Source: Euzebyales bacterium (lineage in GTDB: Bacteria > Actinomycetota > Nitriliruptoria > Euzebyales > JAHELV01). Taken from it: DNA of 64,000 nucleotides. The position numbers were made by a program, and so were the translations under genes. Location: the NCBI GenBank assembly GCA_036374135.1, contig DASUUK010000042.1, forward strand, positions 1 through 64,000, read 5' to 3'. This document shows positions 1 through 64,000 of this stretch, piece after piece. Position 1 is the stretch's first letter; every line of letters begins with the position of its first letter. A model generated the notes under the pieces. The model ran no database searches and had not been told where the DNA came from. It was given only the letters and a program-made list of their open reading frames with translations.

Positions 1-1554
1 GTGCGCGTCGGGCGTGGCAACGTCGCCGGTGAGCAGCACCTCGGTGCGCTCGTCGAAGCCGCCGGCGAACTGCTCCTGCAGCGTCTCGAACGTCTCGAGT
101 GCCGGGTCGTCCTGCGGGACGAAGTCGGTGATCTCGAAGCGGGTGTCGAGCTGGGTGTAGCCGTAGCCGCCCACGCCGACCAGTAGCAGCGCGACCGCCA
201 ACGTGGCCGCGGGGGCACGCTCGGCGAGCCACGACGTGCGGCCGATCAGTCGCGGAAGGGTGGACGTGCGCTGCGACGCGAGGGTCTCGGCCGGCAGTCG
301 CCCCGCGCGAGCCGCGCGCCGGTCGAGCAGCATCCGCACGGCCGGGACCAGCGTCATGGTGAGCACGAACGCGGCGGTGATGCCGGCGGCCGCCAGCACG
401 CCCAGCGTCGCGAGGAACTCGACGGGGCTGGCCAGGTTCGTCAGGAACCCGATCGCGGTGGCGGCGGTGCACAACAGCAGGGTCACGCCGACCGTGCGTC
501 CCGCGGTCGCGAACGCCTGCGCGGCGATGCCGTCGCCGGCGTCGCCGTCCGCCGCGCCGAGCTCGGAGCGGTACCGGGCCAGCAGGTGGATGCCGAAGTC
601 GACACCGAGACCGACGATCAGGATCGGCACGATCTGGGTCTGCGGCGAGAACGCGCCGATCACGTCCGCGTAGCCGGGGCCGAGCAGCACGCCCAGGCCC
701 TGCATCCACACAACCGCGAGCACGATCACAGCCAGCGTGAGTGTGACGTCCGCGGCCGTGCGGCGGCCCATGCGGGCGGTCGCCCGCAGCCGCGGCCGCG
801 CCCGGGGGGTCACCCAGTAGACGGCGGCGAGCACCGCGGTGATGATCAGCAGCGCCGTGCCGAACAGGCGCCCGACCTCGCCGCCGACTTCGGAGTCGGC
901 CAGCAGCAGCGGGATCGACAGCGGCGCCACGGTCACGCGGTCCGCTGGCTCGACGGTCTCCACGACGTCGACGAGCGCGCGCTGCTGGTCGAGCGCGCCG
1001 TCCTCGTCGAGACCGGACGTGTCCTGGAACACCAGCACGAGCCCGGTGGTGACGATCTCGTCGCCGCCGGTCGATTCGCCGAGCAGACCGTCGTACAACG
1101 CGCCGAACTGCGACGGCAGCTGCTCGAGCGCCCGTGCCTGGAGCGCACGGACGTCACCGTCGTCGAGTCCGCCGATCCCGCGTTGCTCGACGGCCTGGGC
1201 GACGGGTCCGAGATGCGAGACGATCGCCGGCTGGCCGCCGCCGCGCTCGTCGACCAGCGTCGAGGCGACCTCGGAGTCGCGGATCGCACGCTCGAGCGCG
1301 GTGACCGTCTCCAGTCCCGCGACCGACCGGACGTCGGACCCATCGGTCGACTCGACCAGGATCTGCAGCACCTGCGTCTGGTCGCCGAACGCCTCGTCCA
1401 GGGTGTCCTGCGCGGCGGTCAGCTCGTTGTCGACCGCGGCCCCGTCCTCCATGACCGCCTGCGATGCGAAGGCGCCGAACACGGCGGTCAGGGTCACCAC
1501 GACGACGATCGTGGCCACGGGCCACCGCAGCACGGTCTTCGTCAGGTTCCGCAT
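1..1554 (-). CDS. MMPL/RND-family membrane transporter (3' end outside window)
   Basis: The frame is open from the ATG at 1554 to the left edge, giving the first 518 residues. A single membrane segment near residues 8-30 is followed by a roughly 180-residue extracytoplasmic loop. A block of hydrophobic segments then carries the sterol-sensing/RND-like motif GLGVDFGIHLLARYR around residue 315. A basic stretch (DRRAARAG) leads to a second N-terminal-like membrane segment, so this is a two-repeat MMPL protein cut in its second half. Such proteins are proton-driven exporters of lipids or hydrophobic compounds. It is divergent from a MarR regulator with paired operators between them, so drug- or lipid-inducible expression is likely (inference). 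The substrate cannot be read from the sequence. Confidence 0.88.
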   Translation of the reverse strand, partial: MRNLTKTVLRWPVATIVVVVTLTAVFGAFASQAVMEDGAAVDNELTAAQDTLDEAFGDQTQVLQILVESTDGSDVRSVAGLETVTALERAIRDSEVASTLVDERGGGQPAIVSHLGPVAQAVEQRGIGGLDDGDVRALQARALEQLPSQFGALYDGLLGESTGGDEIVTTGLVLVFQDTSGLDEDGALDQQRALVDVVETVEPADRVTVAPLSIPLLLADSEVGGEVGRLFGTALLIITAVLAAVYWVTPRARPRLRATARMGRRTAADVTLTLAVIVLAVVWMQGLGVLLGPGYADVIGAFSPQTQIVPILIVGLGVDFGIHLLARYRSELGAADGDAGDGIAAQAFATAGRTVGVTLLLCTAATAIGFLTNLASPVEFLATLGVLAAAGITAAFVLTMTLVPAVRMLLDRRAARAGRLPAETLASQRTSTLPRLIGRTSWLAERAPAATLAVALLLVGVGGYGYTQLDTRFEITDFVPQDDPALETFETLQEQFAGGFDERTEVLLTGDVATPDAH

Positions 1555-1622
1555 CCTGTGCTCCTGTCTGCTGAACGGTGCCGGTCGGCCTGCCGTTCGG
1601 TAGAATCCTCGGTCAACGACTG

Positions 1623-1658
1623 TCTCGGTGAACGAGAAGATTATCTCACTGACCGAGA
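1623..1658. promoter_or_regulatory. Tandem MarR-type operators
   Basis: Two similar 15-bp imperfect palindromes, TCTCGGTGAACGAGA at 1623-1637 and TCTCACTGACCGAGA at 1644-1658, lie 21 bp apart (two helical turns). They sit between the MMPL gene and the MarR gene start at 1688. They fall in the untranslated leader of marR and upstream of the pump, where a MarR dimer would repress both. Assigning them to this MarR is inference from position. Confidence 0.6.
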
Positions 1659-1687
1659 AGTTCAACCACCGAGGCAAAGAAGGACGC

Positions 1688-2236
1688 GTGGAACAGCAGC
1701 CAGGCCCACCGTTCGCCCCACGGCTGGCACCCGTGCTGGAGTCCCTGCGTGAGTTGTCGTGGCGATCGGCCCGCTTCGCTGACCACATGGCGCACGGGAT
1801 GGACCTCCACCAGACCGACCTCGTCGGCGTGATGGCCGTGCACGAGCTGACTGCGGCGCACCCACAGCAGCACGCCGGGGCCGGGACGCACACCACGCCG
1901 CCACGCCATGCGACCGGAGACTCCCCGCCGACCGCGCTCGGCCCCACGATCGGCCAGCTCGGCGAGCGGCTGGAGTTGTCGTCCGCGGCCACGACCGGGT
2001 TGGTCGACCGCCTGGAGCGCGCCGGCCACGTCGAGCGCGTCCGCGACCCGGCCGATCGACGGCGCATCCGCCTACGCGCGACGGGCCGGTCGGAACGCCT
2101 GGCCGCCGAGATGCTCCGCGGCTATCTCGAGCGACTGGGCCGCGTGCTCGACCAGTTCGACGACGCCGAGCTGGACGCCGCCGATCGCGTGCTGCGCGCC
2201 GCCATCGACGCGATGGAGCACCCAGCATCCGCGTGA
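1688..2236 (+). CDS. MarR-family transcriptional regulator
   Basis: The product is 182 aa. The GTG at 1688 is chosen because AAGAAGGA precedes it at 1677-1684; the upstream in-frame ATG at 1628 would put the operator palindromes inside the gene. The winged-helix core is clear in the second half: a recognition helix LSSAATTGLVDRLERAGHVERV followed by the wing DPADRRRIRLRAT. The region before the helix is longer than usual and low in complexity (histidine/threonine-rich near residues 60-75). MarR dimers repress adjacent efflux genes and release DNA on binding small phenolic or lipophilic ligands. The divergent MMPL exporter is the obvious target. Confidence 0.88.
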   Translation: MEQQPGPPFAPRLAPVLESLRELSWRSARFADHMAHGMDLHQTDLVGVMAVHELTAAHPQQHAGAGTHTTPPRHATGDSPPTALGPTIGQLGERLELSSAATTGLVDRLERAGHVERVRDPADRRRIRLRATGRSERLAAEMLRGYLERLGRVLDQFDDAELDAADRVLRAAIDAMEHPASA

Positions 2237-2372
2237 TGACGTCGTCGCCCCGGCGCCGACGCATCCCAAAGACCACACGGGGCCGGTCCGCGTCTCGTGC
2301 CCACGGGACCGAGACGTCCCCGCTCATGTTGCGTAGACTGCTGTCCCGATCCCGCGACGGTCGGGACGCCAC

Positions 2373-4085
2373 ATGGGGCGCTGGTGGGGTATGACGATAC
2401 ACGACCGGGTCTGGCACAAGTGGTACGACGACGGGGTGCCGCCGAACGTCGACTTCGAGGATCTGACGATCGATCAGATCTTCGATGAGTCCGTCGAACG
2501 GTATGCCGACCGCCCGGCCGTCGTGTTCCTCAACAGCCGGTTGAGCTACCGTCAGCTGCGGGACCACGTGGACAGCCTCGCGACGGCGCTCGCGGGCATG
2601 GGGGTGGGCCAGGACAGCCGGGTGGCCATCCACCTGCCCAACATCCCCCAGACGGTCATCGCGTTCTTCGCGACGCAGCGCCTCGGCGCCCAAGCGGTGA
2701 TGACGAATCCGCTGTACGTGCCCAGGGAACTCGAGCACCAGTGGAACGATGCAGCGGTCAAGGTCGCGATCACCGCTGACTTCCTCTTCGAGCGGCACAT
2801 CAGGGCGATGCGCGACAGCCTGCCCGTCCGGCACTACGTGATCGCCTCGATCCCCGAGTATCTGCGGTTCCCGTTGAATCGTCTGGCACCGCTGCGGTTG
2901 AAGCGGATGGATCCGCCGACCTACGCCAAGGTCGCTCCGGGACCGGGCATCCACCGATTCCGCGCGTTGGTGGACGCCACCAGCCCGAGCCCGCCCAGCG
3001 TGGACATCTCGATGGACGACGTGGCGCTGCTGCAGTACACGGGCGGCACGACCGGCGTGTCGAAGGGCGCGCAGCTCACGCAGCGCAACATCAGCTACAA
3101 CGTCCAGCAGGTCACGGCCTGGTTCCCCACGGTCGAGCCGGGCAGGGAGGTGCTGCTGGCTGCCGTCCCGTACTTCCACGTGCTGGGACTCACGTGCTGC
3201 CTGAACTGGCCGATCCACGCCGGCGCGGCGATGGTGCTCATGCCCAACCCGCGGGACATCCCGGAGATGGTGAAGAACATCAGCAGGCACCGGGTGACGC
3301 TGTTCCCGGCGGTCCCTGCGATGTTCAACGCCATCAACCACCATCCCGGCGTCGACACCATCGATCTGAGCAGCGTGAAGGCGTGCTTCTCGGGCTCGGC
3401 GCCGCTGTCGGAGGAGGTCCAGCGCCGGTTCGAGACGCTGACGGGCAGCAAGATCGTCGAGGGCTACGGGCTGACCGAGACCTCACCGGTGACGCACGCC
3501 AACCCGATGTGGGGCACGCGCAAGATCGGCCACGTCGGGCTTCCCGTGCCCAGCACCGACGCCAGGATCGTCGACCCCGACCCCGACCCCGACACCGCGG
3601 AAATGCCCGTCGGCCAAGAGGGTGAGCTCATCATCCGCGGACCGCAGGTGATGAAGGGCTACTGGCAGATGCCCGAGGCCACCGACGACATGATCCGCGA
3701 TGGGTGGCTGTACACCGGCGACCTGGCGGTCATGGACGCCGATGGCTACTTCCGGATCGTCGGGCGCAAGAAGGACCTCATCATCGCCAGCGGCTACAAC
3801 GTGTACCCGGATGAGATCGACGGCGTCCTCATGAGCCACCCGGCGGTCCTGGACGCGTGCACGATCGGGATCCCCGACGAGCGCAGGGGTGAGACGGTGA
3901 AGGCGTTCGTCGTGCGGCATCCCGATCGGCAGGTCAGCGAAGCCGATCTCACCGGGTTCTGCCGGGAACAGCTGGCCGCCTACAAGGTGCCCACCGCCAT
4001 CGAGTTCCGCGACGATCTCCCGAAGAGCGCGGCGCTGAAGACCCTGCGGCGCGTGCTGCGTGACGAGGTCGTCCCGGACGCCTGA
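2373..4085 (+). CDS. Long-chain acyl-CoA synthetase (AMP-forming ligase)
   Basis: The product is 570 aa of the adenylate-forming (ANL) superfamily, predicted to activate a fatty acid or related carboxylate with ATP and CoA. Diagnostic motifs are the phosphate-binding loop YTGGTTGVSKG from residue 222, YGLTETSP near 366, the hinge region GDLAVMDADGYFRIVGRKKD and the C-terminal lysine motif LPKSAALKTLRR. All key residues are present and the length is typical for FadD-like enzymes. An ATG at 2391 is an alternative start; neither start has a strong ribosome site. A TAGACT -10-like hexamer (2334-2339) and a small hairpin (2343-2367) precede the gene. It stands alone, so the pathway is not defined by context. 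Confidence 0.9.
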   Translation: MGRWWGMTIHDRVWHKWYDDGVPPNVDFEDLTIDQIFDESVERYADRPAVVFLNSRLSYRQLRDHVDSLATALAGMGVGQDSRVAIHLPNIPQTVIAFFATQRLGAQAVMTNPLYVPRELEHQWNDAAVKVAITADFLFERHIRAMRDSLPVRHYVIASIPEYLRFPLNRLAPLRLKRMDPPTYAKVAPGPGIHRFRALVDATSPSPPSVDISMDDVALLQYTGGTTGVSKGAQLTQRNISYNVQQVTAWFPTVEPGREVLLAAVPYFHVLGLTCCLNWPIHAGAAMVLMPNPRDIPEMVKNISRHRVTLFPAVPAMFNAINHHPGVDTIDLSSVKACFSGSAPLSEEVQRRFETLTGSKIVEGYGLTETSPVTHANPMWGTRKIGHVGLPVPSTDARIVDPDPDPDTAEMPVGQEGELIIRGPQVMKGYWQMPEATDDMIRDGWLYTGDLAVMDADGYFRIVGRKKDLIIASGYNVYPDEIDGVLMSHPAVLDACTIGIPDERRGETVKAFVVRHPDRQVSEADLTGFCREQLAAYKVPTAIEFRDDLPKSAALKTLRRVLRDEVVPDA

Positions 4086-4273
4086 GGGCGTGGCGGAACC
4101 CACGTCAACCGTAGGAAGGAACCGGGCGTGGCGGAGCTGTCCATCGGCATGGTCGGGCTCTTGCGCACGCCTCGGAGGCCCGGCTGACGCTCGACACACC
4201 CTTCCGCCCAAGCTGGCGGACACCCGTCTGACGTACCCGCTCCCGCGACGATGCGCCTCTGGCTCGCCGGTGG

Positions 4274-5530
4274 TCACACGTCCAGTGCGCGCAACTGTCG
4301 GGTGAGGAAGTCGCGCTCGGCCGCGTTCGTCGTCAGGGTGATGGCGCGGTCGTATGCCGCGATCGCGTCGGACGTGCGGCCGGCCCTGGCGAGCAGATCG
4401 GCCCGCGCCGCGTGGTAGGGCTGATACTCCGCGAGCCGCTCGGCATCGACGCCGTCCAGGGCGGCGAGACCGTCGGCCGCCCCGCGCAGCTCGCCCACAG
4501 CGATCGCCCGGTTCAGCGCGACCACCGGGTTGGGACGCAACGCGAACAGCTGGTCGTACAACGCGACGATCTGCGCCCAGTCGGTCGCCGCGGCGACGGG
4601 CGCGTCGGCGTGCACCGCCGCGATGGCGGCCTGGATCTGGTACGACCCCGGCTGGTTGCGCCGCAGGCAGGCCCGGACGAGGGCGTGCCCCTCGCGGATC
4701 AGGCGGCGGTCCCACAACGAGCGGTCCTGGTCCGCGAGCCGGACCATACGGCCGTCAGGCGCCGACCGCGCCGGCCGCCGCGCGTCGGTCAACACCATCA
4801 GCGCCAGCAGCCCGACCGCCTCCGGCTCGTCGGGCATCAGCTCGACCAGCACGCGTGCGAGCCTGATCGCCTCCGCCGACAGATCGATGCGGGTCAGCCT
4901 GTCACCTGACGTCGCGGTGTGACCCTCGGTGAAGATCACATAGAGCGCCGCGAGCACCGCGCCAAGCCGGTCCGGCAGCTCGGCGTGCGGCGGGATGCGG
5001 TACGAGGCGTTGTTGTCGCGCAGCTTGCGCTTGGCGCGCACGATGCGCTGGGCCGTGGTCGGCTCCGGGACGACGAACGCGCGCGCGATCTCGGGGATCT
5101 CGAGCCCACCGAGCAGGCGCAGGGTCAGCGCCACCTGCGCGTCGACCGACAGCGCGGGGTGACAGCACAGGAACATCAGCCGCAGCTGATCGTCGGCGAC
5201 GACGTCGACGAACGCGTCGAGGTCGTCGAGCTCCGGGTCGCGGTCGGGGTCAGGTCCCATAGCGGACGTCCACATCCGGTGCGCCGCGCGCTGCCGGTCG
5301 TGGCGGGACGACTCGCGCCGCAGGCGGTCGATCGCCCGTCGACGCGCGGTGGTGGTGATCCACCCGCCGGGGTTCGGCGGGATCCCATCGGTCGGCCAGC
5401 GTTCGGCGGCGATCGTGAACGCCTCCGCGACGGCGTCCTCGGCGAGGTCGACCTCGCCGAGGACCCGTATCAACGTCGCGGTGCACCGGCCGGCCTCGCG
5501 TCGGAACACCGAGGCGAGATCGTCACCCAT
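4274..5530 (-). CDS. ECF42-type RNA polymerase sigma factor with TPR-like C-terminal extension
   Basis: The product is 418 aa. The N-terminal third holds sigma region 2 (residues about 10-75, with EVDLAEDAVAEAF and the helix ending in RRRAIDRLRRE). Sigma region 4 follows near 110-165 (VALTLRLLGGLEIPEIARAFVVPEPTTAQRIVRAKRKL). The rest is a long helical extension with an ITLTTNAAERDFL tail, characteristic of the ECF42 group, where it replaces an anti-sigma factor as activity control. The start overlaps the end of the DGPF/YCII gene by 8 bp, so translation is coupled. The genomic partnership with DGPF proteins is known for ECF42. The signal it senses is unknown. Confidence 0.92.
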   Translation of the reverse strand: MGDDLASVFRREAGRCTATLIRVLGEVDLAEDAVAEAFTIAAERWPTDGIPPNPGGWITTTARRRAIDRLRRESSRHDRQRAAHRMWTSAMGPDPDRDPELDDLDAFVDVVADDQLRLMFLCCHPALSVDAQVALTLRLLGGLEIPEIARAFVVPEPTTAQRIVRAKRKLRDNNASYRIPPHAELPDRLGAVLAALYVIFTEGHTATSGDRLTRIDLSAEAIRLARVLVELMPDEPEAVGLLALMVLTDARRPARSAPDGRMVRLADQDRSLWDRRLIREGHALVRACLRRNQPGSYQIQAAIAAVHADAPVAAATDWAQIVALYDQLFALRPNPVVALNRAIAVGELRGAADGLAALDGVDAERLAEYQPYHAARADLLARAGRTSDAIAAYDRAITLTTNAAERDFLTRQLRALDV

Positions 5531-5873
5531 CCTGGAACGGGCGCAGCTCGACCGGCCCCTCGCAGGCGACTGTCGCCTTGCGCGCCCACTCGAGTGCCGC
5601 GTCGAAGTCGGTCGCCTCGATGACCCAGAACCCGCCCATCTGTTCCTTGGACTCGGCGTAGGGCCCGTCGGTCATGGAGACGTCGTCGCCGGTCGCGCGC
5701 AGCACGGTCGCCGACGATGCCGGGTGCAGGCCGCCGCCGAACACCCACGCGCCGGCGGCCTCCAACTCTTTGTTGAAGGCGTCGACCTGGCGGACCACCC
5801 GTTGGATCTCCTCCCCGGAGAAGTCGACCTCGTACTCGTCGTCGTGCCACACGGACATCAGGTACTGCGTCAT
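5523..5873 (-). CDS. YCII-related DGPF-domain protein
   Basis: The product is 116 aa. The ATG at 5873 is preferred over an upstream in-frame start because GAGGAGG precedes it at ideal distance. The ferredoxin-like YCII/DGPF fold is marked by MTQYLMSVW at the start, the signature TDGPYAESKEQMGGFWVIEA in the middle and a short C-terminal strand. The biochemical role of the family is not known; members are the standard companions and targets of ECF42 sigma factors. It lies between the RibD-like reductase gene and the sigma gene in one operon, overlapping the latter by 8 bp. Confidence 0.9.
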   Translation of the reverse strand: MTQYLMSVWHDDEYEVDFSGEEIQRVVRQVDAFNKELEAAGAWVFGGGLHPASSATVLRATGDDVSMTDGPYAESKEQMGGFWVIEATDFDAALEWARKATVACEGPVELRPFQDG

Positions 5874-5962
5874 GGTGCTCGCCTCCTCGGCGGTCGTGGA
5901 ACTCATGATGGTGGAGCGTTGGGCCTGGTTGTGTCAGGTGCCAGGGTGGTCGTGTGGACCGG

Positions 5963-6631
5963 TCAGCCGGCGTCCGCGGCCACCCGCTCGCGGCGCGCGA
6001 CCTCGTCCGCGGACGGCTCGTCGAGCGCGAACGAACCGGTCCGCAGCTCGCCCGCGCGCCGGTAGGTGGCGATGATCACACCTGATGGCGAGATCTTCGC
6101 ATCGGCCAGCGTCAGCGCACCAGCCACGGTGCCGTCGCCGAACAGGCGCTTGCCCGCCCCGACGACCACCGGGTAGGTGATCAGCGAGAACTCGTCGACC
6201 AGGTCGTGGGCGAGCAGCATCTGGATCAGTTCCGGGCTGCCGAGCACCTCGAGGTCGGGGCCGTCCTCGGCCTTCAGCGCCGCGATCGCGTCCGGCGCGT
6301 CCGAGCTGATGATCTCGGTGTTCTGCCACGACGCCTCGGTCAGCGTCGTCGACACGACGTACTTGGGCGCGGCGTTGATCTTCGCGGCGAACGGGTCGTC
6401 GGCGCCGGCGTGCGGCCAGTGGGCCGCCATGATCTCGTAGGTACCGCGACCGAACAGGTACGCCTTCTCGACGTCCATGCCGGATCCGACGTGGGCCTCG
6501 ATGACGTCGTCCCAGTAGGGGACGGTCCAGCCGCCGTGGGCGAACCCGCCGGATGTGTCCTCATCGGGACCGCCCGGAGCCTGGATCACACCGTCGAGCG
6601 TGACGAACGATGCGACGATGAGCTTGCGCAT
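5963..6631 (-). CDS. Dihydrofolate reductase-like (RibD C-terminal domain) oxidoreductase
   Basis: The product is 222 aa with GGAGG six bases before the ATG at 6631. The fold is that of RibD-C/DHFR-like proteins: MRKLIVASFVTLDGVIQAP at the N-terminus, LFGRGTYEIMAAHWP in the middle, and the dinucleotide-binding strand-turn LEVLGSPELIQMLL with a conserved VVVGAGKRLFGDG stretch. It probably uses NADPH; the substrate is unknown, and small relatives are often of the YwjB/YyaP kind. It is the first gene of the ECF42 operon, about 90 bp ahead of the DGPF gene, with an ECF42-like promoter upstream. Confidence 0.88.
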   Translation of the reverse strand: MRKLIVASFVTLDGVIQAPGGPDEDTSGGFAHGGWTVPYWDDVIEAHVGSGMDVEKAYLFGRGTYEIMAAHWPHAGADDPFAAKINAAPKYVVSTTLTEASWQNTEIISSDAPDAIAALKAEDGPDLEVLGSPELIQMLLAHDLVDEFSLITYPVVVGAGKRLFGDGTVAGALTLADAKISPSGVIIATYRRAGELRTGSFALDEPSADEVARRERVAADAG

Positions 6632-6700
6632 GTGGTGCCTCCTGTCCAGCGGACGATCGGTGGTGGGTGCGGCCGCTCACGTGCGACCTCTGCCCCGACC

Positions 6701-6725
6701 ACGAACGCGACCGGCGGAATCGACA
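6701..6725 (-). promoter_or_regulatory. Candidate ECF42 promoter
   Basis: On the minus strand TGTCGA (6725-6720) is followed after 16 bp by CGT (6703-6701), about 70 bp before the reductase start at 6631. Published work on ECF42 sigma factors describes a TGTCGA -35 element and a CG(A/T)C -10 element upstream of DGPF operons; here the last -10 base differs (CGTG). Autoregulation of the operon by its own sigma factor is inferred. Confidence 0.5.
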
Positions 6726-6856
6726 CCGGAGCTCGGAAGAATCTCCGTGCGGGCCGCTGTCCACAGGCCGCAGCGGCTGGATGAGTCCTGAGACGGGCGA
6801 ATCACGCAGGCTACGTCCACGCGCCCCTTCCGACCCGGCGCGTGAAAGGCAGCCCG

Positions 6857-7438
6857 ATGCCCACCCCCATCGCCGACGACATCGCCAACCCGCTCCTGCA
6901 GACATGGGACGAGCTCGACCGCTGGCTGGTCGCCGAGGCCCGCGAACTGGCGCGCCTACGCCTGGAGCCCGAGACCACCGCCTACGTGCTGCACGACGGC
7001 ATGACCACGCTGCTGATCCGCACACCGCCGCTGTGCGCCGCGGACGCCGAGCCCATCGGGGCGGCGTTGGCGCACATGATCCACCCGTTGCGCCCCGACC
7101 AGGTCGTGGTCACCTATCCCGCTGCGACCGTGCTGGCCGACGGCGCACCGGTGGATCTGATGCACGCGATGGCCGGGCAGCGAGGCGGCACCTGGCGGCA
7201 CGTGCAGGTGCCGCTGCCCTACCTGCGCCCGCACACGGGCATCGCGCTGACCGCCCTGCCGACACCCGACCCGTGGACGGCGCCGGTGCATGCGGTGTTC
7301 GAGGATGAGGCGCCGCCGCCTCCCGACCTGTCGAAGGTCCACCACACCGACGCCGAGTTCACGGTGGCCGTCAACCCGGACGGTCCCGCCGCCGGGCTCG
7401 CCTCGCGGTGGCCGTCGATGGCCGGCGGCAGAGGCTGA
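6857..7438 (+). CDS. Hypothetical protein
   Basis: The product is 193 aa and I do not recognise a family. The ATG at 6857 is preceded by GAAAGGCAG; a GTG at 6842 is possible. The protein is soluble, without signal peptide or membrane segment. Its N-terminal half is helical and its middle has strand-like stretches (YVLHDGMTTLLIRT, DQVVVTYPAATVLADG). A proline-rich linker (EAPPPPDL) precedes a short C-terminal tail. Codon use matches the neighbours. It is flanked by divergently and convergently oriented genes and is probably monocistronic. Confidence 0.7.
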   Translation: MPTPIADDIANPLLQTWDELDRWLVAEARELARLRLEPETTAYVLHDGMTTLLIRTPPLCAADAEPIGAALAHMIHPLRPDQVVVTYPAATVLADGAPVDLMHAMAGQRGGTWRHVQVPLPYLRPHTGIALTALPTPDPWTAPVHAVFEDEAPPPPDLSKVHHTDAEFTVAVNPDGPAAGLASRWPSMAGGRG

Positions 7439-7556
7439 CTGGCGGCTACGCGGCGCGCTGGTGACCATCACGATGCGCATCGCGACGTCGGCGGCGCTGC
7501 GCGCCGCGGCGGCCAGCGTCGCCGACGCTGGCCGCCCCGGGCGGCCGCCGGGCGTA

Positions 7557-9071
7557 CTACCAGCTGGTCGGCTTCGTGGGCTGCCGCAGCCAGATGTCGA
7601 AGAACTCGGACAGGTCCTGGCCCGACGCCTCCTCGTACACGGCCCCGAAGTCCTCGGTCGTGGCGGTGCCGTCGTCGTAGCGCTCGAGCCACAGGCGGGC
7701 GCCGGCGAAGAACGCCTCGTCGCCGATCTTGGTACGCAGCGCATGCAGCGTCGCCGCGCCACGGTCGTACACGGCGCCGGCGAACAACCCGGTCGGCCCC
7801 GGATCGGCGATCGCCAGGTCCCAGAAGCTCGACTCGGCCGGGATCGCCATCACGTCGTCGAACTGCGACTGCACCGTGGCGCCGCCGTTCTCCTCGAGCC
7901 ACAGCCACGACAGGTAGGTGGCCCACCCCTCGTTGAGCCAGATGTCCTGCCACCGCTCGGGACTGACCGCGTTGCCGAACCACTGGTGCGCCAACTCGTG
8001 TGCGACCGTGCCCTCCCGGGCGACCCGCGAGTAGACGGGACGGGTCTGGGTCTCGAGCGCGTAGCCGACCGAGTCGTCTTCGACGATCGCCCCATAGGAG
8101 TTGAACGGGTAGTCACCGAACAGGGACTCGAAGTACGCGATCATCGCGGGCTGGAGGGCGAGGTTCGCCTCGCTCGTGGCGCGGTTGCCCGGCGTGACAT
8201 CGACGTCGACGGCATCGACGATCGGCAGGCCGTCCGCCGTCTCGCCGTACGACAGCTCGAAGTCACCGATCGAGGCGGTCGTCAGGTAGCTGGCCTGCAG
8301 GTCCGGGGCATCCCAGTACCAGGTCGTCCATCCGTCGACGGTCGTCGGATCCTGCGACTGCAGGCCGTTCGCGACGGCGACCTTGCCCTCCGGCACTGTG
8401 ATCTCGAACGAGTACGTGGCCTTGTCGGTCGGGTGGTCGTTGACCGGGTACCACGTCATCGTGCCCTCGGGCTCGCCCACGACCATTGCACCGTCGCGGG
8501 TGGTGACCCACCCGTAGAGGAAGCCTTCGATGTCCCGCGGGCGCGTCGTGTCGCCGCCGTAGGCGATCACGACAGTGGCGTCCTGCCCCGCCTTGAGCTT
8601 GGGGCGCGGCTGGATCGTCAGCTCCCAGATGCGGGCGTCGTCGTCCTGCACCTGCCACCACGCGGGACCGCCGACGTGGTCGGCGTCGTCGGGCGAATCG
8701 ACCGCGCGGGCAGGATGGCCGTCGATCACGACCGACTCGACCTCGAGACCACGCAGGTCGAGGTTGAACTGCTCGAGGTCCTCCACCGCGACGAGCTCGA
8801 TCGTCGCGACGCCCTCCAGGTGTCCGACCAGCGGGGCCGGGTCCGCCTCGGGTGGCGTGTAGGTCAGGTCCAGGTCGTAGTGCGTGACGTCGTAGCCACC
8901 GTTCCCGGCATACGGGAAGTAGACGTCACCGATGCCGGGATCACCGGCGGTGTAGCGCGGGCCGCTGTCGCCTCCGGGCGCGGCCGGCGCGGCGCTCGGC
9001 ACGACCAGCACGGCGAGCACCAGCGAGAGCACGAACAGCATGCGGCACGGCCGCCTGCGGACATCTGTCAT
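7557..9071 (-). CDS. Secreted M1-family metallopeptidase (aminopeptidase N-like)
   Basis: The product is 504 aa. The ATG at 9071 has GGGAGG just upstream; a Sec signal peptide with positively charged start and hydrophobic core ending near VPSAAPAAP follows. The catalytic motif is H358-E359-L-A-H362 with the third zinc ligand E381 in WLNEGWAT, exactly the 18-residue gap of M1 peptidases. The exopeptidase loop normally read as GxMEN appears as GYALETQ, so substrate preference may differ. The N-terminal beta domain is complete, but the C-terminal helical domain of large M1 enzymes is absent, as in other short secreted actinobacterial members. Predicted role: extracellular peptide degradation. 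Confidence 0.92.
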   Translation of the reverse strand: MTDVRRRPCRMLFVLSLVLAVLVVPSAAPAAPGGDSGPRYTAGDPGIGDVYFPYAGNGGYDVTHYDLDLTYTPPEADPAPLVGHLEGVATIELVAVEDLEQFNLDLRGLEVESVVIDGHPARAVDSPDDADHVGGPAWWQVQDDDARIWELTIQPRPKLKAGQDATVVIAYGGDTTRPRDIEGFLYGWVTTRDGAMVVGEPEGTMTWYPVNDHPTDKATYSFEITVPEGKVAVANGLQSQDPTTVDGWTTWYWDAPDLQASYLTTASIGDFELSYGETADGLPIVDAVDVDVTPGNRATSEANLALQPAMIAYFESLFGDYPFNSYGAIVEDDSVGYALETQTRPVYSRVAREGTVAHELAHQWFGNAVSPERWQDIWLNEGWATYLSWLWLEENGGATVQSQFDDVMAIPAESSFWDLAIADPGPTGLFAGAVYDRGAATLHALRTKIGDEAFFAGARLWLERYDDGTATTEDFGAVYEEASGQDLSEFFDIWLRQPTKPTSW

Positions 9072-9288
9072 GGGCGCCTCCCCGGATCGCTGGTGAACCG
9101 CAGACACGCTACGGCACCGGAGCCGATCGCAACAGTGGCATTCAGACCGGGCACGACGACACGTTGCGACGGATCCACTGCATGGTCATCAGGCTCAGCT
9201 GTCACCACGCGGTGGCCGCCGGCCGTCGCCTCGGGCGCATGACCCGCACCTCGGTGCACGACCTGACGCCGCGTGTACGGTGTCGCCC

Positions 9289-10845
9289 ATGCCACGCGAC
9301 GACGCCCCCGCAGGACGCGGCGACGATCACGGTGAACTGCTGCACGCGCTGCAACGCGCCGTGCAGGGTGCAACGCCGGCCGAGTTGCACGAGATGCTGC
9401 AGCAGGTCATGGCGACCGCCACCGACGCAGCGATGGCGTCCCTGCACGCTCCCCCGCCGTCCCGGAGGCGGCCCCGCCGGTCCGACGTGGTGACCTACCG
9501 GGTGCGGGTCGACCTGACCGGCACCAGGCCACCGCTGTGGCGTCGGCTCGAGCTGACGTCCGACCTGTTCCTCGACGACGTCCACGACGCCATCCAGGCC
9601 GCGTTCGGCTGGACCGACACCCACCTGCACCGCTTCAGCTCCGGGCCACCGTCCGCCGGCCGCGACGCCGAGCAGTACCTGTGCGCGTTCGACGTCGACG
9701 AGGGCGACGTCGGCGTGCCCGAGCAGGAGGTGCGCCTCGACGAACTGCTCGTCGAGGAGGGCGACCGCCTGTACTACACGTACGACTACGGTGACGACTG
9801 GCACCACACCATCAGGCTCGAGGCCGTCGAACCGCGCGAGCCCGGCGCGCCCCGCGCGGTGTGCACGGCCGGACGCCGCCCGGATCCCCCCGAGGACTGC
9901 GGCGGCGCGCCCGGCTACGAGTTGCATGTCGCGGCCGGCGACCCCGACCACCCCGACCACGCCACCGCGTCGGCCGAACTGGCCGACATGTACGGCGCCG
10001 ACGTCGCGGCCGACCTGATCCCGCCACGCCCGTTCGACATCGGCGAGACCAACGCGACACTGGCCGCCTACGGTCTGCACCGCTCCACGGCACCCGCCTC
10101 GCTGCCACCGCCGCTCGCCGCGCTCGCCGACAGGATCCGCACGGTCGAGGGCACCCGCCAGCTGCGACAGCTGATCGTCGACGCCGACCTCGACGAGCCG
10201 GTCGAGGTCGACGCCGAGACCGCGGCCCGGATGGTCCACCCCTACACGTGGCTGCTACGGCGCGTGGGTGACGTCGGCATCACACTCACCGCCGGCGGCT
10301 ACCTCCCGCCAGCGCACGTGTCGGCGGCGTTCGAGCAACTGGGCCTCGACGACGAGTGGATCGGCAAGGGCAACCGCGAGGACCAGACGCTGCCGGTCCT
10401 GCATCTGCGCGAGACGGCGCAGCGGGCGGGGCTGCTGCGCAAGTACCGCGGCGAGCTCAGGCTCACTGCCCGCGGTCGCGCCGCCGTCGACGATCCCCTC
10501 GCACTGTGGTGGCAGCTGGCCGAACGCACGCCAGCGCGCACATCGCGCGAGGACGAGTTCCAGGCAGGCCTCATCCAACTGCTGACGGCGGCCGCCGCCA
10601 TCGACGACATCGACGTCGTGGACGCGACCATCGCGACCGTCCTCGATGCCGTCGGCTGGACGCACCGCGACGGCGCACCCCTGTCCGCGTGGGACGCCGC
10701 GGACGCCGCACGGGACACCCGCACCCTGCTGCGCCGGCTCGGCGGGCTCACCGAACACCCAACCGTCCCCCGGCGTGCCGAGCCGACGACCGACGGCGTG
10801 ACGTTCGCGCGAGCGGCGCTACTGACGTGGGCCGACACCGGGTGA
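9289..10845 (+). CDS. pRiA4b ORF-3-like protein
   Basis: The product is 518 aa. The plasmid pRiA4b ORF-3 domain spans about residues 65-250: VTYRVRVDLTGTRPPLWRRLEL, then HDAIQAAFGWTDTHLHRF, the acidic stretch YYTYDYGDDWHH and a CGGAPGYE motif. This domain is also found as a passenger in IS1096-type elements. The C-terminal half is helical with no identified domain. The function is unknown and no transposase or plasmid gene lies nearby. The ATG at 9289 is used; an in-frame GTG nine bases upstream is possible. Confidence 0.85.
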   Translation: MPRDDAPAGRGDDHGELLHALQRAVQGATPAELHEMLQQVMATATDAAMASLHAPPPSRRRPRRSDVVTYRVRVDLTGTRPPLWRRLELTSDLFLDDVHDAIQAAFGWTDTHLHRFSSGPPSAGRDAEQYLCAFDVDEGDVGVPEQEVRLDELLVEEGDRLYYTYDYGDDWHHTIRLEAVEPREPGAPRAVCTAGRRPDPPEDCGGAPGYELHVAAGDPDHPDHATASAELADMYGADVAADLIPPRPFDIGETNATLAAYGLHRSTAPASLPPPLAALADRIRTVEGTRQLRQLIVDADLDEPVEVDAETAARMVHPYTWLLRRVGDVGITLTAGGYLPPAHVSAAFEQLGLDDEWIGKGNREDQTLPVLHLRETAQRAGLLRKYRGELRLTARGRAAVDDPLALWWQLAERTPARTSREDEFQAGLIQLLTAAAAIDDIDVVDATIATVLDAVGWTHRDGAPLSAWDAADAARDTRTLLRRLGGLTEHPTVPRRAEPTTDGVTFARAALLTWADTG

Positions 10846-10949
10846 TCGCGTCGCCGATCAGCGACCCCGCGCGGATGCGCTCGGCCGGCAACCAACGTCC
10901 GTGCGCGTCGCAGGCGCCCGCCCGCATGCGTCGCCGGCTGCGGATCCAC

Positions 10950-11483
10950 TCACTCCGGTGACGACCGTTCGTCATCCAGCCGTCCCGCGTGCGCGCGGTT
11001 GAGCGCCGTCGACCGCTCCAGCACCGCACGCAGCAGCCGCAACTCCTCGTCCGAGCACTCGTCGAGCAGCCGCATCCCATCGCTGACCAACGGCAGGAAG
11101 ACGCCGCGACGCACCTGATGCTCACGCTCGGTCGTGCGCACGACGACACGCCTGCGATCTGAGGGGTCGGACACCCGCTCGACGTAGCCGGTGGCGACGA
11201 GCCGGTCGACGATCTTCGTCACCGCTGCCGCCGACAGCCCGATGGCGTCGGCCAGCGCACCAGCTGACAGCGGCCCGCGCCGGTCGAGCACCTCGAGGCA
11301 CCGAAGGTCGGTGCGATTGATGCCCATCCGTGCCGCCGCCCCGTCGAGGGCCGTATCGACCGCGCTGAACAGCTCCCGGAACGCCCGGTCGACGGCAACG
11401 ACGAGCGGCCGCACGTCCGATGTCGGGTCCCACCCCGACCCGGCGGCCGGGGTCTCGGGGATGGGTTCGGGGTCGTCCCGCAT
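10950..11483 (-). CDS. MarR-family transcriptional regulator
   Basis: The product is 177 aa from the ATG at 11483; a GTG at 11492 is also in frame. The winged helix is clear: MGINRTDLRCLEVL, recognition helix LSAAAVTKIVDRLVATGYVERV, wing DPSDRRRVVVRT. A C-terminal dimerisation helix rich in Leu and Glu follows. It is transcribed away from a cupredoxin lipoprotein gene with only 26 bp between the starts, so its binding site must overlap both translation starts. Repression of the cupredoxin/membrane-protein pair is the simplest reading (inference). Confidence 0.9.
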   Translation of the reverse strand: MRDDPEPIPETPAAGSGWDPTSDVRPLVVAVDRAFRELFSAVDTALDGAAARMGINRTDLRCLEVLDRRGPLSAGALADAIGLSAAAVTKIVDRLVATGYVERVSDPSDRRRVVVRTTEREHQVRRGVFLPLVSDGMRLLDECSDEELRLLRAVLERSTALNRAHAGRLDDERSSPE

Positions 11484-11486
11484 ATC

Positions 11487-11521
11487 TTTCACCAGGTTGA
11501 CGGTTCACCATGCGAAGCATG
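11487..11521. promoter_or_regulatory. Compact divergent regulatory region with repeats
   Basis: Within this stretch TTCACCA occurs twice (11488-11494 and 11504-11510) and a perfect inverted repeat CATGC-GAA-GCATG lies at 11509-11521, over the cupredoxin start codon. TTGACG at 11497-11502 resembles a -35. The inverted repeat is a plausible MarR operator that would block translation-proximal DNA; there is no direct evidence for binding. Confidence 0.4.
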
Positions 11522-11890
11522 ATGAGCACACGATACCTACCAGCCCTGATCATCCTGCTCGTCACCGCGCTGCTCACCGCCTGCGGACGCGCGAGCGCCA
11601 TCGGCGACGACGATACCGATGCGCCAGTGGCGACCACGACCGTCCAGGTCGTCGACAACGACTTCGAGCCAGCCAATGCAGAAGTCACTGCCGGCGACAC
11701 CATGACCTGGCAGTGGGCGGGCGCGAACCAGCACAACGTCGTCGTCGGCGACGTCGCGAGTGCGGTCCAGGATGCTGGCACCTTCGAGCACACGTTCACC
11801 GAACCCGGAACGTACGAGTACCGCTGCACGCTGCACGGCGGGATGCGCGGCACCGTGACGGTCGTCCCGGCCGACGCGGAGGACGCGTAG
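11510..11890 (+). CDS. Cupredoxin (plastocyanin/azurin-type) lipoprotein
   Basis: The product is 126 aa. A lipoprotein signal ends in LLTAC, with the Cys at about residue 25 as lipidation site. The mature part is a single type-1 copper domain: VQVVDNDFEPANAEVTAGDTMTWQW, first copper His in ANQHNVVV, and the C-terminal ligand loop YRCTLHGGM supplying Cys, His and Met. All four ligands are present. It probably carries electrons or holds copper at the outer face of the membrane. A four-helix membrane protein gene follows two bases after its stop; a MarR regulator is divergent. Confidence 0.9.
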   Translation: MRSMMSTRYLPALIILLVTALLTACGRASAIGDDDTDAPVATTTVQVVDNDFEPANAEVTAGDTMTWQWAGANQHNVVVGDVASAVQDAGTFEHTFTEPGTYEYRCTLHGGMRGTVTVVPADAEDA

Positions 11891-11892
11891 CC

Positions 11893-12336
11893 GTGCGCGC
11901 CATCCTGCGCCCCGTCCACCGCGGCCTCGTGCACCTCATCACGCTCGGTGTGCTCGCCCAGGCGATCGTCGCGGGGCAGTTCATCAGCGGAGCCAGCGAT
12001 CAGCTCGGCACCCACGGCGCCGTCGGCGGAACGCTCGAGTTGGCCGGTCTGGCGCTGCTGCTGCTCGCGATGGCGCACCGGCTGGCTGGCGAACGCTCAC
12101 GGGTCGCGCTGTGGGGCTCGCTCGCCCTGGGTCTGGCGCTGCAGATCCAGGCCGCACTCGGCTGGATGCCGGGCGCCGTCCCGACGGCGGTCCACGTGCC
12201 GCTGGGCGTGTGCATCTTCGCCGGGGCGCTGGGGTTGAGTGCGACCATCGGCCGCCACCTCGGCGGTCCACACGACACCGAACACCATCCGCAGCCGTCA
12301 GGGACGGTCGATCTGATGGGCCGACAGCCGTCGTGA
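11893..12336 (+). CDS. Four-helix membrane protein (DUF6220-like)
   Basis: The product is 147 aa starting at a GTG two bases after the cupredoxin stop, with GGAGGAC in the end of that gene as ribosome site. Four hydrophobic segments are evident: around LVHLITLGVLAQAIVAGQF, LELAGLALLLLAMAHRL, VALWGSLALGLALQIQAAL and VHVPLGVCIFAGALGLSA. Histidines in helices 1 and 4 could bind haem or metal, but this is speculation. The layout resembles the DUF6220 family of small actinobacterial membrane proteins. The tight coupling suggests it works with the copper lipoprotein, perhaps as its membrane partner. Confidence 0.75.
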   Translation: MRAILRPVHRGLVHLITLGVLAQAIVAGQFISGASDQLGTHGAVGGTLELAGLALLLLAMAHRLAGERSRVALWGSLALGLALQIQAALGWMPGAVPTAVHVPLGVCIFAGALGLSATIGRHLGGPHDTEHHPQPSGTVDLMGRQPS

Positions 12337-12426
12337 GAGTGCGCGTCGTACCGGAACCCGTGGCCGGCGCGAGCCTGCATGACCATCCATCGCCGGCGAC
12401 GATGGGTCGATCCGGCAGCGCGCTGC

Positions 12427-13302
12427 TCAGGGGTCGTCGCGCCGACGACCGGGCGCGGCGATGTGCTCGCGGACGATCTCGACGATGACGTCCGGCCGCT
12501 CGTGCGGCAGGAGATGGCCCGCGTCGACGACGAGGCGCACCGGTACGCCGGGGAGCGTCTTCGCGACGGCGCGCGACAGTGGGCGCGGTGGGAGGAACGC
12601 GTCGTGGCGGCCCGCGACGACCACGCACCGCGCGCCGGCCACGGCGCGACGTGTCGATGCACGTACGGGAGCGGGTGCCAGTGAGGTTCTGACATGGCGG
12701 CCGACGAGGGTCATCCACGTCGTCAGCGAGGATCGTGGCACGCGGCCGGGCGCCATCATCATCCGCAGCAACGCCTCGGACGTGTCGGCGTCAGGTCGGC
12801 GTAGCCACGGGATGGTCGGTGCCATCACCCGTGGCGTGACGCGCAGCCGGATCAGACCTGCCGGGTCGACCAGCAGCAGTCCGCTGACCGGCGCACCGAC
12901 GGCACGCGCCTGGAGCACGACGCGGGCGCCGAGCGAGTGGGCGACGAGCACCGCGGGCCGGTCGGTGACCCGGGGTAGGAGGTCAGCCAGCCACCGCCCG
13001 TACGCGTCTCGTGGTCGGCGTGATCGCTCGTCGTGGCTGAGGCCGGGTTGGCCCGGCAGATCGACGGCGTGGACCTCGTGCTCTGTCGCCAACATCCGGA
13101 TCAGGTCGAGCCACGTCGCGGCGCAGAAGTTGGTGCCGGGGAGAAGGACGAGAGGCTCGCCGGCACCAGCCGTGACGACGTGGGTCGGCCCGAGCGTGCT
13201 CGCGACGTGATCTCGGGAGTGGTCGACGTCCCAGCGGTCGAGCGCGCCGACGACGAACGCGTGGATGGCGTCGCGGCCCGCGGCGGATCGGTAGATGCTC
13301 AT
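12427..13302 (-). CDS. Alpha/beta-hydrolase
   Basis: The product is 291 aa with the canonical fold and triad. The oxyanion strand is VLLPGTNFC, the nucleophile elbow is AHSLGAR (Ser near residue 124), the acid lies in VVAGRHDAFLPP and the base in VVDAGHLLPHE. The cap region between the elbow and the acid is short and Arg-rich. Substrates of such proteins range from esters to haloalkanes and cannot be read from sequence. No signal peptide is seen, so it acts in the cytoplasm. It lies 50 bp downstream of the SWIM-domain gene on the same strand and may be read through from that operon. Confidence 0.88.
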   Translation of the reverse strand: MSIYRSAAGRDAIHAFVVGALDRWDVDHSRDHVASTLGPTHVVTAGAGEPLVLLPGTNFCAATWLDLIRMLATEHEVHAVDLPGQPGLSHDERSRRPRDAYGRWLADLLPRVTDRPAVLVAHSLGARVVLQARAVGAPVSGLLLVDPAGLIRLRVTPRVMAPTIPWLRRPDADTSEALLRMMMAPGRVPRSSLTTWMTLVGRHVRTSLAPAPVRASTRRAVAGARCVVVAGRHDAFLPPRPLSRAVAKTLPGVPVRLVVDAGHLLPHERPDVIVEIVREHIAAPGRRRDDP

Positions 13303-13352
13303 GGGGTTCCGGCACGTCGCACGGGCAGCATGCCAGCGGTCCCGTCATGCGC

Positions 13353-14162
13353 TCACGCATCGCGACCGCCCGCGCCCCGAGCAACGTCGCCCGCGAGCAC
13401 ACGCCACGCGAGCGCGGCGGCATCGGTCACCAGATCGTGGAGGTCCGCCTCGATCTCGACGGCCGCGGGCGGCGGACCCAGCCGCCGCACGATCGCGGTC
13501 GGGTCACCGGCACGGCGGGGCCGGAGGTCGATGTCGTCGAGGGCTCCGCGCGCGCTGAACAGGTCGCGTGCGACGAGGTCCGTGACGGCGATCGGTCCGT
13601 CGTCGCTCCGGGCGTCGTCGACGGGTTCGCCGGTGCCGGCGCGATGCGCACGCAGCCCTGCGAGCAGTTGGCCGCGGTCGCGGCCACGCAGTCGTGGGAG
13701 CAGGAACGGGTCGTCGTCGAAGGTCTGCGCCAGCGTGTAGTGGACCGCGGCGACGTGCTTGCAGGGGTTCGCCGCGTCGGGACACGTGCACGAGGTCGAC
13801 AGTTCCCGCGCGCGTGGGAACAGCGACACGCCGCAGGCCTGCAACGCGTCGTCCACGTCGTCGGGCATGCGGCCATCGATCAGCGCGGCCGTGTGGCGCA
13901 CCTCTCCGGCCAGCGTCTGGAGGATGGCCTCCCAGGTGGCGTCGTCGAAGACCGGCAGGGTCAGCGTCACGCGGTACGGCCGGGCGCGGCTGCCCTGCAC
14001 GGCCGCGGTCACCCGGCCGGGACGTACGGTCAGGTTCGCCACACGGCCCTGGCGTGCGTAGGTGCGCCCACGCGGGAGGCGGTTGGCGTACACGGCGCCG
14101 AGTGCCTCCAGGGCGCCGATCCACCGCTCGCCCCACCAGGTGAGACCGAAGCGTGTCACCAT
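13353..14162 (-). CDS. SWIM zinc-finger protein
   Basis: The product is 269 aa. The ATG at 14162 is chosen because GGAGGTGG lies just upstream and because longer frames run into the helicase gene. The SWIM finger is TSCTCPDAANPCKHVAAVHY near residue 120-140, with the CxCxnCxH ligands intact. N-terminal motif RFGLTWWGERWIGALE is typical of bacterial SWIM proteins encoded next to SNF2 helicases. SWIM domains bind DNA or proteins. It follows the SNF2-like helicase gene by 40 bp on the same strand, and the two probably act as a pair in DNA repair or remodelling. Confidence 0.9.
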   Translation of the reverse strand: MVTRFGLTWWGERWIGALEALGAVYANRLPRGRTYARQGRVANLTVRPGRVTAAVQGSRARPYRVTLTLPVFDDATWEAILQTLAGEVRHTAALIDGRMPDDVDDALQACGVSLFPRARELSTSCTCPDAANPCKHVAAVHYTLAQTFDDDPFLLPRLRGRDRGQLLAGLRAHRAGTGEPVDDARSDDGPIAVTDLVARDLFSARGALDDIDLRPRRAGDPTAIVRRLGPPPAAVEIEADLHDLVTDAAALAWRVLAGDVARGAGGRDA

Positions 14163-14202
14163 GCGCGACCCACCTCCGCACGCAGCCACCGCCGACGGGT
14201 CG

Positions 14203-17200
14203 TCATGCCACCTCGTCCTCGTCGGAGATGTCGTCGGGCGACAGCGACACGAGGTCGTGGAGCGCATCGTCGTCGAGCTCGGTGATCCATGTCTCCCCGG
14301 TGCCGACGACGGCGTCGGCCAGCGCGCGCTTGCGCTCCAGCAGGGCGGCGACACGCTCCTCGACCGTGCCGGCCGTGACCAGCTTGTGCACCGTCACCGC
14401 CCGCGTCTGGCCGATCCGGTAGGCGCGGTCGGTCGCCTGGTCCTCGACCGCGGGGTTCCACCAGCGGTCGTAGTGCACGACGTGGGTCGCTGCGGTCAGG
14501 TTCAGGCCGGTCCCGCCAGCCTTGATCGACACCAGCAGCACGGGCGACGGATGCTCGCCCGACTGGAACGCCGCGACCATCGCGTCACGCGCCCCGGCGG
14601 CGACCCCGCCGTGCAGGAACGGGATCTCGGCGACGTCGAGGCGCGCCGCGAGGTGACGGGCGAGCAGCTCCCCCATGGCGCGGTACTGGGTGAACACCAG
14701 CGCACGGTCGCCCGCGGCGGCGGCCTCGGTCAGCATCTCGGCCGTGCGGGTGAGCTTTCCGGAGCGCCCTGGCAGCGGCCCGCGTTCGCCGAGGTACTGG
14801 GCGGGGTGGTTGCAGATCTGCTTGAGCGCGGTCAGCAGCGCCAGGATCTGGCCACGCCGATCGATGCCGTCGTCGGCGATGCCCTGGGAGAAGACCCGGT
14901 CGACGGCCGCCTGGTACAGGGTCGCCTGCTCACGGGTGAGGTTGCAGACGACCGTGGCCTCCTGCTTGGACGGCAGGTCGGTCGCGACTTCAGCCTTCGT
15001 GCGGCGCAGCAGGAACGGCGCGACGATGCGGCGCAGCCTGTCCGCAGCGTCGGTGTCGCCCCAGCGCTCGACGGGCACCGCGTAGCGCTCGCGGAACCGG
15101 GTGAACGACCCCAACAGGCCGGGGTTGGTGAAGTCCACGATCGCCCACAGCTCCGCCAGCCGGTTCTCGACCGGCGTGCCGGTCAACGCGACGCGCGTCC
15201 TCGCGGGGACCCGGCGCACCGCACGGGCGGCCTTCGACGCGTGGTTCTTGACCTGCTGCGCCTCGTCCAGCACGACCGTGTCCCAGTCGACCTCCGCGAG
15301 CAGGTCCACGTCACGGCGGACCAACCCGTAGCTGGTGACCGTGACCGAGCCCGGCACGAACGCGGCCGGGTCGGTCGCACGACCAGGTCCGTGGTGGCGC
15401 AGCACGGGCACGTCAGGAGCGAACCGCGCCAGTTCGCGCTCCCAGTTGCCGACCACCGACGTGGGGCAGACCACCAGGTGCGGTCGCTCCGCGGCGCGCG
15501 ACACGAGCAACGCGATCGACTGCAGCGTCTTGCCCAGGCCCATGTCGTCAGCCAGCACCGTGCCCAGGCCGAGGCCGGCCATTGCCTGCAGCCAGGCAGC
15601 ACCGCGGTGCTGGTACGCACGCAGGGTGGCGACGACGCCGGTCAGGTCGGGCGCGCCTCGGGCACCGCCGTCGCGAAGCCGCGCGACCAGCGCGGCCAGG
15701 TCGCCGTCGGCGACCGTCTCGACCCGGCCCAGGTCAGGATCATCACGCTCGCCTGCCAGCGCGACGGCAAGCGCCTCACCGGGTGCCAACCGACCGGCCG
15801 TGCCTGTGAGATCGGCCAGGCGCAACGCCTCGTCGGGGTCGACGCGCACCCACCGGCCACGCCACGAGACGAGCGGCTGCTTGAGGGCGACGATCTCGGC
15901 GAACTCGTCGGCGTCGAGCGTGTCGTCACCCAACGCCACCTCCCAGCTGAACGTGCGCAGCGTGTCGGCGTCGAGCCCTGCCGTGGACAGCCCCGTGCCG
16001 GGCGTCTCAGGCGTCGTCCCCACCCGCATCCGTGCCCGCAGACGACGTTGTCCGCTCGCGGTCAACTCGGCGGGCAGCAGCACGCCGAGCCCGGCGGCTG
16101 CCAGATCGCCCGACACGTCCAGCAGTCCGGCGGCGTCGGCGACGTCGAGGTCGATCCCCGCCGGGCGGGCCAGTGACAGGCTCGGGCGCAGCGGCTCGAA
16201 CAGCCGGGCGGCGTCGGCCAACCCGCGGATCAACGCTTCGTGCGCCTCGGTGACGACCAGTCCGCCGAGGTCAACACGGGCGTCCGCGGCATCCCACACG
16301 CGGTCCGCTTCGACGATGAGGCTGGGGTCGTCGGCCGCCTGCAGCAGGTAGTCGACACGCCACCCCCACTCGTCGCCGAGCACGTCCGGCGGTGGTGAGG
16401 CCAGGCGCAGGCACAGCCGGGCACCGCCGTCGCGGCGGGCGCGGACCGCCGCACTCCACTGCGCGATCTGTTCGGCGTGGCGCGCGACGGCGTCCTCGAT
16501 GCCGTCGACCACGGGATCGACCGGGTCGGTCAGCCCGGTGAGCCAGGTGCGGGGCCAGCTGACGGCGCGCCGCGCGCGCCCGTTGCGCGCACCGCGGGAC
16601 CGCTGGGTCGCGCGACCGCCGCGGGCGAACGCGTCGCGGGCGAACGCGTCGGCGACCGCGTCACCGAACGTGGTGACCAGCTCGGCCGGTGACCACACCA
16701 CGTTCTCGCCCTCGGCCCGCAGCGCGTGCGCCGCCGGCGGCAGCCGTACGGCCAGCAGGGCCAGTCGGTCGTCGGCCGCGCCGGCCAGCGCCCAACTGGC
16801 GACGCCGACGTCGCCCGCCGCCCGCAGCGTCGGGACGATGCGACCGGCCGCGACGAGCTCCAGCGCGATCTTCGCCGCAGCGCTCCAGACCAGCAGCGAA
16901 TCGGATGGCCGGCGTCGTCCCGGCCACCGCTGCGCCGGGGTGGACGGCGCCGGAAACGCGGCGAGCGCAGCCGCGGCGGCACCCACGGGCACGAGCCTGG
17001 CCGGCACGTCCGCGATCCGTACGCGCTTGTACGCCCGCGGGCTGCGCGGAAGCACCGTCGGCAGCGTCACCGGCGTGCCCGGCGGAAAGCCGAGCCGTGT
17101 CATGTCTGCGACGAGGTCGTCAGTCCCCCACAGCGCGAGGTGACCGCGCGAGGGGACGGGATCACCCGGCCAGAACGTGGCCTGCAGCGTCCCTGGAACG

Positions 17201-17214
17201 ATCGGGGGCGTCAT
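14203..17214 (-). CDS. SNF2-family DEAD/DEAH-box helicase
   Basis: The product is 1003 aa from the ATG at 17214; longer frames upstream lack protein-like sequence. The N-terminal half is the bacterial SNF2-N domain with WLTGLTDP and PSLSLARPAGIDLD blocks. The motor follows: Walker A DDMGLGKT, motif II VVLDEAQQVKN, motif III ALTGTPVENRL, then the second RecA lobe with VFTQYRAMGELL, VSIKAGGTGLNLTAATHVVHYD and the Arg finger DRAYRIGQ. All ATPase motifs are intact, so it should be a DNA-dependent ATPase that translocates on or remodels protein-DNA complexes. The SWIM protein gene follows by 40 bp. Confidence 0.95.
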   Translation of the reverse strand: MTPPIVPGTLQATFWPGDPVPSRGHLALWGTDDLVADMTRLGFPPGTPVTLPTVLPRSPRAYKRVRIADVPARLVPVGAAAAALAAFPAPSTPAQRWPGRRRPSDSLLVWSAAAKIALELVAAGRIVPTLRAAGDVGVASWALAGAADDRLALLAVRLPPAAHALRAEGENVVWSPAELVTTFGDAVADAFARDAFARGGRATQRSRGARNGRARRAVSWPRTWLTGLTDPVDPVVDGIEDAVARHAEQIAQWSAAVRARRDGGARLCLRLASPPPDVLGDEWGWRVDYLLQAADDPSLIVEADRVWDAADARVDLGGLVVTEAHEALIRGLADAARLFEPLRPSLSLARPAGIDLDVADAAGLLDVSGDLAAAGLGVLLPAELTASGQRRLRARMRVGTTPETPGTGLSTAGLDADTLRTFSWEVALGDDTLDADEFAEIVALKQPLVSWRGRWVRVDPDEALRLADLTGTAGRLAPGEALAVALAGERDDPDLGRVETVADGDLAALVARLRDGGARGAPDLTGVVATLRAYQHRGAAWLQAMAGLGLGTVLADDMGLGKTLQSIALLVSRAAERPHLVVCPTSVVGNWERELARFAPDVPVLRHHGPGRATDPAAFVPGSVTVTSYGLVRRDVDLLAEVDWDTVVLDEAQQVKNHASKAARAVRRVPARTRVALTGTPVENRLAELWAIVDFTNPGLLGSFTRFRERYAVPVERWGDTDAADRLRRIVAPFLLRRTKAEVATDLPSKQEATVVCNLTREQATLYQAAVDRVFSQGIADDGIDRRGQILALLTALKQICNHPAQYLGERGPLPGRSGKLTRTAEMLTEAAAAGDRALVFTQYRAMGELLARHLAARLDVAEIPFLHGGVAAGARDAMVAAFQSGEHPSPVLLVSIKAGGTGLNLTAATHVVHYDRWWNPAVEDQATDRAYRIGQTRAVTVHKLVTAGTVEERVAALLERKRALADAVVGTGETWITELDDDALHDLVSLSPDDISDEDEVA

Positions 17215-17491
17215 CGGCTGCGGGGCGACTCCTGCTGGGTCTGTTCGGTGCAACGTCCGCGGTAGCAGACCTGGGTGAGCATGCCGGCGGCGTCCGGGCC
17301 GGGGAAGGCGCCCGCGCAGCGAGCGCCGCCGATTCAACCACACTCGCAAGGTCGAGGACGCCACAGCGCGTGAACGGGGCGACCGGACGGTGACGTGGCA
17401 CGCTGGCGTTCGGCGAGCAGCCTGGGCGCGTCGCCGGACACGACGTCGACGTCGGATCCCTCGACGGGCCGGCTGGACGAGAGGAGCCGTC

Positions 17492-17878
17492 ATGCCCGCG
17501 GAGCTGAACCACACGATCGTCGCCGCCCGGGATCCGGAGGGCTCGGCGCGGTTCATGGCCGACATCCTGGGCCTTCCCGCGCCGACGCGGTACGGACCGT
17601 TCATGGTGGTCGAGGCCGCCAACGGAGTGTCGCTCGACTTCATGCACATCACCGGCGAGGTCACGTCGCAGCACTACGCCTTCCTGGTCAGCGAGGCCGA
17701 GTTCGACGAGATCGTCGACCGCATCACGACGCGTGGGGTGCCGCACTGGGCGGACCCGGGCCGGCGACGTGCCGGAGCGATCAACGCACGCGACGGCGGC
17801 CGTGGCGTCTACTTCGAGGACCCGGAGGGCCACCTGCTCGAGATCCTGACCAGGCCGTACGGCAGCGGCGGCGCCTGA
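17492..17878 (+). CDS. VOC-family (glyoxalase/bleomycin-resistance fold) protein
   Basis: The product is 128 aa. AGAGGAG precedes the ATG at 17492. It contains two beta-alpha-beta-beta-beta units: ELNHTIVAARDPEGSARFMADILGLP with a metal-type His in NHT, and GVYFEDPEGHLLEILTRPYG with the C-terminal Glu. The fold supports metal-dependent lyase, dioxygenase or ligand-binding roles; which one is not clear. It stands alone between the helicase and the penicillin acylase-family gene, which ends convergently about 90 bp downstream. Confidence 0.88.
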   Translation: MPAELNHTIVAARDPEGSARFMADILGLPAPTRYGPFMVVEAANGVSLDFMHITGEVTSQHYAFLVSEAEFDEIVDRITTRGVPHWADPGRRRAGAINARDGGRGVYFEDPEGHLLEILTRPYGSGGA

Positions 17879-17967
17879 GCGGGGCGCACCCTGGGCCCTG
17901 GACGGGTGACGCGGGCATCTTGGATCAGCCGGCATCACGGCCGTGCGAGTGCTCGCCCCGCGCGGTG

Positions 17968-20481
17968 TCAGCGCTGTCCGCCGACCGGCCTGAGCGGGTC
18001 GAGGTGCTGCGGCTTGTAGCGCCATGACGCGTACAGGTTCAGCTGGTCGCGGGTGTGGTCCGCCGGGGTCGGTGACGCCGGGTTGGTCACCAGGCCCGAC
18101 TGCCCGGGCGGGTTGACGTTCACCGACCTGCTCGCCGATCTGGTGAACTCGACGATCTGGTTGTACGTGCCCCGGTTGAGGAAGGGGTGCGACACCAACG
18201 GCAGCGCCCCGAGCGCCGAGTAGTTCTGCACGAACTCCGGCGTGAGCCAGGTGTCGAGCGGCCCGTCCGCGAGGCGCTCGTCCACGACGCGTTGGAGGAC
18301 GTCGATCGCGACCCGGTCGACATCCCGACCCTCCAGCCAGTCCGCGTTGATCGGTAGCGCGGGGTCGCCGGGGTGATCGTCGTCAGCGACGAACAGCCGC
18401 CACAGCACGTCGGCCGAGCCCTCCGGCGGCGGTGGGTCGCCCAGGGTGGTGTAGTCGACGTGACCGAACAGCTCGTCGAGCATCGCGTCGTGCCATGCAC
18501 GGAAGATCGTCAGGCCCGGATCGTCGTAGAACCCGTCATCGGGGGCCGCGTCGGTTCGGCGTCCGTCCCACGACGCCACCAGTGCGAGCGCCTCCACGAC
18601 GGCGTGAGATGGACTGCCCGTCACGTCGCCCGCGCGCAGCAACATGGGACGGAAGAAGTGGGCGGCGATCCACGTGTGGCCACCGATCTGGTTGATCCGG
18701 TCCATGTCGTCCCACGACACGGCGTCGTCGGCGGCGAGCGCGTCGGCGAGCACGCCGACGCGGTGGGTGGGACCGAAGGCGACCCCTGCGTCGCCGTTGT
18801 CCCAGTCGGGCACCGGCTTGTTGTTCCAGTTCACGAAGTACCCCTGGACCGGGTTGGTGCCGCTGGTCAGCGGGACGATCTCCGTGAAGCCCTGCCACTC
18901 CTGGCTCCCGTCACCGAGCCGCGGCAACCGGCTGTCCACGCCCTCGGCACGGACCGGCAGCCGGCCGACCATGGTGTACCCGATGGTCCCGCGAGCGTCG
19001 TTGTAGACGAAGTTGTGGTTCGTCCAGATGTCACGGGCCGCCGTCTCGAACTGGCGCCAGTTGCGCGCGCGGTTGAACCCGGCGAACGCCGTGATCGCGT
19101 CGAGCTCGCGCATCCAGTGCACCCGCTCGACGGCCACCGCGATGTTGGACCCCGGATCGAGGGCGATGACAGGGCCGTGGACGGTCCGGTGCACGTGCAG
19201 CTCGACGGGTGGCCGTCCAGCGACGTCGATGACCTCCGTGCGCACGTCGGTCTGCAGGCACTGGCCGTCGTGCAGGTACGACAGCGGCTGGGCGACGTCA
19301 CCAGGGTCACCTGAGCTCGGCGGACCCTGGCACGGCGCGAGCAGCTCGATGACGTGATCCATCGTGTCCCCGACGCCGGTCGTCGACGTCCACGAGAAGT
19401 CCCTGCCGCGACCGATGAGCGGGAACGGCGAGGCACCCGCGAACGTCATGCCATGGACGTCGAACCCGGCGCCGTGGAGACCGATCTCATGCGTGATCTG
19501 CGGGATCGTGTAGCCCATCTGCGGGCCGCCGAGCAAGCGGGTCGCGTGCCCGTCGGCCTTCCACGGGTTGACCGCCCAGGCGTTCGACCCACCCTTGTGC
19601 GGGATGCCGAGCTCGATCAGCGTCTCGGTGAACCTGTCGTTCTGCGCCTGGATGCGGTCGGCGACGGACGTGATGTCGGGCCCGTTCCACGCGGCGCTGA
19701 AGCCGGGCGCACGCCCGGGCCTGGCCGAACCCGCCGCCGGGTTCGTGGCGTAGGCGTCGGGATCGTCGCGCCACCGCAGGTCGGCGAACACGTCGGGACC
19801 GAACGACTGCAGGAGGTCGGCGTTGACGATGTCCGCGCCGCCGGTCTCACCGAACCGGCGGACGAAGAAGACGATGCTGCGCAGGACGTCCTGCACGGTC
19901 CACTCGGCCGGGAAGTCCGGGCGCTGCGGGAAGCCGAATGAGAAGAACTCGAGGGGCATCTTCGCGAACGGCTCCGCCCTGGCCTCGACGATGTACGCGT
20001 TGATGCCATCCGCGTAGCTCGAGATCATCGTGCGCACGTCGGCGGGCAGCGCCTCCCACATCGCGGCGTACTCCGTGTCGGTGTAGTCGTCGCGGCGCAC
20101 AGCACGGTCTGCCGGCAACGCCCCGGGACCCAGCACCTCTGCGAGCGTGCCGGCCCCCGAGCGGCGGAAGACCTCCGCCTGCCACAGGCGGTCCTGCGCC
20201 GTGGCGTAGCCCGAGCCGTAGAACAGCGCGCCGAGGTCGTCCGCGTAGACGTGAGGGATGCCGAAGTCCGCGGTCCGGACAAGCCGCACCGGCTCACCTC
20301 GATACTCCAGCGACACGTCCGATGCGACCTCGACCGCATGCGGCGGCGCGGCAACGGCTGGAGCGCCGATTGCGGCCGTGGTGGCGATGGCCACGACGGT
20401 CGCGACGATCGCAATGACGCGCACCACCCGCATCCGCGGGCCGGATCGGTCCCACCGCCCGACCGTTCGGCGTCCCGGCAT
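17968..20481 (-). CDS. Secreted penicillin acylase-family N-terminal nucleophile hydrolase
   Basis: The product is 837 aa. GAGGGG precedes the ATG at 20481; a signal peptide with a long Ile/Val/Ala core ends near PAVAAPP. The mature N-terminal (alpha) part carries RTADFGIPHVYADDLGAL and GYATAQDRLWQ. The autocatalytic cleavage point is the Ser near residue 299 in KGGSNAWAV, which becomes the N-terminal nucleophile of the beta chain, followed by GGPQMGYTIPQ and GRGRDFSWTST. Family members cleave amide bonds in beta-lactams, acyl-homoserine lactones or acylated peptides; the substrate is not fixed here. It is divergent from the large M14 peptidase, with about 300 bp between. Confidence 0.92.
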   Translation of the reverse strand: MPGRRTVGRWDRSGPRMRVVRVIAIVATVVAIATTAAIGAPAVAAPPHAVEVASDVSLEYRGEPVRLVRTADFGIPHVYADDLGALFYGSGYATAQDRLWQAEVFRRSGAGTLAEVLGPGALPADRAVRRDDYTDTEYAAMWEALPADVRTMISSYADGINAYIVEARAEPFAKMPLEFFSFGFPQRPDFPAEWTVQDVLRSIVFFVRRFGETGGADIVNADLLQSFGPDVFADLRWRDDPDAYATNPAAGSARPGRAPGFSAAWNGPDITSVADRIQAQNDRFTETLIELGIPHKGGSNAWAVNPWKADGHATRLLGGPQMGYTIPQITHEIGLHGAGFDVHGMTFAGASPFPLIGRGRDFSWTSTTGVGDTMDHVIELLAPCQGPPSSGDPGDVAQPLSYLHDGQCLQTDVRTEVIDVAGRPPVELHVHRTVHGPVIALDPGSNIAVAVERVHWMRELDAITAFAGFNRARNWRQFETAARDIWTNHNFVYNDARGTIGYTMVGRLPVRAEGVDSRLPRLGDGSQEWQGFTEIVPLTSGTNPVQGYFVNWNNKPVPDWDNGDAGVAFGPTHRVGVLADALAADDAVSWDDMDRINQIGGHTWIAAHFFRPMLLRAGDVTGSPSHAVVEALALVASWDGRRTDAAPDDGFYDDPGLTIFRAWHDAMLDELFGHVDYTTLGDPPPPEGSADVLWRLFVADDDHPGDPALPINADWLEGRDVDRVAIDVLQRVVDERLADGPLDTWLTPEFVQNYSALGALPLVSHPFLNRGTYNQIVEFTRSASRSVNVNPPGQSGLVTNPASPTPADHTRDQLNLYASWRYKPQHLDPLRPVGGQR

Positions 20482-20723
20482 GACGACCCCTCGCACAGCC
20501 CCGCGCACACATCATTCGTCAGACCCGGCGTGTCGTCAAGGTCATCACGGAGCATCGCGATGGCGTGTCGGCGAGCGTCGCGCATCCTCAGGATCGCCCT
20601 CCCGTTCGGCGGCTCGACATGTCCGCCGGCCACCGCTGACGGCGGCCTGGATCCGCCCAGGCGCACGCGCTCGCGACCAGCACGCTCCGCGCACCACGAC
20701 TAGTCACGAAGGAGTCCACAGGA

Positions 20724-20751
20724 TTGACACATAGGTGACAGGCTCTAAGCT
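20724..20751 (+). promoter_or_regulatory. Sigma-70-type promoter of the large carboxypeptidase gene
   Basis: TTGACA (20724-20729) and TAAGCT (20746-20751) are separated by 16 bp and lie 35 bp before the ATG at 20786. This is the only obvious element in the roughly 300-bp divergent gap 20482-20785; I see no gene there. Confidence 0.5.
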
Positions 20752-20785
20752 CCTCTGGACCCCGCCCTCGCCGTTCGGAGCCGAC

Positions 20786-23700
20786 ATGCGAGCCGTCTTG
20801 TCTCTTCTCCTGTCGTTGTTGTTGCTGTTGGTCATGGCTCCCGCCGGCATGGCCGAACCCGACGACAACGGCTCGGCGTCCCTCAAGGCGTGGACGGCCG
20901 ACGTGTCGCCGGACCTGGTCGAGGAGCTGCGCCTGGCCGGCCTGGGCGTGACCGCCCAGGAGGTCATCGACGAGGAGACCATCCGTGTCGAGGTGATCGC
21001 CACCGGCAAGCAGATCGCGGAGTTCCGCGACGAGGCCTCGTTCAAGCGCACGCGCGGCCAGCAGCGGGTGGACCGCACGCCCGACGTCGCGACCGGGGAC
21101 AACGTGTTCCGCGCCTACGACGGAACAGACGGGCTCGAGGCCGAGATGGTCGCGATCGCCAACGCCAACCCCGACCTGGTCAAGCTGGTCGACATCGGCG
21201 ACACCGTGGAAGGTCGCGACATCTGGGCCCTCAAGGTGCACAAGAACGCCAACCAGCGCCCCGACGGCACCAAGCCGGCCGTCCTGTACAACGCCGCCCA
21301 GCACGCCCGGGAGTGGATCACGCCGGAGATGACCCGACGGCTGACCCGTTACTACCTCGACAACTACGGCTCCGACCAGGAGATCACCGACGTCGTCGAC
21401 GAGACCGAGCTGTGGTTCGTGTGGGTCGCCAACCCGGACGGCTACCAGTGGACGCACGAGGACCCGGCAAACCGCCTGTGGCGCAAGAACCTGCGCGACA
21501 ACAACGGTGACGGTGTCATCACCAGCGGCGACGGTGTCGACCTCAACCGCAACTTCGCCTACAAGTGGGGCTACGACAACGAAGGGTCGTCGGACGACCC
21601 GGCGTCAGAGACCTACCGCGGCACCGGACCGCTGTCCGAGCCCGAGACACAGGCGATGAACGAGTTCGTCGGCTCGATGGACTTCGCGTACCAGGTCAAC
21701 TACCACTCCGCCGCCGAGCTGATCCTGTACGGGGTCGGCTGGCAGGTGGACACTCCCTCTCCGGACGACATCCCGATGATCGCGCTCGCCGGTGACGACG
21801 CCAACCCGGGGATCCCGGGCTACGACCCGGACCAGTCGGCGGAGCTGTACATCACCAACGGAGCGACGACGGGACACGTGCACAACGTCCACGGGACCCT
21901 TGGCTACACCCCGGAGATGTCGACCTGCCAGTCGGTCAGCAACTGGTACCCGGACGACGAATGGGTCGCGGGCGACTGCCAGTCCGGCTTCAACTTCCCC
22001 GACGACGAGGACCTCGTCCAGGAGGAGTTCGAGAACAACCTCCCGTTCGCGCTGGACATCGCCCGCTCGGCCGACGACCCGGCCGACCCCGAGTCGCACC
22101 TGGGCAACGTCCCGGCCGAGATCGTGGTTGACAGCTTCGACACGTCGTACGGCAGCGAGCAGACCGTCCAGATCACGGCCGACCGCGAGCTCGGCCCGGT
22201 CCGGATGGTCTACCGGATCAACGGTGGCGAGAAGACCGTGGTCCAGACCGACGAGTGGGACGGCGGCGAGCGCTACGGCGCCGAGAACGACCTGTACTAC
22301 GCGTGGCGTCGCGCGACCGTGACCGGCCAGCAGGCCGGTGACTCCGTCGAGGTGTGGTTCGAGGCCAGGGGCACGACGTCCGAGCCGTTCACCTACACCG
22401 TCGCCGACGACATCGGCGGCGACGTGCTGGTCGTGGCCGACAACTCGCCGGGCAGCGCCCTCGGTGGCGAGACCCCCGGCGACGCCTACCTCGCCTACTA
22501 CGGCGACGCGATCGAGGCGAACGGACACTCGTGGGACTTCTACCAGGTCAGCGACGACGGCCCGGCGCCGCACCCGCTGGGCGTGCTCGGCCACTACGAC
22601 GCCGTCGTCTGGTACACGGGTGACAAGCTTGTCACTGACTATCAGGGTGGGCTCAACACGACCCTGCTCGCGCATGAGATGAACATCGTCATGCGTGACT
22701 ACCTCAACGAGGGCGGCAAGGTCCTCGCCACGGGCAAGAACCACGGGTTCGAGGAGTTCTTCCCGCTCGACTACGGCGAGAACAGCGACCCGTCCACCGT
22801 GTGCACGTCCGGCGACTGCCGCGAGTTGACCAACGACGTCTACCAGTACTGGTTCGGCGGCTACGAGCGATCCCGCCGAGGTGGGCTGGACGGCGACGGC
22901 AACGCCCTGCCGGTGACCGGGATCGACGTCCCCTACGGCGGCCTCGACTGGGACCTGGACGGCGGCGACTCGGCCAACAACCAAGGAGCGTCCGACGGGA
23001 CCAACGAAACCGGGACCGGCACCGCGTCGTGGATCACCACCAGCGACATCCTGCCCGTCGACGAGTTCCCGCAGTTCGAGAGTTGGGGGTCGGCCGACTG
23101 GGTCTCGGACGAGGCGGAGCCGTTCGCCCCGTACACGGGTGACTACTACATGGCCAGCCTGCAGGGCGACGTCGCCTACAAGCGCCTGGCGCGCACGGTC
23201 GACCTGACCGGTGCGTCCAGCGGAGCGATCGAGGTCGCGATCAGCGCGGACACCGAGCCGGCGTGGGACTTCCTGATCGTCGAGGCCCACACCGTCGGGG
23301 CCGACGACTGGACGACCCTGGAGATCCCGGGCCTGACCAGCCAGGAGACCGGTGATTCGTGTACGTCGGGCTGGCGGGACCTGCACCCGTTCCTCGACCA
23401 CTACCAGACGCTCAACCCGGACGGGAGCTGCTCGCCGACCGGCAGCACCGGCGAGTGGAACGCCTTCTCCGGTGACACGGCCGGCTGGCAGGAACTCACG
23501 ATCGACCTGTCGGCGTACGCCGGCAGCGAGGTCGAGGTCGCCATCAGCTACGTGTCGGACTGGGCCGTGCAGGAGACCGGGGTGTTCGTCGACGACGCGA
23601 GCGTGGTCGTCGACGGCGCGACGGTGGCCGAAACCTCGTTCGAGACGGACCTCGGCGGCTGGGAGGTTCCCGGCTCGCCCGAGGGCAGCGCGCCCAACCC

Positions 23701-23854
23701 CAACGACTGGACCCGCAGCGAGAGCCTGTACGAGTTCCGCGCCGCGGTCACGACGGAGGACACCGTCCTGCACGGCTTCGGGTTCGAGGGCATCTCGACC
23801 GAGGCCCAGCGCAACGCCGTGATGGGCCGGACGCTGGATCATCTGCTCGAGTGA
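20786..23854 (+). CDS. Secreted zinc carboxypeptidase, M14 family, with C-terminal MAM/immune-inhibitor-like domain
   Basis: The product is 1022 aa. The ATG at 20786 follows CGGAG and starts a Leu-rich signal peptide ending near GMAEP. A propeptide-like region precedes the M14 catalytic domain. The zinc ligands are H173 and E176 in QHAREW and H307 in NYHSAAEL; the catalytic Glu is E377 in GYTPEM. Residues about 460-1000 hold a region with DVLVVADN and a carbohydrate/protein-binding beta domain resembling the tail of immune inhibitor A peptidases. This suggests a large extracellular peptidase with substrate-anchoring modules. Acidic composition (many Asp/Glu) is striking and would suit a salty environment (inference). 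Confidence 0.93.
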   Translation: MRAVLSLLLSLLLLLVMAPAGMAEPDDNGSASLKAWTADVSPDLVEELRLAGLGVTAQEVIDEETIRVEVIATGKQIAEFRDEASFKRTRGQQRVDRTPDVATGDNVFRAYDGTDGLEAEMVAIANANPDLVKLVDIGDTVEGRDIWALKVHKNANQRPDGTKPAVLYNAAQHAREWITPEMTRRLTRYYLDNYGSDQEITDVVDETELWFVWVANPDGYQWTHEDPANRLWRKNLRDNNGDGVITSGDGVDLNRNFAYKWGYDNEGSSDDPASETYRGTGPLSEPETQAMNEFVGSMDFAYQVNYHSAAELILYGVGWQVDTPSPDDIPMIALAGDDANPGIPGYDPDQSAELYITNGATTGHVHNVHGTLGYTPEMSTCQSVSNWYPDDEWVAGDCQSGFNFPDDEDLVQEEFENNLPFALDIARSADDPADPESHLGNVPAEIVVDSFDTSYGSEQTVQITADRELGPVRMVYRINGGEKTVVQTDEWDGGERYGAENDLYYAWRRATVTGQQAGDSVEVWFEARGTTSEPFTYTVADDIGGDVLVVADNSPGSALGGETPGDAYLAYYGDAIEANGHSWDFYQVSDDGPAPHPLGVLGHYDAVVWYTGDKLVTDYQGGLNTTLLAHEMNIVMRDYLNEGGKVLATGKNHGFEEFFPLDYGENSDPSTVCTSGDCRELTNDVYQYWFGGYERSRRGGLDGDGNALPVTGIDVPYGGLDWDLDGGDSANNQGASDGTNETGTGTASWITTSDILPVDEFPQFESWGSADWVSDEAEPFAPYTGDYYMASLQGDVAYKRLARTVDLTGASSGAIEVAISADTEPAWDFLIVEAHTVGADDWTTLEIPGLTSQETGDSCTSGWRDLHPFLDHYQTLNPDGSCSPTGSTGEWNAFSGDTAGWQELTIDLSAYAGSEVEVAISYVSDWAVQETGVFVDDASVVVDGATVAETSFETDLGGWEVPGSPEGSAPNPNDWTRSESLYEFRAAVTTEDTVLHGFGFEGISTEAQRNAVMGRTLDHLLE

Positions 23855-23874
23855 TCCGGACGACCTGAGACGGC

Positions 23875-23904
23875 GCCCCGGGTTGGCTGCGGCCCACCCG
23901 GGGC
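23875..23904 (+). terminator. Hairpin terminator after the M14 peptidase gene
   Basis: A 12-bp stem with one mismatch (GCCCCGGGTTGG / CCCACCCGGGGC, loop of 6) begins 20 bases after the stop at 23854. There is no T-run, as usual in this genome. It also insulates the ABC transporter genes downstream. Confidence 0.65.
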
Positions 23905-23937
23905 ACCGTCGTCACTTCGTCCGTAGGATTGGCGGGG

Positions 23938-24936
23938 ATGGACGCGGCGCAGGAACCGGCGATCGTCGTCGAGCAGCTCACGCGGCGCTTCGGCGACTTC
24001 GTCGCGGTCGACGGCATCGACTTCGCGGTCGGCCGGGGGGAGGTGTTCGGCTTCCTCGGTCCGAACGGTGCCGGCAAGACGACGACGATCTCGATGCTGA
24101 CCACGCTGCTGCGACCGACGGCGGGCAGCGCACGGGTCTCCGGCCACGACGTCGAGCACGATGATGCGGCGGTCCGCCGGTCCATCGGCATCGTGTTCCA
24201 GGAACCCAGCCTCGACGAGCGACTGAGCGCGCGGGAGAACCTGGAGTTCCACGCCGTGCTGTACGGCATGAGACGGGAGGACCGCCCAGGACGGATCGAG
24301 GAGGCGCTGCGCCTGGTCGACCTCGCCGATCGCGCCGACGGCATCGTCGAGAAGTTCTCCGGCGGCATGCGCCGACGCCTCGAGATCGCCCGCGGGCTGC
24401 TGCACGTACCGGCGGTGCTGTTCCTCGACGAGCCGACGCTCGGACTGGACCCGCAGTCGCGACGCTCGGTGTGGCAGCACATCCGCGCGCTGCGGGAGCA
24501 GACGGGCGTCACGGTGTTCATGACCACGCACTACATGGAGGAGGCCGAGTTCTGCGACCGCATCGCCATCATCGACCACGGCGAGATCGTGGCGCTCGAC
24601 ACGCCGGAGGGCTTGAAGGACATGGTCGGCGGCGACGTGGTCACGATCACCGCGCCCGACCCGGAGCACCTCCTCGCCCACCTGCGTGACCAGTCGCTGG
24701 AGCCGGCGCGGCGCAACGGCGAGGTGCGCGTCGAGGTCGACGACGGCGCGCGGTTCATCCCCCGCCTGATCCGCGGGTTCTCCGGCGACATCGACGGTGC
24801 CAGCCTGCGCCGGCCGACGCTCGACGACGTGTTCCTCAAGCTCACGGGACGCACGATCCGCGAGAGCGAGCTCGACGCCGGGGACGTCAACCGCGATCGG
24901 ATGCGCCGCATGATGAACGTGCGGGGACGACGATGA
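23938..24936 (+). CDS. ABC exporter ATP-binding protein (DrrA-like)
   Basis: The product is 332 aa. Walker A GPNGAGKTTT, Q-loop FQEPSLDERLSA, signature FSGGMRRRLEIARGL, Walker B VLFLDEPTLGLD and the switch His in MTTHYMEEAE are all present. The C-terminal part after residue 235 is the extension typical of the daunorubicin-resistance type. It overlaps the permease gene by 4 bp (ATGA), so the two form one exporter. An in-frame TTG at 23929 is less likely than the ATG at 23938. The substrate is unknown; no regulator is adjacent. Confidence 0.93.
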   Translation: MDAAQEPAIVVEQLTRRFGDFVAVDGIDFAVGRGEVFGFLGPNGAGKTTTISMLTTLLRPTAGSARVSGHDVEHDDAAVRRSIGIVFQEPSLDERLSARENLEFHAVLYGMRREDRPGRIEEALRLVDLADRADGIVEKFSGGMRRRLEIARGLLHVPAVLFLDEPTLGLDPQSRRSVWQHIRALREQTGVTVFMTTHYMEEAEFCDRIAIIDHGEIVALDTPEGLKDMVGGDVVTITAPDPEHLLAHLRDQSLEPARRNGEVRVEVDDGARFIPRLIRGFSGDIDGASLRRPTLDDVFLKLTGRTIRESELDAGDVNRDRMRRMMNVRGRR

Positions 24937-25823
24937 GCACGTCAGCGTCCACGCATCGGCGGACGGCCACTCCCGACCAGGTCAGCCGCACCGCCATGAC
25001 GATGGGCGCTGTCGGCATCATCTGGAAGCGCGAGATGCTGCGCTGGTGGCGGGACAAGCCGCGGATCATCGGATCCACCGCGTTCCCGCTGATCTTCCTG
25101 CTGGTGTTCGGCAGCGGCCTGTCGGGCGCCATGGGCAACATGCTCGGCGGGGGCGCCGCGGCCGTCGACTTCGAGCAGTTCATCTTTCCGGGCATCATCG
25201 CGATGTCGGTGTTCTTCACGGCGTTGTTCAACGCGGTGTCGCTGGTCTATGACCGCGAGTTCGGCATCCTGAAAGAGGTGCTGGTCGCGCCGGTCAGCCG
25301 GGCCGCCGTCGCGCTGGGCAAGACCTTGGGCGGCGCGACGGTCGCGACCTTGCAGGGCACGGTCATCTTCGTGTTCGCGCCGTTCGTCGGCATCCGCCTG
25401 ACCCCGCTGCTGGTGCTGCAGCTGTGGCCGATCATGTTCATCGGCGCCTTCGCGCTGTCGTCGATGGGCATCGCGATCGCCGCGCGCATGCGCTCGATCG
25501 AGTCGTTCCAGATGGTCAACCAGTTCGTGATGTTCCCGCTGATCTTCCTGTCCGGCATCTTCTTCCCGCTGCAGGGATTGCCGGTGTGGATGAACGTGCT
25601 GGTCCGCATCAACCCGGTCAGCTACGCGGTCGATCCGCTGCGGCGGCTCATCCTGGAGGCTCAGGGCCTGCCCGACGAGCTGCTGGCCCAGCTGTCGGAG
25701 TCGGGGCTGGCGTTGTCGGTCGGAGGACGACAGGTCGGCGTCGTCGCCGGGATCGCCATCGTCGCGGGGTTCGGGATCGTCATGAACGTGTTGGCCATGT
25801 GGCTGATCAGCATCCGCGACTGA
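24933..25823 (+). CDS. ABC-2 type permease
   Basis: The product is 296 aa with six predicted membrane segments and a cytoplasmic N-terminal amphipathic start (IWKREMLRWWRDKPRI). The conserved EFGILKEVLVAPVSR loop and FLSGIFFPLQGLPVWM motif place it in the ABC-2/DrrB group. Translation is coupled to the ATPase gene through an ATGA overlap. It forms the membrane channel of the exporter. Confidence 0.92.
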   Translation: MSTSASTHRRTATPDQVSRTAMTMGAVGIIWKREMLRWWRDKPRIIGSTAFPLIFLLVFGSGLSGAMGNMLGGGAAAVDFEQFIFPGIIAMSVFFTALFNAVSLVYDREFGILKEVLVAPVSRAAVALGKTLGGATVATLQGTVIFVFAPFVGIRLTPLLVLQLWPIMFIGAFALSSMGIAIAARMRSIESFQMVNQFVMFPLIFLSGIFFPLQGLPVWMNVLVRINPVSYAVDPLRRLILEAQGLPDELLAQLSESGLALSVGGRQVGVVAGIAIVAGFGIVMNVLAMWLISIRD

Positions 25824-25950
25824 CGGCTGACCGCGTCACGCGTTCGGGCCCGGCGCGCCGACACGGGGCCCGGCCTGTGGCGCGCAGCGCCAGACGCCGC
25901 GCGCCGCGCATGCACCGGCATGGCGTCCCGGCATGGGGCATGGTGGTCTG

Positions 25951-26145
25951 ATGTCGATACTCGTCCGCCTGGCTCTGGCCGGGTACATGGTGTTCCTGAC
26001 GCTGGGCGTCATCGCCGGCCAGTGGGTGCTGCAGGGACCACTGCTGGTCGGCCGCGACAGTCACGGCGTGCACGTCGGCGATGTCGCCGTGACGGTCGCC
26101 ACGGCGACCGTCGTCATGGTGCTGCTCCGCCCGCTGCGCCCGTGA
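25951..26145 (+). CDS. Small membrane protein
   Basis: The product is 64 aa, starting at the ATG at 25951 with GGTGG upstream. Two hydrophobic segments are predicted, about residues 4-27 and 42-58, separated by a short polar loop. I do not recognise a family. It follows the ABC-2 permease by 127 bp and could be transcribed with it. Confidence 0.6.
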   Translation: MSILVRLALAGYMVFLTLGVIAGQWVLQGPLLVGRDSHGVHVGDVAVTVATATVVMVLLRPLRP

Positions 26146-26336
26146 CGGCGGCGACTCAGTCCGGCTTGCGGGCGTTTGGACGTTGACGCCGCAGGTGCCG
26201 ACTCCTCGACCTGCCGACTCGGCCTGGCGGCACCCGCGAAGATGTTCGCGCTCGCCTCCTCCGGTACGGGTCGCTCCACCGTGATGTCGGCGATCTGGAT
26301 CCGCCCCACCCGGACGCGGTCGTGGGTCCGGCGATC

Positions 26337-26801
26337 TCAGACCGGCACGTGAAGCTCGGTCGTCCAGTTGACGAGCTGCAGTGCGGCGTCGAGTTCGCGA
26401 CGCTCGACCGCCAGCCGATCAGCGTCGTCGCGCAGACCACCGACGTCGAACATGGCCAGTTCCCGGATCTCGGACCGACCGCGACGGGCGACCCGGTCGG
26501 CGGCACGGTCAGCCGCCTCGGTCAGCACACGGATCTGGCGTCCGAGCGCGTCGAGGTGCGCCAACGCCTCCGTGACGGTGGTGCCGTCCGGCAGCGTCGA
26601 CGCCACATTCGTGACGTTGACGGCGACGGCCAGCACGCGGATCCGCTCGCTGATGTCCATCGCCCGGTTCAGCAGCACCTGCGGGTCCTCCGCCGGGCGT
26701 GTGCCCTCCTGGACCCGCGCGTTCTCACCGATGCGATACCGCAGATCCGACAACCGTCGTTGCGCGTCAGCCCGCTCGTTCAGTGCCTCCGCAAGCAGCA
26801 T
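26337..26801 (-). CDS. DIP1984/septicolysin-family protein
   Basis: The product is 154 aa from the ATG at 26801, which has GGAGG four bases upstream. It is an all-helical coiled-coil-like protein. Family landmarks are MLLAEALNERADAQRRL at the start, NVTNVASTLPDGTTVTEAL in the middle, GRSEIRELAMFDV and the tail LDAALQLVNWTTEL. Relatives are called DIP1984-family or septicolysin-like; a pore-forming role has been suggested for some but is not established. It is divergent from the EF-hand mini-protein gene, with an AT-richer gap between. Confidence 0.85.
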   Translation of the reverse strand: MLLAEALNERADAQRRLSDLRYRIGENARVQEGTRPAEDPQVLLNRAMDISERIRVLAVAVNVTNVASTLPDGTTVTEALAHLDALGRQIRVLTEAADRAADRVARRGRSEIRELAMFDVGGLRDDADRLAVERRELDAALQLVNWTTELHVPV

Positions 26802-26879
26802 CACGCCTCCACCCCTCTCGAGGATCCACACGGATGGTCCTGTGCGAGCGGCACGGTAGGCGTGCGCTCCGCACGGGTC

Positions 26880-26995
26880 AACACCATCTGTCACAACACA
26901 CAACAAAAAGGCACTGTTGTAGTCGGCCAGTCACTCTCAGCCAGGCAAGACTACTCGGCGTGATGTCTTCGAATAGGAAATGTAGTCGGCGCGAC
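26880..26995. other. AT-richer intergenic patch with a repeated decamer
   Basis: The gap 26802-27115 has no gene. Its middle is markedly richer in A/T than the rest of the window and contains TGTAGTCGGC twice, at 26918-26927 and 26981-26990, 63 bp apart (close to six helical turns). It could hold the divergent promoters of the DIP1984 and EF-hand genes and a regulator site. No hexamers are clear enough to call. Confidence 0.35.
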
Positions 26996-27115
26996 GGGGA
27001 CCGCCTCGTCGAGGCGATACGTGGCACATCGAATCTGCGGGTGACGGTGAACCTCACCGGGCGGCTGCACGTAGTACCGGTTGCAGCGTCCACCCGATCA
27101 CGAAAGGCATCATCG

Positions 27116-27352
27116 ATGCGCCGCTTCGCCGTCCTGCTCCTCGCCGTCGTGCTGACCCTGGGGCTGAGCGCGCCCGCGTTCGCACACGACGCCGGACCGT
27201 GCAACGACAGTGACGGAGACGGCTCGTTCAGCGGTCAGGAGTACGCCGCGCACCACATCGTCGCGCTGGCGACGATCGGCGGCATGGGCAACGACGGCCA
27301 CAAGCCCGGTTCGCATCAGGGGTTCAGCCTCTGCAACCCGTCGGGCCGCTAG
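27116..27352 (+). CDS. Secreted EF-hand mini-protein
   Basis: The product is 78 aa. A Sec signal peptide (MRRFAVLLLAVVLTLG, cleavage near AFAHD) leaves a mature chain of about 55 residues. That chain contains one textbook calcium loop, DSDGDGSFSGQE, with Asp at positions 1, 3 and 5, Gly at 6 and Glu at 12. Two Cys flank it and could form a disulfide. GAAAGG lies upstream at 27102-27107. A single loop usually pairs with another molecule or domain. No homologue is recognised; function beyond calcium binding is unknown. Confidence 0.72.
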   Translation: MRRFAVLLLAVVLTLGLSAPAFAHDAGPCNDSDGDGSFSGQEYAAHHIVALATIGGMGNDGHKPGSHQGFSLCNPSGR

Positions 27353-27427
27353 GAGCGTCGACAGCTCCGCGTCGCCGTCGCCTCTCGCCAAGCCCCCTTT
27401 CCGCGGCGGCGGCGCGGCGCCTTGACC

Positions 27428-27462
27428 GCGTGACGCGAGTGCCGGGGGAGCTCGCGTCACGC
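27428..27462. terminator. Bidirectional hairpin terminator
   Basis: A perfect 12-bp stem GCGTGACGCGAG / CTCGCGTCACGC with an 11-base loop lies between the convergent EF-hand gene (stop 27352) and winged-helix gene (stop 27495). Being symmetrical, it can serve both strands. Confidence 0.7.
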
Positions 27463-27494
27463 AGGGCGACGCGCCGTGCTGGGGAGCCCGTCGT

Positions 27495-28559
27495 TCAGCT
27501 GATGAACGTCTCCAGCGCGGCGCGCTCGCTCGCCACCTGGTCGGCGAACCGGGCGGGAAGGGTGTCGAACGGCTCGACGACGACCCGGCGTTCCTCGATC
27601 CGCCAGGTGCCCGCGACCTGCCCATCGACCAGTACCGTGTTGACCGAATGCGGCCGACGGATCGAGAACACCTGACCCCGCAGGTCCTCCGGCAGGACCT
27701 GCGTGCGGCGCGCGTGCGCCAGCAGCGTCGCGTCCCACGTACCGAGGAAGCGGACCGGTGCCGGAGTCGACGCGTCCGGCAGCGGGCGTCGGGGCAGATC
27801 GATCAGCTCATCGCCGTCCTCGTCGGCGAAGCGGCGCAGTGTCATGCGCCCGAGCGTGCGGTCGAACGCCCCTACCGGCATGCCAGCCCACGACGCGAGA
27901 TCGTCACGGCCGGCAGGTCCGAACCCGCCGAGGTAGCGCTCGACCAACAACTCCATCGCCACATCCACGTCGATCGACGCCGCCGAGACCCCCAACTCGT
28001 CGACCGCCAGACCGTAGAGGTGGGCACGCCGGCGCTCCCAGGTTCCCTGCGGCGGCACACGCAGAAGCTCGAGCCATTGGCTCAGCGACTCGAAGTGGTC
28101 CTTGCCGACGCCCTCGGCCTCGAGTCGCGCGATGAGCTCACGACGTTCCAGCGGACCGTCGCCGAACCAGCCCCGGACCTGCTCGGCGATGGCGACGTAA
28201 TCGACCTCATCGAGCTTGCGCATCTGCGCCGCGCGTCGGCCGCTTCGCTGCCGGCTGATACGCGTGGCGGCGAACAGCATGGGGAAATCCGCGGCCGACA
28301 CGAGATGGATCGTCGAGCGCAGCAGCGTCGCCTGCACCACCTGCCGACGCTCCAACGCACCCGTCACCCGTGACCGGCTCACGTCCTCGAGCCGCGACCA
28401 GCATCCGACGTACCCGCTCGGCGCATACTGCATCTGCAGCCCACCGACCGACTCGAGCATGGCCGGCAGCGATGCCGTCGACCGCCGCAGCAGATGCTGC
28501 CGCGCCAACACCGCGCGGTTGAGCTGACGCTGGGTCAGGGTTCTGACGCTCGAGGGCAC
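27495..28559 (-). CDS. Winged-helix DNA-binding protein (HTH_42 / AlkZ-YcaQ type)
   Basis: The product is 354 aa from the GTG at 28559; an upstream in-frame start adds a Cys/Arg-rich segment that does not look coding. The family architecture of three winged-helix units fits the length. Diagnostic stretches are LLRSTIHLVSAADF, RGWFGDGPLERRELI and VDGQVAGTWRIEERRVVVEPF. Near the N-terminus GGLQMQ (Q42 and Q44) matches the Q-hydrophobic-Q motif described for AlkZ DNA glycosylases that open interstrand crosslinks. A glycosylase role is therefore possible but not proven. Confidence 0.85.
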   Translation of the reverse strand: MPSSVRTLTQRQLNRAVLARQHLLRRSTASLPAMLESVGGLQMQYAPSGYVGCWSRLEDVSRSRVTGALERRQVVQATLLRSTIHLVSAADFPMLFAATRISRQRSGRRAAQMRKLDEVDYVAIAEQVRGWFGDGPLERRELIARLEAEGVGKDHFESLSQWLELLRVPPQGTWERRRAHLYGLAVDELGVSAASIDVDVAMELLVERYLGGFGPAGRDDLASWAGMPVGAFDRTLGRMTLRRFADEDGDELIDLPRRPLPDASTPAPVRFLGTWDATLLAHARRTQVLPEDLRGQVFSIRRPHSVNTVLVDGQVAGTWRIEERRVVVEPFDTLPARFADQVASERAALETFIS

Positions 28560-28643
28560 GCACCGGAGCCTAGTGCACGCACACCACCGCCGGCATCCCG
28601 CCATGGTCCGCGGTCAGAGTGGTGATGCAGCGCACCGACCGGG

Positions 28644-28877
28644 TCAGGCGAGGTCCTCTTCGTACAGCCACAGATCGTCGGCGAGCACCGGCTCACCGTG
28701 GCCGGCGCCGCTGAGCCCGCTCGCCAGACGGCGGGCGCACTCGGGGCTGCCGCGGTACTCACCGGCCTCGATCGCTGCGACCGTGTCCGCTGACACACCG
28801 GACATCCGCGCGAGCTTGTTGACCGACAGTCCGCGCTGGTCCCGCAACCAGCGGATCAGGTCGCCATCAATGCGCAT
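28644..28877 (-). CDS. Small Xre/Cro-type HTH protein
   Basis: The product is 77 aa. The HTH covers residues 7-60: IRWLRDQRGLSVNKLARMSGVSADTVAAIEAGEYRGS, a standard lambda-repressor fold. A short acidic tail (ADDLWLYEEDLA) follows. It lies about 85 bp upstream of the winged-helix gene on the same strand. No toxin-like partner is visible on either side. Its target is unknown. Confidence 0.78.
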   Translation of the reverse strand: MRIDGDLIRWLRDQRGLSVNKLARMSGVSADTVAAIEAGEYRGSPECARRLASGLSGAGHGEPVLADDLWLYEEDLA

Positions 28878-29023
28878 GGCGCAGCGTACACGGTGGCGCG
28901 GGTGATGGACAGACCTTCTGGCTCACGCCCGCGTCACGAACAGTCATCGCCCCGTGGCGCGGACCGGTCGCGTGGTGTGGGTCACCCCCCGGCCGGCCGG
29001 CCGACGCGGACCACCCTTCCCCC

Positions 29024-29117
29024 CGCTGGTCGGTGCGTCGCAGACCACGACGTGGCTGACCGTCTCCCACTCACCGATCACGGGATGGCGGTTGCGACCG
29101 ACGAAGCGCGCGCCGAG
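29024..29117 (-). pseudogene. Remnant of an SRPBCC/polyketide-cyclase-like gene
   Basis: Between the Xre gene and the SRPBCC gene (28878-29252) the minus strand encodes DLGARFVGRNRHPVIGEW and then ETVSHVVVCDAP. These match the conserved middle strands of SRPBCC proteins (GARFRGxNR...W.T.S.VV). The conserved N-terminal Trp region and the C-terminal helix are missing, so this looks like a decayed fragment. Alternatively it may be chance resemblance. The rest of the interval shows no gene. Confidence 0.35.
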
Positions 29118-29252
29118 GTCCGTCGTAGAGGTCCTCCACCGCACCACCTGTCACCGCGTCCTCCGCGACCACGGGAGTGCGATCGACCCTTGACCCGATG
29201 GGTCGCCGCGCTCAGGCTGTGCACGCACGACGAGCCGAGCACAAGGGCGGAG

Positions 29253-29684
29253 ATGTCCAAGGTCTACTGCAGTGTGGTGGTGTCGGCACCTGTCGAGGCG
29301 GTGTGGGACACCGTCCGCGACTTCAACGGCCTGCCGAGCTGGCACCCGATGATCGCCGACAGCGCGATCGAGGACGGCCGGTCCAGTGATGCCGTCGGCT
29401 GCGTGCGCAGCTTCCACCTGGTCGAGGGCGGGTTCATACGCGAGCGGTTGCTGGCGCTCGACGACCTGAACCACACGAGCACATCCACGATCCTCGAGTC
29501 GCCGCTGTCGCTCGCCAACTACCTGTCCGAGATGCGGCTGCGGCGGGTGACCGCCGACGAGACGACGTTCGCCGAGTGGATGGGTCAGTTCGACGTCGCT
29601 GACACCGATGAGGTGGACGTGTGCAACACCTTGATGCGGCTGTACTCGTCGGGTCTCCATGCGCTGGCCGAACGCGCGACCTGA
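29253..29684 (+). CDS. SRPBCC-family protein
   Basis: The product is 143 aa, with AAGGGCGGAG directly before the ATG at 29253. It has the START-like helix-grip fold: VYCSVVVSAPVEAVWDTVRDFNGLPSWHP at the N-terminus, the central strands and a long C-terminal helix (TLMRLYSSGLHALAER). It probably binds a hydrophobic ligand. The stop codon lies in the left arm of a terminator hairpin, convergent with the ketopantoate reductase gene. Confidence 0.88.
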   Translation: MSKVYCSVVVSAPVEAVWDTVRDFNGLPSWHPMIADSAIEDGRSSDAVGCVRSFHLVEGGFIRERLLALDDLNHTSTSTILESPLSLANYLSEMRLRRVTADETTFAEWMGQFDVADTDEVDVCNTLMRLYSSGLHALAERAT

Positions 29685-29714
29685 CCAGCCACGACCTCCG
29701 ACGACCTGGTCAGG
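29680..29714. terminator. Hairpin terminator between convergent genes
   Basis: CCTGACCAG (29680-29688) and CTGGTCAGG (29706-29714) form a perfect 9-bp stem with a 17-base loop. It overlaps the SRPBCC stop codon and precedes the end of the convergent reductase gene. Confidence 0.5.
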
Positions 29715-29753
29715 CAGATCCGGGGCGGGCATCACCGAGGCGTGGTCCCGACC

Positions 29754-30686
29754 TCAGGCGTCGGATGCGGCAGCGTTGCGGGCCGCCCACGGCTGCAGGA
29801 TGGCGACGATCGCCCGCGTGGCGGGGACCGCCACGCCGTGCGCCTCGGCGCGACGCAGCAGCTCCCCGTGGAGCGCGTCGAGCTCCATCGGCTTGCCGTG
29901 CGTCATGTCGTAGTGCAGCGACGAGTGCGTGCCCGGCTCGAGTCCCTGCGCGAACGACTCGTGGCGGGCGATCGCCTCGTCCGAAAGCTCTATGCCCTCG
30001 GCGGCTGCGACCGCCGCGACCTCCCGCAGGACATCGCGGAACATGCGCCACGACGCGGGCTCGGAGCGGATGGCGCCGATGGGCAGCCGCACGGCGGCCG
30101 TCATGCCCGACAGGGCACAGATGAAGGCGAACTTGTCCCAGATCGCCTGCCGGACGTCGGATGACAGGGTGGCGTCGACGCCGGCGGTGCGCAGCGCGTC
30201 GAACAGGCGAGCAGCCCGCTCGGTCCGCTCGCCGTCGAGCTCGCCGAAGATGAGCGTGGCAGGGCCGGCCGAGTGCACGACCGTGCCGGGCTCGGAGATG
30301 GTCGACAGCAGGTAGACCACGCCGCCGAGCGTGTGGTGCGACCCGATCTCGGCGGCGATCGCCTCCTCGTTGCCCACGCCGTTCTGCAGCGAGACGACGG
30401 CGGTATCGTGCTCGAGCAGCGGTCCCAGCCGCCGTGCCGCGTCGGTCGTGTCCTGGGACTTGACGGTGAACAGGACGACATCGACCGCCCCGATGTCAGC
30501 CGGGTCGTCGGTGGCCGTGAGCGCGACATCGATGTCGCCCTTCGGGCTGCGGACGTGCAGCCCGTCCGCCTGCAGCGCCCGCAGGTGCGCACCGCGCGCG
30601 ATCAGCGCGACATCGACGCCCGCCGCCGCCAGCCGGCCCCCGAAGTACGCACCGATGCCACCGGCGCCGTACACCGCGACCCGCAT
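29754..30686 (-). CDS. panE: 2-dehydropantoate 2-reductase (ketopantoate reductase)
   Basis: The product is 310 aa. It is predicted to reduce ketopantoate to pantoate with NADPH for coenzyme A synthesis. The Rossmann start is MRVAVYGAGGIGAYFGGRL; the NADPH region VDVVLFTVKSQDT and SLQNGVGNEE follow. The catalytic Lys is in DVRQAIWDKFAF and the catalytic Glu in GKPMELDALHGE. Length and residue pattern match the ApbA/PanE family. Paralogues acting on other 2-oxoacids exist, so the symbol is probable rather than certain. Confidence 0.88.
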   Translation of the reverse strand: MRVAVYGAGGIGAYFGGRLAAAGVDVALIARGAHLRALQADGLHVRSPKGDIDVALTATDDPADIGAVDVVLFTVKSQDTTDAARRLGPLLEHDTAVVSLQNGVGNEEAIAAEIGSHHTLGGVVYLLSTISEPGTVVHSAGPATLIFGELDGERTERAARLFDALRTAGVDATLSSDVRQAIWDKFAFICALSGMTAAVRLPIGAIRSEPASWRMFRDVLREVAAVAAAEGIELSDEAIARHESFAQGLEPGTHSSLHYDMTHGKPMELDALHGELLRRAEAHGVAVPATRAIVAILQPWAARNAAASDA

Positions 30687-30687
30687 C

Positions 30688-30837
30688 TCAGGCCTCCAGT
30701 CCGTCGAGGATCAGGTCGAGGACGAACTCGAACTCATTGGCCTCCGGGTCGGTCTGGTGCCACTCGACGTGGGCGATCATCGCCGGGAAGCGCTCGGGGT
30801 CCAGCGAGCGCCGGAACTCCTCCAGCACGTCCTGCAT
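30688..30837 (-). pseudogene. C-terminal remnant of a TetR-family regulator
   Basis: The minus strand encodes a 49-residue tail, MQDVLEEFRRSLDPERF to FEFVLDLILDGLEA. It is the usual end of TetR proteins of the TetR_C type, ending in the conserved LDLILDGLE helix. The DNA-binding half is absent: upstream lie the terminator and stop of the M14 peptidase gene. It is therefore a truncated relic, one base from the panE start. Confidence 0.6.
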
Positions 30838-30861
30838 GTCGCCCTCGATCGGGGCGGCGGC

Positions 30862-30893
30862 GGGGCGGGTCTCACGCGGCTGAGACCCGGCCC
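30862..30893 (-). terminator. Hairpin terminator of the second M14 peptidase gene
   Basis: GGGTCTCA (30867-30874) and TGAGACCC (30881-30888) form a perfect 8-bp stem, extended by G-C pairs with one bulge, loop CGCGGC. It starts 13 bases after the peptidase stop on the minus strand and no T-run follows. Confidence 0.65.
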
Positions 30894-30905
30894 GCCCTCT
30901 GGAGG

Positions 30906-31982
30906 TCACGGCGAGTTCGGGAACCGGTCACTCGTGCTGATCGACTGACCCCGGCGTGGCAGCTCGGCCCAGCGGTCGGCGTCGGCCTCGTCCAGCGTGC
31001 CGTACGCGATCGCGTCGATCACGGCCCACACCCCCTCGACGTTCTGGCGGATCAGGTAGCCGCGGCTCTTGGTGCCGATGCCGCCGCGGCTCTCGAAGAA
31101 CATCGCCGCCGTCGTGAAGCCGGGATCCTCACCCTCCGGACCGGGTCCACCGAGCATCATCGCGGAGATGACCGCCTCGGGGATGTTGATGTCGGGGTAG
31201 CGGGTGATGTTGGCGTACCCCTTGGGATCGATGGCGTCGAAGACCGTGACGGCCATCTGCCGGGCGGCGTCCCAGATCTCGGGGTCGAGGTTGTCGGGCA
31301 GCAGCGGGATGCCGAGCGAGAACGCGGTCATCTCGTCGGTGCCGGACTCGTAGTAGGTGCCCTGGTGGTGCAGGTCCAGCGCGTAGTCGGGGCGGAAGTC
31401 CGCCCACGCGTACCAGTAGGCCCGCGACTCGACGGCCGTGAACTCGGTCAGCGGCCGCGACAGGTCCTCGGCGACGCCCCAGTCGCGGTTGAGGTCGATG
31501 CCGTTGATGACGTCCTGGCGGATGTAGGCCTCGGAGCCGTCGACGTTGTAGATCGGGATCATCAGGAAGGTCATCTCGTCAAGGACCTCACGCGCGTGGC
31601 GGCCGCCGGCGACCAGGCTCTGGAGCACATCGAGGATGGCCTCGGCGCCGTACGGCTCGTCGCCATGGATGCGACCCTGGATCCACATGCGCGTGTCGCC
31701 GTCGCCGATCTGAGCTCCGTACAGGGTCCGCCCCTGGCCGGACGTACCGATCTCGATTACCTCGAGCGCGCCGCCGCTGCGCGCCTCGAGCGCGAAGAGC
31801 TGGTCCACGATCGTCTCGTAGTCGAGCATGGCCGACCGGTTGGCCTCGGGCTGGGCCGGAGGCACGAAGGGGCCGCCAGGCACGGGGACGTGCTCGTCGG
31901 CGCCGGCGAGCGACAGCGGCAGCAGCGACGCCAGCAGCGCCAGCACGGCGATCACTACGATGCGGGTACGGCCGTGTCTCAT
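30906..31982 (-). CDS. Secreted M14-family zinc carboxypeptidase
   Basis: The product is 358 aa from the ATG at 31982, which starts a signal peptide with RHGRTRIVVIAVLALLA and cleavage near LAGADE. The catalytic domain has the zinc ligands His and Glu in GRIHGDEPYGAE, the third ligand His in ALDLHHQG, and the catalytic Glu in AMFFESRGG. The substrate-binding Asn-Arg is in GIDLNRDWG. It is a compact secreted exopeptidase, much shorter than the 1022-aa M14 protein at 20.8 kb and with no accessory domain. Confidence 0.93.
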   Translation of the reverse strand: MRHGRTRIVVIAVLALLASLLPLSLAGADEHVPVPGGPFVPPAQPEANRSAMLDYETIVDQLFALEARSGGALEVIEIGTSGQGRTLYGAQIGDGDTRMWIQGRIHGDEPYGAEAILDVLQSLVAGGRHAREVLDEMTFLMIPIYNVDGSEAYIRQDVINGIDLNRDWGVAEDLSRPLTEFTAVESRAYWYAWADFRPDYALDLHHQGTYYESGTDEMTAFSLGIPLLPDNLDPEIWDAARQMAVTVFDAIDPKGYANITRYPDINIPEAVISAMMLGGPGPEGEDPGFTTAAMFFESRGGIGTKSRGYLIRQNVEGVWAVIDAIAYGTLDEADADRWAELPRRGQSISTSDRFPNSP

Positions 31983-32084
31983 GTGGACCCCCCGATGCTC
32001 ATTGGGTTGGACCCCGAGTGAACCGAAGGAGGCGACGGGCGTCAACGGCCATCTCGGTCGGGGGCGGTGTGGGATCATTGCTGC

Positions 32085-32534
32085 ATGGCAGGAGCGATGT
32101 CGCTACGCACGCGCCGCGTGACGGCGTGGTCGCTCGCGGGGATCGCGCTGCTGCTGTACCTGGCCGACCTGATGGGGCTGAAGCCGCCGCCGCGGATCCT
32201 GCCCAGCCTGGTGCTGGCGCTCGCCGCCGCGCTGATCGGCATCGAGCCACGGTCCCGGCGCGCCGACCGACCGGTGCTGCCTCGCGACCGCGCGATGACC
32301 ATCGCCGGACTGGTGCTGCACCTGCTGCTGTTCGTACCGATCCTGCCGATCGGGCTGATCGCACCCGGCGCCGGCGTGCTGGTCGTGCACGGGCTGTGGA
32401 TCACCGGCCTGCTCGTCGCGTGGCGGCGACGACGGTCCGACCCCGGCGTGGTGCTGGCCGTGCCGTTCGTCACCGCCGCCGCGATCGCCGGCGTGCTGTG
32501 GGTCGGGACGACGGTCCTGGGCTGGCAGCCGTGA
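32085..32534 (+). CDS. Four-helix membrane protein
   Basis: The product is 149 aa. Hydrophobic segments are around residues 12-30, 36-52, 72-97 and 118-148, with Arg-rich cytoplasmic loops (RTRRVTAW, WRRRRSD). I recognise no family. An alternative ATG at 32097 has GGAG very close by. It is followed closely by the gamma-carbonic anhydrase gene on the same strand and likely shares its transcript. Confidence 0.7.
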   Translation: MAGAMSLRTRRVTAWSLAGIALLLYLADLMGLKPPPRILPSLVLALAAALIGIEPRSRRADRPVLPRDRAMTIAGLVLHLLLFVPILPIGLIAPGAGVLVVHGLWITGLLVAWRRRRSDPGVVLAVPFVTAAAIAGVLWVGTTVLGWQP

Positions 32535-32587
32535 CTGCCCGCTACGATCGCGCCGCAGCCGCGACGACGACCAGCCGGGAGCCACAG

Positions 32588-33145
32588 GTGCGCACAGGAG
32601 CCGGACACGCACGTGCCGATGACGACGTACCACGGGTGCTGCCGTTCGCTGGGACCGACCCCGATGTCGCCGACGACGCGTTCGTCGCGCCCGGCGCCAC
32701 CATCATCGGCCGGGTGCGCATCGGCGCCCGGTCGTCGGTGTGGTACGGCACGGTCCTGCGGGGCGACGTGGCCGACATCAGCATCGGCGCGGACAGCAAC
32801 ATCCAGGACGGCTCCATCGGCCATGCTGATCCGGGGTACCCCCTGCGCGTCGGTGACCGCGTCACGGTCGGGCACCGGGCCGTGATCCACGGCTGCGACA
32901 TCGCGGACGACGTGCTCATCGGCATGGGTGCCGTGCTGATGAACGGTGCGACGGTCGGCCGCGGATCCCTGGTCGCCGCCGGTGCCGTGGTGACGCAGAA
33001 CACCGAGATCCCGCCGGGCTCCATCGCGGCGGGCGTCCCGGCCAAGGTGCGCGGCGAGGTCGGCCACGCCGAACGCGAGCTGATCACCCGGGGCGCACAA
33101 CACTATGTGGAGCTCGGCGCCCACCACCGCGCCATGACCGACTGA
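32588..33145 (+). CDS. Gamma-carbonic anhydrase-family protein
   Basis: The product is 185 aa from a GTG with GGGAG seven bases upstream; a GTG at 32531 overlapping the preceding stop is also possible. It is a left-handed beta-helix of hexapeptide repeats, from VAPGATIIGRVRIGARSSVW to GRGSLVAAGAVVTQNTEIP. The zinc-type His residues are in SIGHADPG and VTVGHRAVIHGC, as in gamma-class carbonic anhydrases and their transferase-like relatives. It may hydrate CO2, but many relatives show no activity. Ends convergent with the MFS gene. Confidence 0.9.
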   Translation: MRTGAGHARADDDVPRVLPFAGTDPDVADDAFVAPGATIIGRVRIGARSSVWYGTVLRGDVADISIGADSNIQDGSIGHADPGYPLRVGDRVTVGHRAVIHGCDIADDVLIGMGAVLMNGATVGRGSLVAAGAVVTQNTEIPPGSIAAGVPAKVRGEVGHAERELITRGAQHYVELGAHHRAMTD

Positions 33146-33182
33146 GCGCGCCACCCGCGGCGCGCCGATGCGCGTGGCACCG

Positions 33183-34454
33183 TCAGGCCGGTCGGACGGC
33201 GGAACGCACCGGACGCCACAGCCGTGCCAGCACGACGGCCGGCACGCTGACCAGGGCGGCACCGACCAGGCACAGCGCCGCGTAGCCGGCCGCGGCGATC
33301 AGGACGCCGGAACCGAGGCTGCCGAGCGTCGCGGCGGCGTAGACCGCCGTGTCGACCGACCCCTGCAGCCTGGCGCGCTCGGCGGACGCGACACCGGCGG
33401 CCAGCAGTCCGCTCGCCGCGACGAAGCCGAAGCTCCAGCCCAGGCCGAGGATGAACAGCGCGACCGAGAGCAGCATCACGTCGGCCGCCGGAACGACTGC
33501 TCCGAGCAGCCCGGCCACGACGGTCAGTGCCAGCCCGACGGCGATCACCGCGACGCTGCCGACACGATCGGCCAGGAGGCCCGCGACCGGCGTCAAGCCG
33601 TACATGCCGACGATGTGGGCGCTCATGATGAAGCCCACGGCGCCCAGGCTGGCGCCCGCACCGCTCGCGTGGACCGGTGTCATGGTCATGATCAGCACCA
33701 TCACGAACTGCCCCGCGACCATCGCGACGACCGCGACGATGACCACTGGCGACCCCCACCCGTCGACCACGGCCGCCGGCTCGTCGTCCGACCCGGGCGT
33801 GGCGTCCGGTGGTGCGGGCTCGGCGAGCTCGGCCGGGTCGGGCCGCAGGAACGCGGAGCAGACGCTGGCGCTCAGCGCCATGCCGAGCGCCGCGATCGCG
33901 GCTCCGCCGGCGAGGGCGGGCAGCCCCCACGCGGCGAGCGTCAGCCCGGCGGGATCGACGAGCGACGGGCCGACGACCGCGCCGATCGTGCCGGCCCAGA
34001 CGACCCACCCCAGCACCGTCGTCCGGCGTTCGGACGGTTGCACGTCGGCGACGGCGTAGCGGGCCTGCAGGTTCGCGCCGTTGCCGCAACCGAGCACGAG
34101 CATGCCGACGACGAACGACCAGAACAGTCCGAGGACCACCGAGAGCACCGCGACGACCGCGCCGGCGGCGCCGAGCCCGAAGCCGAGCACCAGTCCCGGT
34201 CGACGTCCGCGACGGGCCATGACCCGTGCCAGGATCGCCGCACCGGTCGCGGTCCCGGCCAGCGCCGCCGCCGTCGGGACGCCGCTCAACCGGGACGTAC
34301 CCGTCAGCTCGACCGCCGCCAGCGGCGCGACGGTGATGGCGGCGAACAGCCCGACGGTGCCCAGCGCCACGGCGACGAAGACCGCGGCGGTGATCTGCCG
34401 CCTGGGGTCCGCGCGCCGGGGTGAGGCGGCCGTGGCGTCCACCGTGACTGTCAC
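33183..34454 (-). CDS. MFS transporter
   Basis: The product is 423 aa with 12 predicted membrane segments in two halves, joined by a cytoplasmic loop rich in Pro/Ala/Asp (about residues 195-225). The Arg-rich RVMARRGRRPGLVLG loop between helices 2 and 3 is the place of MFS motif A. The GTG at 34454 overlaps the stop of a small upstream reading frame (GTGA); GTG at 34442 is an alternative. The substrate is unknown. It resembles drug-efflux type carriers of the MFS_1 group. Confidence 0.88.
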   Translation of the reverse strand: MTVTVDATAASPRRADPRRQITAAVFVAVALGTVGLFAAITVAPLAAVELTGTSRLSGVPTAAALAGTATGAAILARVMARRGRRPGLVLGFGLGAAGAVVAVLSVVLGLFWSFVVGMLVLGCGNGANLQARYAVADVQPSERRTTVLGWVVWAGTIGAVVGPSLVDPAGLTLAAWGLPALAGGAAIAALGMALSASVCSAFLRPDPAELAEPAPPDATPGSDDEPAAVVDGWGSPVVIVAVVAMVAGQFVMVLIMTMTPVHASGAGASLGAVGFIMSAHIVGMYGLTPVAGLLADRVGSVAVIAVGLALTVVAGLLGAVVPAADVMLLSVALFILGLGWSFGFVAASGLLAAGVASAERARLQGSVDTAVYAAATLGSLGSGVLIAAAGYAALCLVGAALVSVPAVVLARLWRPVRSAVRPA

Positions 34455-34618
34455 TCCTCGGCGTCGCGGAGCCGGACCGGACGGTCCGCTCCGCTCTCCA
34501 CTGTGCCCCGGATGTGCGCCCGGTCCCACCCACAGCGTCGTACCGCCTGGTACGACGTCACCCCTGCAGCCGAACGGACGCAGGCGGGCACGACCCGCTC
34601 GCGCACCTCTGCGTCCAT
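34451..34618 (-). CDS. Possible small protein coupled to the MFS gene
   Basis: A 55-aa frame from the ATG at 34618 ends with TGA overlapping the GTG start of the MFS gene, the arrangement common for coupled genes here. The product is charged (MDAEVRERVVPACVRS...). No ribosome site or family is recognised, so it may be non-coding. Confidence 0.3.
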   Translation of the reverse strand: MDAEVRERVVPACVRSAAGVTSYQAVRRCGWDRAHIRGTVESGADRPVRLRDAEE

Positions 34619-34696
34619 GGCGAGCTCGAGTGGGGTGCGTGTGCCCGGGGCGACGGGAACGCGCGGCGTGTGGCGCCGCGCGTCGGACGCAGGCAC

Positions 34697-36091
34697 CTAC
34701 TCGAGCCGCATCAGGATCAGCCCGTTGAGCCCGTCCGACGCGATGACCGTGTCGGACTCGAAGAACGGGTAGACGCCCCACGGCCCAGCGAAGATGTTGA
34801 TGTTCTGGCTCATGCTCCGGTTGGGCAGGCGCGGTTCGGTGTCCATGTGCGCGATCTCGGTCAGCACGCCGTCCGCGACGTCCGACGCGTCGAGCACGCG
34901 GACACCGGCCGTGTAGTTGGCCTGCCACACGTTCGTGCCATCCACGAACAGGTTGTGATCGATCGACGCGGCAGGCGAGTCGTAGAACCCGATGAACTCC
35001 GGCGCGTCGAGGTCACGCACGTCGAAGATGTAGGTCCGCGCCGTGTCGGGCAGATCCTCGTTCTGCGGATCGGAGATGCCGAACAGCTCGTCCTCCTCGT
35101 CACCGACGAGCAGGTAGCTGTGGTCCTCGGTCAGCCAGCCCTGGTGGGTGAACGACGCGCCGGGATAGGTCGTCGTCGACAGCTCCTCGATCGCGCTCTT
35201 GTCGCTGACGTCGTAGATGCCGACCTCGAGATCTCCACCGTTGAACACAACGGCGATCTCGGCTCCCTGGTGATCGGCGTCCGGGCCCGCGTACGACACG
35301 ACCTGGGCGTCGTGCGAGTCGATGCCACCGATCTGCGCGACCTCGACGGGCTGGGCGGGGTTCGTAAGGTCGAGCACCACGAGGCTCTCGGCGATGAAGT
35401 CCGGATCGACCGCGGCGTCCTTGGCGACGCCGGTCAGGTAGGCGTAGCCGGTGTCGGTGTTGATCGAGATGTTGTGGGCCGATACGTAGCCCGCGTCGTC
35501 GTACCGACCCACCGGCGTGATGACGGCGGCGTCGGTGCCCGGCTCGACGCGCGTGCGCCCGTCGAGCTGGGTGAGGTCGACGATGGCCACGCCCGCGCCG
35601 CGGACCTCGGTCGTGATGTAGGCGTGATCCTGATAGGTCTTGATGTCCCACCAGAAGTTGCGGATCGTGTCCGGCTCGGTCGTCGGCAGCAGGCCGAGGA
35701 ACTCGGGATCGGCCGGATCGGTGACGCGCACGAAGGCGACACCTGACGAGGTGCCCACCAGCGCGTACTCATCGCCGGTGTCCGGCGAGGTCCATCCCCA
35801 TATGTCCGACAGCCACGAGGCGCCCGTGAAGATCAGGCGCTCCACGCCGAGCTCCGCGTTGGTCAGCTGGCCGAGGAACTCAAGGCCCTCGGTGTCCGGG
35901 AACGGCCCGCGGATCGACGGCATGCCACGTCCTGCTCCGGAGATCCGCTTGACCTCCTCGCCGGACGAATGACCCAGCACCTCCGGATCGTCGTCGGGGC
36001 CTGCGTGGGCGCCCGCACCGGTCATCGTCGCGGCGAGCAGCAGCGCCACCCCGACCGCGGCAAGGATCCGTCCCCGAACCGAACGCGCCAT
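34697..36091 (-). CDS. Choice-of-anchor B (LVIVD-repeat) secreted protein
   Basis: The product is 464 aa; AGGAGGG lies seven bases before the ATG at 36091. A signal peptide (GRILAAVGVALLLAAT) is followed by beta-propeller-like LVIVD repeats. Each contains patterns such as EYALVGTSSGVAFVRVTDPADPEFLG, GVAIVDLTQLDG and YAYLTGVAKD. The C-terminal part HMDTEPRLPNRSMSQNINIF and WGVYPFFESDTVIASD match the choice-of-anchor B pattern. The role is probably cell-surface binding; such proteins vary in their sorting tail and no LPXTG-like tail is present here. Confidence 0.88.
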   Translation of the reverse strand: MARSVRGRILAAVGVALLLAATMTGAGAHAGPDDDPEVLGHSSGEEVKRISGAGRGMPSIRGPFPDTEGLEFLGQLTNAELGVERLIFTGASWLSDIWGWTSPDTGDEYALVGTSSGVAFVRVTDPADPEFLGLLPTTEPDTIRNFWWDIKTYQDHAYITTEVRGAGVAIVDLTQLDGRTRVEPGTDAAVITPVGRYDDAGYVSAHNISINTDTGYAYLTGVAKDAAVDPDFIAESLVVLDLTNPAQPVEVAQIGGIDSHDAQVVSYAGPDADHQGAEIAVVFNGGDLEVGIYDVSDKSAIEELSTTTYPGASFTHQGWLTEDHSYLLVGDEEDELFGISDPQNEDLPDTARTYIFDVRDLDAPEFIGFYDSPAASIDHNLFVDGTNVWQANYTAGVRVLDASDVADGVLTEIAHMDTEPRLPNRSMSQNINIFAGPWGVYPFFESDTVIASDGLNGLILMRLE

Positions 36092-36280
36092 GTCTGACCC
36101 TCCTGACGGCGTGGACCGCCGCTCAGTCTCCCACACCGCCACGCCCGTGTCGCGGGGATCTTCCGACCACCGCGCCACGGCGGATCCGGCCCCGTCAGCC
36201 GGTGGCGGCGATCGTCCCGCCGTCAGAGGTGTATCGATCCGCGGCGCGGGCATCGGTGGCGACCGAGACAAGGAGCACCC

Positions 36281-36460
36281 ATGGCACGGTCCCAGCGCAC
36301 AAGGACAACCGGCAACATCATGCAGCAGGTCGGCCGCATGCTGTCCGGCGGCACCTCCGGCACGAAGGCGCCGGCGCGCGGCCGACGGACGACGCGCCCT
36401 GACCCCCGCCGGCGCCGCAGCGCCAATGGGAAGGGCCTGTTGCGCCGCCTGCTGCGCTGA
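36281..36460 (+). CDS. Small basic protein
   Basis: The product is 59 aa with AAGGAG five bases before the ATG at 36281, the best ribosome site in the neighbourhood. It runs MARSQRTRTTGNIMQQVGRM to KGLLRRLLR, with about 17 Arg/Lys and almost no acidic residues. The N-terminal part could form a helix and the C-terminal half is disordered and basic, so nucleic-acid or membrane binding is possible (inference). No family recognised. It ends 66 bp before the fold-back element. Confidence 0.65.
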   Translation: MARSQRTRTTGNIMQQVGRMLSGGTSGTKAPARGRRTTRPDPRRRRSANGKGLLRRLLR

Positions 36461-36525
36461 CCGACCGCCACGGCGTCGTGGCCGGCGCCCTGCGCTGACG
36501 CGGGACGGCGCCGAAGGCTCCGTCG

Positions 36526-36691
36526 CTAGGGTCTGTCTCCCGGTCCCGGCCGGCATTTGGTCACATCTGCATCCCGGCTCGCGTCGTTGCAGCTCGCGCG
36601 AATACGACCCGGTATGCGTCGCTCACTGCGCCTTGCGAGCCGGGCGCAGCTGCACCCTCGGTGCACGACCGGTCCGAGAGACAGACCCTAG
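36526..36691. mobile_element. MITE-like fold-back element (about 166 bp)
   Basis: The ends are a perfect 14-bp inverted repeat, CTAGGGTCTGTCTC at 36526-36539 and GAGACAGACCCTAG at 36678-36691, continuing imperfectly inward for about 10 more bases. A second perfect inverted repeat, CCCGGCTCGC at 36573-36582 and GCGAGCCGGG at 36635-36644, lies exactly 47 bp inside each end, so the whole element can fold on itself. No reading frame fits. The outer CTAG may be target duplication or part of the repeat. This is the layout of a miniature inverted-repeat transposable element. Its right end supplies the stop codon of the dodecin gene. Confidence 0.7.
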
Positions 36692-36903
36692 TCGATCGAC
36701 TCGTACTTGAACGAGATGGCCAGCCGGGTGCGGAACTGCTTCACGCTCCCGCCCTCCGTCGTCAGGTCCTGTTTGACGACCTCGGCGACGCGCAGGTCGC
36801 GCAGGGTGCCCGACGCCGTCGCAACGGCGTTGCGTGCCGCCTGTTCCCACGACTCGCTGCTGACGCCGACGACCTCGGTCACACGGTACACGCTGTCTGC
36901 CAC
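36688..36903 (-). CDS. Dodecin
   Basis: The product is 71 aa. The GTG at 36903, preceded by AAAGGCGAGGAC, gives the normal dodecin length; upstream ATGs at 36918 and 36930 would add residues not seen in the family. It runs VADSVYRVTEVVGVSSESWEQ to FRTRLAISFKYESID. Dodecins form hollow dodecamers that store flavin or CoA and protect cells from free flavin. The key Trp of the flavin-stacking site is present in SSESWEQAARNAV. The TAG stop (36688-36690) lies inside the end of the fold-back element, so the insertion is at its very end. Confidence 0.9.
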   Translation of the reverse strand: MADSVYRVTEVVGVSSESWEQAARNAVATASGTLRDLRVAEVVKQDLTTEGGSVKQFRTRLAISFKYESID

Positions 36904-37073
36904 GTCCTCGCCTTTCATGCGATTTGACATACCGCGACGCTAACGCGGGAGGCGCGCACGGTAAAGGGGCATCTTGGCCGACATCGCGCCCGGGTCTCAG
37001 ATGACGCCGACGACGGCAACGTCCAACGAGGCTCGAGGCGGCGCGGCACTGGGCGACCGTCCGGGTGCCGGGG

Positions 37074-38096
37074 TCAGGATCCGGCCGACTCGTCGCCGAA
37101 GACGAACGACAGCAGCACGAAGCGCCGGCCCCGGGTGACGGGCAGGACCTCGTGCAGGTGGGCACCTGAGAACACCAGCGCCTCCCGAGCCCCTGGTCGG
37201 TACCGCTCGGGTCCGTACTCGGGGAACCGCAGTTCCCCGCCCTCGTAGTCGTCGTTGAGGTTCAACGTCAACCCGAACCGGCGGTGTGCCGTTGCCGGGC
37301 TCAGGTTGTCGCGGTGCGCGGTGAAGAATCCGGCGTCCTCGGCGTCGTAGCAGCCGATCTTGAAGCCCTCGAAGCGCTTCGCCTCGTACGCGAACGCCTT
37401 GCGGATCTCGGGGATGACGCGTCGCCCGACGTGCGAGGACAGCGCGCGCAGCAGCTCGGGGTCGGCGACCGTGTGGTCCCGGCGTCGCTTGCGCAGTCGG
37501 TCGGTCGCCTCGGCACGGCGCCCGGAGACGGTGGCTTCCACCCCGGTCTCGACGGTGTCCGACGAGCTCCACAGGTCGATCAACTGCGCGCTCAACGCCG
37601 GATCGAGCGCTTCGGGCACGAACAGGACCGGCGCGGTGTGTCGGATGGTGGACCCGGCGCGCCTGATGGCGACGTTCGCGACCGCGGACGCGACCGCTGC
37701 CCGTGTCGTCGTGTCGTCGTGGTGAACGTGGGCCATCGCGACGCGAACGTTCGGATCGAGCACGACGACGGCTGGGTCGCCGTCGGCCGGGACCCCGTAG
37801 GCCGCGTGCACCATGCCCTGCGGGTCGTTGAACACCGTCTCGTCGGAGCCGGGCGGACCGGCCGCGATGGCGTGGACGCGGACGTCGTCGTCGAGCGCAT
37901 CCGCAACCACGTCACGCGTTGCTCGTGCTGCGGACCGCCCACCACCACCCGAGAACACCAGCACCGTCGGCGATCCACCCGTGTAGGCGTAGAAGCGCGT
38001 GGGTTGGCCGTCACCGCGCCGTGCGACGAAGTCCGCCGCACGCTCGCCGCGGGTCACCATCGGTCTCTGCGCCACGATCGCCCCCATAGCGGACAT
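37074..38096 (-). CDS. Peroxiredoxin-like / 2OG-Fe(II) oxygenase fusion protein
   Basis: The product is 340 aa. The N-terminal half (about residues 10-150) looks like a thioredoxin-fold/AhpC-type domain: AADFVARRGDG, PTVLVFSGGGG, AYGVPADGDPAVVVLDPN. It lacks the usual catalytic Cys, with GGGG in its place. The C-terminal half is a prolyl-4-hydroxylase-type 2-oxoglutarate oxygenase with iron ligands in TAHRDN (HxD) and in GAHLHEV, and the 2OG Arg in RGRRFVLLSF. The fusion has a plausible oxidative-stress or hydroxylation role; the substrate is unknown. Starts at 38096 or 38087 are both weak in ribosome site. Confidence 0.85.
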   Translation of the reverse strand: MSAMGAIVAQRPMVTRGERAADFVARRGDGQPTRFYAYTGGSPTVLVFSGGGGRSAARATRDVVADALDDDVRVHAIAAGPPGSDETVFNDPQGMVHAAYGVPADGDPAVVVLDPNVRVAMAHVHHDDTTTRAAVASAVANVAIRRAGSTIRHTAPVLFVPEALDPALSAQLIDLWSSSDTVETGVEATVSGRRAEATDRLRKRRRDHTVADPELLRALSSHVGRRVIPEIRKAFAYEAKRFEGFKIGCYDAEDAGFFTAHRDNLSPATAHRRFGLTLNLNDDYEGGELRFPEYGPERYRPGAREALVFSGAHLHEVLPVTRGRRFVLLSFVFGDESAGS

Positions 38097-38160
38097 CAGG
38101 GGCCACGATAGGGGAACCAGACGCGCCACGTCGTCGGGCGGTCGACGCGGACCGGGGCGC

Positions 38161-40554
38161 TCACGTCGCGGGGGCGCGGTCGCGGGCGGCGGCGACCGCG
38201 GTCTGGCCGAAGCTGATGCCCCCGTCGTTGGGCGGCACACGTCCGTGGGTGAGCACCGTGAAGCCCGCGTCGTCGAGGGCGGAGACGGCCCGCTCGACCA
38301 ACAGCACGTTCGTGAACAGACTCCCCGACAACGCGACCATCGACAGGCCCGTCGTGTCGCGGACCCGGCCGCATGCCGCGACGATCGCGGCGACCATCCA
38401 GGCGTGGAAGCGGGCGGCGATCACCGGCACCGGCGTGCCGACGCGCAGGTCATCGACCACTGCGCGGATCAGTGTGGCGCCGTCGATCGTGAACGGCTCG
38501 CCTCCGGTGAGCGCGGCGCGGTAGCCGTCGCGCACAGCCGGAGCGGCGGCCTGTTCCAACTCGACAACCGTCTGGCCCTCGTACGTCACCGCGTCGCGCA
38601 CACCGACCAGTGCGGCGACGGCGTCGAACAGCCGGGCCGCGCTCGACGTCGACGGCGGATCGGCCCCCGCCCGCGCGGCGGCGAGCGCCGACGCCCAGCG
38701 GTCCGCGATGCGGGTGCCGACAGCCAGTTCCGGGACGTCGTCGCCGTACGCGCGGTGCAGCCAGCTGGCCGCCATGCGCCACGGCTCGGGGGTCGCCGCG
38801 ACGCCTCCCGGCAGTCCAACCGCCTGCAGGTGCCCGGCGCGCTCGAAGGTCCCGAGGTCGGCGACGAGGATCTCACCGCCCCACATCGTGCCGTCGGTCC
38901 CGTGGCCCGGGCCGTCCAACACGACACCGATCACCGGATCCGAGACGCCGTTGTCGGCCATGCACGACGCCACGTGTGCATGGTGGTGCTGCACCCCCAC
39001 TCTGTCGACACCGTCGAGGTCACGCGCGTATCGGGTCGACAGGTACCCGGGATGCAGATCGTGGGCGACGACCGAGGGCGTGATGTCGAACAGGCGCGAC
39101 AGGTGGTCGATCACGCCGGCGAGCGACCGGTACGTCCCGTCGCTGCCCAGGTCGCCAAGAGGGTGGGACAGGTACGCCCGACGCTGCGAGGCCAGGCAGA
39201 CGGTGCTCTCGAGCTCGGCACCGACCGCCAGCACCGGCCGTGGCACCGGGCGGCCGAGCAGCACCGGCTGCGGCGCGTACCCGCGCGAGCGCCGGACGAG
39301 CAACGGCCGGTCGCCCATCATCCGCACCACCGAGTCGTCGACGCGGATGTGGACGGGGCGGTCGTGGGTGAGGAACGCGTCGGCGATCCCACCGAGCCGC
39401 TCGATGGCGTCCGCGTCGTCGACACCGACCGGCGCATCGGACACGGCGCCGCCGGTCAACGCGATCGGGCGTCCGACGCCGGCGACCAGCAGGTGGTGCA
39501 GCGGTGTGTAGGGCAGCATCACGCCCAGGTCGCGGCTGCCGGGCCCCACCGAGGACACGATGGTCGCCGCGCTCGTCGACCCCTCGTCAGCAGTGGGTGC
39601 CGCGACGCCGTCCCGGCAGGCGTCGCGGCGGCGCAGCACCACGATCGGCGCGGTCGACCATGTCAGCCGAGCGCGCTCGTGCACGTCGGCCTCACACAGC
39701 GCGAGGGCCGCGTCGAGGTCTGCGACCATCACCGCGAACGGCCGTGCCTGGTGGCCCGTGTGCGTACGCAACCGCGCGACCGCGGCCTCGTCGGTCGCGT
39801 CGACGGCCAGATGGAACCCGCCGAGCCCCTTGACCGCGAGGATCCGCCCGGCCCGCAGCAGCGCCGCGCTCCGCGCGAGCGCGGCGTCGTCATGCGAGCG
39901 GGGCCCGCCGTGGCGTGGGCCCGGCTCGCCGACGAGCCGCGCGCCCGCACCGTCGACCAGCGACAGCTGTGGCCCGCACGCCGGGCAGCACAGCGGCTGC
40001 GCGAGGAACCGCCGGCCGGTCGGGTCTGCGTACTCGCGGGCGCACGCGTCACACATGGCGAACCCAGCCATGGTCGTGTTCGTGCGGTCGTAGGGCACGT
40101 CGCGCACGATCGAGTAGCGGGGACCGCAGTTGGCGCAGTTGATGAACGGATGGCGGAACCTGCGATCGTCGGGATCGAACAGCTCGGCGAGACAGTCCGC
40201 ACACGGCGCGATGTCGGGTGACACCGGGACGTGCCTCGGCCCCGGGGCGTCGCTGACCACGACGGTGAACGCGTCGTCACCGCGGACGTCGACCGGCGCC
40301 GACGTGACCTGGTCGATGACCGCCGCCCCGGGCGCCTCGGCCGGCAGGCGCGTCAGGAAGCCCCTGACCGCAGGGCTCGCACCCTCCACCTCGGTGACCA
40401 CACCCTGCGCGTCGTTGCCGACGAAGCCCCCCAGGCCGAGCTGCCCCGCCAGGCGGTGGACGTACTGGCGGAAGCCGACGCCCTGCACGTTCCCGGTGAT
40501 CCGCACACGGACGCGCAGGCGGTCGTCGGCGGTCGGTCTCATGCCAGCGGGCAT
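38161..40554 (-). CDS. hypF: Carbamoyltransferase HypF ([NiFe]-hydrogenase maturation)
   Basis: The product is 797 aa from the ATG at 40554 (AGGAA eight bases upstream). Domains in order: acylphosphatase (GNVQGVGFRQYVHRLA); two zinc fingers, CADC with CANC and CDAC with CPAC; a YrdC-like domain (AVKGLGGFHLAVDA); and the C-terminal Kae1-like domain with HHAHVASCMADNG and GVVLDGPGHGTDG. HypF makes and transfers the carbamoyl group that becomes the CN ligands of the hydrogenase iron. No other hyp or hydrogenase genes are in this window, so partners must lie elsewhere. Confidence 0.95.
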   Translation of the reverse strand: MPAGMRPTADDRLRVRVRITGNVQGVGFRQYVHRLAGQLGLGGFVGNDAQGVVTEVEGASPAVRGFLTRLPAEAPGAAVIDQVTSAPVDVRGDDAFTVVVSDAPGPRHVPVSPDIAPCADCLAELFDPDDRRFRHPFINCANCGPRYSIVRDVPYDRTNTTMAGFAMCDACAREYADPTGRRFLAQPLCCPACGPQLSLVDGAGARLVGEPGPRHGGPRSHDDAALARSAALLRAGRILAVKGLGGFHLAVDATDEAAVARLRTHTGHQARPFAVMVADLDAALALCEADVHERARLTWSTAPIVVLRRRDACRDGVAAPTADEGSTSAATIVSSVGPGSRDLGVMLPYTPLHHLLVAGVGRPIALTGGAVSDAPVGVDDADAIERLGGIADAFLTHDRPVHIRVDDSVVRMMGDRPLLVRRSRGYAPQPVLLGRPVPRPVLAVGAELESTVCLASQRRAYLSHPLGDLGSDGTYRSLAGVIDHLSRLFDITPSVVAHDLHPGYLSTRYARDLDGVDRVGVQHHHAHVASCMADNGVSDPVIGVVLDGPGHGTDGTMWGGEILVADLGTFERAGHLQAVGLPGGVAATPEPWRMAASWLHRAYGDDVPELAVGTRIADRWASALAAARAGADPPSTSSAARLFDAVAALVGVRDAVTYEGQTVVELEQAAAPAVRDGYRAALTGGEPFTIDGATLIRAVVDDLRVGTPVPVIAARFHAWMVAAIVAACGRVRDTTGLSMVALSGSLFTNVLLVERAVSALDDAGFTVLTHGRVPPNDGGISFGQTAVAAARDRAPAT

Positions 40555-40819
40555 CGCACACGTTCCTGAGGTCGGATCGACAGCGCGCACGACGCAGCCA
40601 TCTGTGCAATCGTCGCACGACAGCGCGTTCGACAGATGACCGGGTGTGCGTCGCAAGGCCCTTTCCGGTCGCACCGGACGATTCCGCGGGCTACGGAGCG
40701 CGGCCCGGGACCAGACGAGGGGCATGACGTCGACGTGCAACCGACGGCCGGTCACCGGCTGAGCACGTCGTCGACGCACGCCGCCAGGCCGTGGTCGTCA
40801 CGAACGCACGGTGGGTGCG

Positions 40820-41521
40820 TCACGGCTGCAGCGTCGCCTCGCGCCCGGTCACCGCCCCGACCGCGTCGGCCGCGTCAGGCTCGTGGATGACCCGGTGTGC
40901 GACGCCGGCCAGCGCCGCCAGCGGCATCGACAGCACCACGAGGAACAGGCTCGCGACGAACAGATCGGGGACCGCCAGGCCGAGCAGACCACCGAGGACG
41001 AATGAACCGACCACCAGGAACACCGCGTTCAGCACACAGACCCAGAACATCGCCGGCCAGATCGCGGCGAGCGCCTGTCCCGCCCGGCCGCCCAACCGGC
41101 CCGCCCATCGCGTCACCGGGGCGTGCGCTCCCCCGGCCACCAGGCCCGCGAGCATCCCGAGGATCGGAGGACCGAATCCACCGCCCACGAGCAGCATGGC
41201 GGCGGACAGCAGCACCAAGCCGGTTCCGGCGCGAGGACGGTCAAGCGCGCGCCAGGACCAGGCGATGACTGCGGACGACGCGAGCACGGTGAGCACGCCG
41301 GTGATGAGCAGACTGGGAACGACGGTCATCGCGGGTTCCCCGCCCAGATTCCGCGCGATGGGACCGTCGACCCAGGAGTCGAACACGATCCCGGCTGGCG
41401 ACGCGCTGCCCTGGACCATCTCTCCAACGCCGTGGACCAGTCCGCCCACCCCGGCGAGGGTGCCGCACACCGCTGCCAGCGTGCGCACGCGGACGATCCG
41501 CTGCTCGGCTGGTGCAGCCAT
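40820..41521 (-). CDS. Multi-spanning membrane protein, unknown family
   Basis: The product is 233 aa; GGAGGTGG lies just before the ATG at 41521, which is preferred to longer in-frame starts. Six to seven hydrophobic segments are seen, beginning VRTLAAVCGTLAGVGGLVHGV and ending LFLVVLSMPLAALAGVAHRV, with an Arg-containing loop in the middle. It does not match a family I know. Upstream of it (41522-41692) is only the terminator of the 86-aa gene. Confidence 0.75.
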   Translation of the reverse strand: MAAPAEQRIVRVRTLAAVCGTLAGVGGLVHGVGEMVQGSASPAGIVFDSWVDGPIARNLGGEPAMTVVPSLLITGVLTVLASSAVIAWSWRALDRPRAGTGLVLLSAAMLLVGGGFGPPILGMLAGLVAGGAHAPVTRWAGRLGGRAGQALAAIWPAMFWVCVLNAVFLVVGSFVLGGLLGLAVPDLFVASLFLVVLSMPLAALAGVAHRVIHEPDAADAVGAVTGREATLQP

Positions 41522-41643
41522 GGGCGCCACCTCCACCGCCATGGTGGCCACCGCAGCGGGCGCGTCGCCGGGGCCAATGACCCGCACCCGACGACCGAAC
41601 GTCACGTCACCACCCTGTGCCCGGGTGTAGCGCAGATGTTATG

Positions 41644-41678
41644 ACCTACCGGCGCGGCACCTGCCGGCGCCGGTAGGT
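41644..41678 (-). terminator. Hairpin terminator of the 86-aa gene
   Basis: A perfect 12-bp stem, ACCTACCGGCGC / GCGCCGGTAGGT, with loop GGCACCTGCCG, lies 15 bases after the stop at 41693 on the minus strand. No T-run. Confidence 0.7.
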
Positions 41679-41692
41679 GGTGGGCGACACGG

Positions 41693-41953
41693 TCAGACCC
41701 CGGCCGCCGCGAGGGACCCGTGCGGGGTGCCCGCACGGTCGTGCAGGTACAGGCGCGTGGCGACGATCCCGAACGCGCGGGCGCGCGCGATGGCGGGTTC
41801 GGCGCGATCGGCGAGCACGTCGAGTGCGACGCCGGCGATCTGGACGTCCCGCGCCCGGCGGACGACGGAGGCGACGTCGGCCTCCACCGCGGCGATGCCC
41901 TCACGGTCGATGTCGTCGGCAATGCGGTACAGGTACCGGTCGATGGTGCCCAT
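41693..41953 (-). CDS. Small protein of unknown function, divergent from LysR gene
   Basis: The product is 86 aa with GAGGAGG just before the ATG at 41953. The sequence is mostly helical (MGTIDRYLYRIADDIDREGI, VASVVRRARDVQIAGVALDVL) and then LYLHDRAGTPHG. No signal peptide, motif or family is recognised. It is transcribed away from a LysR regulator gene across a 96-bp gap, so it is a likely target of that regulator. Confidence 0.7.
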   Translation of the reverse strand: MGTIDRYLYRIADDIDREGIAAVEADVASVVRRARDVQIAGVALDVLADRAEPAIARARAFGIVATRLYLHDRAGTPHGSLAAAGV

Positions 41954-41994
41954 GGCGTCCTCCTCACTCGGTGTTGTCGACGTCCACGATAGGG

Positions 41995-42039
41995 TTGCAT
42001 GATCATCATTACCAGCGATAGTATTTGGTCTTAGCGATA
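41995..42039 (+). promoter_or_regulatory. Promoter and direct repeat upstream of the LysR gene
   Basis: TTGCAT (41995-42000) and TAGTAT (42019-42024) are separated by 18 bp, and AGCGATA occurs twice (42014-42020 and 42033-42039), spaced 19 bp. The -10 lies within the first copy, which suits autoregulation by the LysR protein. This AT-richer segment contrasts with its surroundings. Confidence 0.5.
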
Positions 42040-42049
42040 AGCGGAGCTG

Positions 42050-42985
42050 ATGTACATGGTGACTGCACGGGACCTGGAGATCCGCCACTTGATCACGCTG
42101 CGAGCCGTGGCGACGGCCGGCACGTTCGGCCGCGCCGCCGACCTGCTCGGCTACACGCAGTCGGCGGTCAGCCAGCAGATCGGCGCGCTCGAGCGTGTCG
42201 TCGGCGCGCCGTTGTTCGACCGCCCGGGCGGCCCGCGCCCGGTGGAGCTCACACCGCTGGGGGCGCTGCTCGTCGACCACGCGCGCGACGTGATAGCACG
42301 CGCCGAGACCGCGGCCGCCGACATCGAGCGATTCCGCGCCGGCGCCATCGGACGGGTCGACATCGGCACCTTCCAGAGCGTGTCGACGGCGCTGCTGCCC
42401 GAGCTGATCGGTCGCCTGCGCGCCGAACGACCGGACGTCGAGGCGCGTCTGCTCGAGATAGACGACGAGGAGGAGCTCGCGCGCCGGGTCCTCGACGGCG
42501 AACTGGATCTGACGTTCATGGCGGCCGACCAGCCAAAGGAGGGCATCGAGTACGAGGTGCTCTTCGTCGACCCGTTCGTGCTCGTGGCGTTGCCGGACGA
42601 CGTGGGCGACGGGCCCGTCCCCGTCGACGCGCTCCGCGGCCGGGCGCTGATCGGGCAGACCGACAACCTGTGCCAGCGGCGTGTCGACGACAACCTGCGG
42701 GCGTGCGGGTTGGAACCCGACTACGTGTTCCGCGCCAACGACAACGCCGCGGTCATCGGCATGGTCCGCGCCAACGTCGGCATGGCGGTCATGCCAATGC
42801 TCGCCGTCGACACCGATGACCCCCGCGTGGCCATCCGCGATCTCGATCCGCCGGTCCCGCCCAGGCGCGTCTCGATCGGATGGCGCCGCGACCGCACGCT
42901 GTCGCCGACGGCCGCCCGCTTGGTGGAGCTCGCCCGCGAGATGACCCGTCACCTGCGGGAACGCAGCCTGGCCACCGTGGGCTGA
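42050..42985 (+). CDS. LysR-family transcriptional regulator
   Basis: The product is 311 aa. The N-terminal HTH is LEIRHLITLRAVATAGTFGRAADLLGYTQSAVSQQIGALER, the classical LysR signature. The periplasmic-binding-like effector domain follows from about residue 95, starting GRVDIGTFQSVSTALLPELI. LysR proteins activate a divergent gene on binding a small molecule. The 86-aa gene is divergent and may be its target, with the AGCGATA repeat as binding site. The effector is not apparent. Confidence 0.92.
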   Translation: MYMVTARDLEIRHLITLRAVATAGTFGRAADLLGYTQSAVSQQIGALERVVGAPLFDRPGGPRPVELTPLGALLVDHARDVIARAETAAADIERFRAGAIGRVDIGTFQSVSTALLPELIGRLRAERPDVEARLLEIDDEEELARRVLDGELDLTFMAADQPKEGIEYEVLFVDPFVLVALPDDVGDGPVPVDALRGRALIGQTDNLCQRRVDDNLRACGLEPDYVFRANDNAAVIGMVRANVGMAVMPMLAVDTDDPRVAIRDLDPPVPPRRVSIGWRRDRTLSPTAARLVELAREMTRHLRERSLATVG

Positions 42986-43070
42986 CCGACCCGAGGCCCT
43001 CGCGCAGCCACCCGTGGGGGTTGCTCCCTCCGCACGACATGCTTGGCTACAGGTACGTCATCGAGGGGAG

Positions 43071-43217
43071 ATGACCGTGCCAGCACACCGCCTCCGCACC
43101 GACCTGAGCCACCTGGTCAGCTGGACGCTGCTGGCCAGTGCCGCCGCCACCATCGCCACCGGGATCATCGCCGATGCGTGGGCGACCGCCGGATCGACCA
43201 GGACGGATGCGCCGTGA
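43071..43217 (+). CDS. Small single-span membrane protein
   Basis: The product is 48 aa from the ATG at 43071 (GAGGGGAG directly upstream). One membrane helix is predicted at about residues 15-36 (LVSWTLLASAAATIATGIIA). Its TGA overlaps the GTG start of the methyltransferase gene, so the two are translationally coupled. The sequence resembles the first helix of larger haem-associated membrane proteins, but this is not sufficient for a call. Confidence 0.55.
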   Translation: MTVPAHRLRTDLSHLVSWTLLASAAATIATGIIADAWATAGSTRTDAP

Positions 43218-43975
43218 CGGCGTACGACGCGCTCGCGTCCGTCTACGACTGGCTCGTGCCCGACATGCTGTTGGAACCGGAAGGGGCGTTCACCGCGTTC
43301 GCCGGGATCGTGGCGGACCTACCGGCCGGGGCACGCGTGCTCGACTGCGCGTGCGGCACCGGCCAGCTGGCTGTCGGTCTGGCCCTCCACGGCTTCGACG
43401 TCACCGCGTCGGATGCCAGCCCGGGCATGGTGGACCGCACCCGGGCGCTGGCCGCCGCCCACCACGCCGAGGTGCGGACGGCGGTGAGCCGCTGGGAGGA
43501 CCTGCGCGGCACCGTCGACGGCCGCTTCGACGCCGTCTTCTGCGTCGGCAACTCGCTGACGCACGCCGAGGGCGCGACCGGACGGCGCGCGGCACTGGCG
43601 GCGATGGCAGACGTGCTCACGCCGCGGGGCGCGTTGGCCGTGACGTCACGCAACTGGGAGCGGTTGCGCGACCGGCGGCCGGGTCTGGAGGTCGATGACG
43701 CGCTCGTGCAACGCGCGGGCCGAGCCGGCCTTGCGATCCGATCCTGGTCGCTGCCCGAGGAGTGGGAGGCGCCCCACCACCTCGAGGTGGCGGTGGCGGT
43801 GCTCGACGGTCGACAGGTCGTCGATGTCGTCGGTGAGCGGTTGACGTTCTGGCCGTTCACGCACCGCCAACTGACCGACGAGTTGCACGCGGCGGGCCTG
43901 AAGCCGACGTCGAGCAGCCACGGCCCCGACGTCGACCGTTACGTGGTGGTCGCCCGCCGGGGCAACGCCGGCTGA
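43214..43975 (+). CDS. Class I SAM-dependent methyltransferase
   Basis: The product is 253 aa with a GTG start overlapping the upstream stop. SAM-binding motif I is VLDCACGTGQLAVGLA near residues 40-55, the acidic loop FDVTASDAS follows, and RFDAVFCVGNSLTH gives the post-II motif. The N-terminal ALASVYDWLVPDMLLEPEG is typical of small-molecule methyltransferases. The substrate is unknown. Ends convergently on the MFS exporter gene; stop codons of both lie inside a shared hairpin. Confidence 0.9.
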   Translation: MTAYDALASVYDWLVPDMLLEPEGAFTAFAGIVADLPAGARVLDCACGTGQLAVGLALHGFDVTASDASPGMVDRTRALAAAHHAEVRTAVSRWEDLRGTVDGRFDAVFCVGNSLTHAEGATGRRAALAAMADVLTPRGALAVTSRNWERLRDRRPGLEVDDALVQRAGRAGLAIRSWSLPEEWEAPHHLEVAVAVLDGRQVVDVVGERLTFWPFTHRQLTDELHAAGLKPTSSSHGPDVDRYVVVARRGNAG

Positions 43976-44010
43976 CGCGCGAGCAGCCCACACGGACCGG
44001 CCGCGTCAGC
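43971..44010. terminator. Shared hairpin covering two convergent stop codons
   Basis: GCTGACGCG (43971-43979) and CGCGTCAGC (44002-44010) form a perfect 9-bp stem with a 22-base loop. The left arm contains the methyltransferase stop and the right arm contains the MFS stop. Confidence 0.45.
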
Positions 44011-45217
44011 ACGCGACCGCAGCGTCCGGCTGCGGGCCGTCCTCGAGGCGGTGCGAGGCGGGCACCAACGCGAGGGCGATGAGCACGACCAGCATGCCCG
44101 ACCCGACCAGCACCGCCTGCGGTCCGAACGCGGACGCGAGCAAGGGTGCCACGGCCAGCGGCGTCAGGTCGCCCGCACGTTCGTGCAGTTGCATCGCTCC
44201 CATCGCCCGACCGATCAACGCGTCGGGCGTCTCGACCTGCACCAGGGTGCGCACGCTCGGCGACAGCAGGCCCAGCAGCGCCCCCCACACCAACGCGCCG
44301 ACGATGACGACGGTCAGCGTGGCGGTGCCCGAGTACAGCATCGCGCCCAGACCGCAGGCCGCCGCGAGCACCGTGACCCGAGGCAGGGTGGCGAACCGCC
44401 GCGGAGCCCGGTCGACCAGCACGGCGCCGCACGCCATGCCCAGCCCGAACACCGAGTTGACCCAGCCGAGTGTGGCCGCGTCGGCCTGCAGGGTCTCGCG
44501 GAAGTACAGCGGCTCCAGCGCCGCGAAGAAACCGATCGACAACCACATGACGGCACCCACGGAGAACACGTGACGGATGCGCGGCCGGCGGTACGCGTAC
44601 CGCAGGCCCGCGGTCATCTCACGCCAGCCCAGCGATGCCCGCTCGTCGGTGTCGTAGGCGATCCGCTGCGGCAGCCGGCTGCACAGTGCGACCGCCAGCA
44701 GCGACGTGGCCGCATCGGCCACGAACACCGCCGCGAGCCCGACCACGGTGCTCAGCAGCGCAGCGCCGGCCGGCCCGAGCACGAACGCCCCGGTGAACGC
44801 GACCTCGAGCGCGGCGTTGGCTCGGCCGAGCCTGTCCGGATCGTTCGTCAGCACCGGCGGGAACGACGCGACGGCGTTGAACACGACCATCGACGAGAAG
44901 CTGACGGCGGCCACGGCCGGTGTCAGCTGGGCGAGCGTGGACGGCAGCATGAGCGCCAGCGTCGACGGGACGACCAGGATCTCGCCGACGAGCAGCAGGC
45001 GCTTGGGGCCGTACCGGTCCACCAGCGCACCGCTCACCGCCGAGCCGACGAGCCCGGCGACACCCATGACCGCCATCACCAGCGCCAGCTGCGACGGCGT
45101 CGCGTCCATCTCGAAGGCCGCCCGACCCCAGATGCCGACGAAGAACGTGCCTTCGGCGCCGGCCGCGGACAGCAGCCTCGCCAACGCCAGCCGCCGTATC
45201 TCCCGATCTCTGAACAT
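44006..45217 (-). CDS. MFS exporter (MFS_3/EntS-like)
   Basis: The product is 403 aa from the ATG at 45217 (GAGGG nine bases upstream). It has about 12 membrane segments and the MFS motif-A loop SGALVDRYGPKRLLL between helices 2 and 3. The LANDxxR-type motif after it appears as VLTNDPDRLGRANA. EntS-type carriers export siderophores, macrolides or other secondary products. It is transcribed divergently from the methyltransferase gene at 45454, across a 236-bp gap with SARP-type repeats, and is therefore a candidate member of a SARP-controlled unit. Confidence 0.9.
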   Translation of the reverse strand: MFRDREIRRLALARLLSAAGAEGTFFVGIWGRAAFEMDATPSQLALVMAVMGVAGLVGSAVSGALVDRYGPKRLLLVGEILVVPSTLALMLPSTLAQLTPAVAAVSFSSMVVFNAVASFPPVLTNDPDRLGRANAALEVAFTGAFVLGPAGAALLSTVVGLAAVFVADAATSLLAVALCSRLPQRIAYDTDERASLGWREMTAGLRYAYRRPRIRHVFSVGAVMWLSIGFFAALEPLYFRETLQADAATLGWVNSVFGLGMACGAVLVDRAPRRFATLPRVTVLAAACGLGAMLYSGTATLTVVIVGALVWGALLGLLSPSVRTLVQVETPDALIGRAMGAMQLHERAGDLTPLAVAPLLASAFGPQAVLVGSGMLVVLIALALVPASHRLEDGPQPDAAVAC

Positions 45218-45272
45218 GTCATCGGCCCTCTTGCGGTCCGCTTGCCGGTCGCCGCGACGACGGTGCCCGACG

Positions 45273-45363
45273 GCGCTGTCAGCGCGCTTACATCCGTGCG
45301 ACGGCATCGGCGTCCCGCCTGACAGCGACCTGACAGCGCCATGAAAGCGCCGGCGTCCATCGT
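45273..45363. promoter_or_regulatory. Candidate SARP binding region: 11-bp spaced direct repeats
   Basis: TGACAGCG at 45320-45327 and 45331-45338 and TGAAAGCG at 45342-45349 form three copies spaced exactly 11 bp. The last ends 8 bp before a CATCGT -10-like hexamer (45358-45363), the spacing known for SARP activators. A fourth, inverted copy CGCTGTCA (45274-45281) lies inside a 13-bp palindrome GCGCTG-T-CAGCGC on the exporter side. A SARP regulator is encoded just downstream at 46659-49775. Link between the two is inference. Confidence 0.6.
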
Positions 45364-45453
45364 TCCGGCATCGAACGACGCGGCCGGTGCACGGATCCGG
45401 CCACCGACCGGCGCGACGGCGATCCGCGCGGCGCCAGCAGCAAGGAGCAGGAC

Positions 45454-46530
45454 ATGACCACGACCGTGGAGCCAACGATCACGAGCGACGCCGACACGTT
45501 CGCCGAGCACCTCTTCGGTGCGGCGAACCACACGCTGGAGATCATGAGCGCCTACATCGGCGACCGCCTCGGGTGGTACCGCGCGCTGGCCGAGGCCAGC
45601 GCGACCCCCGACGAGCTGGCGCAGCGCACCGGCACCCATGTGCGCTACACCCGCGAGTGGCTCGAGCAGCAGGCGGTCGTGGGCTGGGTCGACGTCACCG
45701 AGGAGGAGGGCGGCCGCCGGTACCAGCTGTCGCCGGCCGCGGCCGAGGTCCTGACCGACGAGCACAGCCTGCTGTACCTCGCACCGCTCGCGCGGATGCT
45801 GGGGGTGTTCGTGCAGATGCCGGAGCTGCTGGACGCCTACCGCTCGGGCGGAGGGGTGAGCTGGCAGCAGTTCGGCGCCGACGCGCGCGAGTCGCAGGCG
45901 GACATGAACCGCCCGTGGTTCGAGCACGAGCTACCCGGAGCGCTGGCCGGCACACGCCGGGTCGACCGGGTGTTGCGGCGGCCGGGCGCGAAGATCGCCG
46001 ACATCGGGTTCGGCGGCGGATGGTCGAGCATCGCCATCGCCCGCGCCTACCCCGACGCGACCGTGCACGGCTTCGACATAGACGAGGCGTCGGTCGAGAT
46101 GGCGCGACGCAACGCCTTCGAGGCCGGGGTCGCCGACCGCGTCACGTTCACACACGCGGACGCCGGGACGATCGATGGCAGCTACGACGCCGTGTTCTTC
46201 TTCGAGTGCGTCCACGACATGCCCCGCCCGGTCGAGGTGCTGGCTGCGGCGCGCCGGATGGTCCGACCCGACGGCGTCGTCGTGGTGATGGACGAAGCGG
46301 TCGGTGACGAGTTCACCGCACCTGGCGACGACGTCGAGCGGCTGATGTACGGGCTGAGCCTGATGATCTGCCTGCCCGACGGCATGGCGCACCAGCCGTC
46401 GGCCGGCACCGGCACCGTCTTCCGCCCGCGGACGCTGCGTCGGTACGCGCAGGAGGCCGGCTTCCGCGACATCGACGTGCTGCCGATCGAGGACTTCGGG
46501 TTCTGGCGCTTCTACCAACTGCACCTGTGA
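45454..46530 (+). CDS. Class I SAM-dependent methyltransferase with winged-helix N-terminus (Rv2258c-like)
   Basis: The product is 358 aa; AAGGAGCAGGAC precedes the ATG. Residues 15-110 are a dimerising winged helix (ANHTLEIMSAYIGDRLGWYRAL, TRYTREWLEQQAVVGWV-like). SAM motif I follows near 180: KIADIGFGGGWSSIAIARAYP, then FDIDEASVEMARRNA and VFFFECVHDMPRP. The lineage includes Rv2258c-like and small-molecule O-methyltransferases. Substrate is unknown. Three SARP-type repeats lie in its promoter and an exporter is divergent, so it may modify a compound that the exporter removes (inference). Confidence 0.92.
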   Translation: MTTTVEPTITSDADTFAEHLFGAANHTLEIMSAYIGDRLGWYRALAEASATPDELAQRTGTHVRYTREWLEQQAVVGWVDVTEEEGGRRYQLSPAAAEVLTDEHSLLYLAPLARMLGVFVQMPELLDAYRSGGGVSWQQFGADARESQADMNRPWFEHELPGALAGTRRVDRVLRRPGAKIADIGFGGGWSSIAIARAYPDATVHGFDIDEASVEMARRNAFEAGVADRVTFTHADAGTIDGSYDAVFFFECVHDMPRPVEVLAAARRMVRPDGVVVVMDEAVGDEFTAPGDDVERLMYGLSLMICLPDGMAHQPSAGTGTVFRPRTLRRYAQEAGFRDIDVLPIEDFGFWRFYQLHL

Positions 46531-46547
46531 CCCGACCGATCCGACCG

Positions 46548-46591
46548 CACCCGGGTGTCACATCGGCCACGGCGGCCACCGCACCCGGGTG
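46548..46591. terminator. Twin CACCCGGGTG palindromes between convergent genes
   Basis: CACCCGGGTG occurs at 46548-46557 and 46582-46591, both within longer CCGCACCCGGGTG copies 34 bp apart. They lie between the methyltransferase stop (46530) and the SARP gene stop (46659), probably a bidirectional terminator region, though a protein site is possible. Confidence 0.4.
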
Positions 46592-46658
46592 CGACCCGCG
46601 TGCGAAGGCACCGCGACGGCCCCCGGATCCGCTCCCGGCGCCGGGGGGAACGGCGTGC

Positions 46659-49600
46659 TCAGACATCGTCGGTCGGCAGCGCGTCGGCCAGCCGATCGAG
46701 CACATCGCGCGTCCATGCGATCGCCTGGTCGTCGGACATCGCCACGCCCCGCGCCCGGGCGGTCGCGAACCCCGCCTCACCCAGCCGGGCCGACAGCTCG
46801 GCGGCCGCGGCGGCGAGACGTTGCGCGTCGGCACCGAACGCCGGTGAGGACGTCGAGCGGCTGAGCACGATGCCGTGCAGCACGGCTGCGTGCTCGTTGG
46901 CACCCAGCCGCAGCAGCAGGCCGACGATGCTGCGCACCGCGACCCACTGCTGCGTCCAGTTGCGTGCACGGCGCCAGCGGTCGATGGTCTCGCGGAACAA
47001 CTCGACCGCACGGGATGCATTGCCGTGGCGCGCGTGCAGCGAGGCCGCGGTCACCAACGTCACTCCGACCAGGAACCGGTCGTCGAACGCACGGCTGTAG
47101 GCCAGTGCCTCCTCGGCGACCGGCAACGCCCGCTCGGGCTCGTGCTCCACCAGCGCCTCGGTCAGCGCATACGTCGCCCACGCGACACTGGCCGGCGTGC
47201 CCTCACGTCGACCGGCCGCCAGGATGCGCTCGGCCGCGGTGATGGCCGCGTCGGTCCTGCCGCTGTAGGCCTGGGCCAGCACGCGGCTGACGCGCAGCCA
47301 CACGTCGAACAGGCGGCTCGCCCCTGAGGGCGCCACCTGCTCGAGGACATCAGCAAGGGCGAGCACGTCGTCGAGCCGGCCCTCGTACAGCGCGACCTCC
47401 GACAGCGCGTACGTCGCCGTGTAGACGGCGGGGTCGTGCGGGTCCGCGCAGTGGGCGAGACCGCGTTCGGCCAGCGCCGTCGCGGCCTCCAGGTCGCCGC
47501 GGAACCGGGCACTGAGCGCGGCCGCACCGTACGCCGCGGTCATCAACGCCGGATCGACGCCGGCATCCTCGGCCGCCGTGACCGTGGTCTCGGCCCACGT
47601 GTAGGCCTCACCGTGCGCCCGGTGCTCCGCGTACGGCGGCAGCGCGGCGACCAGGCGTAGCGCGAGGGGAAGGTCGTGCGCGGTGGCCCACCCGTGCGCG
47701 GCGCGCAGTTCGTCGATGGCGTGATCGAGGGTGGCCGCAGCCCGCTGTGGTCCCACATCGGACAGATCCACGGCCACGCGCTCGGCGAGGTCGGTGTAGT
47801 ACGCGGCGTGCGCACGCCGCGCGCGCGCCATCGCGTCGCCGTCGCCGAGGCGTTCGCGCCCGTACGAACGCAGCGTCTCGAGCAGCGCATACGTGGCGGA
47901 GCCCGAGGACGTGTGCGCGCCGAGCATCGACGCGTCGACGAGGGCGGCGACCGCGTCGGCCACATCGGCAGCGTCGATGGTCGCGTCCGCCGCGGCCACG
48001 ACGTGCTCGGCCGCCTCGAGGGTGAAGCCTCCGGCGAACACCGACACCAGGTCGAAGACACGCCGCGCCCGCTCGCCGAGCAGGTCGTACGACCAGTCGA
48101 CGACCGCCCGCAGCGTGCGGTGGCGGTCGGCACCCGTCCGCCGCCCGCCGCGCAGCACCCGGAACCGCCAGGACAGTCGCTCCGCCAGATCGCGTGGCGT
48201 CATCGATCGCATCCGGATCGCCGCGAGCTCCAACGCCAGCGGTAGGCCATCGAGTCGCCGACAGATGTCCACCACCGCGTCGCGGTTGTCCTCGGTCAGC
48301 GCGAAGCCCTCGTGGGCCGCGGCCGCCAGCTTGCAGAAGAGCTGGACGGCAGGGCTCTCGCGGCCGTGCGCACCGTCACCGGTCGACCGACGTGCTGCCC
48401 GCCGGGCGACAGCGTCGCCACGGTCGCCCGATGCCGATCGATCGGGTGGCGGCGGATCCACCGCCAGTGGCGGCACGGCGACCACGCGCTCGGCGGCGAC
48501 GCCGAGCCGCTCACGACTGGTGACCAGCACGACGACGTCGGGGCAGTCCTGCCCGATCGCCGCGACCAGCCGCGCGATGCCGCCGAGCACGCGCTCGGCG
48601 TTGTCGAGCACCAGCAGCAGCTGCTGCGACCGGAGGACCTCGATCACCCCTTCGAGCGGGCCGGCACCGGGGCGTGGCGTCGCCCGCAGCGTCGTCATCA
48701 CGAGACCGACGACCGCGTCGTCATCGTCGATCGAGGCGAGCTCACACCAGCACACGCCGTCGGCGCGGGTCTCCGCGGCGCCCGCCGCGACAGCGAGCGC
48801 GACACTGGACTTGCCGACGCCGCCCGGGCCTACCAACGTCAGTGGCCTCCCGGGCGCCAGGGCGCCGACGACATCGTCGACCAGCCGGTCGCGACCGACG
48901 AGGGCCTGCGCGGGCGCCAGCGTCGGGGACCGCACGGGTCGCGAGGCCGCCCGCCCCCCACCGTCCGGCATGGCGACGTCGGTGACCGGCGGACCGGCGC
49001 CACCCAGGTCCGGATCCGCGCGGAGGATCTGCCGCTCGACGTGCTGCAGCTCGGCCGACGGCTCCAGCCCGAGCTCCTCGTCCAGCACGCTGCGGTAGCG
49101 GCGGTACACGGCGAGCGCGTCCGCGTGGCGGCCCGCGCGGTACAGAGCGATCATCAACTGCGCATGCGGCCGCTCGCGTAGCGGATGCTCACGGGTCAGC
49201 AGTTCGAGGCGCGCGATCGCGCCGTCGGTGTCGCCCTGCGCCAGCGCCGCCTCGGCGCGATCCTCGAGCGCGGCTGCGCGCAGCTCGGTCAGCCGCGCGG
49301 CCTCGGCGCGGGCGAACGGCTCGTCACGGAACTCTGCGTACGCGTCGCCGCGCCACAGTGCCAGCGCCTCGTCGAGCAGCCCGGCCACCGTCGCCGCATC
49401 GGCCCCGGCCGCCTGGGCGCGTTCCACCAGTCCGGCGAAGACCGTGGCGTCCAGTGTCTGGTCGGCGAGGTCCAGCACATAGCCGGGCGCACGCGTCACG
49501 ATCTGCGGGACGTGGGTGTCGTTCTGTGGCAGTCTGCTGCGCAGCCGGGATACGAGCGTCTGGACGGCACCGGTGGTGTTCGTCGGTGGGTCGTCACCCC

Positions 49601-49775
49601 ACACGATGTCGGCGAGCCGGTCGACCGAGACAACGGTGCCGGCGTTGAGCACCAGGCCGGCGAGCAGTCGCCGCAGGTTCGGTGACGCCAGCGCGATCGA
49701 CGCGCCGTCGTCGCCGACGATCTCCAGCGTGCCGAGCACGCGCACCCGCACGGGCGCGCTGTGGTGTGGCGTCAT
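46659..49775 (-). CDS. SARP/AfsR-type regulator with NB-ARC ATPase and TPR domains
   Basis: The product is 1038 aa. Residues about 8-100 are the OmpR-like winged helix of SARP proteins (VLGTLEIVGDDGASIALAS ... GAVQTLVSRLRSRL). The bacterial transcriptional activation domain follows to about 255 (DEALALWRGDAYAEF ... RYRSVLDEELGLEPSAEL). Next is an NB-ARC/STAND ATPase with P-loop LVGPGGVGKSS near residue 315, LLLVLDNAERV and RLDGLPLALELAA. The rest is TPR-like helical repeats. Such regulators activate promoters with 11-bp direct repeats and integrate ATP-dependent signals. The matching repeats at 45320-45349 lie about 4 kb from its start, upstream of the methyltransferase. Confidence 0.93.
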   Translation of the reverse strand: MTPHHSAPVRVRVLGTLEIVGDDGASIALASPNLRRLLAGLVLNAGTVVSVDRLADIVWGDDPPTNTTGAVQTLVSRLRSRLPQNDTHVPQIVTRAPGYVLDLADQTLDATVFAGLVERAQAAGADAATVAGLLDEALALWRGDAYAEFRDEPFARAEAARLTELRAAALEDRAEAALAQGDTDGAIARLELLTREHPLRERPHAQLMIALYRAGRHADALAVYRRYRSVLDEELGLEPSAELQHVERQILRADPDLGGAGPPVTDVAMPDGGGRAASRPVRSPTLAPAQALVGRDRLVDDVVGALAPGRPLTLVGPGGVGKSSVALAVAAGAAETRADGVCWCELASIDDDDAVVGLVMTTLRATPRPGAGPLEGVIEVLRSQQLLLVLDNAERVLGGIARLVAAIGQDCPDVVVLVTSRERLGVAAERVVAVPPLAVDPPPPDRSASGDRGDAVARRAARRSTGDGAHGRESPAVQLFCKLAAAAHEGFALTEDNRDAVVDICRRLDGLPLALELAAIRMRSMTPRDLAERLSWRFRVLRGGRRTGADRHRTLRAVVDWSYDLLGERARRVFDLVSVFAGGFTLEAAEHVVAAADATIDAADVADAVAALVDASMLGAHTSSGSATYALLETLRSYGRERLGDGDAMARARRAHAAYYTDLAERVAVDLSDVGPQRAAATLDHAIDELRAAHGWATAHDLPLALRLVAALPPYAEHRAHGEAYTWAETTVTAAEDAGVDPALMTAAYGAAALSARFRGDLEAATALAERGLAHCADPHDPAVYTATYALSEVALYEGRLDDVLALADVLEQVAPSGASRLFDVWLRVSRVLAQAYSGRTDAAITAAERILAAGRREGTPASVAWATYALTEALVEHEPERALPVAEEALAYSRAFDDRFLVGVTLVTAASLHARHGNASRAVELFRETIDRWRRARNWTQQWVAVRSIVGLLLRLGANEHAAVLHGIVLSRSTSSPAFGADAQRLAAAAAELSARLGEAGFATARARGVAMSDDQAIAWTRDVLDRLADALPTDDV

Positions 49776-50034
49776 GCCTGGATCGTACGCACGCGCGCCG
49801 GCTCGGCCGCCACGGCGATGGTCGACCGCGGTCCGGCCCGGTCAGCCGCCAGTTGCGCTGGTGGCCCGACCTCCAGCGCAGCGGCGATCATGCCTCAGCG
49901 CGGCGCCATCGTGCGACAGGCGGTGGCGGCGTGGTCGACTGACCCGCGATCTCGGTGGCACATCGCCGACAGTCGACCGCGACAACCACTACCGTGGTCT
50001 GGGATCTACCGGCCCACGAGCGAACGGATGGACG

Positions 50035-50652
50035 ATGGGGCCAGTGCTGTGGTGGTGGCGGTGGTGGACGGGCGACGACCCCGCTCGGGACCGGCGACTC
50101 GTCGAGGCGCGTGAGCTGCTGGACGAGCAACGGACGCGCAGCGCGGAGCTGACCGCACAGCTGCGGGCGCTCGACGCAGAGCTCGCCGGCGTGCGCGCCG
50201 AAGCCGATCAGCTCGCGGCGTACCGCAGGGAGCTCGAGCGGACCAGGCGCGAGGCTGAGCAACTGCGAGCCCGCGTGGCGGAGCTCGAAGCCGAGCTCGC
50301 GTCGTCCGGGGAGGCTGGGTCGTCCGGGGAGGCGGCATCGTCCGGAGAGGCTGGGTCCGCCACGCAGCCGCCACCCGACGTGTCCGCGGCGACGGAGGTC
50401 CTGGGGACGAAGATCAAGGTCGACGATCTCACCGTGGTCGAGGGCATCGGCCCGAAGATCGCCGGCCTGCTCGCCGACGCCGGCATCGATACGTGGCGCG
50501 CGCTGGGCGCCGCCGACGTCGAGCGACTGCAGGAAGTGCTGGCCGAGGCCGGTCCCCGCTACCGGATGCACGACCCGTCGGGGTGGCCCACGCAGGCCGG
50601 ACTGCTCGCCGACGGGCGCTGGGAGCAGTTCGCCGACCTCACCAGCGGCTGA
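50035..50652 (+). CDS. Coiled-coil protein with C-terminal helix-hairpin-helix domain
   Basis: The product is 205 aa. The start MGPVLWWWRWWTGDD is Trp-rich and may associate with a membrane. A coiled coil follows (about residues 25-88, ARELLDEQRTRSAELTAQ onward). A Ser-Gly-Glu-Ala repeat linker comes next, then a HhH-type domain: DDLTVVEGIGPKIAGLLADAGIDTW and GPRYRMHDPSGWPTQ. The helix-hairpin-helix resembles those of DUF4332-like and rpL21-type proteins that may contact DNA or RNA. The function is unknown. Confidence 0.8.
   Translation: MGPVLWWWRWWTGDDPARDRRLVEARELLDEQRTRSAELTAQLRALDAELAGVRAEADQLAAYRRELERTRREAEQLRARVAELEAELASSGEAGSSGEAASSGEAGSATQPPPDVSAATEVLGTKIKVDDLTVVEGIGPKIAGLLADAGIDTWRALGAADVERLQEVLAEAGPRYRMHDPSGWPTQAGLLADGRWEQFADLTSG
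50302..50355 (+). repeat. Three 18-bp tandem repeats inside the HhH gene
   Basis: Units begin TCGTCCGGGGAGGCTGGG, TCGTCCGGGGAGGCGGCA and TCGTCCGGAGAGGCTGGG, encoding SSGEAG, SSGEAA and SSGEAG. The in-frame repeat lengthens the flexible linker and may vary in copy number between strains. Confidence 0.8.
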
Positions 50653-50703
50653 CCGGCGGGCCCGCGCAGCCCACGGGCCGTCGCAACCCGCGACCGCGCG
50701 GCA

Positions 50704-51054
50704 TCACCGCACGATGGTGTATCCGGCGACCACGATGACAAGGCAGACGGCGACGCTCCAAATGAGCCGGACCCCCCGGCTTCTCCTGGCGAACGCGCGC
50801 TGGATGCGGACGCCACGGTCGATCAGCTCGCCCAGCGCCCACTGCGCCCACCGGTAGCGCACGGCCAGCATCGCGAGGCCGATCGGGATGACGAGCAGGG
50901 CAGGGCCGGGCAGCACGAGCATCGCCAGGCCGGCGACGACCACCGCGACCGCTGCGATGACCCACACGGCGCGCACCATCCGGCCGCCCTGGTGGTAGCG
51001 GCGCTGCACTGCGTGCACCCGCCGCTGGATGTCCTGGCGCAGTTCTTCCGTCAT
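50704..51054 (-). CDS. PGPGW-type small transmembrane protein
   Basis: The product is 116 aa from the ATG at 51054. Two membrane helices flank LVLPGPALLVIPIGLAML, the PGPGW-family loop, here PGPALL. The N-terminal segment is charged (TEELRQDIQRRVHAVQRRYH) and a third helix ends the protein (IWSVAVCLVIVVAGYTIV). Function of this family is unknown. It ends convergently with the HhH gene, about 50 bp away. Confidence 0.78.
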   Translation of the reverse strand: MTEELRQDIQRRVHAVQRRYHQGGRMVRAVWVIAAVAVVVAGLAMLVLPGPALLVIPIGLAMLAVRYRWAQWALGELIDRGVRIQRAFARRSRGVRLIWSVAVCLVIVVAGYTIVR

Positions 51055-51257
51055 GGGCGGGATCGACCGGTCCGTTGCCGCTGCCGTAGCGGCATCACGT
51101 CCATCCTCGCACGCGCGGGCAGCGGCCGACACCGCTCCCGATGTAGGCCGTCCGATTTCTGGATCTAGGCACCGGTCACCGATCTGCGGCCGGCCGGCTC
51201 GCCGTACCGTGACCACTGTCAGATCGACAGCCGTCCATGCCACACGAAGGATCAGAC

Positions 51258-51386
51258 ATGATCTCCCCCGCGTACCTCGCCCAGCTGATCGAACAGTACC
51301 AGGCCCGCCAGGCCGAGCGCTCCGCGACCGTCGCCTCGCTCGACAGCCGCCGGACCAGCGACGAGCCCGTCGTCCGCGCCGCCTGA
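51258..51386 (+). CDS. Very small protein (42 aa)
   Basis: The frame MISPAYLAQLIEQYQARQAE to PVVRAA has AAGGA six bases before the ATG and a strong terminator 17 bases after its stop. This defines a short transcription unit. The peptide is amphipathic and helical, and nothing more can be assigned. Confidence 0.55.
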   Translation: MISPAYLAQLIEQYQARQAERSATVASLDSRRTSDEPVVRAA

Positions 51387-51402
51387 GCCCTACAGCACAC
51401 CC

Positions 51403-51433
51403 GATGGCACCGGCCTCACCCGCCGGTGCCATC
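51403..51433 (+). terminator. Strong hairpin terminator
   Basis: A perfect 12-bp stem, GATGGCACCGGC / GCCGGTGCCATC, with loop CTCACCC follows the 42-aa gene. It insulates the DUF885 gene, whose start is at 51516. Confidence 0.75.
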
Positions 51434-51515
51434 GCCCATTGCTCCTGCCGGTCACACGCCCGTCGCGGTGGTCCGGATAGCATCGGCGGGCCGTCGCGAC
51501 CAAGGAGCAGCGTCC

Positions 51516-53222
51516 GTGCCGACCGCCGAGCTCGCCGACCAGTACTGGACCTACCTGCTGTCGATAGCGCCGTCATGGGCGACGCTGCTGGGCGTCCACG
51601 ACCACGACGGCGAGATGGAGGATCTGTCCAGCGAGGCCGAGGAACGCCAGCGGGCACGCCTGGCCGAGCTGCTGCGCGACGCCGAACAGCTGACGCCCGA
51701 CACCCACACCGACCGGGTGACGACCAGCATGCTGCGCGCCGAGATCGACGCCCGCCTTCGTGCACTCGGCGGCACGCACGGCGACGGCCCGTCACACGTG
51801 CTGCTGTCGTGCCAGCAGATGGGTGGACCGCACCTGCTGCTGCTGCAGGCCACGGCGTCGATGACGTTCCCGGCGCCGCCGTGGGCGTCCGCGGCCGTCG
51901 ACCGCTTCCGTCAGACCGACCGGTACCTTGACCAGGCGTTGGCGCGGTTCGTCGAGGGCGTCGAGCGGGGGCTGACCCCCGTGTCCCGCAACCTGGCGCA
52001 CGTGCTCGCGCAGCTCGACGGCTACCTTGCGACACCCGTCGACGACGATCCGCTGGTGACCATGGCAGGTCCGGCGGACTGGGACGGCGAGTCGGCGTGG
52101 CGTGACCAGTTGCGTGCGGTCGCGAACGATGTCGTGCGACCGGCGATGCGTCGGTACCGCGACGGCATCGCCGAGCACCTGGTGCCGCATGGGCGCGATG
52201 ACCGCCACGCCGGGCTGTGCTGGCTCGACGAAGGTGCACGCCTGTACCACGACAAAGCACGGATCTCGACGTCGCTCGACATCGATGCGGACAAGATCCA
52301 CACGATCGGGCGCGACTACAACGACGGACCGCTGGCCGAGCAGTTCGCGACGCTGGGCGACGAGCTGTTCGGCACGTCCGACGTCGGCGCCGTCTTCGAA
52401 CGGATGCGCACCGACGACGACCTGCGCTACCACTCCGGCGAGCAGATGGTCGACGACGCGCGGGCCGCGCTCGAACGCGCCCGTGCCGAGTTGGGCCGGT
52501 GGTTCGGACGGCTGCCCGAGGCCGACTGCGAGGTCCGGCCGGTCCCGGAGTTCCTGGTCGCGAGCGCGCCGCCGGCCTACTACATCCAGCCCGCCGGAGA
52601 CGGGTCACGCGGCGGCACATACTTCCTGAACACACGGAACGCGTCGTCGATGTTCCGGTTCGAGGGCCAGGCCACCGCCTTCCACGAAGCGATCCCCGGC
52701 CACCACCTGCAGCTGGCGATCGCCGGGGAGCTGACCGGCGTGCCCGCGTTCCAGCAGCACTCGCTGCAGACCGCCTACGTCGAGGGCTGGGGGCTGTACG
52801 CCGAGCGCCTGGCCGACGAGATGGGACTGTACGCCCGACGAAGCGATCTGCTGGGCATGGTGGCGCTGGACGCCTTCCGCGCCGCCCGGCTGGTCGTCGA
52901 CACGGGCCTGCACGCCAAGGGATGGTCCCGTGAGGACGCGGTCACGTACATGCGTGAGCACACGCCCCTGCCATTCGACACGATCGACGCGGAGGTCGAC
53001 CGCTACATCGCGATACCCGGTCAGGCGCTGTCGTACAAGCTCGGGCAGATCGAGATCCGGCGGCTGCGCGACGACGCCGAGCATGCGCTCGGCGAGGACT
53101 TCGCCATCCGGGGGTTCCATGACACCGTGCTCGGCTCGGGCATGGTCACGCTCGGGGTGCTCGGAGACCTGGTCGACGAGTGGGTCGGCCGCCAGGGCGC
53201 GGCCGCCCCCGCCGATCAGTAG
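51516..53222 (+). CDS. DUF885-family metallopeptidase
   Basis: The product is 568 aa from the GTG at 51516 with AAGGAG upstream. The zinc motif is FHEAIPGHHLQ (HExxxGHH-type) with the third ligand region YVEGWGLYAERLADEMG. These are the hallmarks of DUF885 proteins, which are soluble or secreted metallo-carboxypeptidase-like enzymes. No signal peptide is visible, so it is probably cytoplasmic and digests peptides. Its last 7 bases overlap the end of the convergent Eis-like gene. Confidence 0.92.
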   Translation: MPTAELADQYWTYLLSIAPSWATLLGVHDHDGEMEDLSSEAEERQRARLAELLRDAEQLTPDTHTDRVTTSMLRAEIDARLRALGGTHGDGPSHVLLSCQQMGGPHLLLLQATASMTFPAPPWASAAVDRFRQTDRYLDQALARFVEGVERGLTPVSRNLAHVLAQLDGYLATPVDDDPLVTMAGPADWDGESAWRDQLRAVANDVVRPAMRRYRDGIAEHLVPHGRDDRHAGLCWLDEGARLYHDKARISTSLDIDADKIHTIGRDYNDGPLAEQFATLGDELFGTSDVGAVFERMRTDDDLRYHSGEQMVDDARAALERARAELGRWFGRLPEADCEVRPVPEFLVASAPPAYYIQPAGDGSRGGTYFLNTRNASSMFRFEGQATAFHEAIPGHHLQLAIAGELTGVPAFQQHSLQTAYVEGWGLYAERLADEMGLYARRSDLLGMVALDAFRAARLVVDTGLHAKGWSREDAVTYMREHTPLPFDTIDAEVDRYIAIPGQALSYKLGQIEIRRLRDDAEHALGEDFAIRGFHDTVLGSGMVTLGVLGDLVDEWVGRQGAAAPADQ

Positions 53223-54391
53223 GTGTCACGCATGCACGGCGCAGGCGCGGCGAACGCGTCGTCCATCGCGGCGACGGTTGGCGGATCGCCGCTGACGCGC
53301 CCGGCGGCGGCCAGCGCCGATGCCGTCGTGAAGCCGGTGTAGAGGCTCGCCAACGCCCGGACGTCGAGCGCGACCCGGCCCGATCCCCCCGGGGTGAGCA
53401 CGGCGAACCGATCGGCCACCTCCAGCACGAACCGACCGTGGTTGGCGCTCCGCCGCTCGTCGGAGATGTCGAGCTCGATCGTCGCCGAGACCGGCGCCCA
53501 GCCACGCGCCGTCATCGCCGCCGGTGCGTCGATCACGCGGGTCATGAAGTGCTCGCAGGCGGGATCGAGATGCGTCAGCGACGACAGTTCGAACAGCAGC
53601 GGATCGGCGGTCCGCGACCTCAGCACCGACGTGGCCGCGACCGCGTGATGGTGTCCGGCGCAGCGCAGCAACGCCCGCTCGACGTCACGGTCGGCGCCGA
53701 ACAACCGCAGCACGTGCAGCCCGTAGATGCCGTCGTCGGCCGACTCCTTGACCGCGAGCAGCAGGCCGGCGACCTGACCGTCGCGCACGGCGACGACCGC
53801 CAGTTCGGGCTCGTCGGGGTCGGCCTGCAGCGCGCGCCGCAGCCAGCGGTCTCCGCCGATCAGCGCTCCCGGCTCACGCTGTGCCCGTCGGTCGTTCAGC
53901 TCGACGAGCGCGTCCAGATCAGCCGGAGCATACGGGCGCAGCTCGACGGGAACGGCCGGCGCCGGAACATCCAGCAGCGCCCGTGTGGCGACGCGGCGCC
54001 GTACGTGCTCGCCGGCGAACTCCCAGCCCCAACGGTGGTAGGGCACCGGCGTGGACGGATACAGCGTCGAGATCGCCAGGCCCGCGTCCGCCATGCGCTC
54101 GAGCGCGACCGTGAGCATCTGTGAGCCGATGCCGCGGCCACGCTGGTCATGGGCGATCGTGAAGGCCGAGACCGCTGCCATCGGAACCGCCCGGCCTCCG
54201 AACGACTGGTGGACCGGCCACACCGCCAGGTGGCCGACCACACGGCCGCCGTCGACAGCGACGAGGCGATGCTCGTCGGGCGCATACACCTCGGCGGCGT
54301 CGTAGTCGCCGCGCGTCGACGAGCTGAAGGCGTGTACCCGTAGCTGGAACGCCTGCTCGGCGTCCTCTGGTCGCAGCGGTCGGATCTCCAC
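53216..54391 (-). CDS. Eis-like GNAT acetyltransferase
   Basis: The product is 391 aa from the GTG at 54391 (AGGAAG upstream). It has the tripartite Eis fold: an N-terminal GNAT with the acetyl-CoA loop AFTIAHDQRGRGIGSQML and the conserved YPSTPVPYHRWGWEFAG; a second degenerate GNAT in the middle (VAVRDGQVAGLLLAV); and a C-terminal SCP2-like domain (VLEVADRFAVLTPGGSGRVALD). Relatives acetylate aminoglycosides or protein amines. Substrate here is not known, and adjacent genes give no clue. The convergent overlap with the DUF885 gene is 7 bp. Confidence 0.92.
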   Translation of the reverse strand: MEIRPLRPEDAEQAFQLRVHAFSSSTRGDYDAAEVYAPDEHRLVAVDGGRVVGHLAVWPVHQSFGGRAVPMAAVSAFTIAHDQRGRGIGSQMLTVALERMADAGLAISTLYPSTPVPYHRWGWEFAGEHVRRRVATRALLDVPAPAVPVELRPYAPADLDALVELNDRRAQREPGALIGGDRWLRRALQADPDEPELAVVAVRDGQVAGLLLAVKESADDGIYGLHVLRLFGADRDVERALLRCAGHHHAVAATSVLRSRTADPLLFELSSLTHLDPACEHFMTRVIDAPAAMTARGWAPVSATIELDISDERRSANHGRFVLEVADRFAVLTPGGSGRVALDVRALASLYTGFTTASALAAAGRVSGDPPTVAAMDDAFAAPAPCMRDTY

Positions 54392-54919
54392 GGTCTTCCT
54401 GTCCGTCAGCGGCTCGGCCGCGCGCCGTGCCACTCCCCCATTGATTGTGTGGCACGGCACGCGGCGTGTCGCGGGTCAGGCCCGCAACAGCTGGTCCCCC
54501 GAGCTGCACGTCCGACGCGGCGCGTGACCCCGACCTCCCGGGCACCCGCGATCGGTGCGTGCCCCTCGACCAGGCGGCGCCCAGGTACTACGCTCAACAC
54601 GAGCGGACCGTCGACGTGCCGCCAACGAGGCGAAGAGGATCCCAGACCTCGTTGCGCTTGTCGACGGTCGGCCTTGCGCGAGGGCGGGACTCGCCCGGGG
54701 ACGGTCGGTCTGTCCGCGTCTCCACACCGCTGCCTTCTCCCGCCCCGACCGACCGGCGTCGCGTCATGCGCGCGTCTCTTGTTCCTCTCGACCCATGATC
54801 TCAATCGTGTTGTTCCAGACAGCTGCCCACCTCGCCGAAATTGAGGAATCGCGGGCACCGACCCGTGTCCCACGTCACGCGTCCGTCGGCGACCAGCCAC
54901 CGGCCGTCGACGCCGCACG
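54392..54919. other. Gene-poor interval
   Basis: These 528 bases lie between the Eis-like gene start and the NagA gene end. I find no frame that looks protein-coding, no RNA gene and no clear hairpin terminator. Near 54780-54850 base composition is less GC-rich (with CTCAAT and ATTGAG about 44 bp apart), which may be promoter material. Confidence 0.4.
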
Positions 54920-56065
54920 TCATCGGGCGTGCACCCTGGCGCCCGCGACGAACGTCTCCCGCACGGCGAACCGGTCGTCGAGCACGACCACATCGGCCGC
55001 GGCTCCTGGGTGCAGCCGTCCCAGGTCGGGGCGTCCCGCCAGGTCCGCCGGCACCCGCGTGGCCGCCATGACGGCAGCCGCCCGGTCGACGCCGAGGGCG
55101 TGGAGGTTGCGGACCGCGTCGATCATCGTCAGCGCGCTGCCGGCCAACGCGCCGCGTGGATTGCGCACCACTCCGTCCTCGACCGTCAGCACGATGCCAC
55201 CCGTGCGGTAGGTGCCGTCGGTCATGCCGGCTGCGGCGGTGCCATCGGTCACCAGCGCGACCCGGTCCCCCGCGCACCGCCAGATCACCCGCACCATGTC
55301 GTCATCGAGGTGGTGCCCGTCGACGACCAACTCGACCGTCACCGCGCCGGCGGTCAGCGCCGCAGCGACGACCCCCGGGTCGCGATGGTGCAACGGCCGC
55401 ATCGCGTTGCACAGGTGGGTGACGCTGCGCGCGCCGGCATCGAACGCCGCGCGCGCCTGCGCGGCGGTCGCGTCGGTGTGCCCGACCGAAACCGTCACAC
55501 CGCGACCGGTCAGCAGCTCGACGAGGTCGAGCGCGCCCGGCAGTTCGGGCGCCAACGTCACCTCGCCGACCGGCCCCGCCGCCAAGAGGCGTTCGAGCAA
55601 CGCGATGTCGGGGTCCCGGCGGTGCCGAGGATCGTGCGCGCCCAGGCGGTTCGGGGCGAGGAACGGGCCCTCCAGGTGGGCGCCGAGCATGCGCGGGCTC
55701 TCGCCGCGCAGTGAGGCGAGCCGGCCCAGCGCGGCGATCATCATGCCGGGCGGGGCGGTCATGAGCGCCGGCCGGAACGCTGTCACGCCCGCGGCCAGCA
55801 GGTACCGGCGGCCGCGGTCCCACGCGTCACCGTCGGCGGTCAGGAAGTCGACGCCACCGCAGCCGTGCACGTGGAGATCGATCAGACCGGGCACGGCCAG
55901 GCCCTCGCGCCCCGCCGGGGCGCGGCCGACCGCCGCGATCCGGCCATCGTCCACCTCGACGTCGCCGGCCACGCGCGTGCCGTCAACGACGGCCGCAGCG
56001 ACACCTATGCGGCGCGGCGGCACCGTCGGTCCGGGGGACGTCGGCTGCGCAGGCGTCGGCCGCAC
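54920..56065 (-). CDS. nagA: N-acetylglucosamine-6-phosphate deacetylase
   Basis: The product is 381 aa; it hydrolyses GlcNAc-6-phosphate to glucosamine-6-phosphate and acetate. Landmarks in order: LIDLHVHGCGGVDFL, metal Glu in GAHLEGPFLAPNRLGAH, His ligands in TVSVGHTDA and VTHLCNAMRPLHHRDPG, and the catalytic Asp in ALVTDGTAAAGMTDG. All are present and the length is normal. The start at 56065 (GTG) has a weak ribosome site; the true start may be within the Pro-rich first 20 residues. No nagB or PTS gene is adjacent, so it is an isolated catabolic or cell-wall recycling gene. Confidence 0.92.
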   Translation of the reverse strand: MRPTPAQPTSPGPTVPPRRIGVAAAVVDGTRVAGDVEVDDGRIAAVGRAPAGREGLAVPGLIDLHVHGCGGVDFLTADGDAWDRGRRYLLAAGVTAFRPALMTAPPGMMIAALGRLASLRGESPRMLGAHLEGPFLAPNRLGAHDPRHRRDPDIALLERLLAAGPVGEVTLAPELPGALDLVELLTGRGVTVSVGHTDATAAQARAAFDAGARSVTHLCNAMRPLHHRDPGVVAAALTAGAVTVELVVDGHHLDDDMVRVIWRCAGDRVALVTDGTAAAGMTDGTYRTGGIVLTVEDGVVRNPRGALAGSALTMIDAVRNLHALGVDRAAAVMAATRVPADLAGRPDLGRLHPGAAADVVVLDDRFAVRETFVAGARVHAR

Positions 56066-56322
56066 CCGGGCGGCCGCGTGTGGTCATCCACCCCACCTAC
56101 GATGCGCAGACCGTTGCGCGTCCCGCAAGACGCGGTGGGCCGGGACGGGGGCGCCACGGTGACGGGGTGAACCGGAACCCGTCCGCGTGCGTGTTTGTAG
56201 AGGGATTCGGTGAGCAGGCTCAGGTGGCCGCACCGCGACACGGGTCGACGCCACCACCCGGAGCACACTCGACGGTGGCGTACGTGTTCGCGGTCAGCGC
56301 GCGCGAAACGGACGCGAGGCCT

Positions 56323-56359
56323 GGGGTCCCAGGGCCGGTGACGGGAGCCCTGGGGCCCC
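56323..56359 (-). terminator. Hairpin terminator of the alcohol dehydrogenase gene
   Basis: GGGGTCCCAGGGC and GCCCTGGGGCCCC form a 13-bp stem with one T-G pair and an 11-base loop, 25 bases after the stop at 56384 on the minus strand. It is the only feature I see in the 318-bp gap 56066-56383 before nagA. Confidence 0.7.
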
Positions 56360-56383
56360 ACAACCGCTCTCGGGCCCCGCCCG

Positions 56384-57442
56384 TCACGGCGCGAAGACGG
56401 CCTTGATCGTGCCGCCGGCGTGCCTCGCGAACCGCTCGTACGTGGCTGGACCGTCGGCCAGGTCCACGTGGGGATGGGTGATCACCACGTCCGCCAGCGT
56501 GCGCGCCAGTTCCACGGCGTCGGGAAGCATGCGGTCGAGGGCGCTCCGCACCGGCGCCCGGCCGAACCGGACCGTCAGGTTGCGGCCATAGGCATCGACC
56601 GGCGAGAAGCCGAACGCCGAGCCGGTCTGCACGGCGATCACCGACAGCGTCCCGCCCGGACGGACCAGTTCCGAGGCCAGCGCCTGCGCCTGGTGGCCGC
56701 CGGCCGCCTCGACGACCGCCGCGGCGCCCTCGTCGGACCCGAGCGCCGAGAGCACCTCCACGGCCGCTTCCGGTCGTGCGCAGTGGACGCCGAGGCGGGC
56801 GGCCGCAGCCCGACGCGCGGGCACCGGATCGACCGCGAGCACAGCCGACGCGTCGCTGCGGATCGCGACCGCGGCCGCGCACAGTCCGACCGCCCCCAGG
56901 CCGACCACGACCACCGGCGCGTCCGGTCGCGGGTCGGCGCGCTCGACCGCGCACCACGCCGTCGGCAGGTTGTCGGTCAACAGCACCGCGGCGGTGTCGT
57001 CCAGCGATGGCGGCACGGCCACCAATGTGGTGTCGGCCAGGGGCACGCGCACGAGCTCTGCCTGGCCGCCGTGCAGCGCGGGCGCGTGCGGCCGGTCGGC
57101 CGGACCGAACCCGAAGAGCTCACCGCGCACGCACCGCGCGGTCAGCCCACGCCTGCACGGGGCGCAGCGGCCACACGACGTCGTGAAGGCGGCGAGCACG
57201 CGCTCGCCCACCGCGACCGCCGTGACTGCGCCGCCCGTCGCCACAACCTCGCCGACGATCTCGTGGCCGGTGACGACGCCGAAGCGCACGCTCTCGCGCC
57301 CCTCGTAGGGGTGCAGGTCGGACCCGCACAGTCCGGCGCGGTGGACGGCCACCACGGCATCGGTGGGCGCCTCGATGGTCGGGTCGGGCAGATCGGTCCG
57401 GTAGGCGATGTCTCCCACGCCATCGAGCACCAGTCCACGCAT
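56384..57442 (-). CDS. Zinc-dependent medium-chain alcohol dehydrogenase
   Basis: The product is 352 aa. Catalytic zinc residues are Cys in GLCGSDLHPYEG, His-Glu in VVTGHEIVGEV; structural zinc Cys are in SCGRCAPCRRGLTARC. The NAD-binding motif is VVVVGLGAVGLCAAAVAI and VLAVDPVPARR. It oxidises or reduces alcohols or polyols with NAD(P), the substrate unknown. It is divergent from the VOC/WYL pair with repeated motifs in the gap. Confidence 0.92.
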   Translation of the reverse strand: MRGLVLDGVGDIAYRTDLPDPTIEAPTDAVVAVHRAGLCGSDLHPYEGRESVRFGVVTGHEIVGEVVATGGAVTAVAVGERVLAAFTTSCGRCAPCRRGLTARCVRGELFGFGPADRPHAPALHGGQAELVRVPLADTTLVAVPPSLDDTAAVLLTDNLPTAWCAVERADPRPDAPVVVVGLGAVGLCAAAVAIRSDASAVLAVDPVPARRAAAARLGVHCARPEAAVEVLSALGSDEGAAAVVEAAGGHQAQALASELVRPGGTLSVIAVQTGSAFGFSPVDAYGRNLTVRFGRAPVRSALDRMLPDAVELARTLADVVITHPHVDLADGPATYERFARHAGGTIKAVFAP

Positions 57443-57470
57443 GATCGACCTCCGATCGACTGCGGGGATC

Positions 57471-57534
57471 CTGCCAGGTTCCTGACAGACCCGTGTCAGC
57501 AGGACCGCGTCTGCTGCCAGGAAGGTGTCAGCAG
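57471..57534. promoter_or_regulatory. Repeat cluster between ADH and VOC/WYL operon
   Basis: CTGCCAGG occurs at 57471-57478 and 57514-57521, GTGTCAGCAG at 57493-57502 and 57525-57534, and TGACA-N6-TGTCA makes a 16-bp palindrome at 57483-57498. The spacings are near multiples of the helical turn. Such a cluster fits binding by the WYL regulator encoded downstream, or a repressor of both divergent units. Not proven. Confidence 0.45.
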
Positions 57535-57587
57535 CCCACCGTCATGGTGTCCCCATCGCACCCGATGCACCCAGGAAAGGACCCGCG

Positions 57588-57995
57588 ATGGCACACCCCG
57601 ACATGGTCCCGCTGATCATCACCGATGCGCTCGACGTCGTGCGCGCCTTCTACGTGGACCGGCTCGGCGCCACGACGACGATCGAGATGGACACCTACGT
57701 GCAACTGCGCTTCGGCGACATCGAGCACACACGCGAGCTGGCATTCATGGCGCCGGACCAGCCCGGAGGTCCGCTGGCCGGCCAGCCCACCTTCGCCGGT
57801 GGGTTGGTCGTCTCGGTGTCGGTCGACGACGCGGACAAGTACCAGGAGGTCCTGGTCGGCCGCGGCGTCGACGCGCCGGAACCCACAGACAAGCCGTGGG
57901 GCTGGCGCAGCTTCACGGTGACCGACCCGGCCGGTGTGGTGGTGGACTTCTTCCACGAGATCGCGAACACTGCCGCCAAGGATGCGCAGAGCTGA
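57588..57995 (+). CDS. VOC-family protein
   Basis: The product is 135 aa; AAAGGA precedes the ATG at 57588. The glyoxalase-fold repeats are DALDVVRAFYVDRLGATTTIEM and FTVTDPAGVVVDFFHEI, with a metal-type His/Glu at HE in the last motif. It overlaps the following WYL regulator gene by 14 bp, so the two are coupled. A lyase, dioxygenase or ligand-binding role cannot be told apart. Confidence 0.88.
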   Translation: MAHPDMVPLIITDALDVVRAFYVDRLGATTTIEMDTYVQLRFGDIEHTRELAFMAPDQPGGPLAGQPTFAGGLVVSVSVDDADKYQEVLVGRGVDAPEPTDKPWGWRSFTVTDPAGVVVDFFHEIANTAAKDAQS

Positions 57996-58662
57996 CCGGC
58001 TGTTCTCGATCGTGCTCGAGCTGCGCCGCCGTCCCGTCACGACGGCGGCGCAGCTCGCCGATGCGCTCGAGGTGTCGGTGCGCACGATCTACCGCGACAT
58101 CGCGGATCTCGTCGCGGCGGGCATCCCGGTCGAGGGCGAGGCCGGCGTCGGCTACCGCCTGGGTTCCGACTTCGAACTGCCACCGCTGATGTTCACCGTC
58201 GCAGAGGTGCAGGCGCTCGTCCTGGGTGGGCGCATGGTCGAGGCGTGGGGTGATCCACGCCTGCGGGCAGCGGCGCGCAGCTCGCTGGCCAAGGTCGAGG
58301 CCGTCCTACCGCCAAGCGAGCGGCACCGCATCACCGACACCGCGCTGTACGCGCTGTCGTACTGGTCACCCGAGGAGCCACGCGAGACGCTCGGCGTGGT
58401 GCGGGAGGCGATCGACCGCCGTCACCGCATGCACATGACGTACTCGACCCCGGACGGCGAGCGTACCGAACGGGTCATCCGCCCGCTCGGCCTGTTCTTC
58501 TGGGGCCGCACGTGGACGGTGGCCGCGTGGTGTGAGCTGCGCGAGGACCACCGCAGTTTCCGCGTCGACCGCATCATCGATCCGCGGCTGCTCGTCGACC
58601 GCTTCGCGCTCGAGCCCCCGGTGACGCTCGATGACTTCATGGTCAGCGTGCGCGACGAGTGA
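57982..58662 (+). CDS. HTH_11/WYL-domain transcriptional regulator (YafY-like)
   Basis: The product is 226 aa from the ATG at 57982. The N-terminal DeoR-type HTH is ADRLFSIVLELRRRPVTTAAQLADALEVSVRTIYRDIADL. The C-terminal WYL domain is GRTWTVAAWCELREDHRSFRVDRI, with WTVAAWC replacing the WYL tripeptide region. WYL proteins sense nucleotides or small molecules and control adjacent genes. It likely controls its VOC partner and the divergent ADH via the repeat cluster at 57471-57534. Confidence 0.92.
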   Translation: MRRADRLFSIVLELRRRPVTTAAQLADALEVSVRTIYRDIADLVAAGIPVEGEAGVGYRLGSDFELPPLMFTVAEVQALVLGGRMVEAWGDPRLRAAARSSLAKVEAVLPPSERHRITDTALYALSYWSPEEPRETLGVVREAIDRRHRMHMTYSTPDGERTERVIRPLGLFFWGRTWTVAAWCELREDHRSFRVDRIIDPRLLVDRFALEPPVTLDDFMVSVRDE

Positions 58663-58707
58663 CTCGCGCTCTCGAGCTCGTCCGGCACCGATCGATTGTC
58701 ACAGTTC

Positions 58708-58725
58708 TGTCGCGATCGCGCGACA
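58708..58725. promoter_or_regulatory. 18-bp inverted repeat between WYL and kinase genes
   Basis: TGTCGCG-ATCG-CGCGACA is a perfect 7-bp inverted repeat around a 4-bp centre, 46 bp after the WYL gene. It could be an operator for the kinase gene or a weak terminator; the short stem and position do not decide. Confidence 0.45.
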
Positions 58726-58778
58726 CGGCCGTGCGGTCGGTTGGCATCGACCACGCTCAACGGTGATCATTGTCAGGT

Positions 58779-60233
58779 ATGGCTGTTCCAGGTGATGTGA
58801 TCGGCGGTCGCTACGAGTTGCTGTCGCGACTCGGTCGTGGTGGCATGGCCGAGGTCTTCCGCGCCCACGACCAACGGCTCGGCCGGCAGGTCGCCGTCAA
58901 GGTGCTCGCTCCGCACCTGCTGGCGGACGCACGGTCGATCGAACGCTTCGGCCGCGAGGCGCGAGCCGCCGCGTCGCTCAACCACCCCAACATCGTCAAT
59001 GTCTTCGACGCGGTGAACGACGGCGACACGCACGCCATCGTGATGGAGCTCGTCGAGGGCCCCACCCTGGCCGACGTGATCGAACAAGATGGCCAGATGG
59101 ACGTGGCCGACGCGACGCAGACGGCGATCGGCATCTGCGACGCCCTGCAGGCCGCCCACGATCGTGGTCTGGTCCACCACGACGTCAAGCCGCGCAACGT
59201 GCTGTTCGACGCGGACGGGGCGCTGAAGGTCACCGACTTCGGCATCGCCCGGGCCGCCAGCAGCGACATCACCACCATCCAGGGCTCGCCACCGTACCTG
59301 GCGCCGGAGCAGGCGCGCGGCGGTCAGTCGGACCGGCGCAGCGACGTGTACGCGCTCGGCTGTGTGCTGTTCGAGATGCTCGCGGGACGTCCGCCGTTCG
59401 ACGGTGACAGCTCGTCGGCGATCGTGATGGCCCACATCGACGCGCCCGTCCCCCCGCTGTCGGAGTTCCGTCCAGACGCGCCACGCGACCTCGAACAGGT
59501 CGTGAACCGTGCGCTGGCCAAGGATCCCGCGGCACGGTACGACTCCGCGGCCGCGCTGCGCGCGGATCTCACACGCATCGCCGGCGGGCTCGCCCCGCTG
59601 GGGGCCACGATCGTGTCCTCGACACGGGCGATGCCGGCCGACGCGACGATGGCGGTCGAGGACGAGTGGACCGACGAACCCGCCGAGTACACGGACCGCT
59701 ACGACGAACCACCACCCCGGCGTCGTCGCCGCATGACCGCGCGGGCGGTGGCGATCGCGCTCGGGGTGGTCCTTCTGCTGGTCGTCCTGGCGATGGCGTG
59801 GGCCGACAACGCCCAGCCCGACGTTGCGCAGAACGCCCCGGTCGCCAGCGAGCCCGCCCCGGAGCCGGAGCCCGATACGGACACGGGCGACGGCACTGCT
59901 GACGGTGGGAACCAGGGCGGCCTCATCGACGATCTCAACCGGCGCGCTGACCAGCTCGAGGATCTGCTGCAGCGCGGTCGCGACGCCGACGAGGCGACCC
60001 GGCGGCGCATCGACGAGCTCGAGCGTCAGTTGCAGGACGCGCTCGACCAGGCGGCTGCGGCCGCAGGCGGAAACGACCAGGGTAACGGCGCGAACGAGAA
60101 CGGCACCGAGACCGGCAGGCTTGACGAGCTGCAGCGCCGCATCGACGATCTCACACAAGACCAACAGGTCACTGATCGCATCGTCGAGCAGATCCAGCAG
60201 ATCCTCAACGACCTGAACCCGTTCAACAGCTGA
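58779..60233 (+). CDS. PknB-type Ser/Thr protein kinase with single membrane span
   Basis: The product is 484 aa. The kinase domain covers about residues 10-270: glycine loop LGRGGMAEVF, ATP Lys in VAVKVLAPH, catalytic HHDVKPRN (HHD in place of HRD), DFG in VTDFGIARA, and APE in YLAPEQARGG. A low-complexity acidic and Arg-rich juxtamembrane region precedes one membrane helix (VAIALGVVLLLVVLAMAW). The extracellular part is Asn/Gln/Asp-rich with a coiled coil (RRIDELERQLQDALDQ). It lacks PASTA repeats. The ATG at 58779 is used; an in-frame TTG at 58770 is possible. Confidence 0.92.
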   Translation: MAVPGDVIGGRYELLSRLGRGGMAEVFRAHDQRLGRQVAVKVLAPHLLADARSIERFGREARAAASLNHPNIVNVFDAVNDGDTHAIVMELVEGPTLADVIEQDGQMDVADATQTAIGICDALQAAHDRGLVHHDVKPRNVLFDADGALKVTDFGIARAASSDITTIQGSPPYLAPEQARGGQSDRRSDVYALGCVLFEMLAGRPPFDGDSSSAIVMAHIDAPVPPLSEFRPDAPRDLEQVVNRALAKDPAARYDSAAALRADLTRIAGGLAPLGATIVSSTRAMPADATMAVEDEWTDEPAEYTDRYDEPPPRRRRRMTARAVAIALGVVLLLVVLAMAWADNAQPDVAQNAPVASEPAPEPEPDTDTGDGTADGGNQGGLIDDLNRRADQLEDLLQRGRDADEATRRRIDELERQLQDALDQAAAAAGGNDQGNGANENGTETGRLDELQRRIDDLTQDQQVTDRIVEQIQQILNDLNPFNS

Positions 60234-60336
60234 CGTCGACGAGCATCTGGTGGGTGGCGGCTCGATGGAGCCGCGCCGGTGGGGCGAGCAGTTGCCTCGT
60301 GTCGTCGGCGACCGCCGAGCGGTTGGACCAGGCTTT

Positions 60337-60371
60337 CCCTACGGCACGTTGATCGTCAACGCGCCGTAGGG
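60337..60371. terminator. Composite hairpin between convergent genes
   Basis: CCCTACGGC (60337-60345) and GCCGTAGGG (60363-60371) form a perfect 9-bp stem; inside it GTTGA-TCG-TCAAC makes a second stem. The structure is 35 bases in all, 104 bases after the kinase stop. A terminator is likely though it is far from both genes. Confidence 0.5.
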
Positions 60372-60462
60372 CTCCCTGCTGCTCGGCCTGAGCGACGGCT
60401 TGCTCGCCCGCGGCACGCACGCGGACGCGGCGGAGGGACGCAAAGCGGGGAGCACGCCCCCG

Positions 60463-60574
60463 TGGGGAGACCTGTCAACGCCCAGCCACCGAATCCACCC
60501 CACAGCAAGAGCCACCCGACACCGCACACCCCCAATGGGGAGACCTGTCAACGCCCAGCCACCGAATCCACCCC
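60463..60574. repeat. Duplicated 39-bp direct repeat
   Basis: A 39-bp identical sequence, starting TGGGGAGACCTGTCAACGCC, occurs at 60463-60501 and 60536-60574, with a 34-bp interval. Bases just outside both copies are also similar (GCAC(G/A)CCCC before, (A/G)CAGC(A/G)AGA after), so the duplication is larger, about 55 bp with period 73. The 350-bp convergent gap 60234-60583 contains no gene. The period is not a multiple of 3, so this is not a protein repeat. Meaning unknown. Confidence 0.8.
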
Positions 60575-60583
60575 GCAGCGAGA

Positions 60584-61981
60584 TCAGCCCGCCGCGGCGT
60601 CGAAGCCTGGCAGCCAGCGCTCGATGACGGGGCGGACCTCGACCGTGGCCTCCAGCTGGCACAGCACGCCCACGCAGCCCAGCCACACCCGATGGGTGAA
60701 CAGATGTTCGGCCGGCATCGTGAGCTGCAACGCCACCTCGAACTCCGGGTTGCGCGGGTCGTTGATCCGCGAGAACTGCCCGCGCAGCCACTCCCGGCTG
60801 AACGCGAACGTCTCGTGCCCGGCCGGCACCGTGAACGGCGCGAGGTAGTCGCGCAGCTTGACGGCGTCGACGTCGGCGTCGGGACGCACGAACCCTTCGT
60901 CGCGCAGGCCGTCGACGATCTCGTCGACGTCGCCGCGGCGCAGCACGGTCAGCAGGCGCCCGAACGTCGCGGGCATCCCGTCGGGCATCGCCAGAGTCGA
61001 GCCGAAGTCGAGCACGCCCAGCCGTCCGTCGTCGGTCAGACGGAAGTTGCCCGGATGGGGATCGGTGTGCAGCCGGCCGGCGATCTCGGGTCCCGACAAC
61101 AGGAACCGCATGTACAACTGCGCCGCGCGGTAGCGCTGGCCGGGCGTGCCGGTCGCCGCGATCTCGACGAACGGACGGGCGTCGAGCCAGGTGGTGACGA
61201 GCACGCGCGGCGTCGCGATCAGGACGTCGGGGACGACGACCTCAGGGTCGTCGCGGTAGGCATCGGCGAAAGCGCGCTGCGCACGGGCCTCGGCCAGGTA
61301 GTCGAGCTCCTCGGCGAGCCTCGTGCGCATCTCGGCGACCAGCGGGGGCAGCGCCAGGCCAGGGGCTACGGCGGCGGCCGCACGGGTCATCACCGACACG
61401 GCACGCATGTCTGCGCGCAGTGCCGCGGCGATGTCGGGGTACTGGATCTTCACCGCCACCGGGCGGCCATCGGCCAGGGTCGCGCGATGCACCTGACCGA
61501 TCGATGCCGCCAGTGGCGCGACCTCATCGAACGTGGCGAACCGCCGACGCCACTCGAGTCCGAGCTCGGCCTGCAGCACCGGCTCGAGCTGTCGGAACGG
61601 GACCACGGAGTTGCGCTCCGGGACGTCCGCGAGCGTCCGGCGCCAGGTCTCGTCGGGATCGACGGGGAACAGCGCGTCAAGCGTCGCCAACAGCTGGCCA
61701 GCCTTGAGCGCACCACCCTTCAGGTCGCCCAGCACCCGTCGGGTGCGCGCCGCGTTGCGGCGACGCAGGTCCAGTCGGACCCGGTCGGGATCGGCCCCGG
61801 CGCCCCGCCGCGCCAGGCCCTCGACGGCGAGTGCGGCGGTGCCCAGCGGCAGCGCGAGCAGCCGCAGGGTGCGCCCCACACGGTGCACACCGCCGACGCC
61901 CGTCACGGACCCACCACGTTGCAGGCGGACAGGGTGGAGGTCCGCACGCGCGATCGGCCCGTCGTTGTCATGGCCGCCCAT
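60584..61981 (-). CDS. ABC1/UbiB-family kinase-like protein
   Basis: The product is 465 aa. The signature motifs are KGGALKAGQLL (KxGQ), PLAASIGQVHRATLADG, VAVKIQYPDI, EELDYLAEARAQRAF, HTDPHPGNFRLTDDG and VLDFGSTLAM, all ordered as in the family. ABC1 proteins are atypical kinases linked with lipid and quinone biosynthesis or membrane homeostasis. No membrane helix is predicted with confidence, but the N-terminal Leu/Ala run could be one. The ATG at 61981 is used; an in-frame TTG at 62011 would overlap the next gene end by 4 bp. Confidence 0.92.
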   Translation of the reverse strand: MGGHDNDGPIARADLHPVRLQRGGSVTGVGGVHRVGRTLRLLALPLGTAALAVEGLARRGAGADPDRVRLDLRRRNAARTRRVLGDLKGGALKAGQLLATLDALFPVDPDETWRRTLADVPERNSVVPFRQLEPVLQAELGLEWRRRFATFDEVAPLAASIGQVHRATLADGRPVAVKIQYPDIAAALRADMRAVSVMTRAAAAVAPGLALPPLVAEMRTRLAEELDYLAEARAQRAFADAYRDDPEVVVPDVLIATPRVLVTTWLDARPFVEIAATGTPGQRYRAAQLYMRFLLSGPEIAGRLHTDPHPGNFRLTDDGRLGVLDFGSTLAMPDGMPATFGRLLTVLRRGDVDEIVDGLRDEGFVRPDADVDAVKLRDYLAPFTVPAGHETFAFSREWLRGQFSRINDPRNPEFEVALQLTMPAEHLFTHRVWLGCVGVLCQLEATVEVRPVIERWLPGFDAAAG

Positions 61982-62007
61982 CGTGGCACGCCGCGACGGC
62001 CGCGCCT

Positions 62008-62472
62008 TCAACGGACACCGGGCACCAGCTTCGCGCGGACTCGTGCACGGTACGCGTCGTAGTCGTCGTAGGCCTCGACGAGCAGCACCTCCTCGTACGC
62101 GATCTTGCGGTCGAAGAACACCGCACTGATCACGACGAGCAGGGCGCCGGCCAGGCTCGGCACGCGCAGCACCGATCCCGCGATCAGCAGCAGGACGCCG
62201 GTGTAGATCGGGTGCCGCACCACGCCGTACAGGCCCGTGTCGATCAGCCGTCCCTCATGGACAGGTGACGGTTGGGGCGCCAGCTGCCGCCCGAGCTGGA
62301 GCATCGCGACCACGGTGATCAGGCCGCCGACGGCGAAGACCATCCATCCGAGCGGTCGCGCGGCCGGGAGTCCGATCCTGCCGAACCACCCGTCTGCGCG
62401 GGGCACGACGACGAAAGCCAGGACGAACAGCACACCCTGACCGGCCAGCCACAGCACATCGGCCCGTCGCAT
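62008..62472 (-). CDS. Isoprenylcysteine carboxyl methyltransferase-like membrane protein
   Basis: The product is 154 aa from the ATG at 62472. Four to five membrane segments are seen. The ICMT/PEMT signature is GLYGVVRHPIYTGVLLLI, followed by FFDRKIAYEEVLLVEAYDDYDAYR, with the Glu and Tyr residues of SAM-binding. It may methylate lipids, haem-like compounds or modified cysteines; the substrate is unknown. It is followed on the same strand 27 bp later by the ABC1-kinase gene, suggesting a shared operon. Confidence 0.88.
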   Translation of the reverse strand: MRRADVLWLAGQGVLFVLAFVVVPRADGWFGRIGLPAARPLGWMVFAVGGLITVVAMLQLGRQLAPQPSPVHEGRLIDTGLYGVVRHPIYTGVLLLIAGSVLRVPSLAGALLVVISAVFFDRKIAYEEVLLVEAYDDYDAYRARVRAKLVPGVR

Positions 62473-62478
62473 ACCCGG

Positions 62479-62516
62479 CCAGTGTGCCCCGCGGCGCCGT
62501 CCGCCCGGCGCACTGG
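62479..62516. promoter_or_regulatory. Inverted repeat in the ICMT/PPOX divergent gap
   Basis: CCAGTGTGCC (62479-62488) and GGCGCACTGG (62507-62516) are inverted copies with one G-T pair, 18 bp apart. They fill most of the 83-bp gap between divergent starts at 62472 and 62556. Could be an operator; no evidence beyond symmetry. Confidence 0.4.
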
Positions 62517-62555
62517 CAGGCTTGGCCCCGACGACCAAACGGGAGAGGACCCCGC

Positions 62556-62990
62556 ATGCACATGATGGACCACGACGAGCGACGCGCGTTCCTGCTGCAC
62601 GGCACCCGCACCGCGCACCTGGCGACCATCCGCGAGAACGGCGAGCCACACGTGGCGCCCGTGTGGTTCACGCTCGACGGCGACGACGTCGTGTTCATGA
62701 CCGGCGCCGACACCGTCAAGGGACGCAACCTGCGCCGCACCCACCGCGCCGCGATCTCAGTCGACGATCCCGCACCGCCGTACTCGTTCGTGCACATCTC
62801 CGGCACAGCGCAGATGTTCGACTGCGGCGACGACATGGATGCGGCGTTTCCGCACGCATGGACGATCTCCGCCCGCTACATGGGTGAGGAGCTGGCCGAG
62901 CAGTACGCCCGACGCAACGCCGTGGCGGGCGAGATGCTGGTCCGACTGACACCGGACCGCATCTTCGCGCAGGCCGAGCTCGCGGACTGA
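62556..62990 (+). CDS. PPOX-class F420-dependent oxidoreductase
   Basis: The product is 144 aa with GAGAGGA before the ATG at 62556. It has a split beta-barrel flavin fold: RTAHLATIRENGEPHVAPVWFTLDG, VVFMTGADTVKGRNLRRTHRAAISVDD, then a C-terminal MGEELAEQYARR helix and LTPDRIFAQAEL. The pattern with KGRNLRR is that of TIGR03618-type F420-binding proteins of actinobacteria. It reduces small molecules; the substrate is unknown. Confidence 0.88.
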   Translation: MHMMDHDERRAFLLHGTRTAHLATIRENGEPHVAPVWFTLDGDDVVFMTGADTVKGRNLRRTHRAAISVDDPAPPYSFVHISGTAQMFDCGDDMDAAFPHAWTISARYMGEELAEQYARRNAVAGEMLVRLTPDRIFAQAELAD

Positions 62991-63113
62991 CCGGTTCAGG
63001 TCGCGTCGGGTGCGCCGACCCCGATCGTCTGTAGGCATGACACGATGCCGTTTGTGCAAGTCGCGGTGCGCGGTCCCGGATGACACGGGCAGCGCCAGTG
63101 TGACATCGGGTGG

Positions 63114-64000
63114 TTACTGGACCAGGGCCTGCACCTCGCCGACACGCACCGGCACGGTCGTCTGACTCGTCAGCTCGCCCAGTCCGCCGCCGTCACCGTC
63201 AGATCCCGACCACCTCGCACGCCAGACCACGGTGGCGGTGACGTCATAGGCCGCACCGCGCCGCGCAGCGGACGAGTGACGGTACGTGTAGCGGCAGTCG
63301 GTGGCCTCGGGCCTGCCGGCGAAGCGCGCCTCGTACACGCGGCCCGGACCGTCGCAGGTGACGATGTCGCCGTTGCCCATGTCCCACTCGACGCGCAGGG
63401 GCGACGCGGTGACCGTGGCCGACACGGGACCAGCCGACGCGGTGCGGTCCCGCGGCCCCCACTGCTGGCGGTCGATCCACAGCCAGGACGGAAGCTGGGT
63501 GACGTGGTCGCCCTCGGGGCTCATGCCGATGAGCGGCGACGGCAGCGCGAGGTCGGCGAGGGCGAACTGGGCGAGCAGCGCTGAGGACACAGTGATCGTC
63601 GGCGCTGTCCCGCCGGTGAGCTCGTCCACGGGCACGACGTCGGTGACCTCGCCGGTGACCGGATCGCGCATGATGATCTCACCGATGCCGAACAACTCGC
63701 TGGTCCGGCCGCCGAGGTGGCCGCCGTAGCCGGGGCAGATGTGGCCGTAGCGCAGCGTCCCGCCGTCGCTGGCCACGATGTGGTTGTAGCAACCGGGAAG
63801 GGTCGAGACGCTCGATCGCGCCAGCATGTCGGACCCACCCGCCGCGGGGCTTCCCACCTGGCTCTCCGCCGCGGACGTCGACTGGGCCGACAGGTCCCGC
63901 GAGCCGAACTCGACCGACTCGACCTGGCGCTTGTAGGACGCTTGTGCTGTCACCATCTCATCGCCGACTCGGCCAGCAATACTGGACTGTTCATCGACCG
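63114..64000 (-). CDS. Partial PKD-like surface protein (start outside window)
   Basis: At least 295 residues are read; the frame stays open to the right edge beyond an internal ATG at 63956 that has no ribosome site or signal peptide, so the true start is outside. The central part is polar, and the C-terminal 130 residues form a PKD/beta-sandwich-like domain. Motifs are LPSWLWIDRQQWGPRD, LRVEWDMGNGDIVTCDGPG, CRYTYRHSSAARRGAAYDVT and TSQTTVPVRVGEVQALV. This is the tail common to secreted actinobacterial proteins often found near pilus genes (memory, not checked). Role unknown. Confidence 0.7.
   Translation of the reverse strand, partial: VDEQSSIAGRVGDEMVTAQASYKRQVESVEFGSRDLSAQSTSAAESQVGSPAAGGSDMLARSSVSTLPGCYNHIVASDGGTLRYGHICPGYGGHLGGRTSELFGIGEIIMRDPVTGEVTDVVPVDELTGGTAPTITVSSALLAQFALADLALPSPLIGMSPEGDHVTQLPSWLWIDRQQWGPRDRTASAGPVSATVTASPLRVEWDMGNGDIVTCDGPGRVYEARFAGRPEATDCRYTYRHSSAARRGAAYDVTATVVWRARWSGSDGDGGGLGELTSQTTVPVRVGEVQALVQ

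Follow-up and report, generated by a model that had tools for sequence, protein, structure and literature searches.

A multicopy MITE with IS5-type ends at the stop codon of a dodecin gene in Nitriliruptoria

Introduction

In a Euzebyales bacterium (Nitriliruptoria, Actinomycetota), a palindrome of 166 bp ends exactly in the stop codon of a gene for dodecin. The question raised by this locus is what kind of element the palindrome is, how it came to lie there, and whether its arrival determined where the dodecin protein ends. The DNA analysed, here called the window, is a stretch of 64,000 nucleotides (contig DASUUK010000042.1, positions 1 to 64,000). The answer that is very probably correct is that the palindrome is a small non-coding MITE with IS5-type ends, which inserts into the tetranucleotide CTAG, rebuilds the stop codon TAG and leaves dodecin unchanged.

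Structure of the element

The earlier note on this DNA, made from the sequence alone, described a palindrome with perfect 14-bp ends and a second, symmetric internal repeat of 10 bp, able to fold back on itself and without a transposase, and each of these features held up on analysis (Table 1). The perfect inverted repeat consists of CTAGGGTCTGTCTC (36526-36539) and GAGACAGACCCTAG (36678-36691), and across 30 bp the two ends agree at 24 positions (80%). As single-stranded DNA, the 166-bp element has a predicted folding energy of -51.2 kcal/mol, compared with -32.2 +/- 2.8 kcal/mol for 200 dinucleotide shuffles, none of which equalled it (z -6.8). Between positions 36526 and 36691 there is no transposase, and the element is non-coding; the sole match in an Rfam search was a chance one, scoring 19.1 bits where the gathering cut-off is 268. 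A long open reading frame on the minus strand of the window (34697-36556; 619 amino acids as listed; no Pfam match) has its listed start inside the element, and this start is probably wrong.

The boundary of the element can be placed by comparing its copies: the inner GGG...CCC is invariant, while the outer right base varies (CTAG, CTAT, CTAC, CTAA). Thus the outer C or G together with TA on each side would belong to the target site, and the element proper would extend from about 36529 to 36688, with perfect ends of 11 bp.

Table 1. Features of the element and of the adjoining dodecin gene (positions in the window)
Feature	Position	Strand	Remarks
Whole CTAG-to-CTAG unit (MITE and target-site letters)	36526..36691	.	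166 bp
MITE proper (putative boundaries)	36529..36688	+	160 bp if the duplicated target is TA (36530-36687 if CTAG)
Left terminal inverted repeat	36529..36555	+	perfect for 11 bp, imperfect over about 27 bp
Right terminal inverted repeat	36662..36688	-	inward reading GGGTCTGTCTCTCGGACCGGTCG; compared with IS5-family end
Putative left copy of duplicated target TA	36527..36528	.	within CTAG; from family comparison
Right copy of target TA	36689..36690	.	sequence reading and empty site in G003
Core in common with G015 elements	36554..36664	.	76% identity; terminal repeats of G015 elements unrelated
Internal 10-bp repeat, left arm	36573..36582	+	CCCGGCTCGC; read from sequence
Internal 10-bp repeat, right arm	36635..36644	-	GCGAGCCGGG; read from sequence
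Dodecin gene	36688..36930	-	PF07311, 9e-22; stop codon TAG at 36690-36688, in target site

Copies and distribution

The earlier note had called the palindrome a mobile element, had proposed a search for further copies, and had named their absence as grounds against mobility; further copies were found. The genome from which the window is taken (G000) holds two more full copies (99% and 92% identity) with differing flanks, as well as two fragments, i.e., three full and two partial copies in total. Three congeners, G001, G002 and G003 (all Nitriliruptoria, Actinomycetota), gave 5, 23 and 7 matches, respectively. In G015, a Euzebyales genome of another family, the middle of the element has about 20 matches. 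A survey of 66 genomes of the class gave the core only in the four members of the genus, in G015 and, weakly, in G048, and a 33-base pattern of the core had no match in viral contigs. The named records from a pattern scan are the MAGs Ww637 (Nitriliruptorales) and MGR_bin271 (Euzebyales), the relatives being Nitriliruptoria.

The element in the window is therefore a multicopy MITE, with the attributes by which such elements are recognised in bacteria: it is short and non-coding, has terminal inverted repeats, occurs in dispersed copies, is associated with a target-site duplication and has ends in common with an autonomous IS (in a congener). Short palindromes whose copies lie mostly outside genes, as these do, might also be of the REP/BIME type, moved by a Y1 (RAYT) transposase. 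The probability of this is close to nil: Y1_Tnp (PF01797) is absent from the five genomes that carry the family, with positive controls, and the terminal repeats of the element are genuine and its target sites are CTAG.

The dodecin stop codon and the target site

The element has the dodecin stop codon at its right edge, just as the earlier note had it. The T and A of the codon come from the right target TA, and the G is the terminal base of the element (the complement of C36688). It is from this position, in which the last base of the stop codon physically is the end of the element, that the proposal arose that insertion set the dodecin C-terminus, i.e., that the element made the stop codon and shortened or altered the protein. 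The same note had named dodecins ending identically in relatives without the repeats as evidence against this proposal, and comparison between congeners, on which the evidence for both the C-terminus and the empty site is based, revealed exactly that. The dodecin loci of G001, G002 and G003 are all without the element, and their proteins end in SFKYQSDG*, SFKYEADG* and SFKYEADD*, where the window has SFKYESID*, with the stop at the identical position. In G003 the gene ends in GAC GAC TAG, so that the empty target is GACTAG, which contains a natural CTAG site (GACGACTAGC). Moreover, duplication of TA within CTAG is enough by itself to restore TAG. An element-created stop codon is thus extremely unlikely, which corrects the idea that elements of this kind created such stop codons. 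Very probably, as one part of the explanation given at the outset, the element hit the CTAG that was already the end of the dodecin gene, and the protein remained unaltered.

CTAG is present on both sides of the copy in the window, of most copies in G015 and of most full copies, and those copies in which one side deviates keep the TA (CTAT, CTAC, CTAA). Most simply, the element would insert into CTAG and duplicate TA, duplication of the full CTAG being the alternative. The events can be envisaged as follows. An IS5-family transposase with matching ends would move the non-coding element in trans, insert it into CTAG and duplicate TA (or CTAG), giving C-TA-[GGG...CCC]-TA-G, where the choice of TA over CTAG is suggested by the variable outer base. 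Because the first base of the element is G whichever strand is read, TAG reappears on each side and the neighbouring proteins keep their ends; rebuilding of TAG on both sides by the TA duplication thus makes the insertion silent for the dodecin protein.

Landing at gene ends

In the 64-kb window, CTAG was found 6 times where 167 would be expected from the base composition, and two of the six are the ends of the element. The tetranucleotides GTAC, GATC and CATG, unlike CTAG, are not avoided in the window. Strong avoidance of CTAG is a trait of these genomes, and the sites left are often the TAG stop codon of a gene. Among 59 element ends, 24 coincide with the TAG that closes a coding open reading frame in frame, and only one adjoins coding sequence in another frame, as called by a home-made codon-usage score trained on 167 long open reading frames. 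The other CTAG sites in the same fetched loci (n = 115) comprise 28 gene stops and 7 sites inside genes. An in-frame stop on at least one side is present in about 14 of 22 full copies, which were selected manually out of a list containing spurious pattern pairs as well, compared with the 28 of 115 background sites (Fisher p = 6e-4). The siting at stops is largely due to the CTAG target, and any surplus relative to the background might stem from selection against insertions elsewhere.

Genes flanking the copies or the related IS include, by Pfam, those for SMC, MsrA, a methyltransferase, a HAD hydrolase and adenosine deaminase. At one MITE locus (L130) and one IS locus (L218), both convergent neighbours read to the boundary on the side of the element, so that either side regains its TAG even if a pair of convergent genes meets at a single CTAG site. 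This is a concrete case in which a transposon, by using a tetranucleotide that is rare and avoided and by virtue of the symmetry of CTAG, can land harmlessly at the ends of genes.

A position between convergent genes also invites the view that the host has recruited the element as a bidirectional terminator or as a stabiliser of RNA 3' ends, its mobility being past history. Dodecin (minus strand) and an open reading frame of 59 amino acids (plus strand, 36281-36460) both run towards the element, the RNA hairpin has a predicted energy of -96.6 kcal/mol, many copies lie directly 3' of stop codons, and two-sided changes have preserved pairing at 15 of 53 pairs, more than in all shuffles and slides, in a comparison of only seven related sequences. 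However, a scan for intrinsic terminators on both strands gave no site with a GC-rich hairpin and a T-run, and the presence of a copy at the same gene differs among congeners, which argues against a conserved use at the dodecin locus. Transposition into CTAG would by itself account for the pairing of the terminal repeats and for the nearness to stops, and such recruitment is unlikely.

The helper transposase

The earlier note had found the ends of the element reminiscent of some IS families and had proposed a search for a transposase with matching ends. The likeness was borne out, and such a transposase was located, in the congener G002; in the own draft genome the search came up empty. The right end of the MITE (GGGTCTGTCTCTCGGACCGGTCG) and the left end of the G002 element (GGGCCTGTCTCTCGAACCGGTCG) are identical in 18 of the first 20 nucleotides. 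The transposase of this element matches PF13340 (DUF4096; 97.8 bits) and PF01609 (54.5 bits), and its N-terminal part exceeds the NCBIfam cut-off for NF033580 (IS5 family). The left end of the IS begins CTAGGGCCTGTCTCTCGAACCGGTCG and its other half, on a second contig, ends GAGACACGCTCTAG; joined through an overlap of 141 identical bases, on which this structure depends, the halves give 984 bp from CTAG to CTAG. The insertion is in the CTAG stop of the adenosine deaminase gene. This transposase family has about 25 matches in G018, most of those fetched being bounded by CTAG with ends like GGGCGTGTCTGACGG; intact relatives occur in that genome, and G007 has one intact, CTAG-bounded relative. 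These IS5-family elements (G002, G018, G007) have terminal inverted repeats and a CTAG target as the MITE does, but they are about 1 kb long and encode a transposase, and beyond the ends no likeness to the core of the MITE was seen by eye.

The own genome (115 contigs, 96% completeness) has no PF13340 match and no intact matching transposase, its sole trace being a remnant of 29 amino acids on contig C92. Its copies may therefore be stranded, or their helper unassembled; i.e., they would now be immobile or reliant on an IS that has been lost or lies outside the assembly. As candidate helpers, PF01609 transposases occur in the own genome on contigs C9, C20, C46 and C84, and in the two that were read (C9 and C84) no matching ends were seen. 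An IS5-type transposase in G015 (C203) was rejected as the helper of the G015 elements, its ends being unlike theirs.

IS630-family (Tc1/mariner-like) transposases likewise use TA/CTAG targets, and Correia elements and RUP are IS630-type palindromic MITEs with TA duplication. The ends of IS630-family elements adjoin CTAG in G015 (C223; L222: 937-2089) and in the own genome (C94; L223: 1378), so that two unrelated IS families have a common target here. That an IS630-family rather than an IS5-family transposase moves the MITE could be argued from these two loci and from the relatives in G015 with IS630-like ends (14/20). The ends in the window, however, match IS5 at 18 of 20 positions and IS630 at only 4-6 of 20, which makes an IS630 helper very unlikely and sets the element apart from Correia elements and RUP, even though its G015 relatives look IS630-like. 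A match on C94 of the own genome (GGGTCTGTCTG) was considered as an IS630-linked MITE end and rejected: an IS630 gene lies close by, yet the end of that IS is CTAGTGGGCTGTCGCTGAAGT and differs from the end of the MITE.

A common core under different ends

The core of the element is 76% identical to that of the G015 elements over 111 bp (E = 1.9e-15, one genome searched), with the likeness ending some 28 bp short of either terminus. This core of about 110 bp is combined with no fewer than three unrelated sets of terminal repeats. Two of these are IS5-like; the third, in G015, resembles IS630-family ends. As its ends, the element in the window has CTAGGGTCTGTCTC, two copies of G003 have CTAGGGCCTGTTTGGTGG, and those of G015 have CTAGTGCTCCTCCGYGGAAGT (29 exact ends found). 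The G003 type agrees at 14 of 20 positions with another IS5-type end, CTAGGTCGTGTTTGGTGG, which occurs in G001 and G002. The G015 type agrees with IS5 ends at no more than 10 of 20 positions, and with IS630 ends at 14 of 20 (the C26 copy of G015) and 12 of 20 (C94 of the own genome), the IS630 link thus consisting of short matches, of which one is at an end that has lost its CTAG; in this comparison, the chance of at least 13 of 20 is about 4.5e-4 per position tested. Forms of 77-83 bp without the core occur with both kinds of ends.

Taken at the level of sequence, this suggests, short of proof, that IS5- and IS630-type ends carry a common core. A possible extension, which we regard as tentative and somewhat doubtful, is that the core swaps its ends (IS5-type in the Nitriliruptorales genus, IS630-like in one Euzebyales genome) and persists by switching helpers, with gene stops as harmless landing sites; as both families use the CTAG/TA target, such switching would keep a non-autonomous element going. 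If the exchange of ends is real, a non-autonomous element would here have survived the loss of its helper by gaining the ends of another transposase family, in a form open to testing.

Comparison with known systems

An IS5-type MITE is a known kind of element, and for CTAG there is a precedent. A literature search for MITEs with both stop codons and CTAG gave nothing for the combined terms, and the nearest precedent is MITEPsy1 of Pseudomonas syringae, which passages of its report describe as a non-coding element of about 100 bp, tentatively assigned to IS5, with terminal inverted repeats, a duplicated CTAG (or YTAA) target and demonstrated transposition (PMC3189936). The element in the window is similarly non-coding, bounded by terminal inverted repeats, IS5-type and situated at CTAG. 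The terminal repeats of MITEPsy1 (GGAAGGTCTGAAAAAGCC) differ from its own, and the likeness drawn here is one of description; a duplication of 4 nt is reported for MITEPsy1, whereas here TA and CTAG read alike, and the relevant passages of that report mention no link with stop codons (PMC3189936). QMITE1 and QMITE2 of Coxiella burnetii lie, according to passages of their description, largely in or at gene 3' ends and in some cases supply or abut stop codons; their direct repeats differ, no CTAG target appears in those passages, and they can extend proteins, whereas the element in the window leaves proteins unaltered (PMC5896051). What is less ordinary in the present family is the regular siting at stop codons, where TAG is regenerated exactly, and the persistence of one core under unrelated ends.

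Variant and neighbouring repeats

In four copies of about 200-220 bp in G002 (L014, L022, L026, L033), one arm of the core is swapped for another segment (CTGGTCGCCGTGCC...GACCAGGCGCACGAC), which suggests that the arms are modular. The weak homologue of the core in G048 (C1:34940-35038, L192; 74%) is flanked by another palindromic arm (TCACGGAACTTCGGTCACG / CGTAACCGAAGTTCCGT) and does not have CTAG ends. G028 has many copies of a CTAG-bounded repeat of about 65 bp, CTAGGGCCTGTCTCCCGAAGGGAGTCG...GAGGTGCGTGCTAG (L095, L101, L105, L108, L112-L117). Its first 14 bases are similar to those of the element in the window, but its inside is different and it was rejected as a member of the family; one of its loci (L117) is a tandem pair.

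Follow-up and report, generated by a model that had tools for sequence, protein, structure and literature searches.

The intergenic region between a class I methyltransferase gene and a divergently oriented MFS exporter gene carries two arrays of phased direct repeats, one on each strand, which by geometry would be classed as SARP operators and which very probably serve the large SARP encoded beside the methyltransferase gene, with binding and activation as predicted steps. On the methyltransferase side, on the plus strand of the window (the whole 64-kb stretch of DNA analysed), sequence inspection and a motif scan place operator units at 45320–45327 (TGACAGCG), 45331–45338 (TGACAGCG) and 45342–45349 (TGAAAGCG), each 11 bp from its predecessor, and 8 bp past the third unit lies the -10-like hexamer CATCGT (45358–45363), giving the order TGACAGCG-acc-TGACAGCG-cca-TGAAAGCG, 8 bp, CATCGT (45320–45363). 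This bears out a sequence-only reading of the region, which had placed three copies at 45320, 45331 and 45342 in 11-bp phase and 8 bp from a -10-like hexamer. The same reading had noted an inverted fourth copy on the exporter side; an inverted copy is indeed present, but the number was wrong, as the minus strand holds two phased copies, TGTAAGCG (45285–45292) and, 11 bp from it, TGACAGCG (45274–45281), which are followed after 8 bp by the -10-like hexamer CACCGT (45260–45265) in the order TGTAAGCG-cgc-TGACAGCG, 8 bp, CACCGT (45292–45260). Both directions therefore present an equal promoter-like architecture of phased units, 8-bp gap and hexamer, and the placement of both arrays relative to the hexamers fits an overlap with the -35 region of a weak promoter, where the promoters are predicted and each -10 is a sequence match only.

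SARP sites described previously consist of direct repeats at 11- or 22-bp spacing, with the 3' repeat located 8 bp from the -10 (PMC10936776; PMC4393881), and the view that the geometry seen here is that of a SARP activator agrees with this published operator layout. In the cryo-EM structure of the AfsR complex, the contacts of each protomer are to the leading 8 bp of its 11-bp unit; the -10 of the afsS promoter, CACTGT, is weak (PMC10936776). SARP operators with three and with two units are both known (PMC10972967). The window arrays fit the published layout in phase, gap and unit number, and the unit sequence alone differs. Indeed, TGACAGCG is not among the known unit types CGTTYATCG and CGGCAAG, nor is it of the TCGAG type, a further known SARP unit sequence; unit sequence varies between SARPs, such that this criterion is not strict.

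The methyltransferase (45454–46530, plus strand), to which Pfam assigns an Rv2258c-like winged-helix domain, is the probable target gene, and its closest solved relatives are TnmJ (PDB 8g5s, E=1.6e-36) and an Rv2258c-type methyltransferase (PDB 5f8c, E=5.8e-27). The exporter (44006–45217, minus strand, start ATG at 45217; MFS_1 E=4e-30) is a probable second target. A SARP gene had been read just past the methyltransferase gene, and we locate it at 46659–49775 on the minus strand, convergent with the methyltransferase gene, where it encodes a SARP/AfsR-like protein of 1038 aa that is the probable array binder. The protein is laid out as winged helix, BTAD, putative STAND/NB-ARC ATPase and C-terminal part, and its matches to Trans_reg_C (E=3.9e-10) and BTAD (E=1.2e-40) are those of a large SARP; the nSTAND/NB-ARC matches fall under the cut-off, a Walker A motif (GPGGVGKSS) is present, and no C-terminal TPR is called, the TPR matches falling within BTAD. 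It matches the AfsR structures 8k60, 8jke and 8hvr (E about 1e-37). In the alignment, T88 and R92, through which AfsR contacts bases, are kept as T73 and R77. Judged by the NCBIfam equivalog cut-off of 1430 bits, against which it scores 182, the protein does not count as an AfsR orthologue.

No array with a -10 comparable to those described here was found in the window upstream of the SARP gene, where it might have indicated autoregulation. The window also encodes a Ser/Thr protein kinase (58770–60233), about 9 kb from the SARP gene; AfsR is phosphorylated by Ser/Thr kinases in Streptomyces. Beside the exporter gene, following a LysR-family gene, lies an unrelated second methyltransferase gene of the glycine/sarcosine N-methyltransferase-like type (43043–43975, plus strand), which is unmatched in the region fetched from the nearest relative, G002.

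Among the loci compared, the exporter side of the layout was seen in the window only. None of the others has a further array running the opposite way close by, neither of the two nearest relatives (G001 and G002) carries the exporter, and arrays sought at its best homologues elsewhere (38–49% identity) gave none scoring at least 17/24; taken together, these points make recruitment of the exporter look specific to the source genome, and the exporter is not a general partner. The same points, together with the imperfect unit TGTAAGCG, would also be expected if the methyltransferase side alone were functional and the exporter pair were a degenerate or fortuitous inverted copy, an arrangement that is compatible with SARP control of the methyltransferase. 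We consider this unlikely, as the two copies share both the phase and the 8-bp offset to CACCGT, AfsR itself acts on two units (PMC10936776), and two units are needed, and are enough, for binding of the PimR SARP domain in vitro (PMC5930380). Rather, both the methyltransferase and the exporter are likely to respond, as the sequence-only reading had suggested for the two divergent genes; the full second promoter-like array supports that suggestion, while this part of it is seen in the window only.

On the methyltransferase side, the arrays recur in relatives and are associated with the SARP gene. Methyltransferase homologues in relatives were split according to whether a SARP gene is adjacent, and in each 250-bp upstream region the top-scoring lag-11 repeat of three copies was compared with dinucleotide shuffles (p<0.05). 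Phased arrays were found at 20 of the 34 SARP-linked loci versus 1 of the 18 unlinked ones (Fisher p=1.4e-4; Mann-Whitney p=1e-6), values that overstate independence because the loci are mutually related. A fixed frame was then defined by a hexamer of the form nAnnnT (A second, T sixth) whose first base lies 16 bp past that of the last unit, and in 29/37 promoters the phased units lie exactly 16 bp before nAnnnT (p<=0.05 per locus), the same offset as that of CATCGT in the window. The hexamer positions left free in this search converge, with C or G at position 1 in 28/29 and mostly G at position 5. In the fixed frame, four SARP-linked loci (L141, L149, L151 and L262) lacked a clear array, two of them (L262 and L141) having the methyltransferase-SARP gene order of the window; the fixed-frame array is thus common, but not universal, before SARP-linked methyltransferase genes. 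The class comprises 66 genomes, and a class-wide search for further held-out genomes added essentially none.

Two groups of loci have a distinct middle unit upstream of the methyltransferase gene, the arrays reading CGCAACCG-TGCGGTCG-CGCAACCG in L138, L139 and L140 and TGTACGC-GTGACCG-YGCAAG in L135, L143 and L144, a pattern that would fit a different mode of binding at the middle position.

The sequence-only reading implied that the repeats should persist in relatives with the orthologous gene pair, and they are not lost: they are kept in the nearest relative, in orthologues from other families and, in the same frame, in SARP-linked homologues across the class. Outside the class, 80 named loci were examined for TGACAG-type arrays, and such arrays stand before the methyltransferase gene in Nonomuraea (L191), Planomonospora (L193), two Planobispora (L194 and L195) and an Actinomycetospora MAG (L264), as well as, with a SARP gene adjacent, in Blastococcus (L235) and Nocardioides (L245); at most of the 80 loci there is no array and no SARP was detected. 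Scores of at least 21 occur in just 8 of 5652 tiles over the orthologue loci, and those tiles include methyltransferase-upstream regions. In a Ktedonobacterales MAG (L241), a perfect 11-bp tandem array of GAAACAGAGAA ends about 55 bp before a methyltransferase match, and no SARP match was found in that locus.

The nearest relative, G002, is collinear with the window from the methyltransferase gene rightwards (methyltransferase 83%, SARP about 60%), and no match to the window was found leftward of it. Its array, TGACAGGC gga TGACAGGC gga TGGGAGCG, 8 bp, CATGGT, was equalled in 0/1000 shuffles and 1/460 real control windows, and is located about 950 bp upstream of the methyltransferase gene, directly before a GNAT-like gene so labelled from reading the sequence and not from a family search. 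As the array is kept there before another gene, the operator outlived a change of gene order, although this displaced position counts against control of the methyltransferase by the adjacent SARP. The ATG of the GNAT-like gene lies 6 nt past the CATGGT hexamer, which suggests a leaderless transcript. The gene itself (L047:9755-10580) appears frameshifted near 10400, which would reflect an error of assembly or decay of the gene.

The units in the family fall into the types TGCACG, YGCARCCG, CGCAAGCG, GTTGACCG and TGACAG, and the recognition helix of the adjacent SARP shifts with the unit type. Helix RNSLQSHVARLR pairs with operator TGCACG, RKTLQSYVSRLR with YGCARCCG, VKVLQTHVSQLR, in which R77 is changed to Q, with GTTGACCG, and [G/Q]A[LV]QT with TGACAG; T73 of the recognition helix is N in G002 and G001, a point against use of the arrays by the adjacent SARP. 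The distance between operators correlates with that between recognition helices (r=0.54, Mantel p=1e-4), and a correlation persists when BTAD distance is controlled for (partial r=0.36, p=2e-4), a test that removes ancestry incompletely. Because operator type also tracks BTAD distance (r=0.57), part of the covariation is due to shared descent. The strongest single associations include residue 77 and residue 58, the latter being V in TGAC types and L elsewhere. Paralogous pairs within one genome are exemplified by CGCAAGCG and TGACAG in G005 and by TGCACGCG and GTTGACCG in G048. We regard as an even call the proposal that the SARP and the Rv2258c-like methyltransferase constitute a recurring one-target module in the class, where paralogous copies would have co-diverged in helix and operator to become insulated pairs, and that the module in the window captured the exporter via its second, divergent operator.

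An operator of the SARP/OmpR type could also be bound in trans by a regulator other than the adjacent SARP. Such an arrangement would accommodate the Streptosporangiaceae orthologues that have the array and for which no strong SARP match was found within 6.5 kb, as well as the several further AfsR/SARP-like proteins encoded in the genome, and PhoP likewise acts on direct repeats, overlapping the AfsR site in Streptomyces (PMC10972967). However, across the whole genome of 3.98 Mb, the paired motif at <=1 mismatch is confined to three places, all of them in the intergenic arrays, unlike a global regulon, and this single genomic location argues for a dedicated local regulator. Within the class, moreover, the arrays associate with SARP adjacency and the operator sequence tracks the helix of the adjacent SARP, which together render binding in trans improbable and favour use of the arrays by the adjacent SARP. 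Identity as a PHO box, the operator of PhoP, was considered separately and is not supported, since at <=1 mismatch the motif does not recur in many promoters as that of a global regulon would.

Within the 64-kb window, TGAMAGCGnnnTGAMAGCG with <=2 mismatches has 3 matches, all in the intergenic array region, and 0/100 shuffles of the window contained 3; lag-11 triples scoring at least 21/24 occur once, as the methyltransferase-side array, and at ten other lags not at all. That the repeats are in tandem by chance and regulate nothing, as might be supposed given that imperfect short repeats abound in GC-rich DNA and that exact 8-mer pairs at lag 11 (n=7) are little above those at other lags, has a negligible probability when 3 matches are found versus 0.14 expected and when the fixed-frame recurrence in relatives and the presence in orthologues contradict chance.

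With the adjacent SARP as the binder, we envisage that its protomers would line up next to one another between the -35 and -10 regions, one per 11-bp unit, and that the active form of the SARP would recruit RNA polymerase to the weak -10. Three units would direct transcription of the methyltransferase gene from CATCGT and two divergent units that of the MFS exporter gene from CACCGT, such that one regulator could turn on modification and export jointly, these being the chemical roles that we tentatively attribute to the two products. The signal may be sensed by the ATPase and C-terminal part of the SARP.

The operator is ordinary in kind; what is new is a recurring SARP-methyltransferase module with co-diversified operators, for which no description was found in the open-licence papers searched, where no relevant paper linking the exact octamers with a SARP was found either. 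Work on SARPs has centred on Streptomyces, where they switch antibiotic clusters. In the window, the apparent targets of a large SARP are one methyltransferase and one exporter that lie outside any recognised cluster, and the natural SARP-operator pairs could provide a direct route to the DNA-recognition code of SARPs and to target prediction from sequence.

The window arrays resemble the operators of OtcR in the oxytetracycline oxy promoters (PMC4393881), which similarly lie in divergent intergenic regions with 11-bp spacing and 8 bp to the -10, in a cluster that also contains an exporter gene (otrB). The unit differs, however, being CGGTCGAAG in the oxy promoters, and OtcR serves a complete antibiotic cluster, while the scanned window proteins include no recognised product of a core secondary-metabolite or biosynthetic gene. 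The operators of the SARP-LAL regulators PimR, SanG and PolR (PMC5930380) comprise two heptamers, or three for PimR, that are classically 11 bp apart as in the window arrays, and their unit CGGCAAG/TGGCAAG has YGnCA in common with TGACAGCG. In contrast to the window system, these regulators have a LAL C-terminus and other target genes, and for PimR there is no overlap between operator and -35.

AfsR, which binds the afs box of afsS in Streptomyces coelicolor (PMC10936776), is likewise a large SARP; it has an ATPase domain, putatively matched in the window protein, and a C-terminal domain, and it binds a pair of 11-bp direct repeats, contacting 8 bp in each, which follow the same unit scheme as the window arrays. 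A weak -10 is also shared, CACTGT at afsS and, as predicted elements, CATCGT/CACCGT in the window, and the contact residues T88 and R92 are conserved in the window SARP. While the window SARP lies far under the AfsR equivalog level overall (182 versus 1430 bits; NCBIfam) and the unit is of the CGTTYATCG type for AfsR rather than TGACAGCG, the two systems also differ in reach, AfsR being a global regulator and the window site being local and single in the genome.
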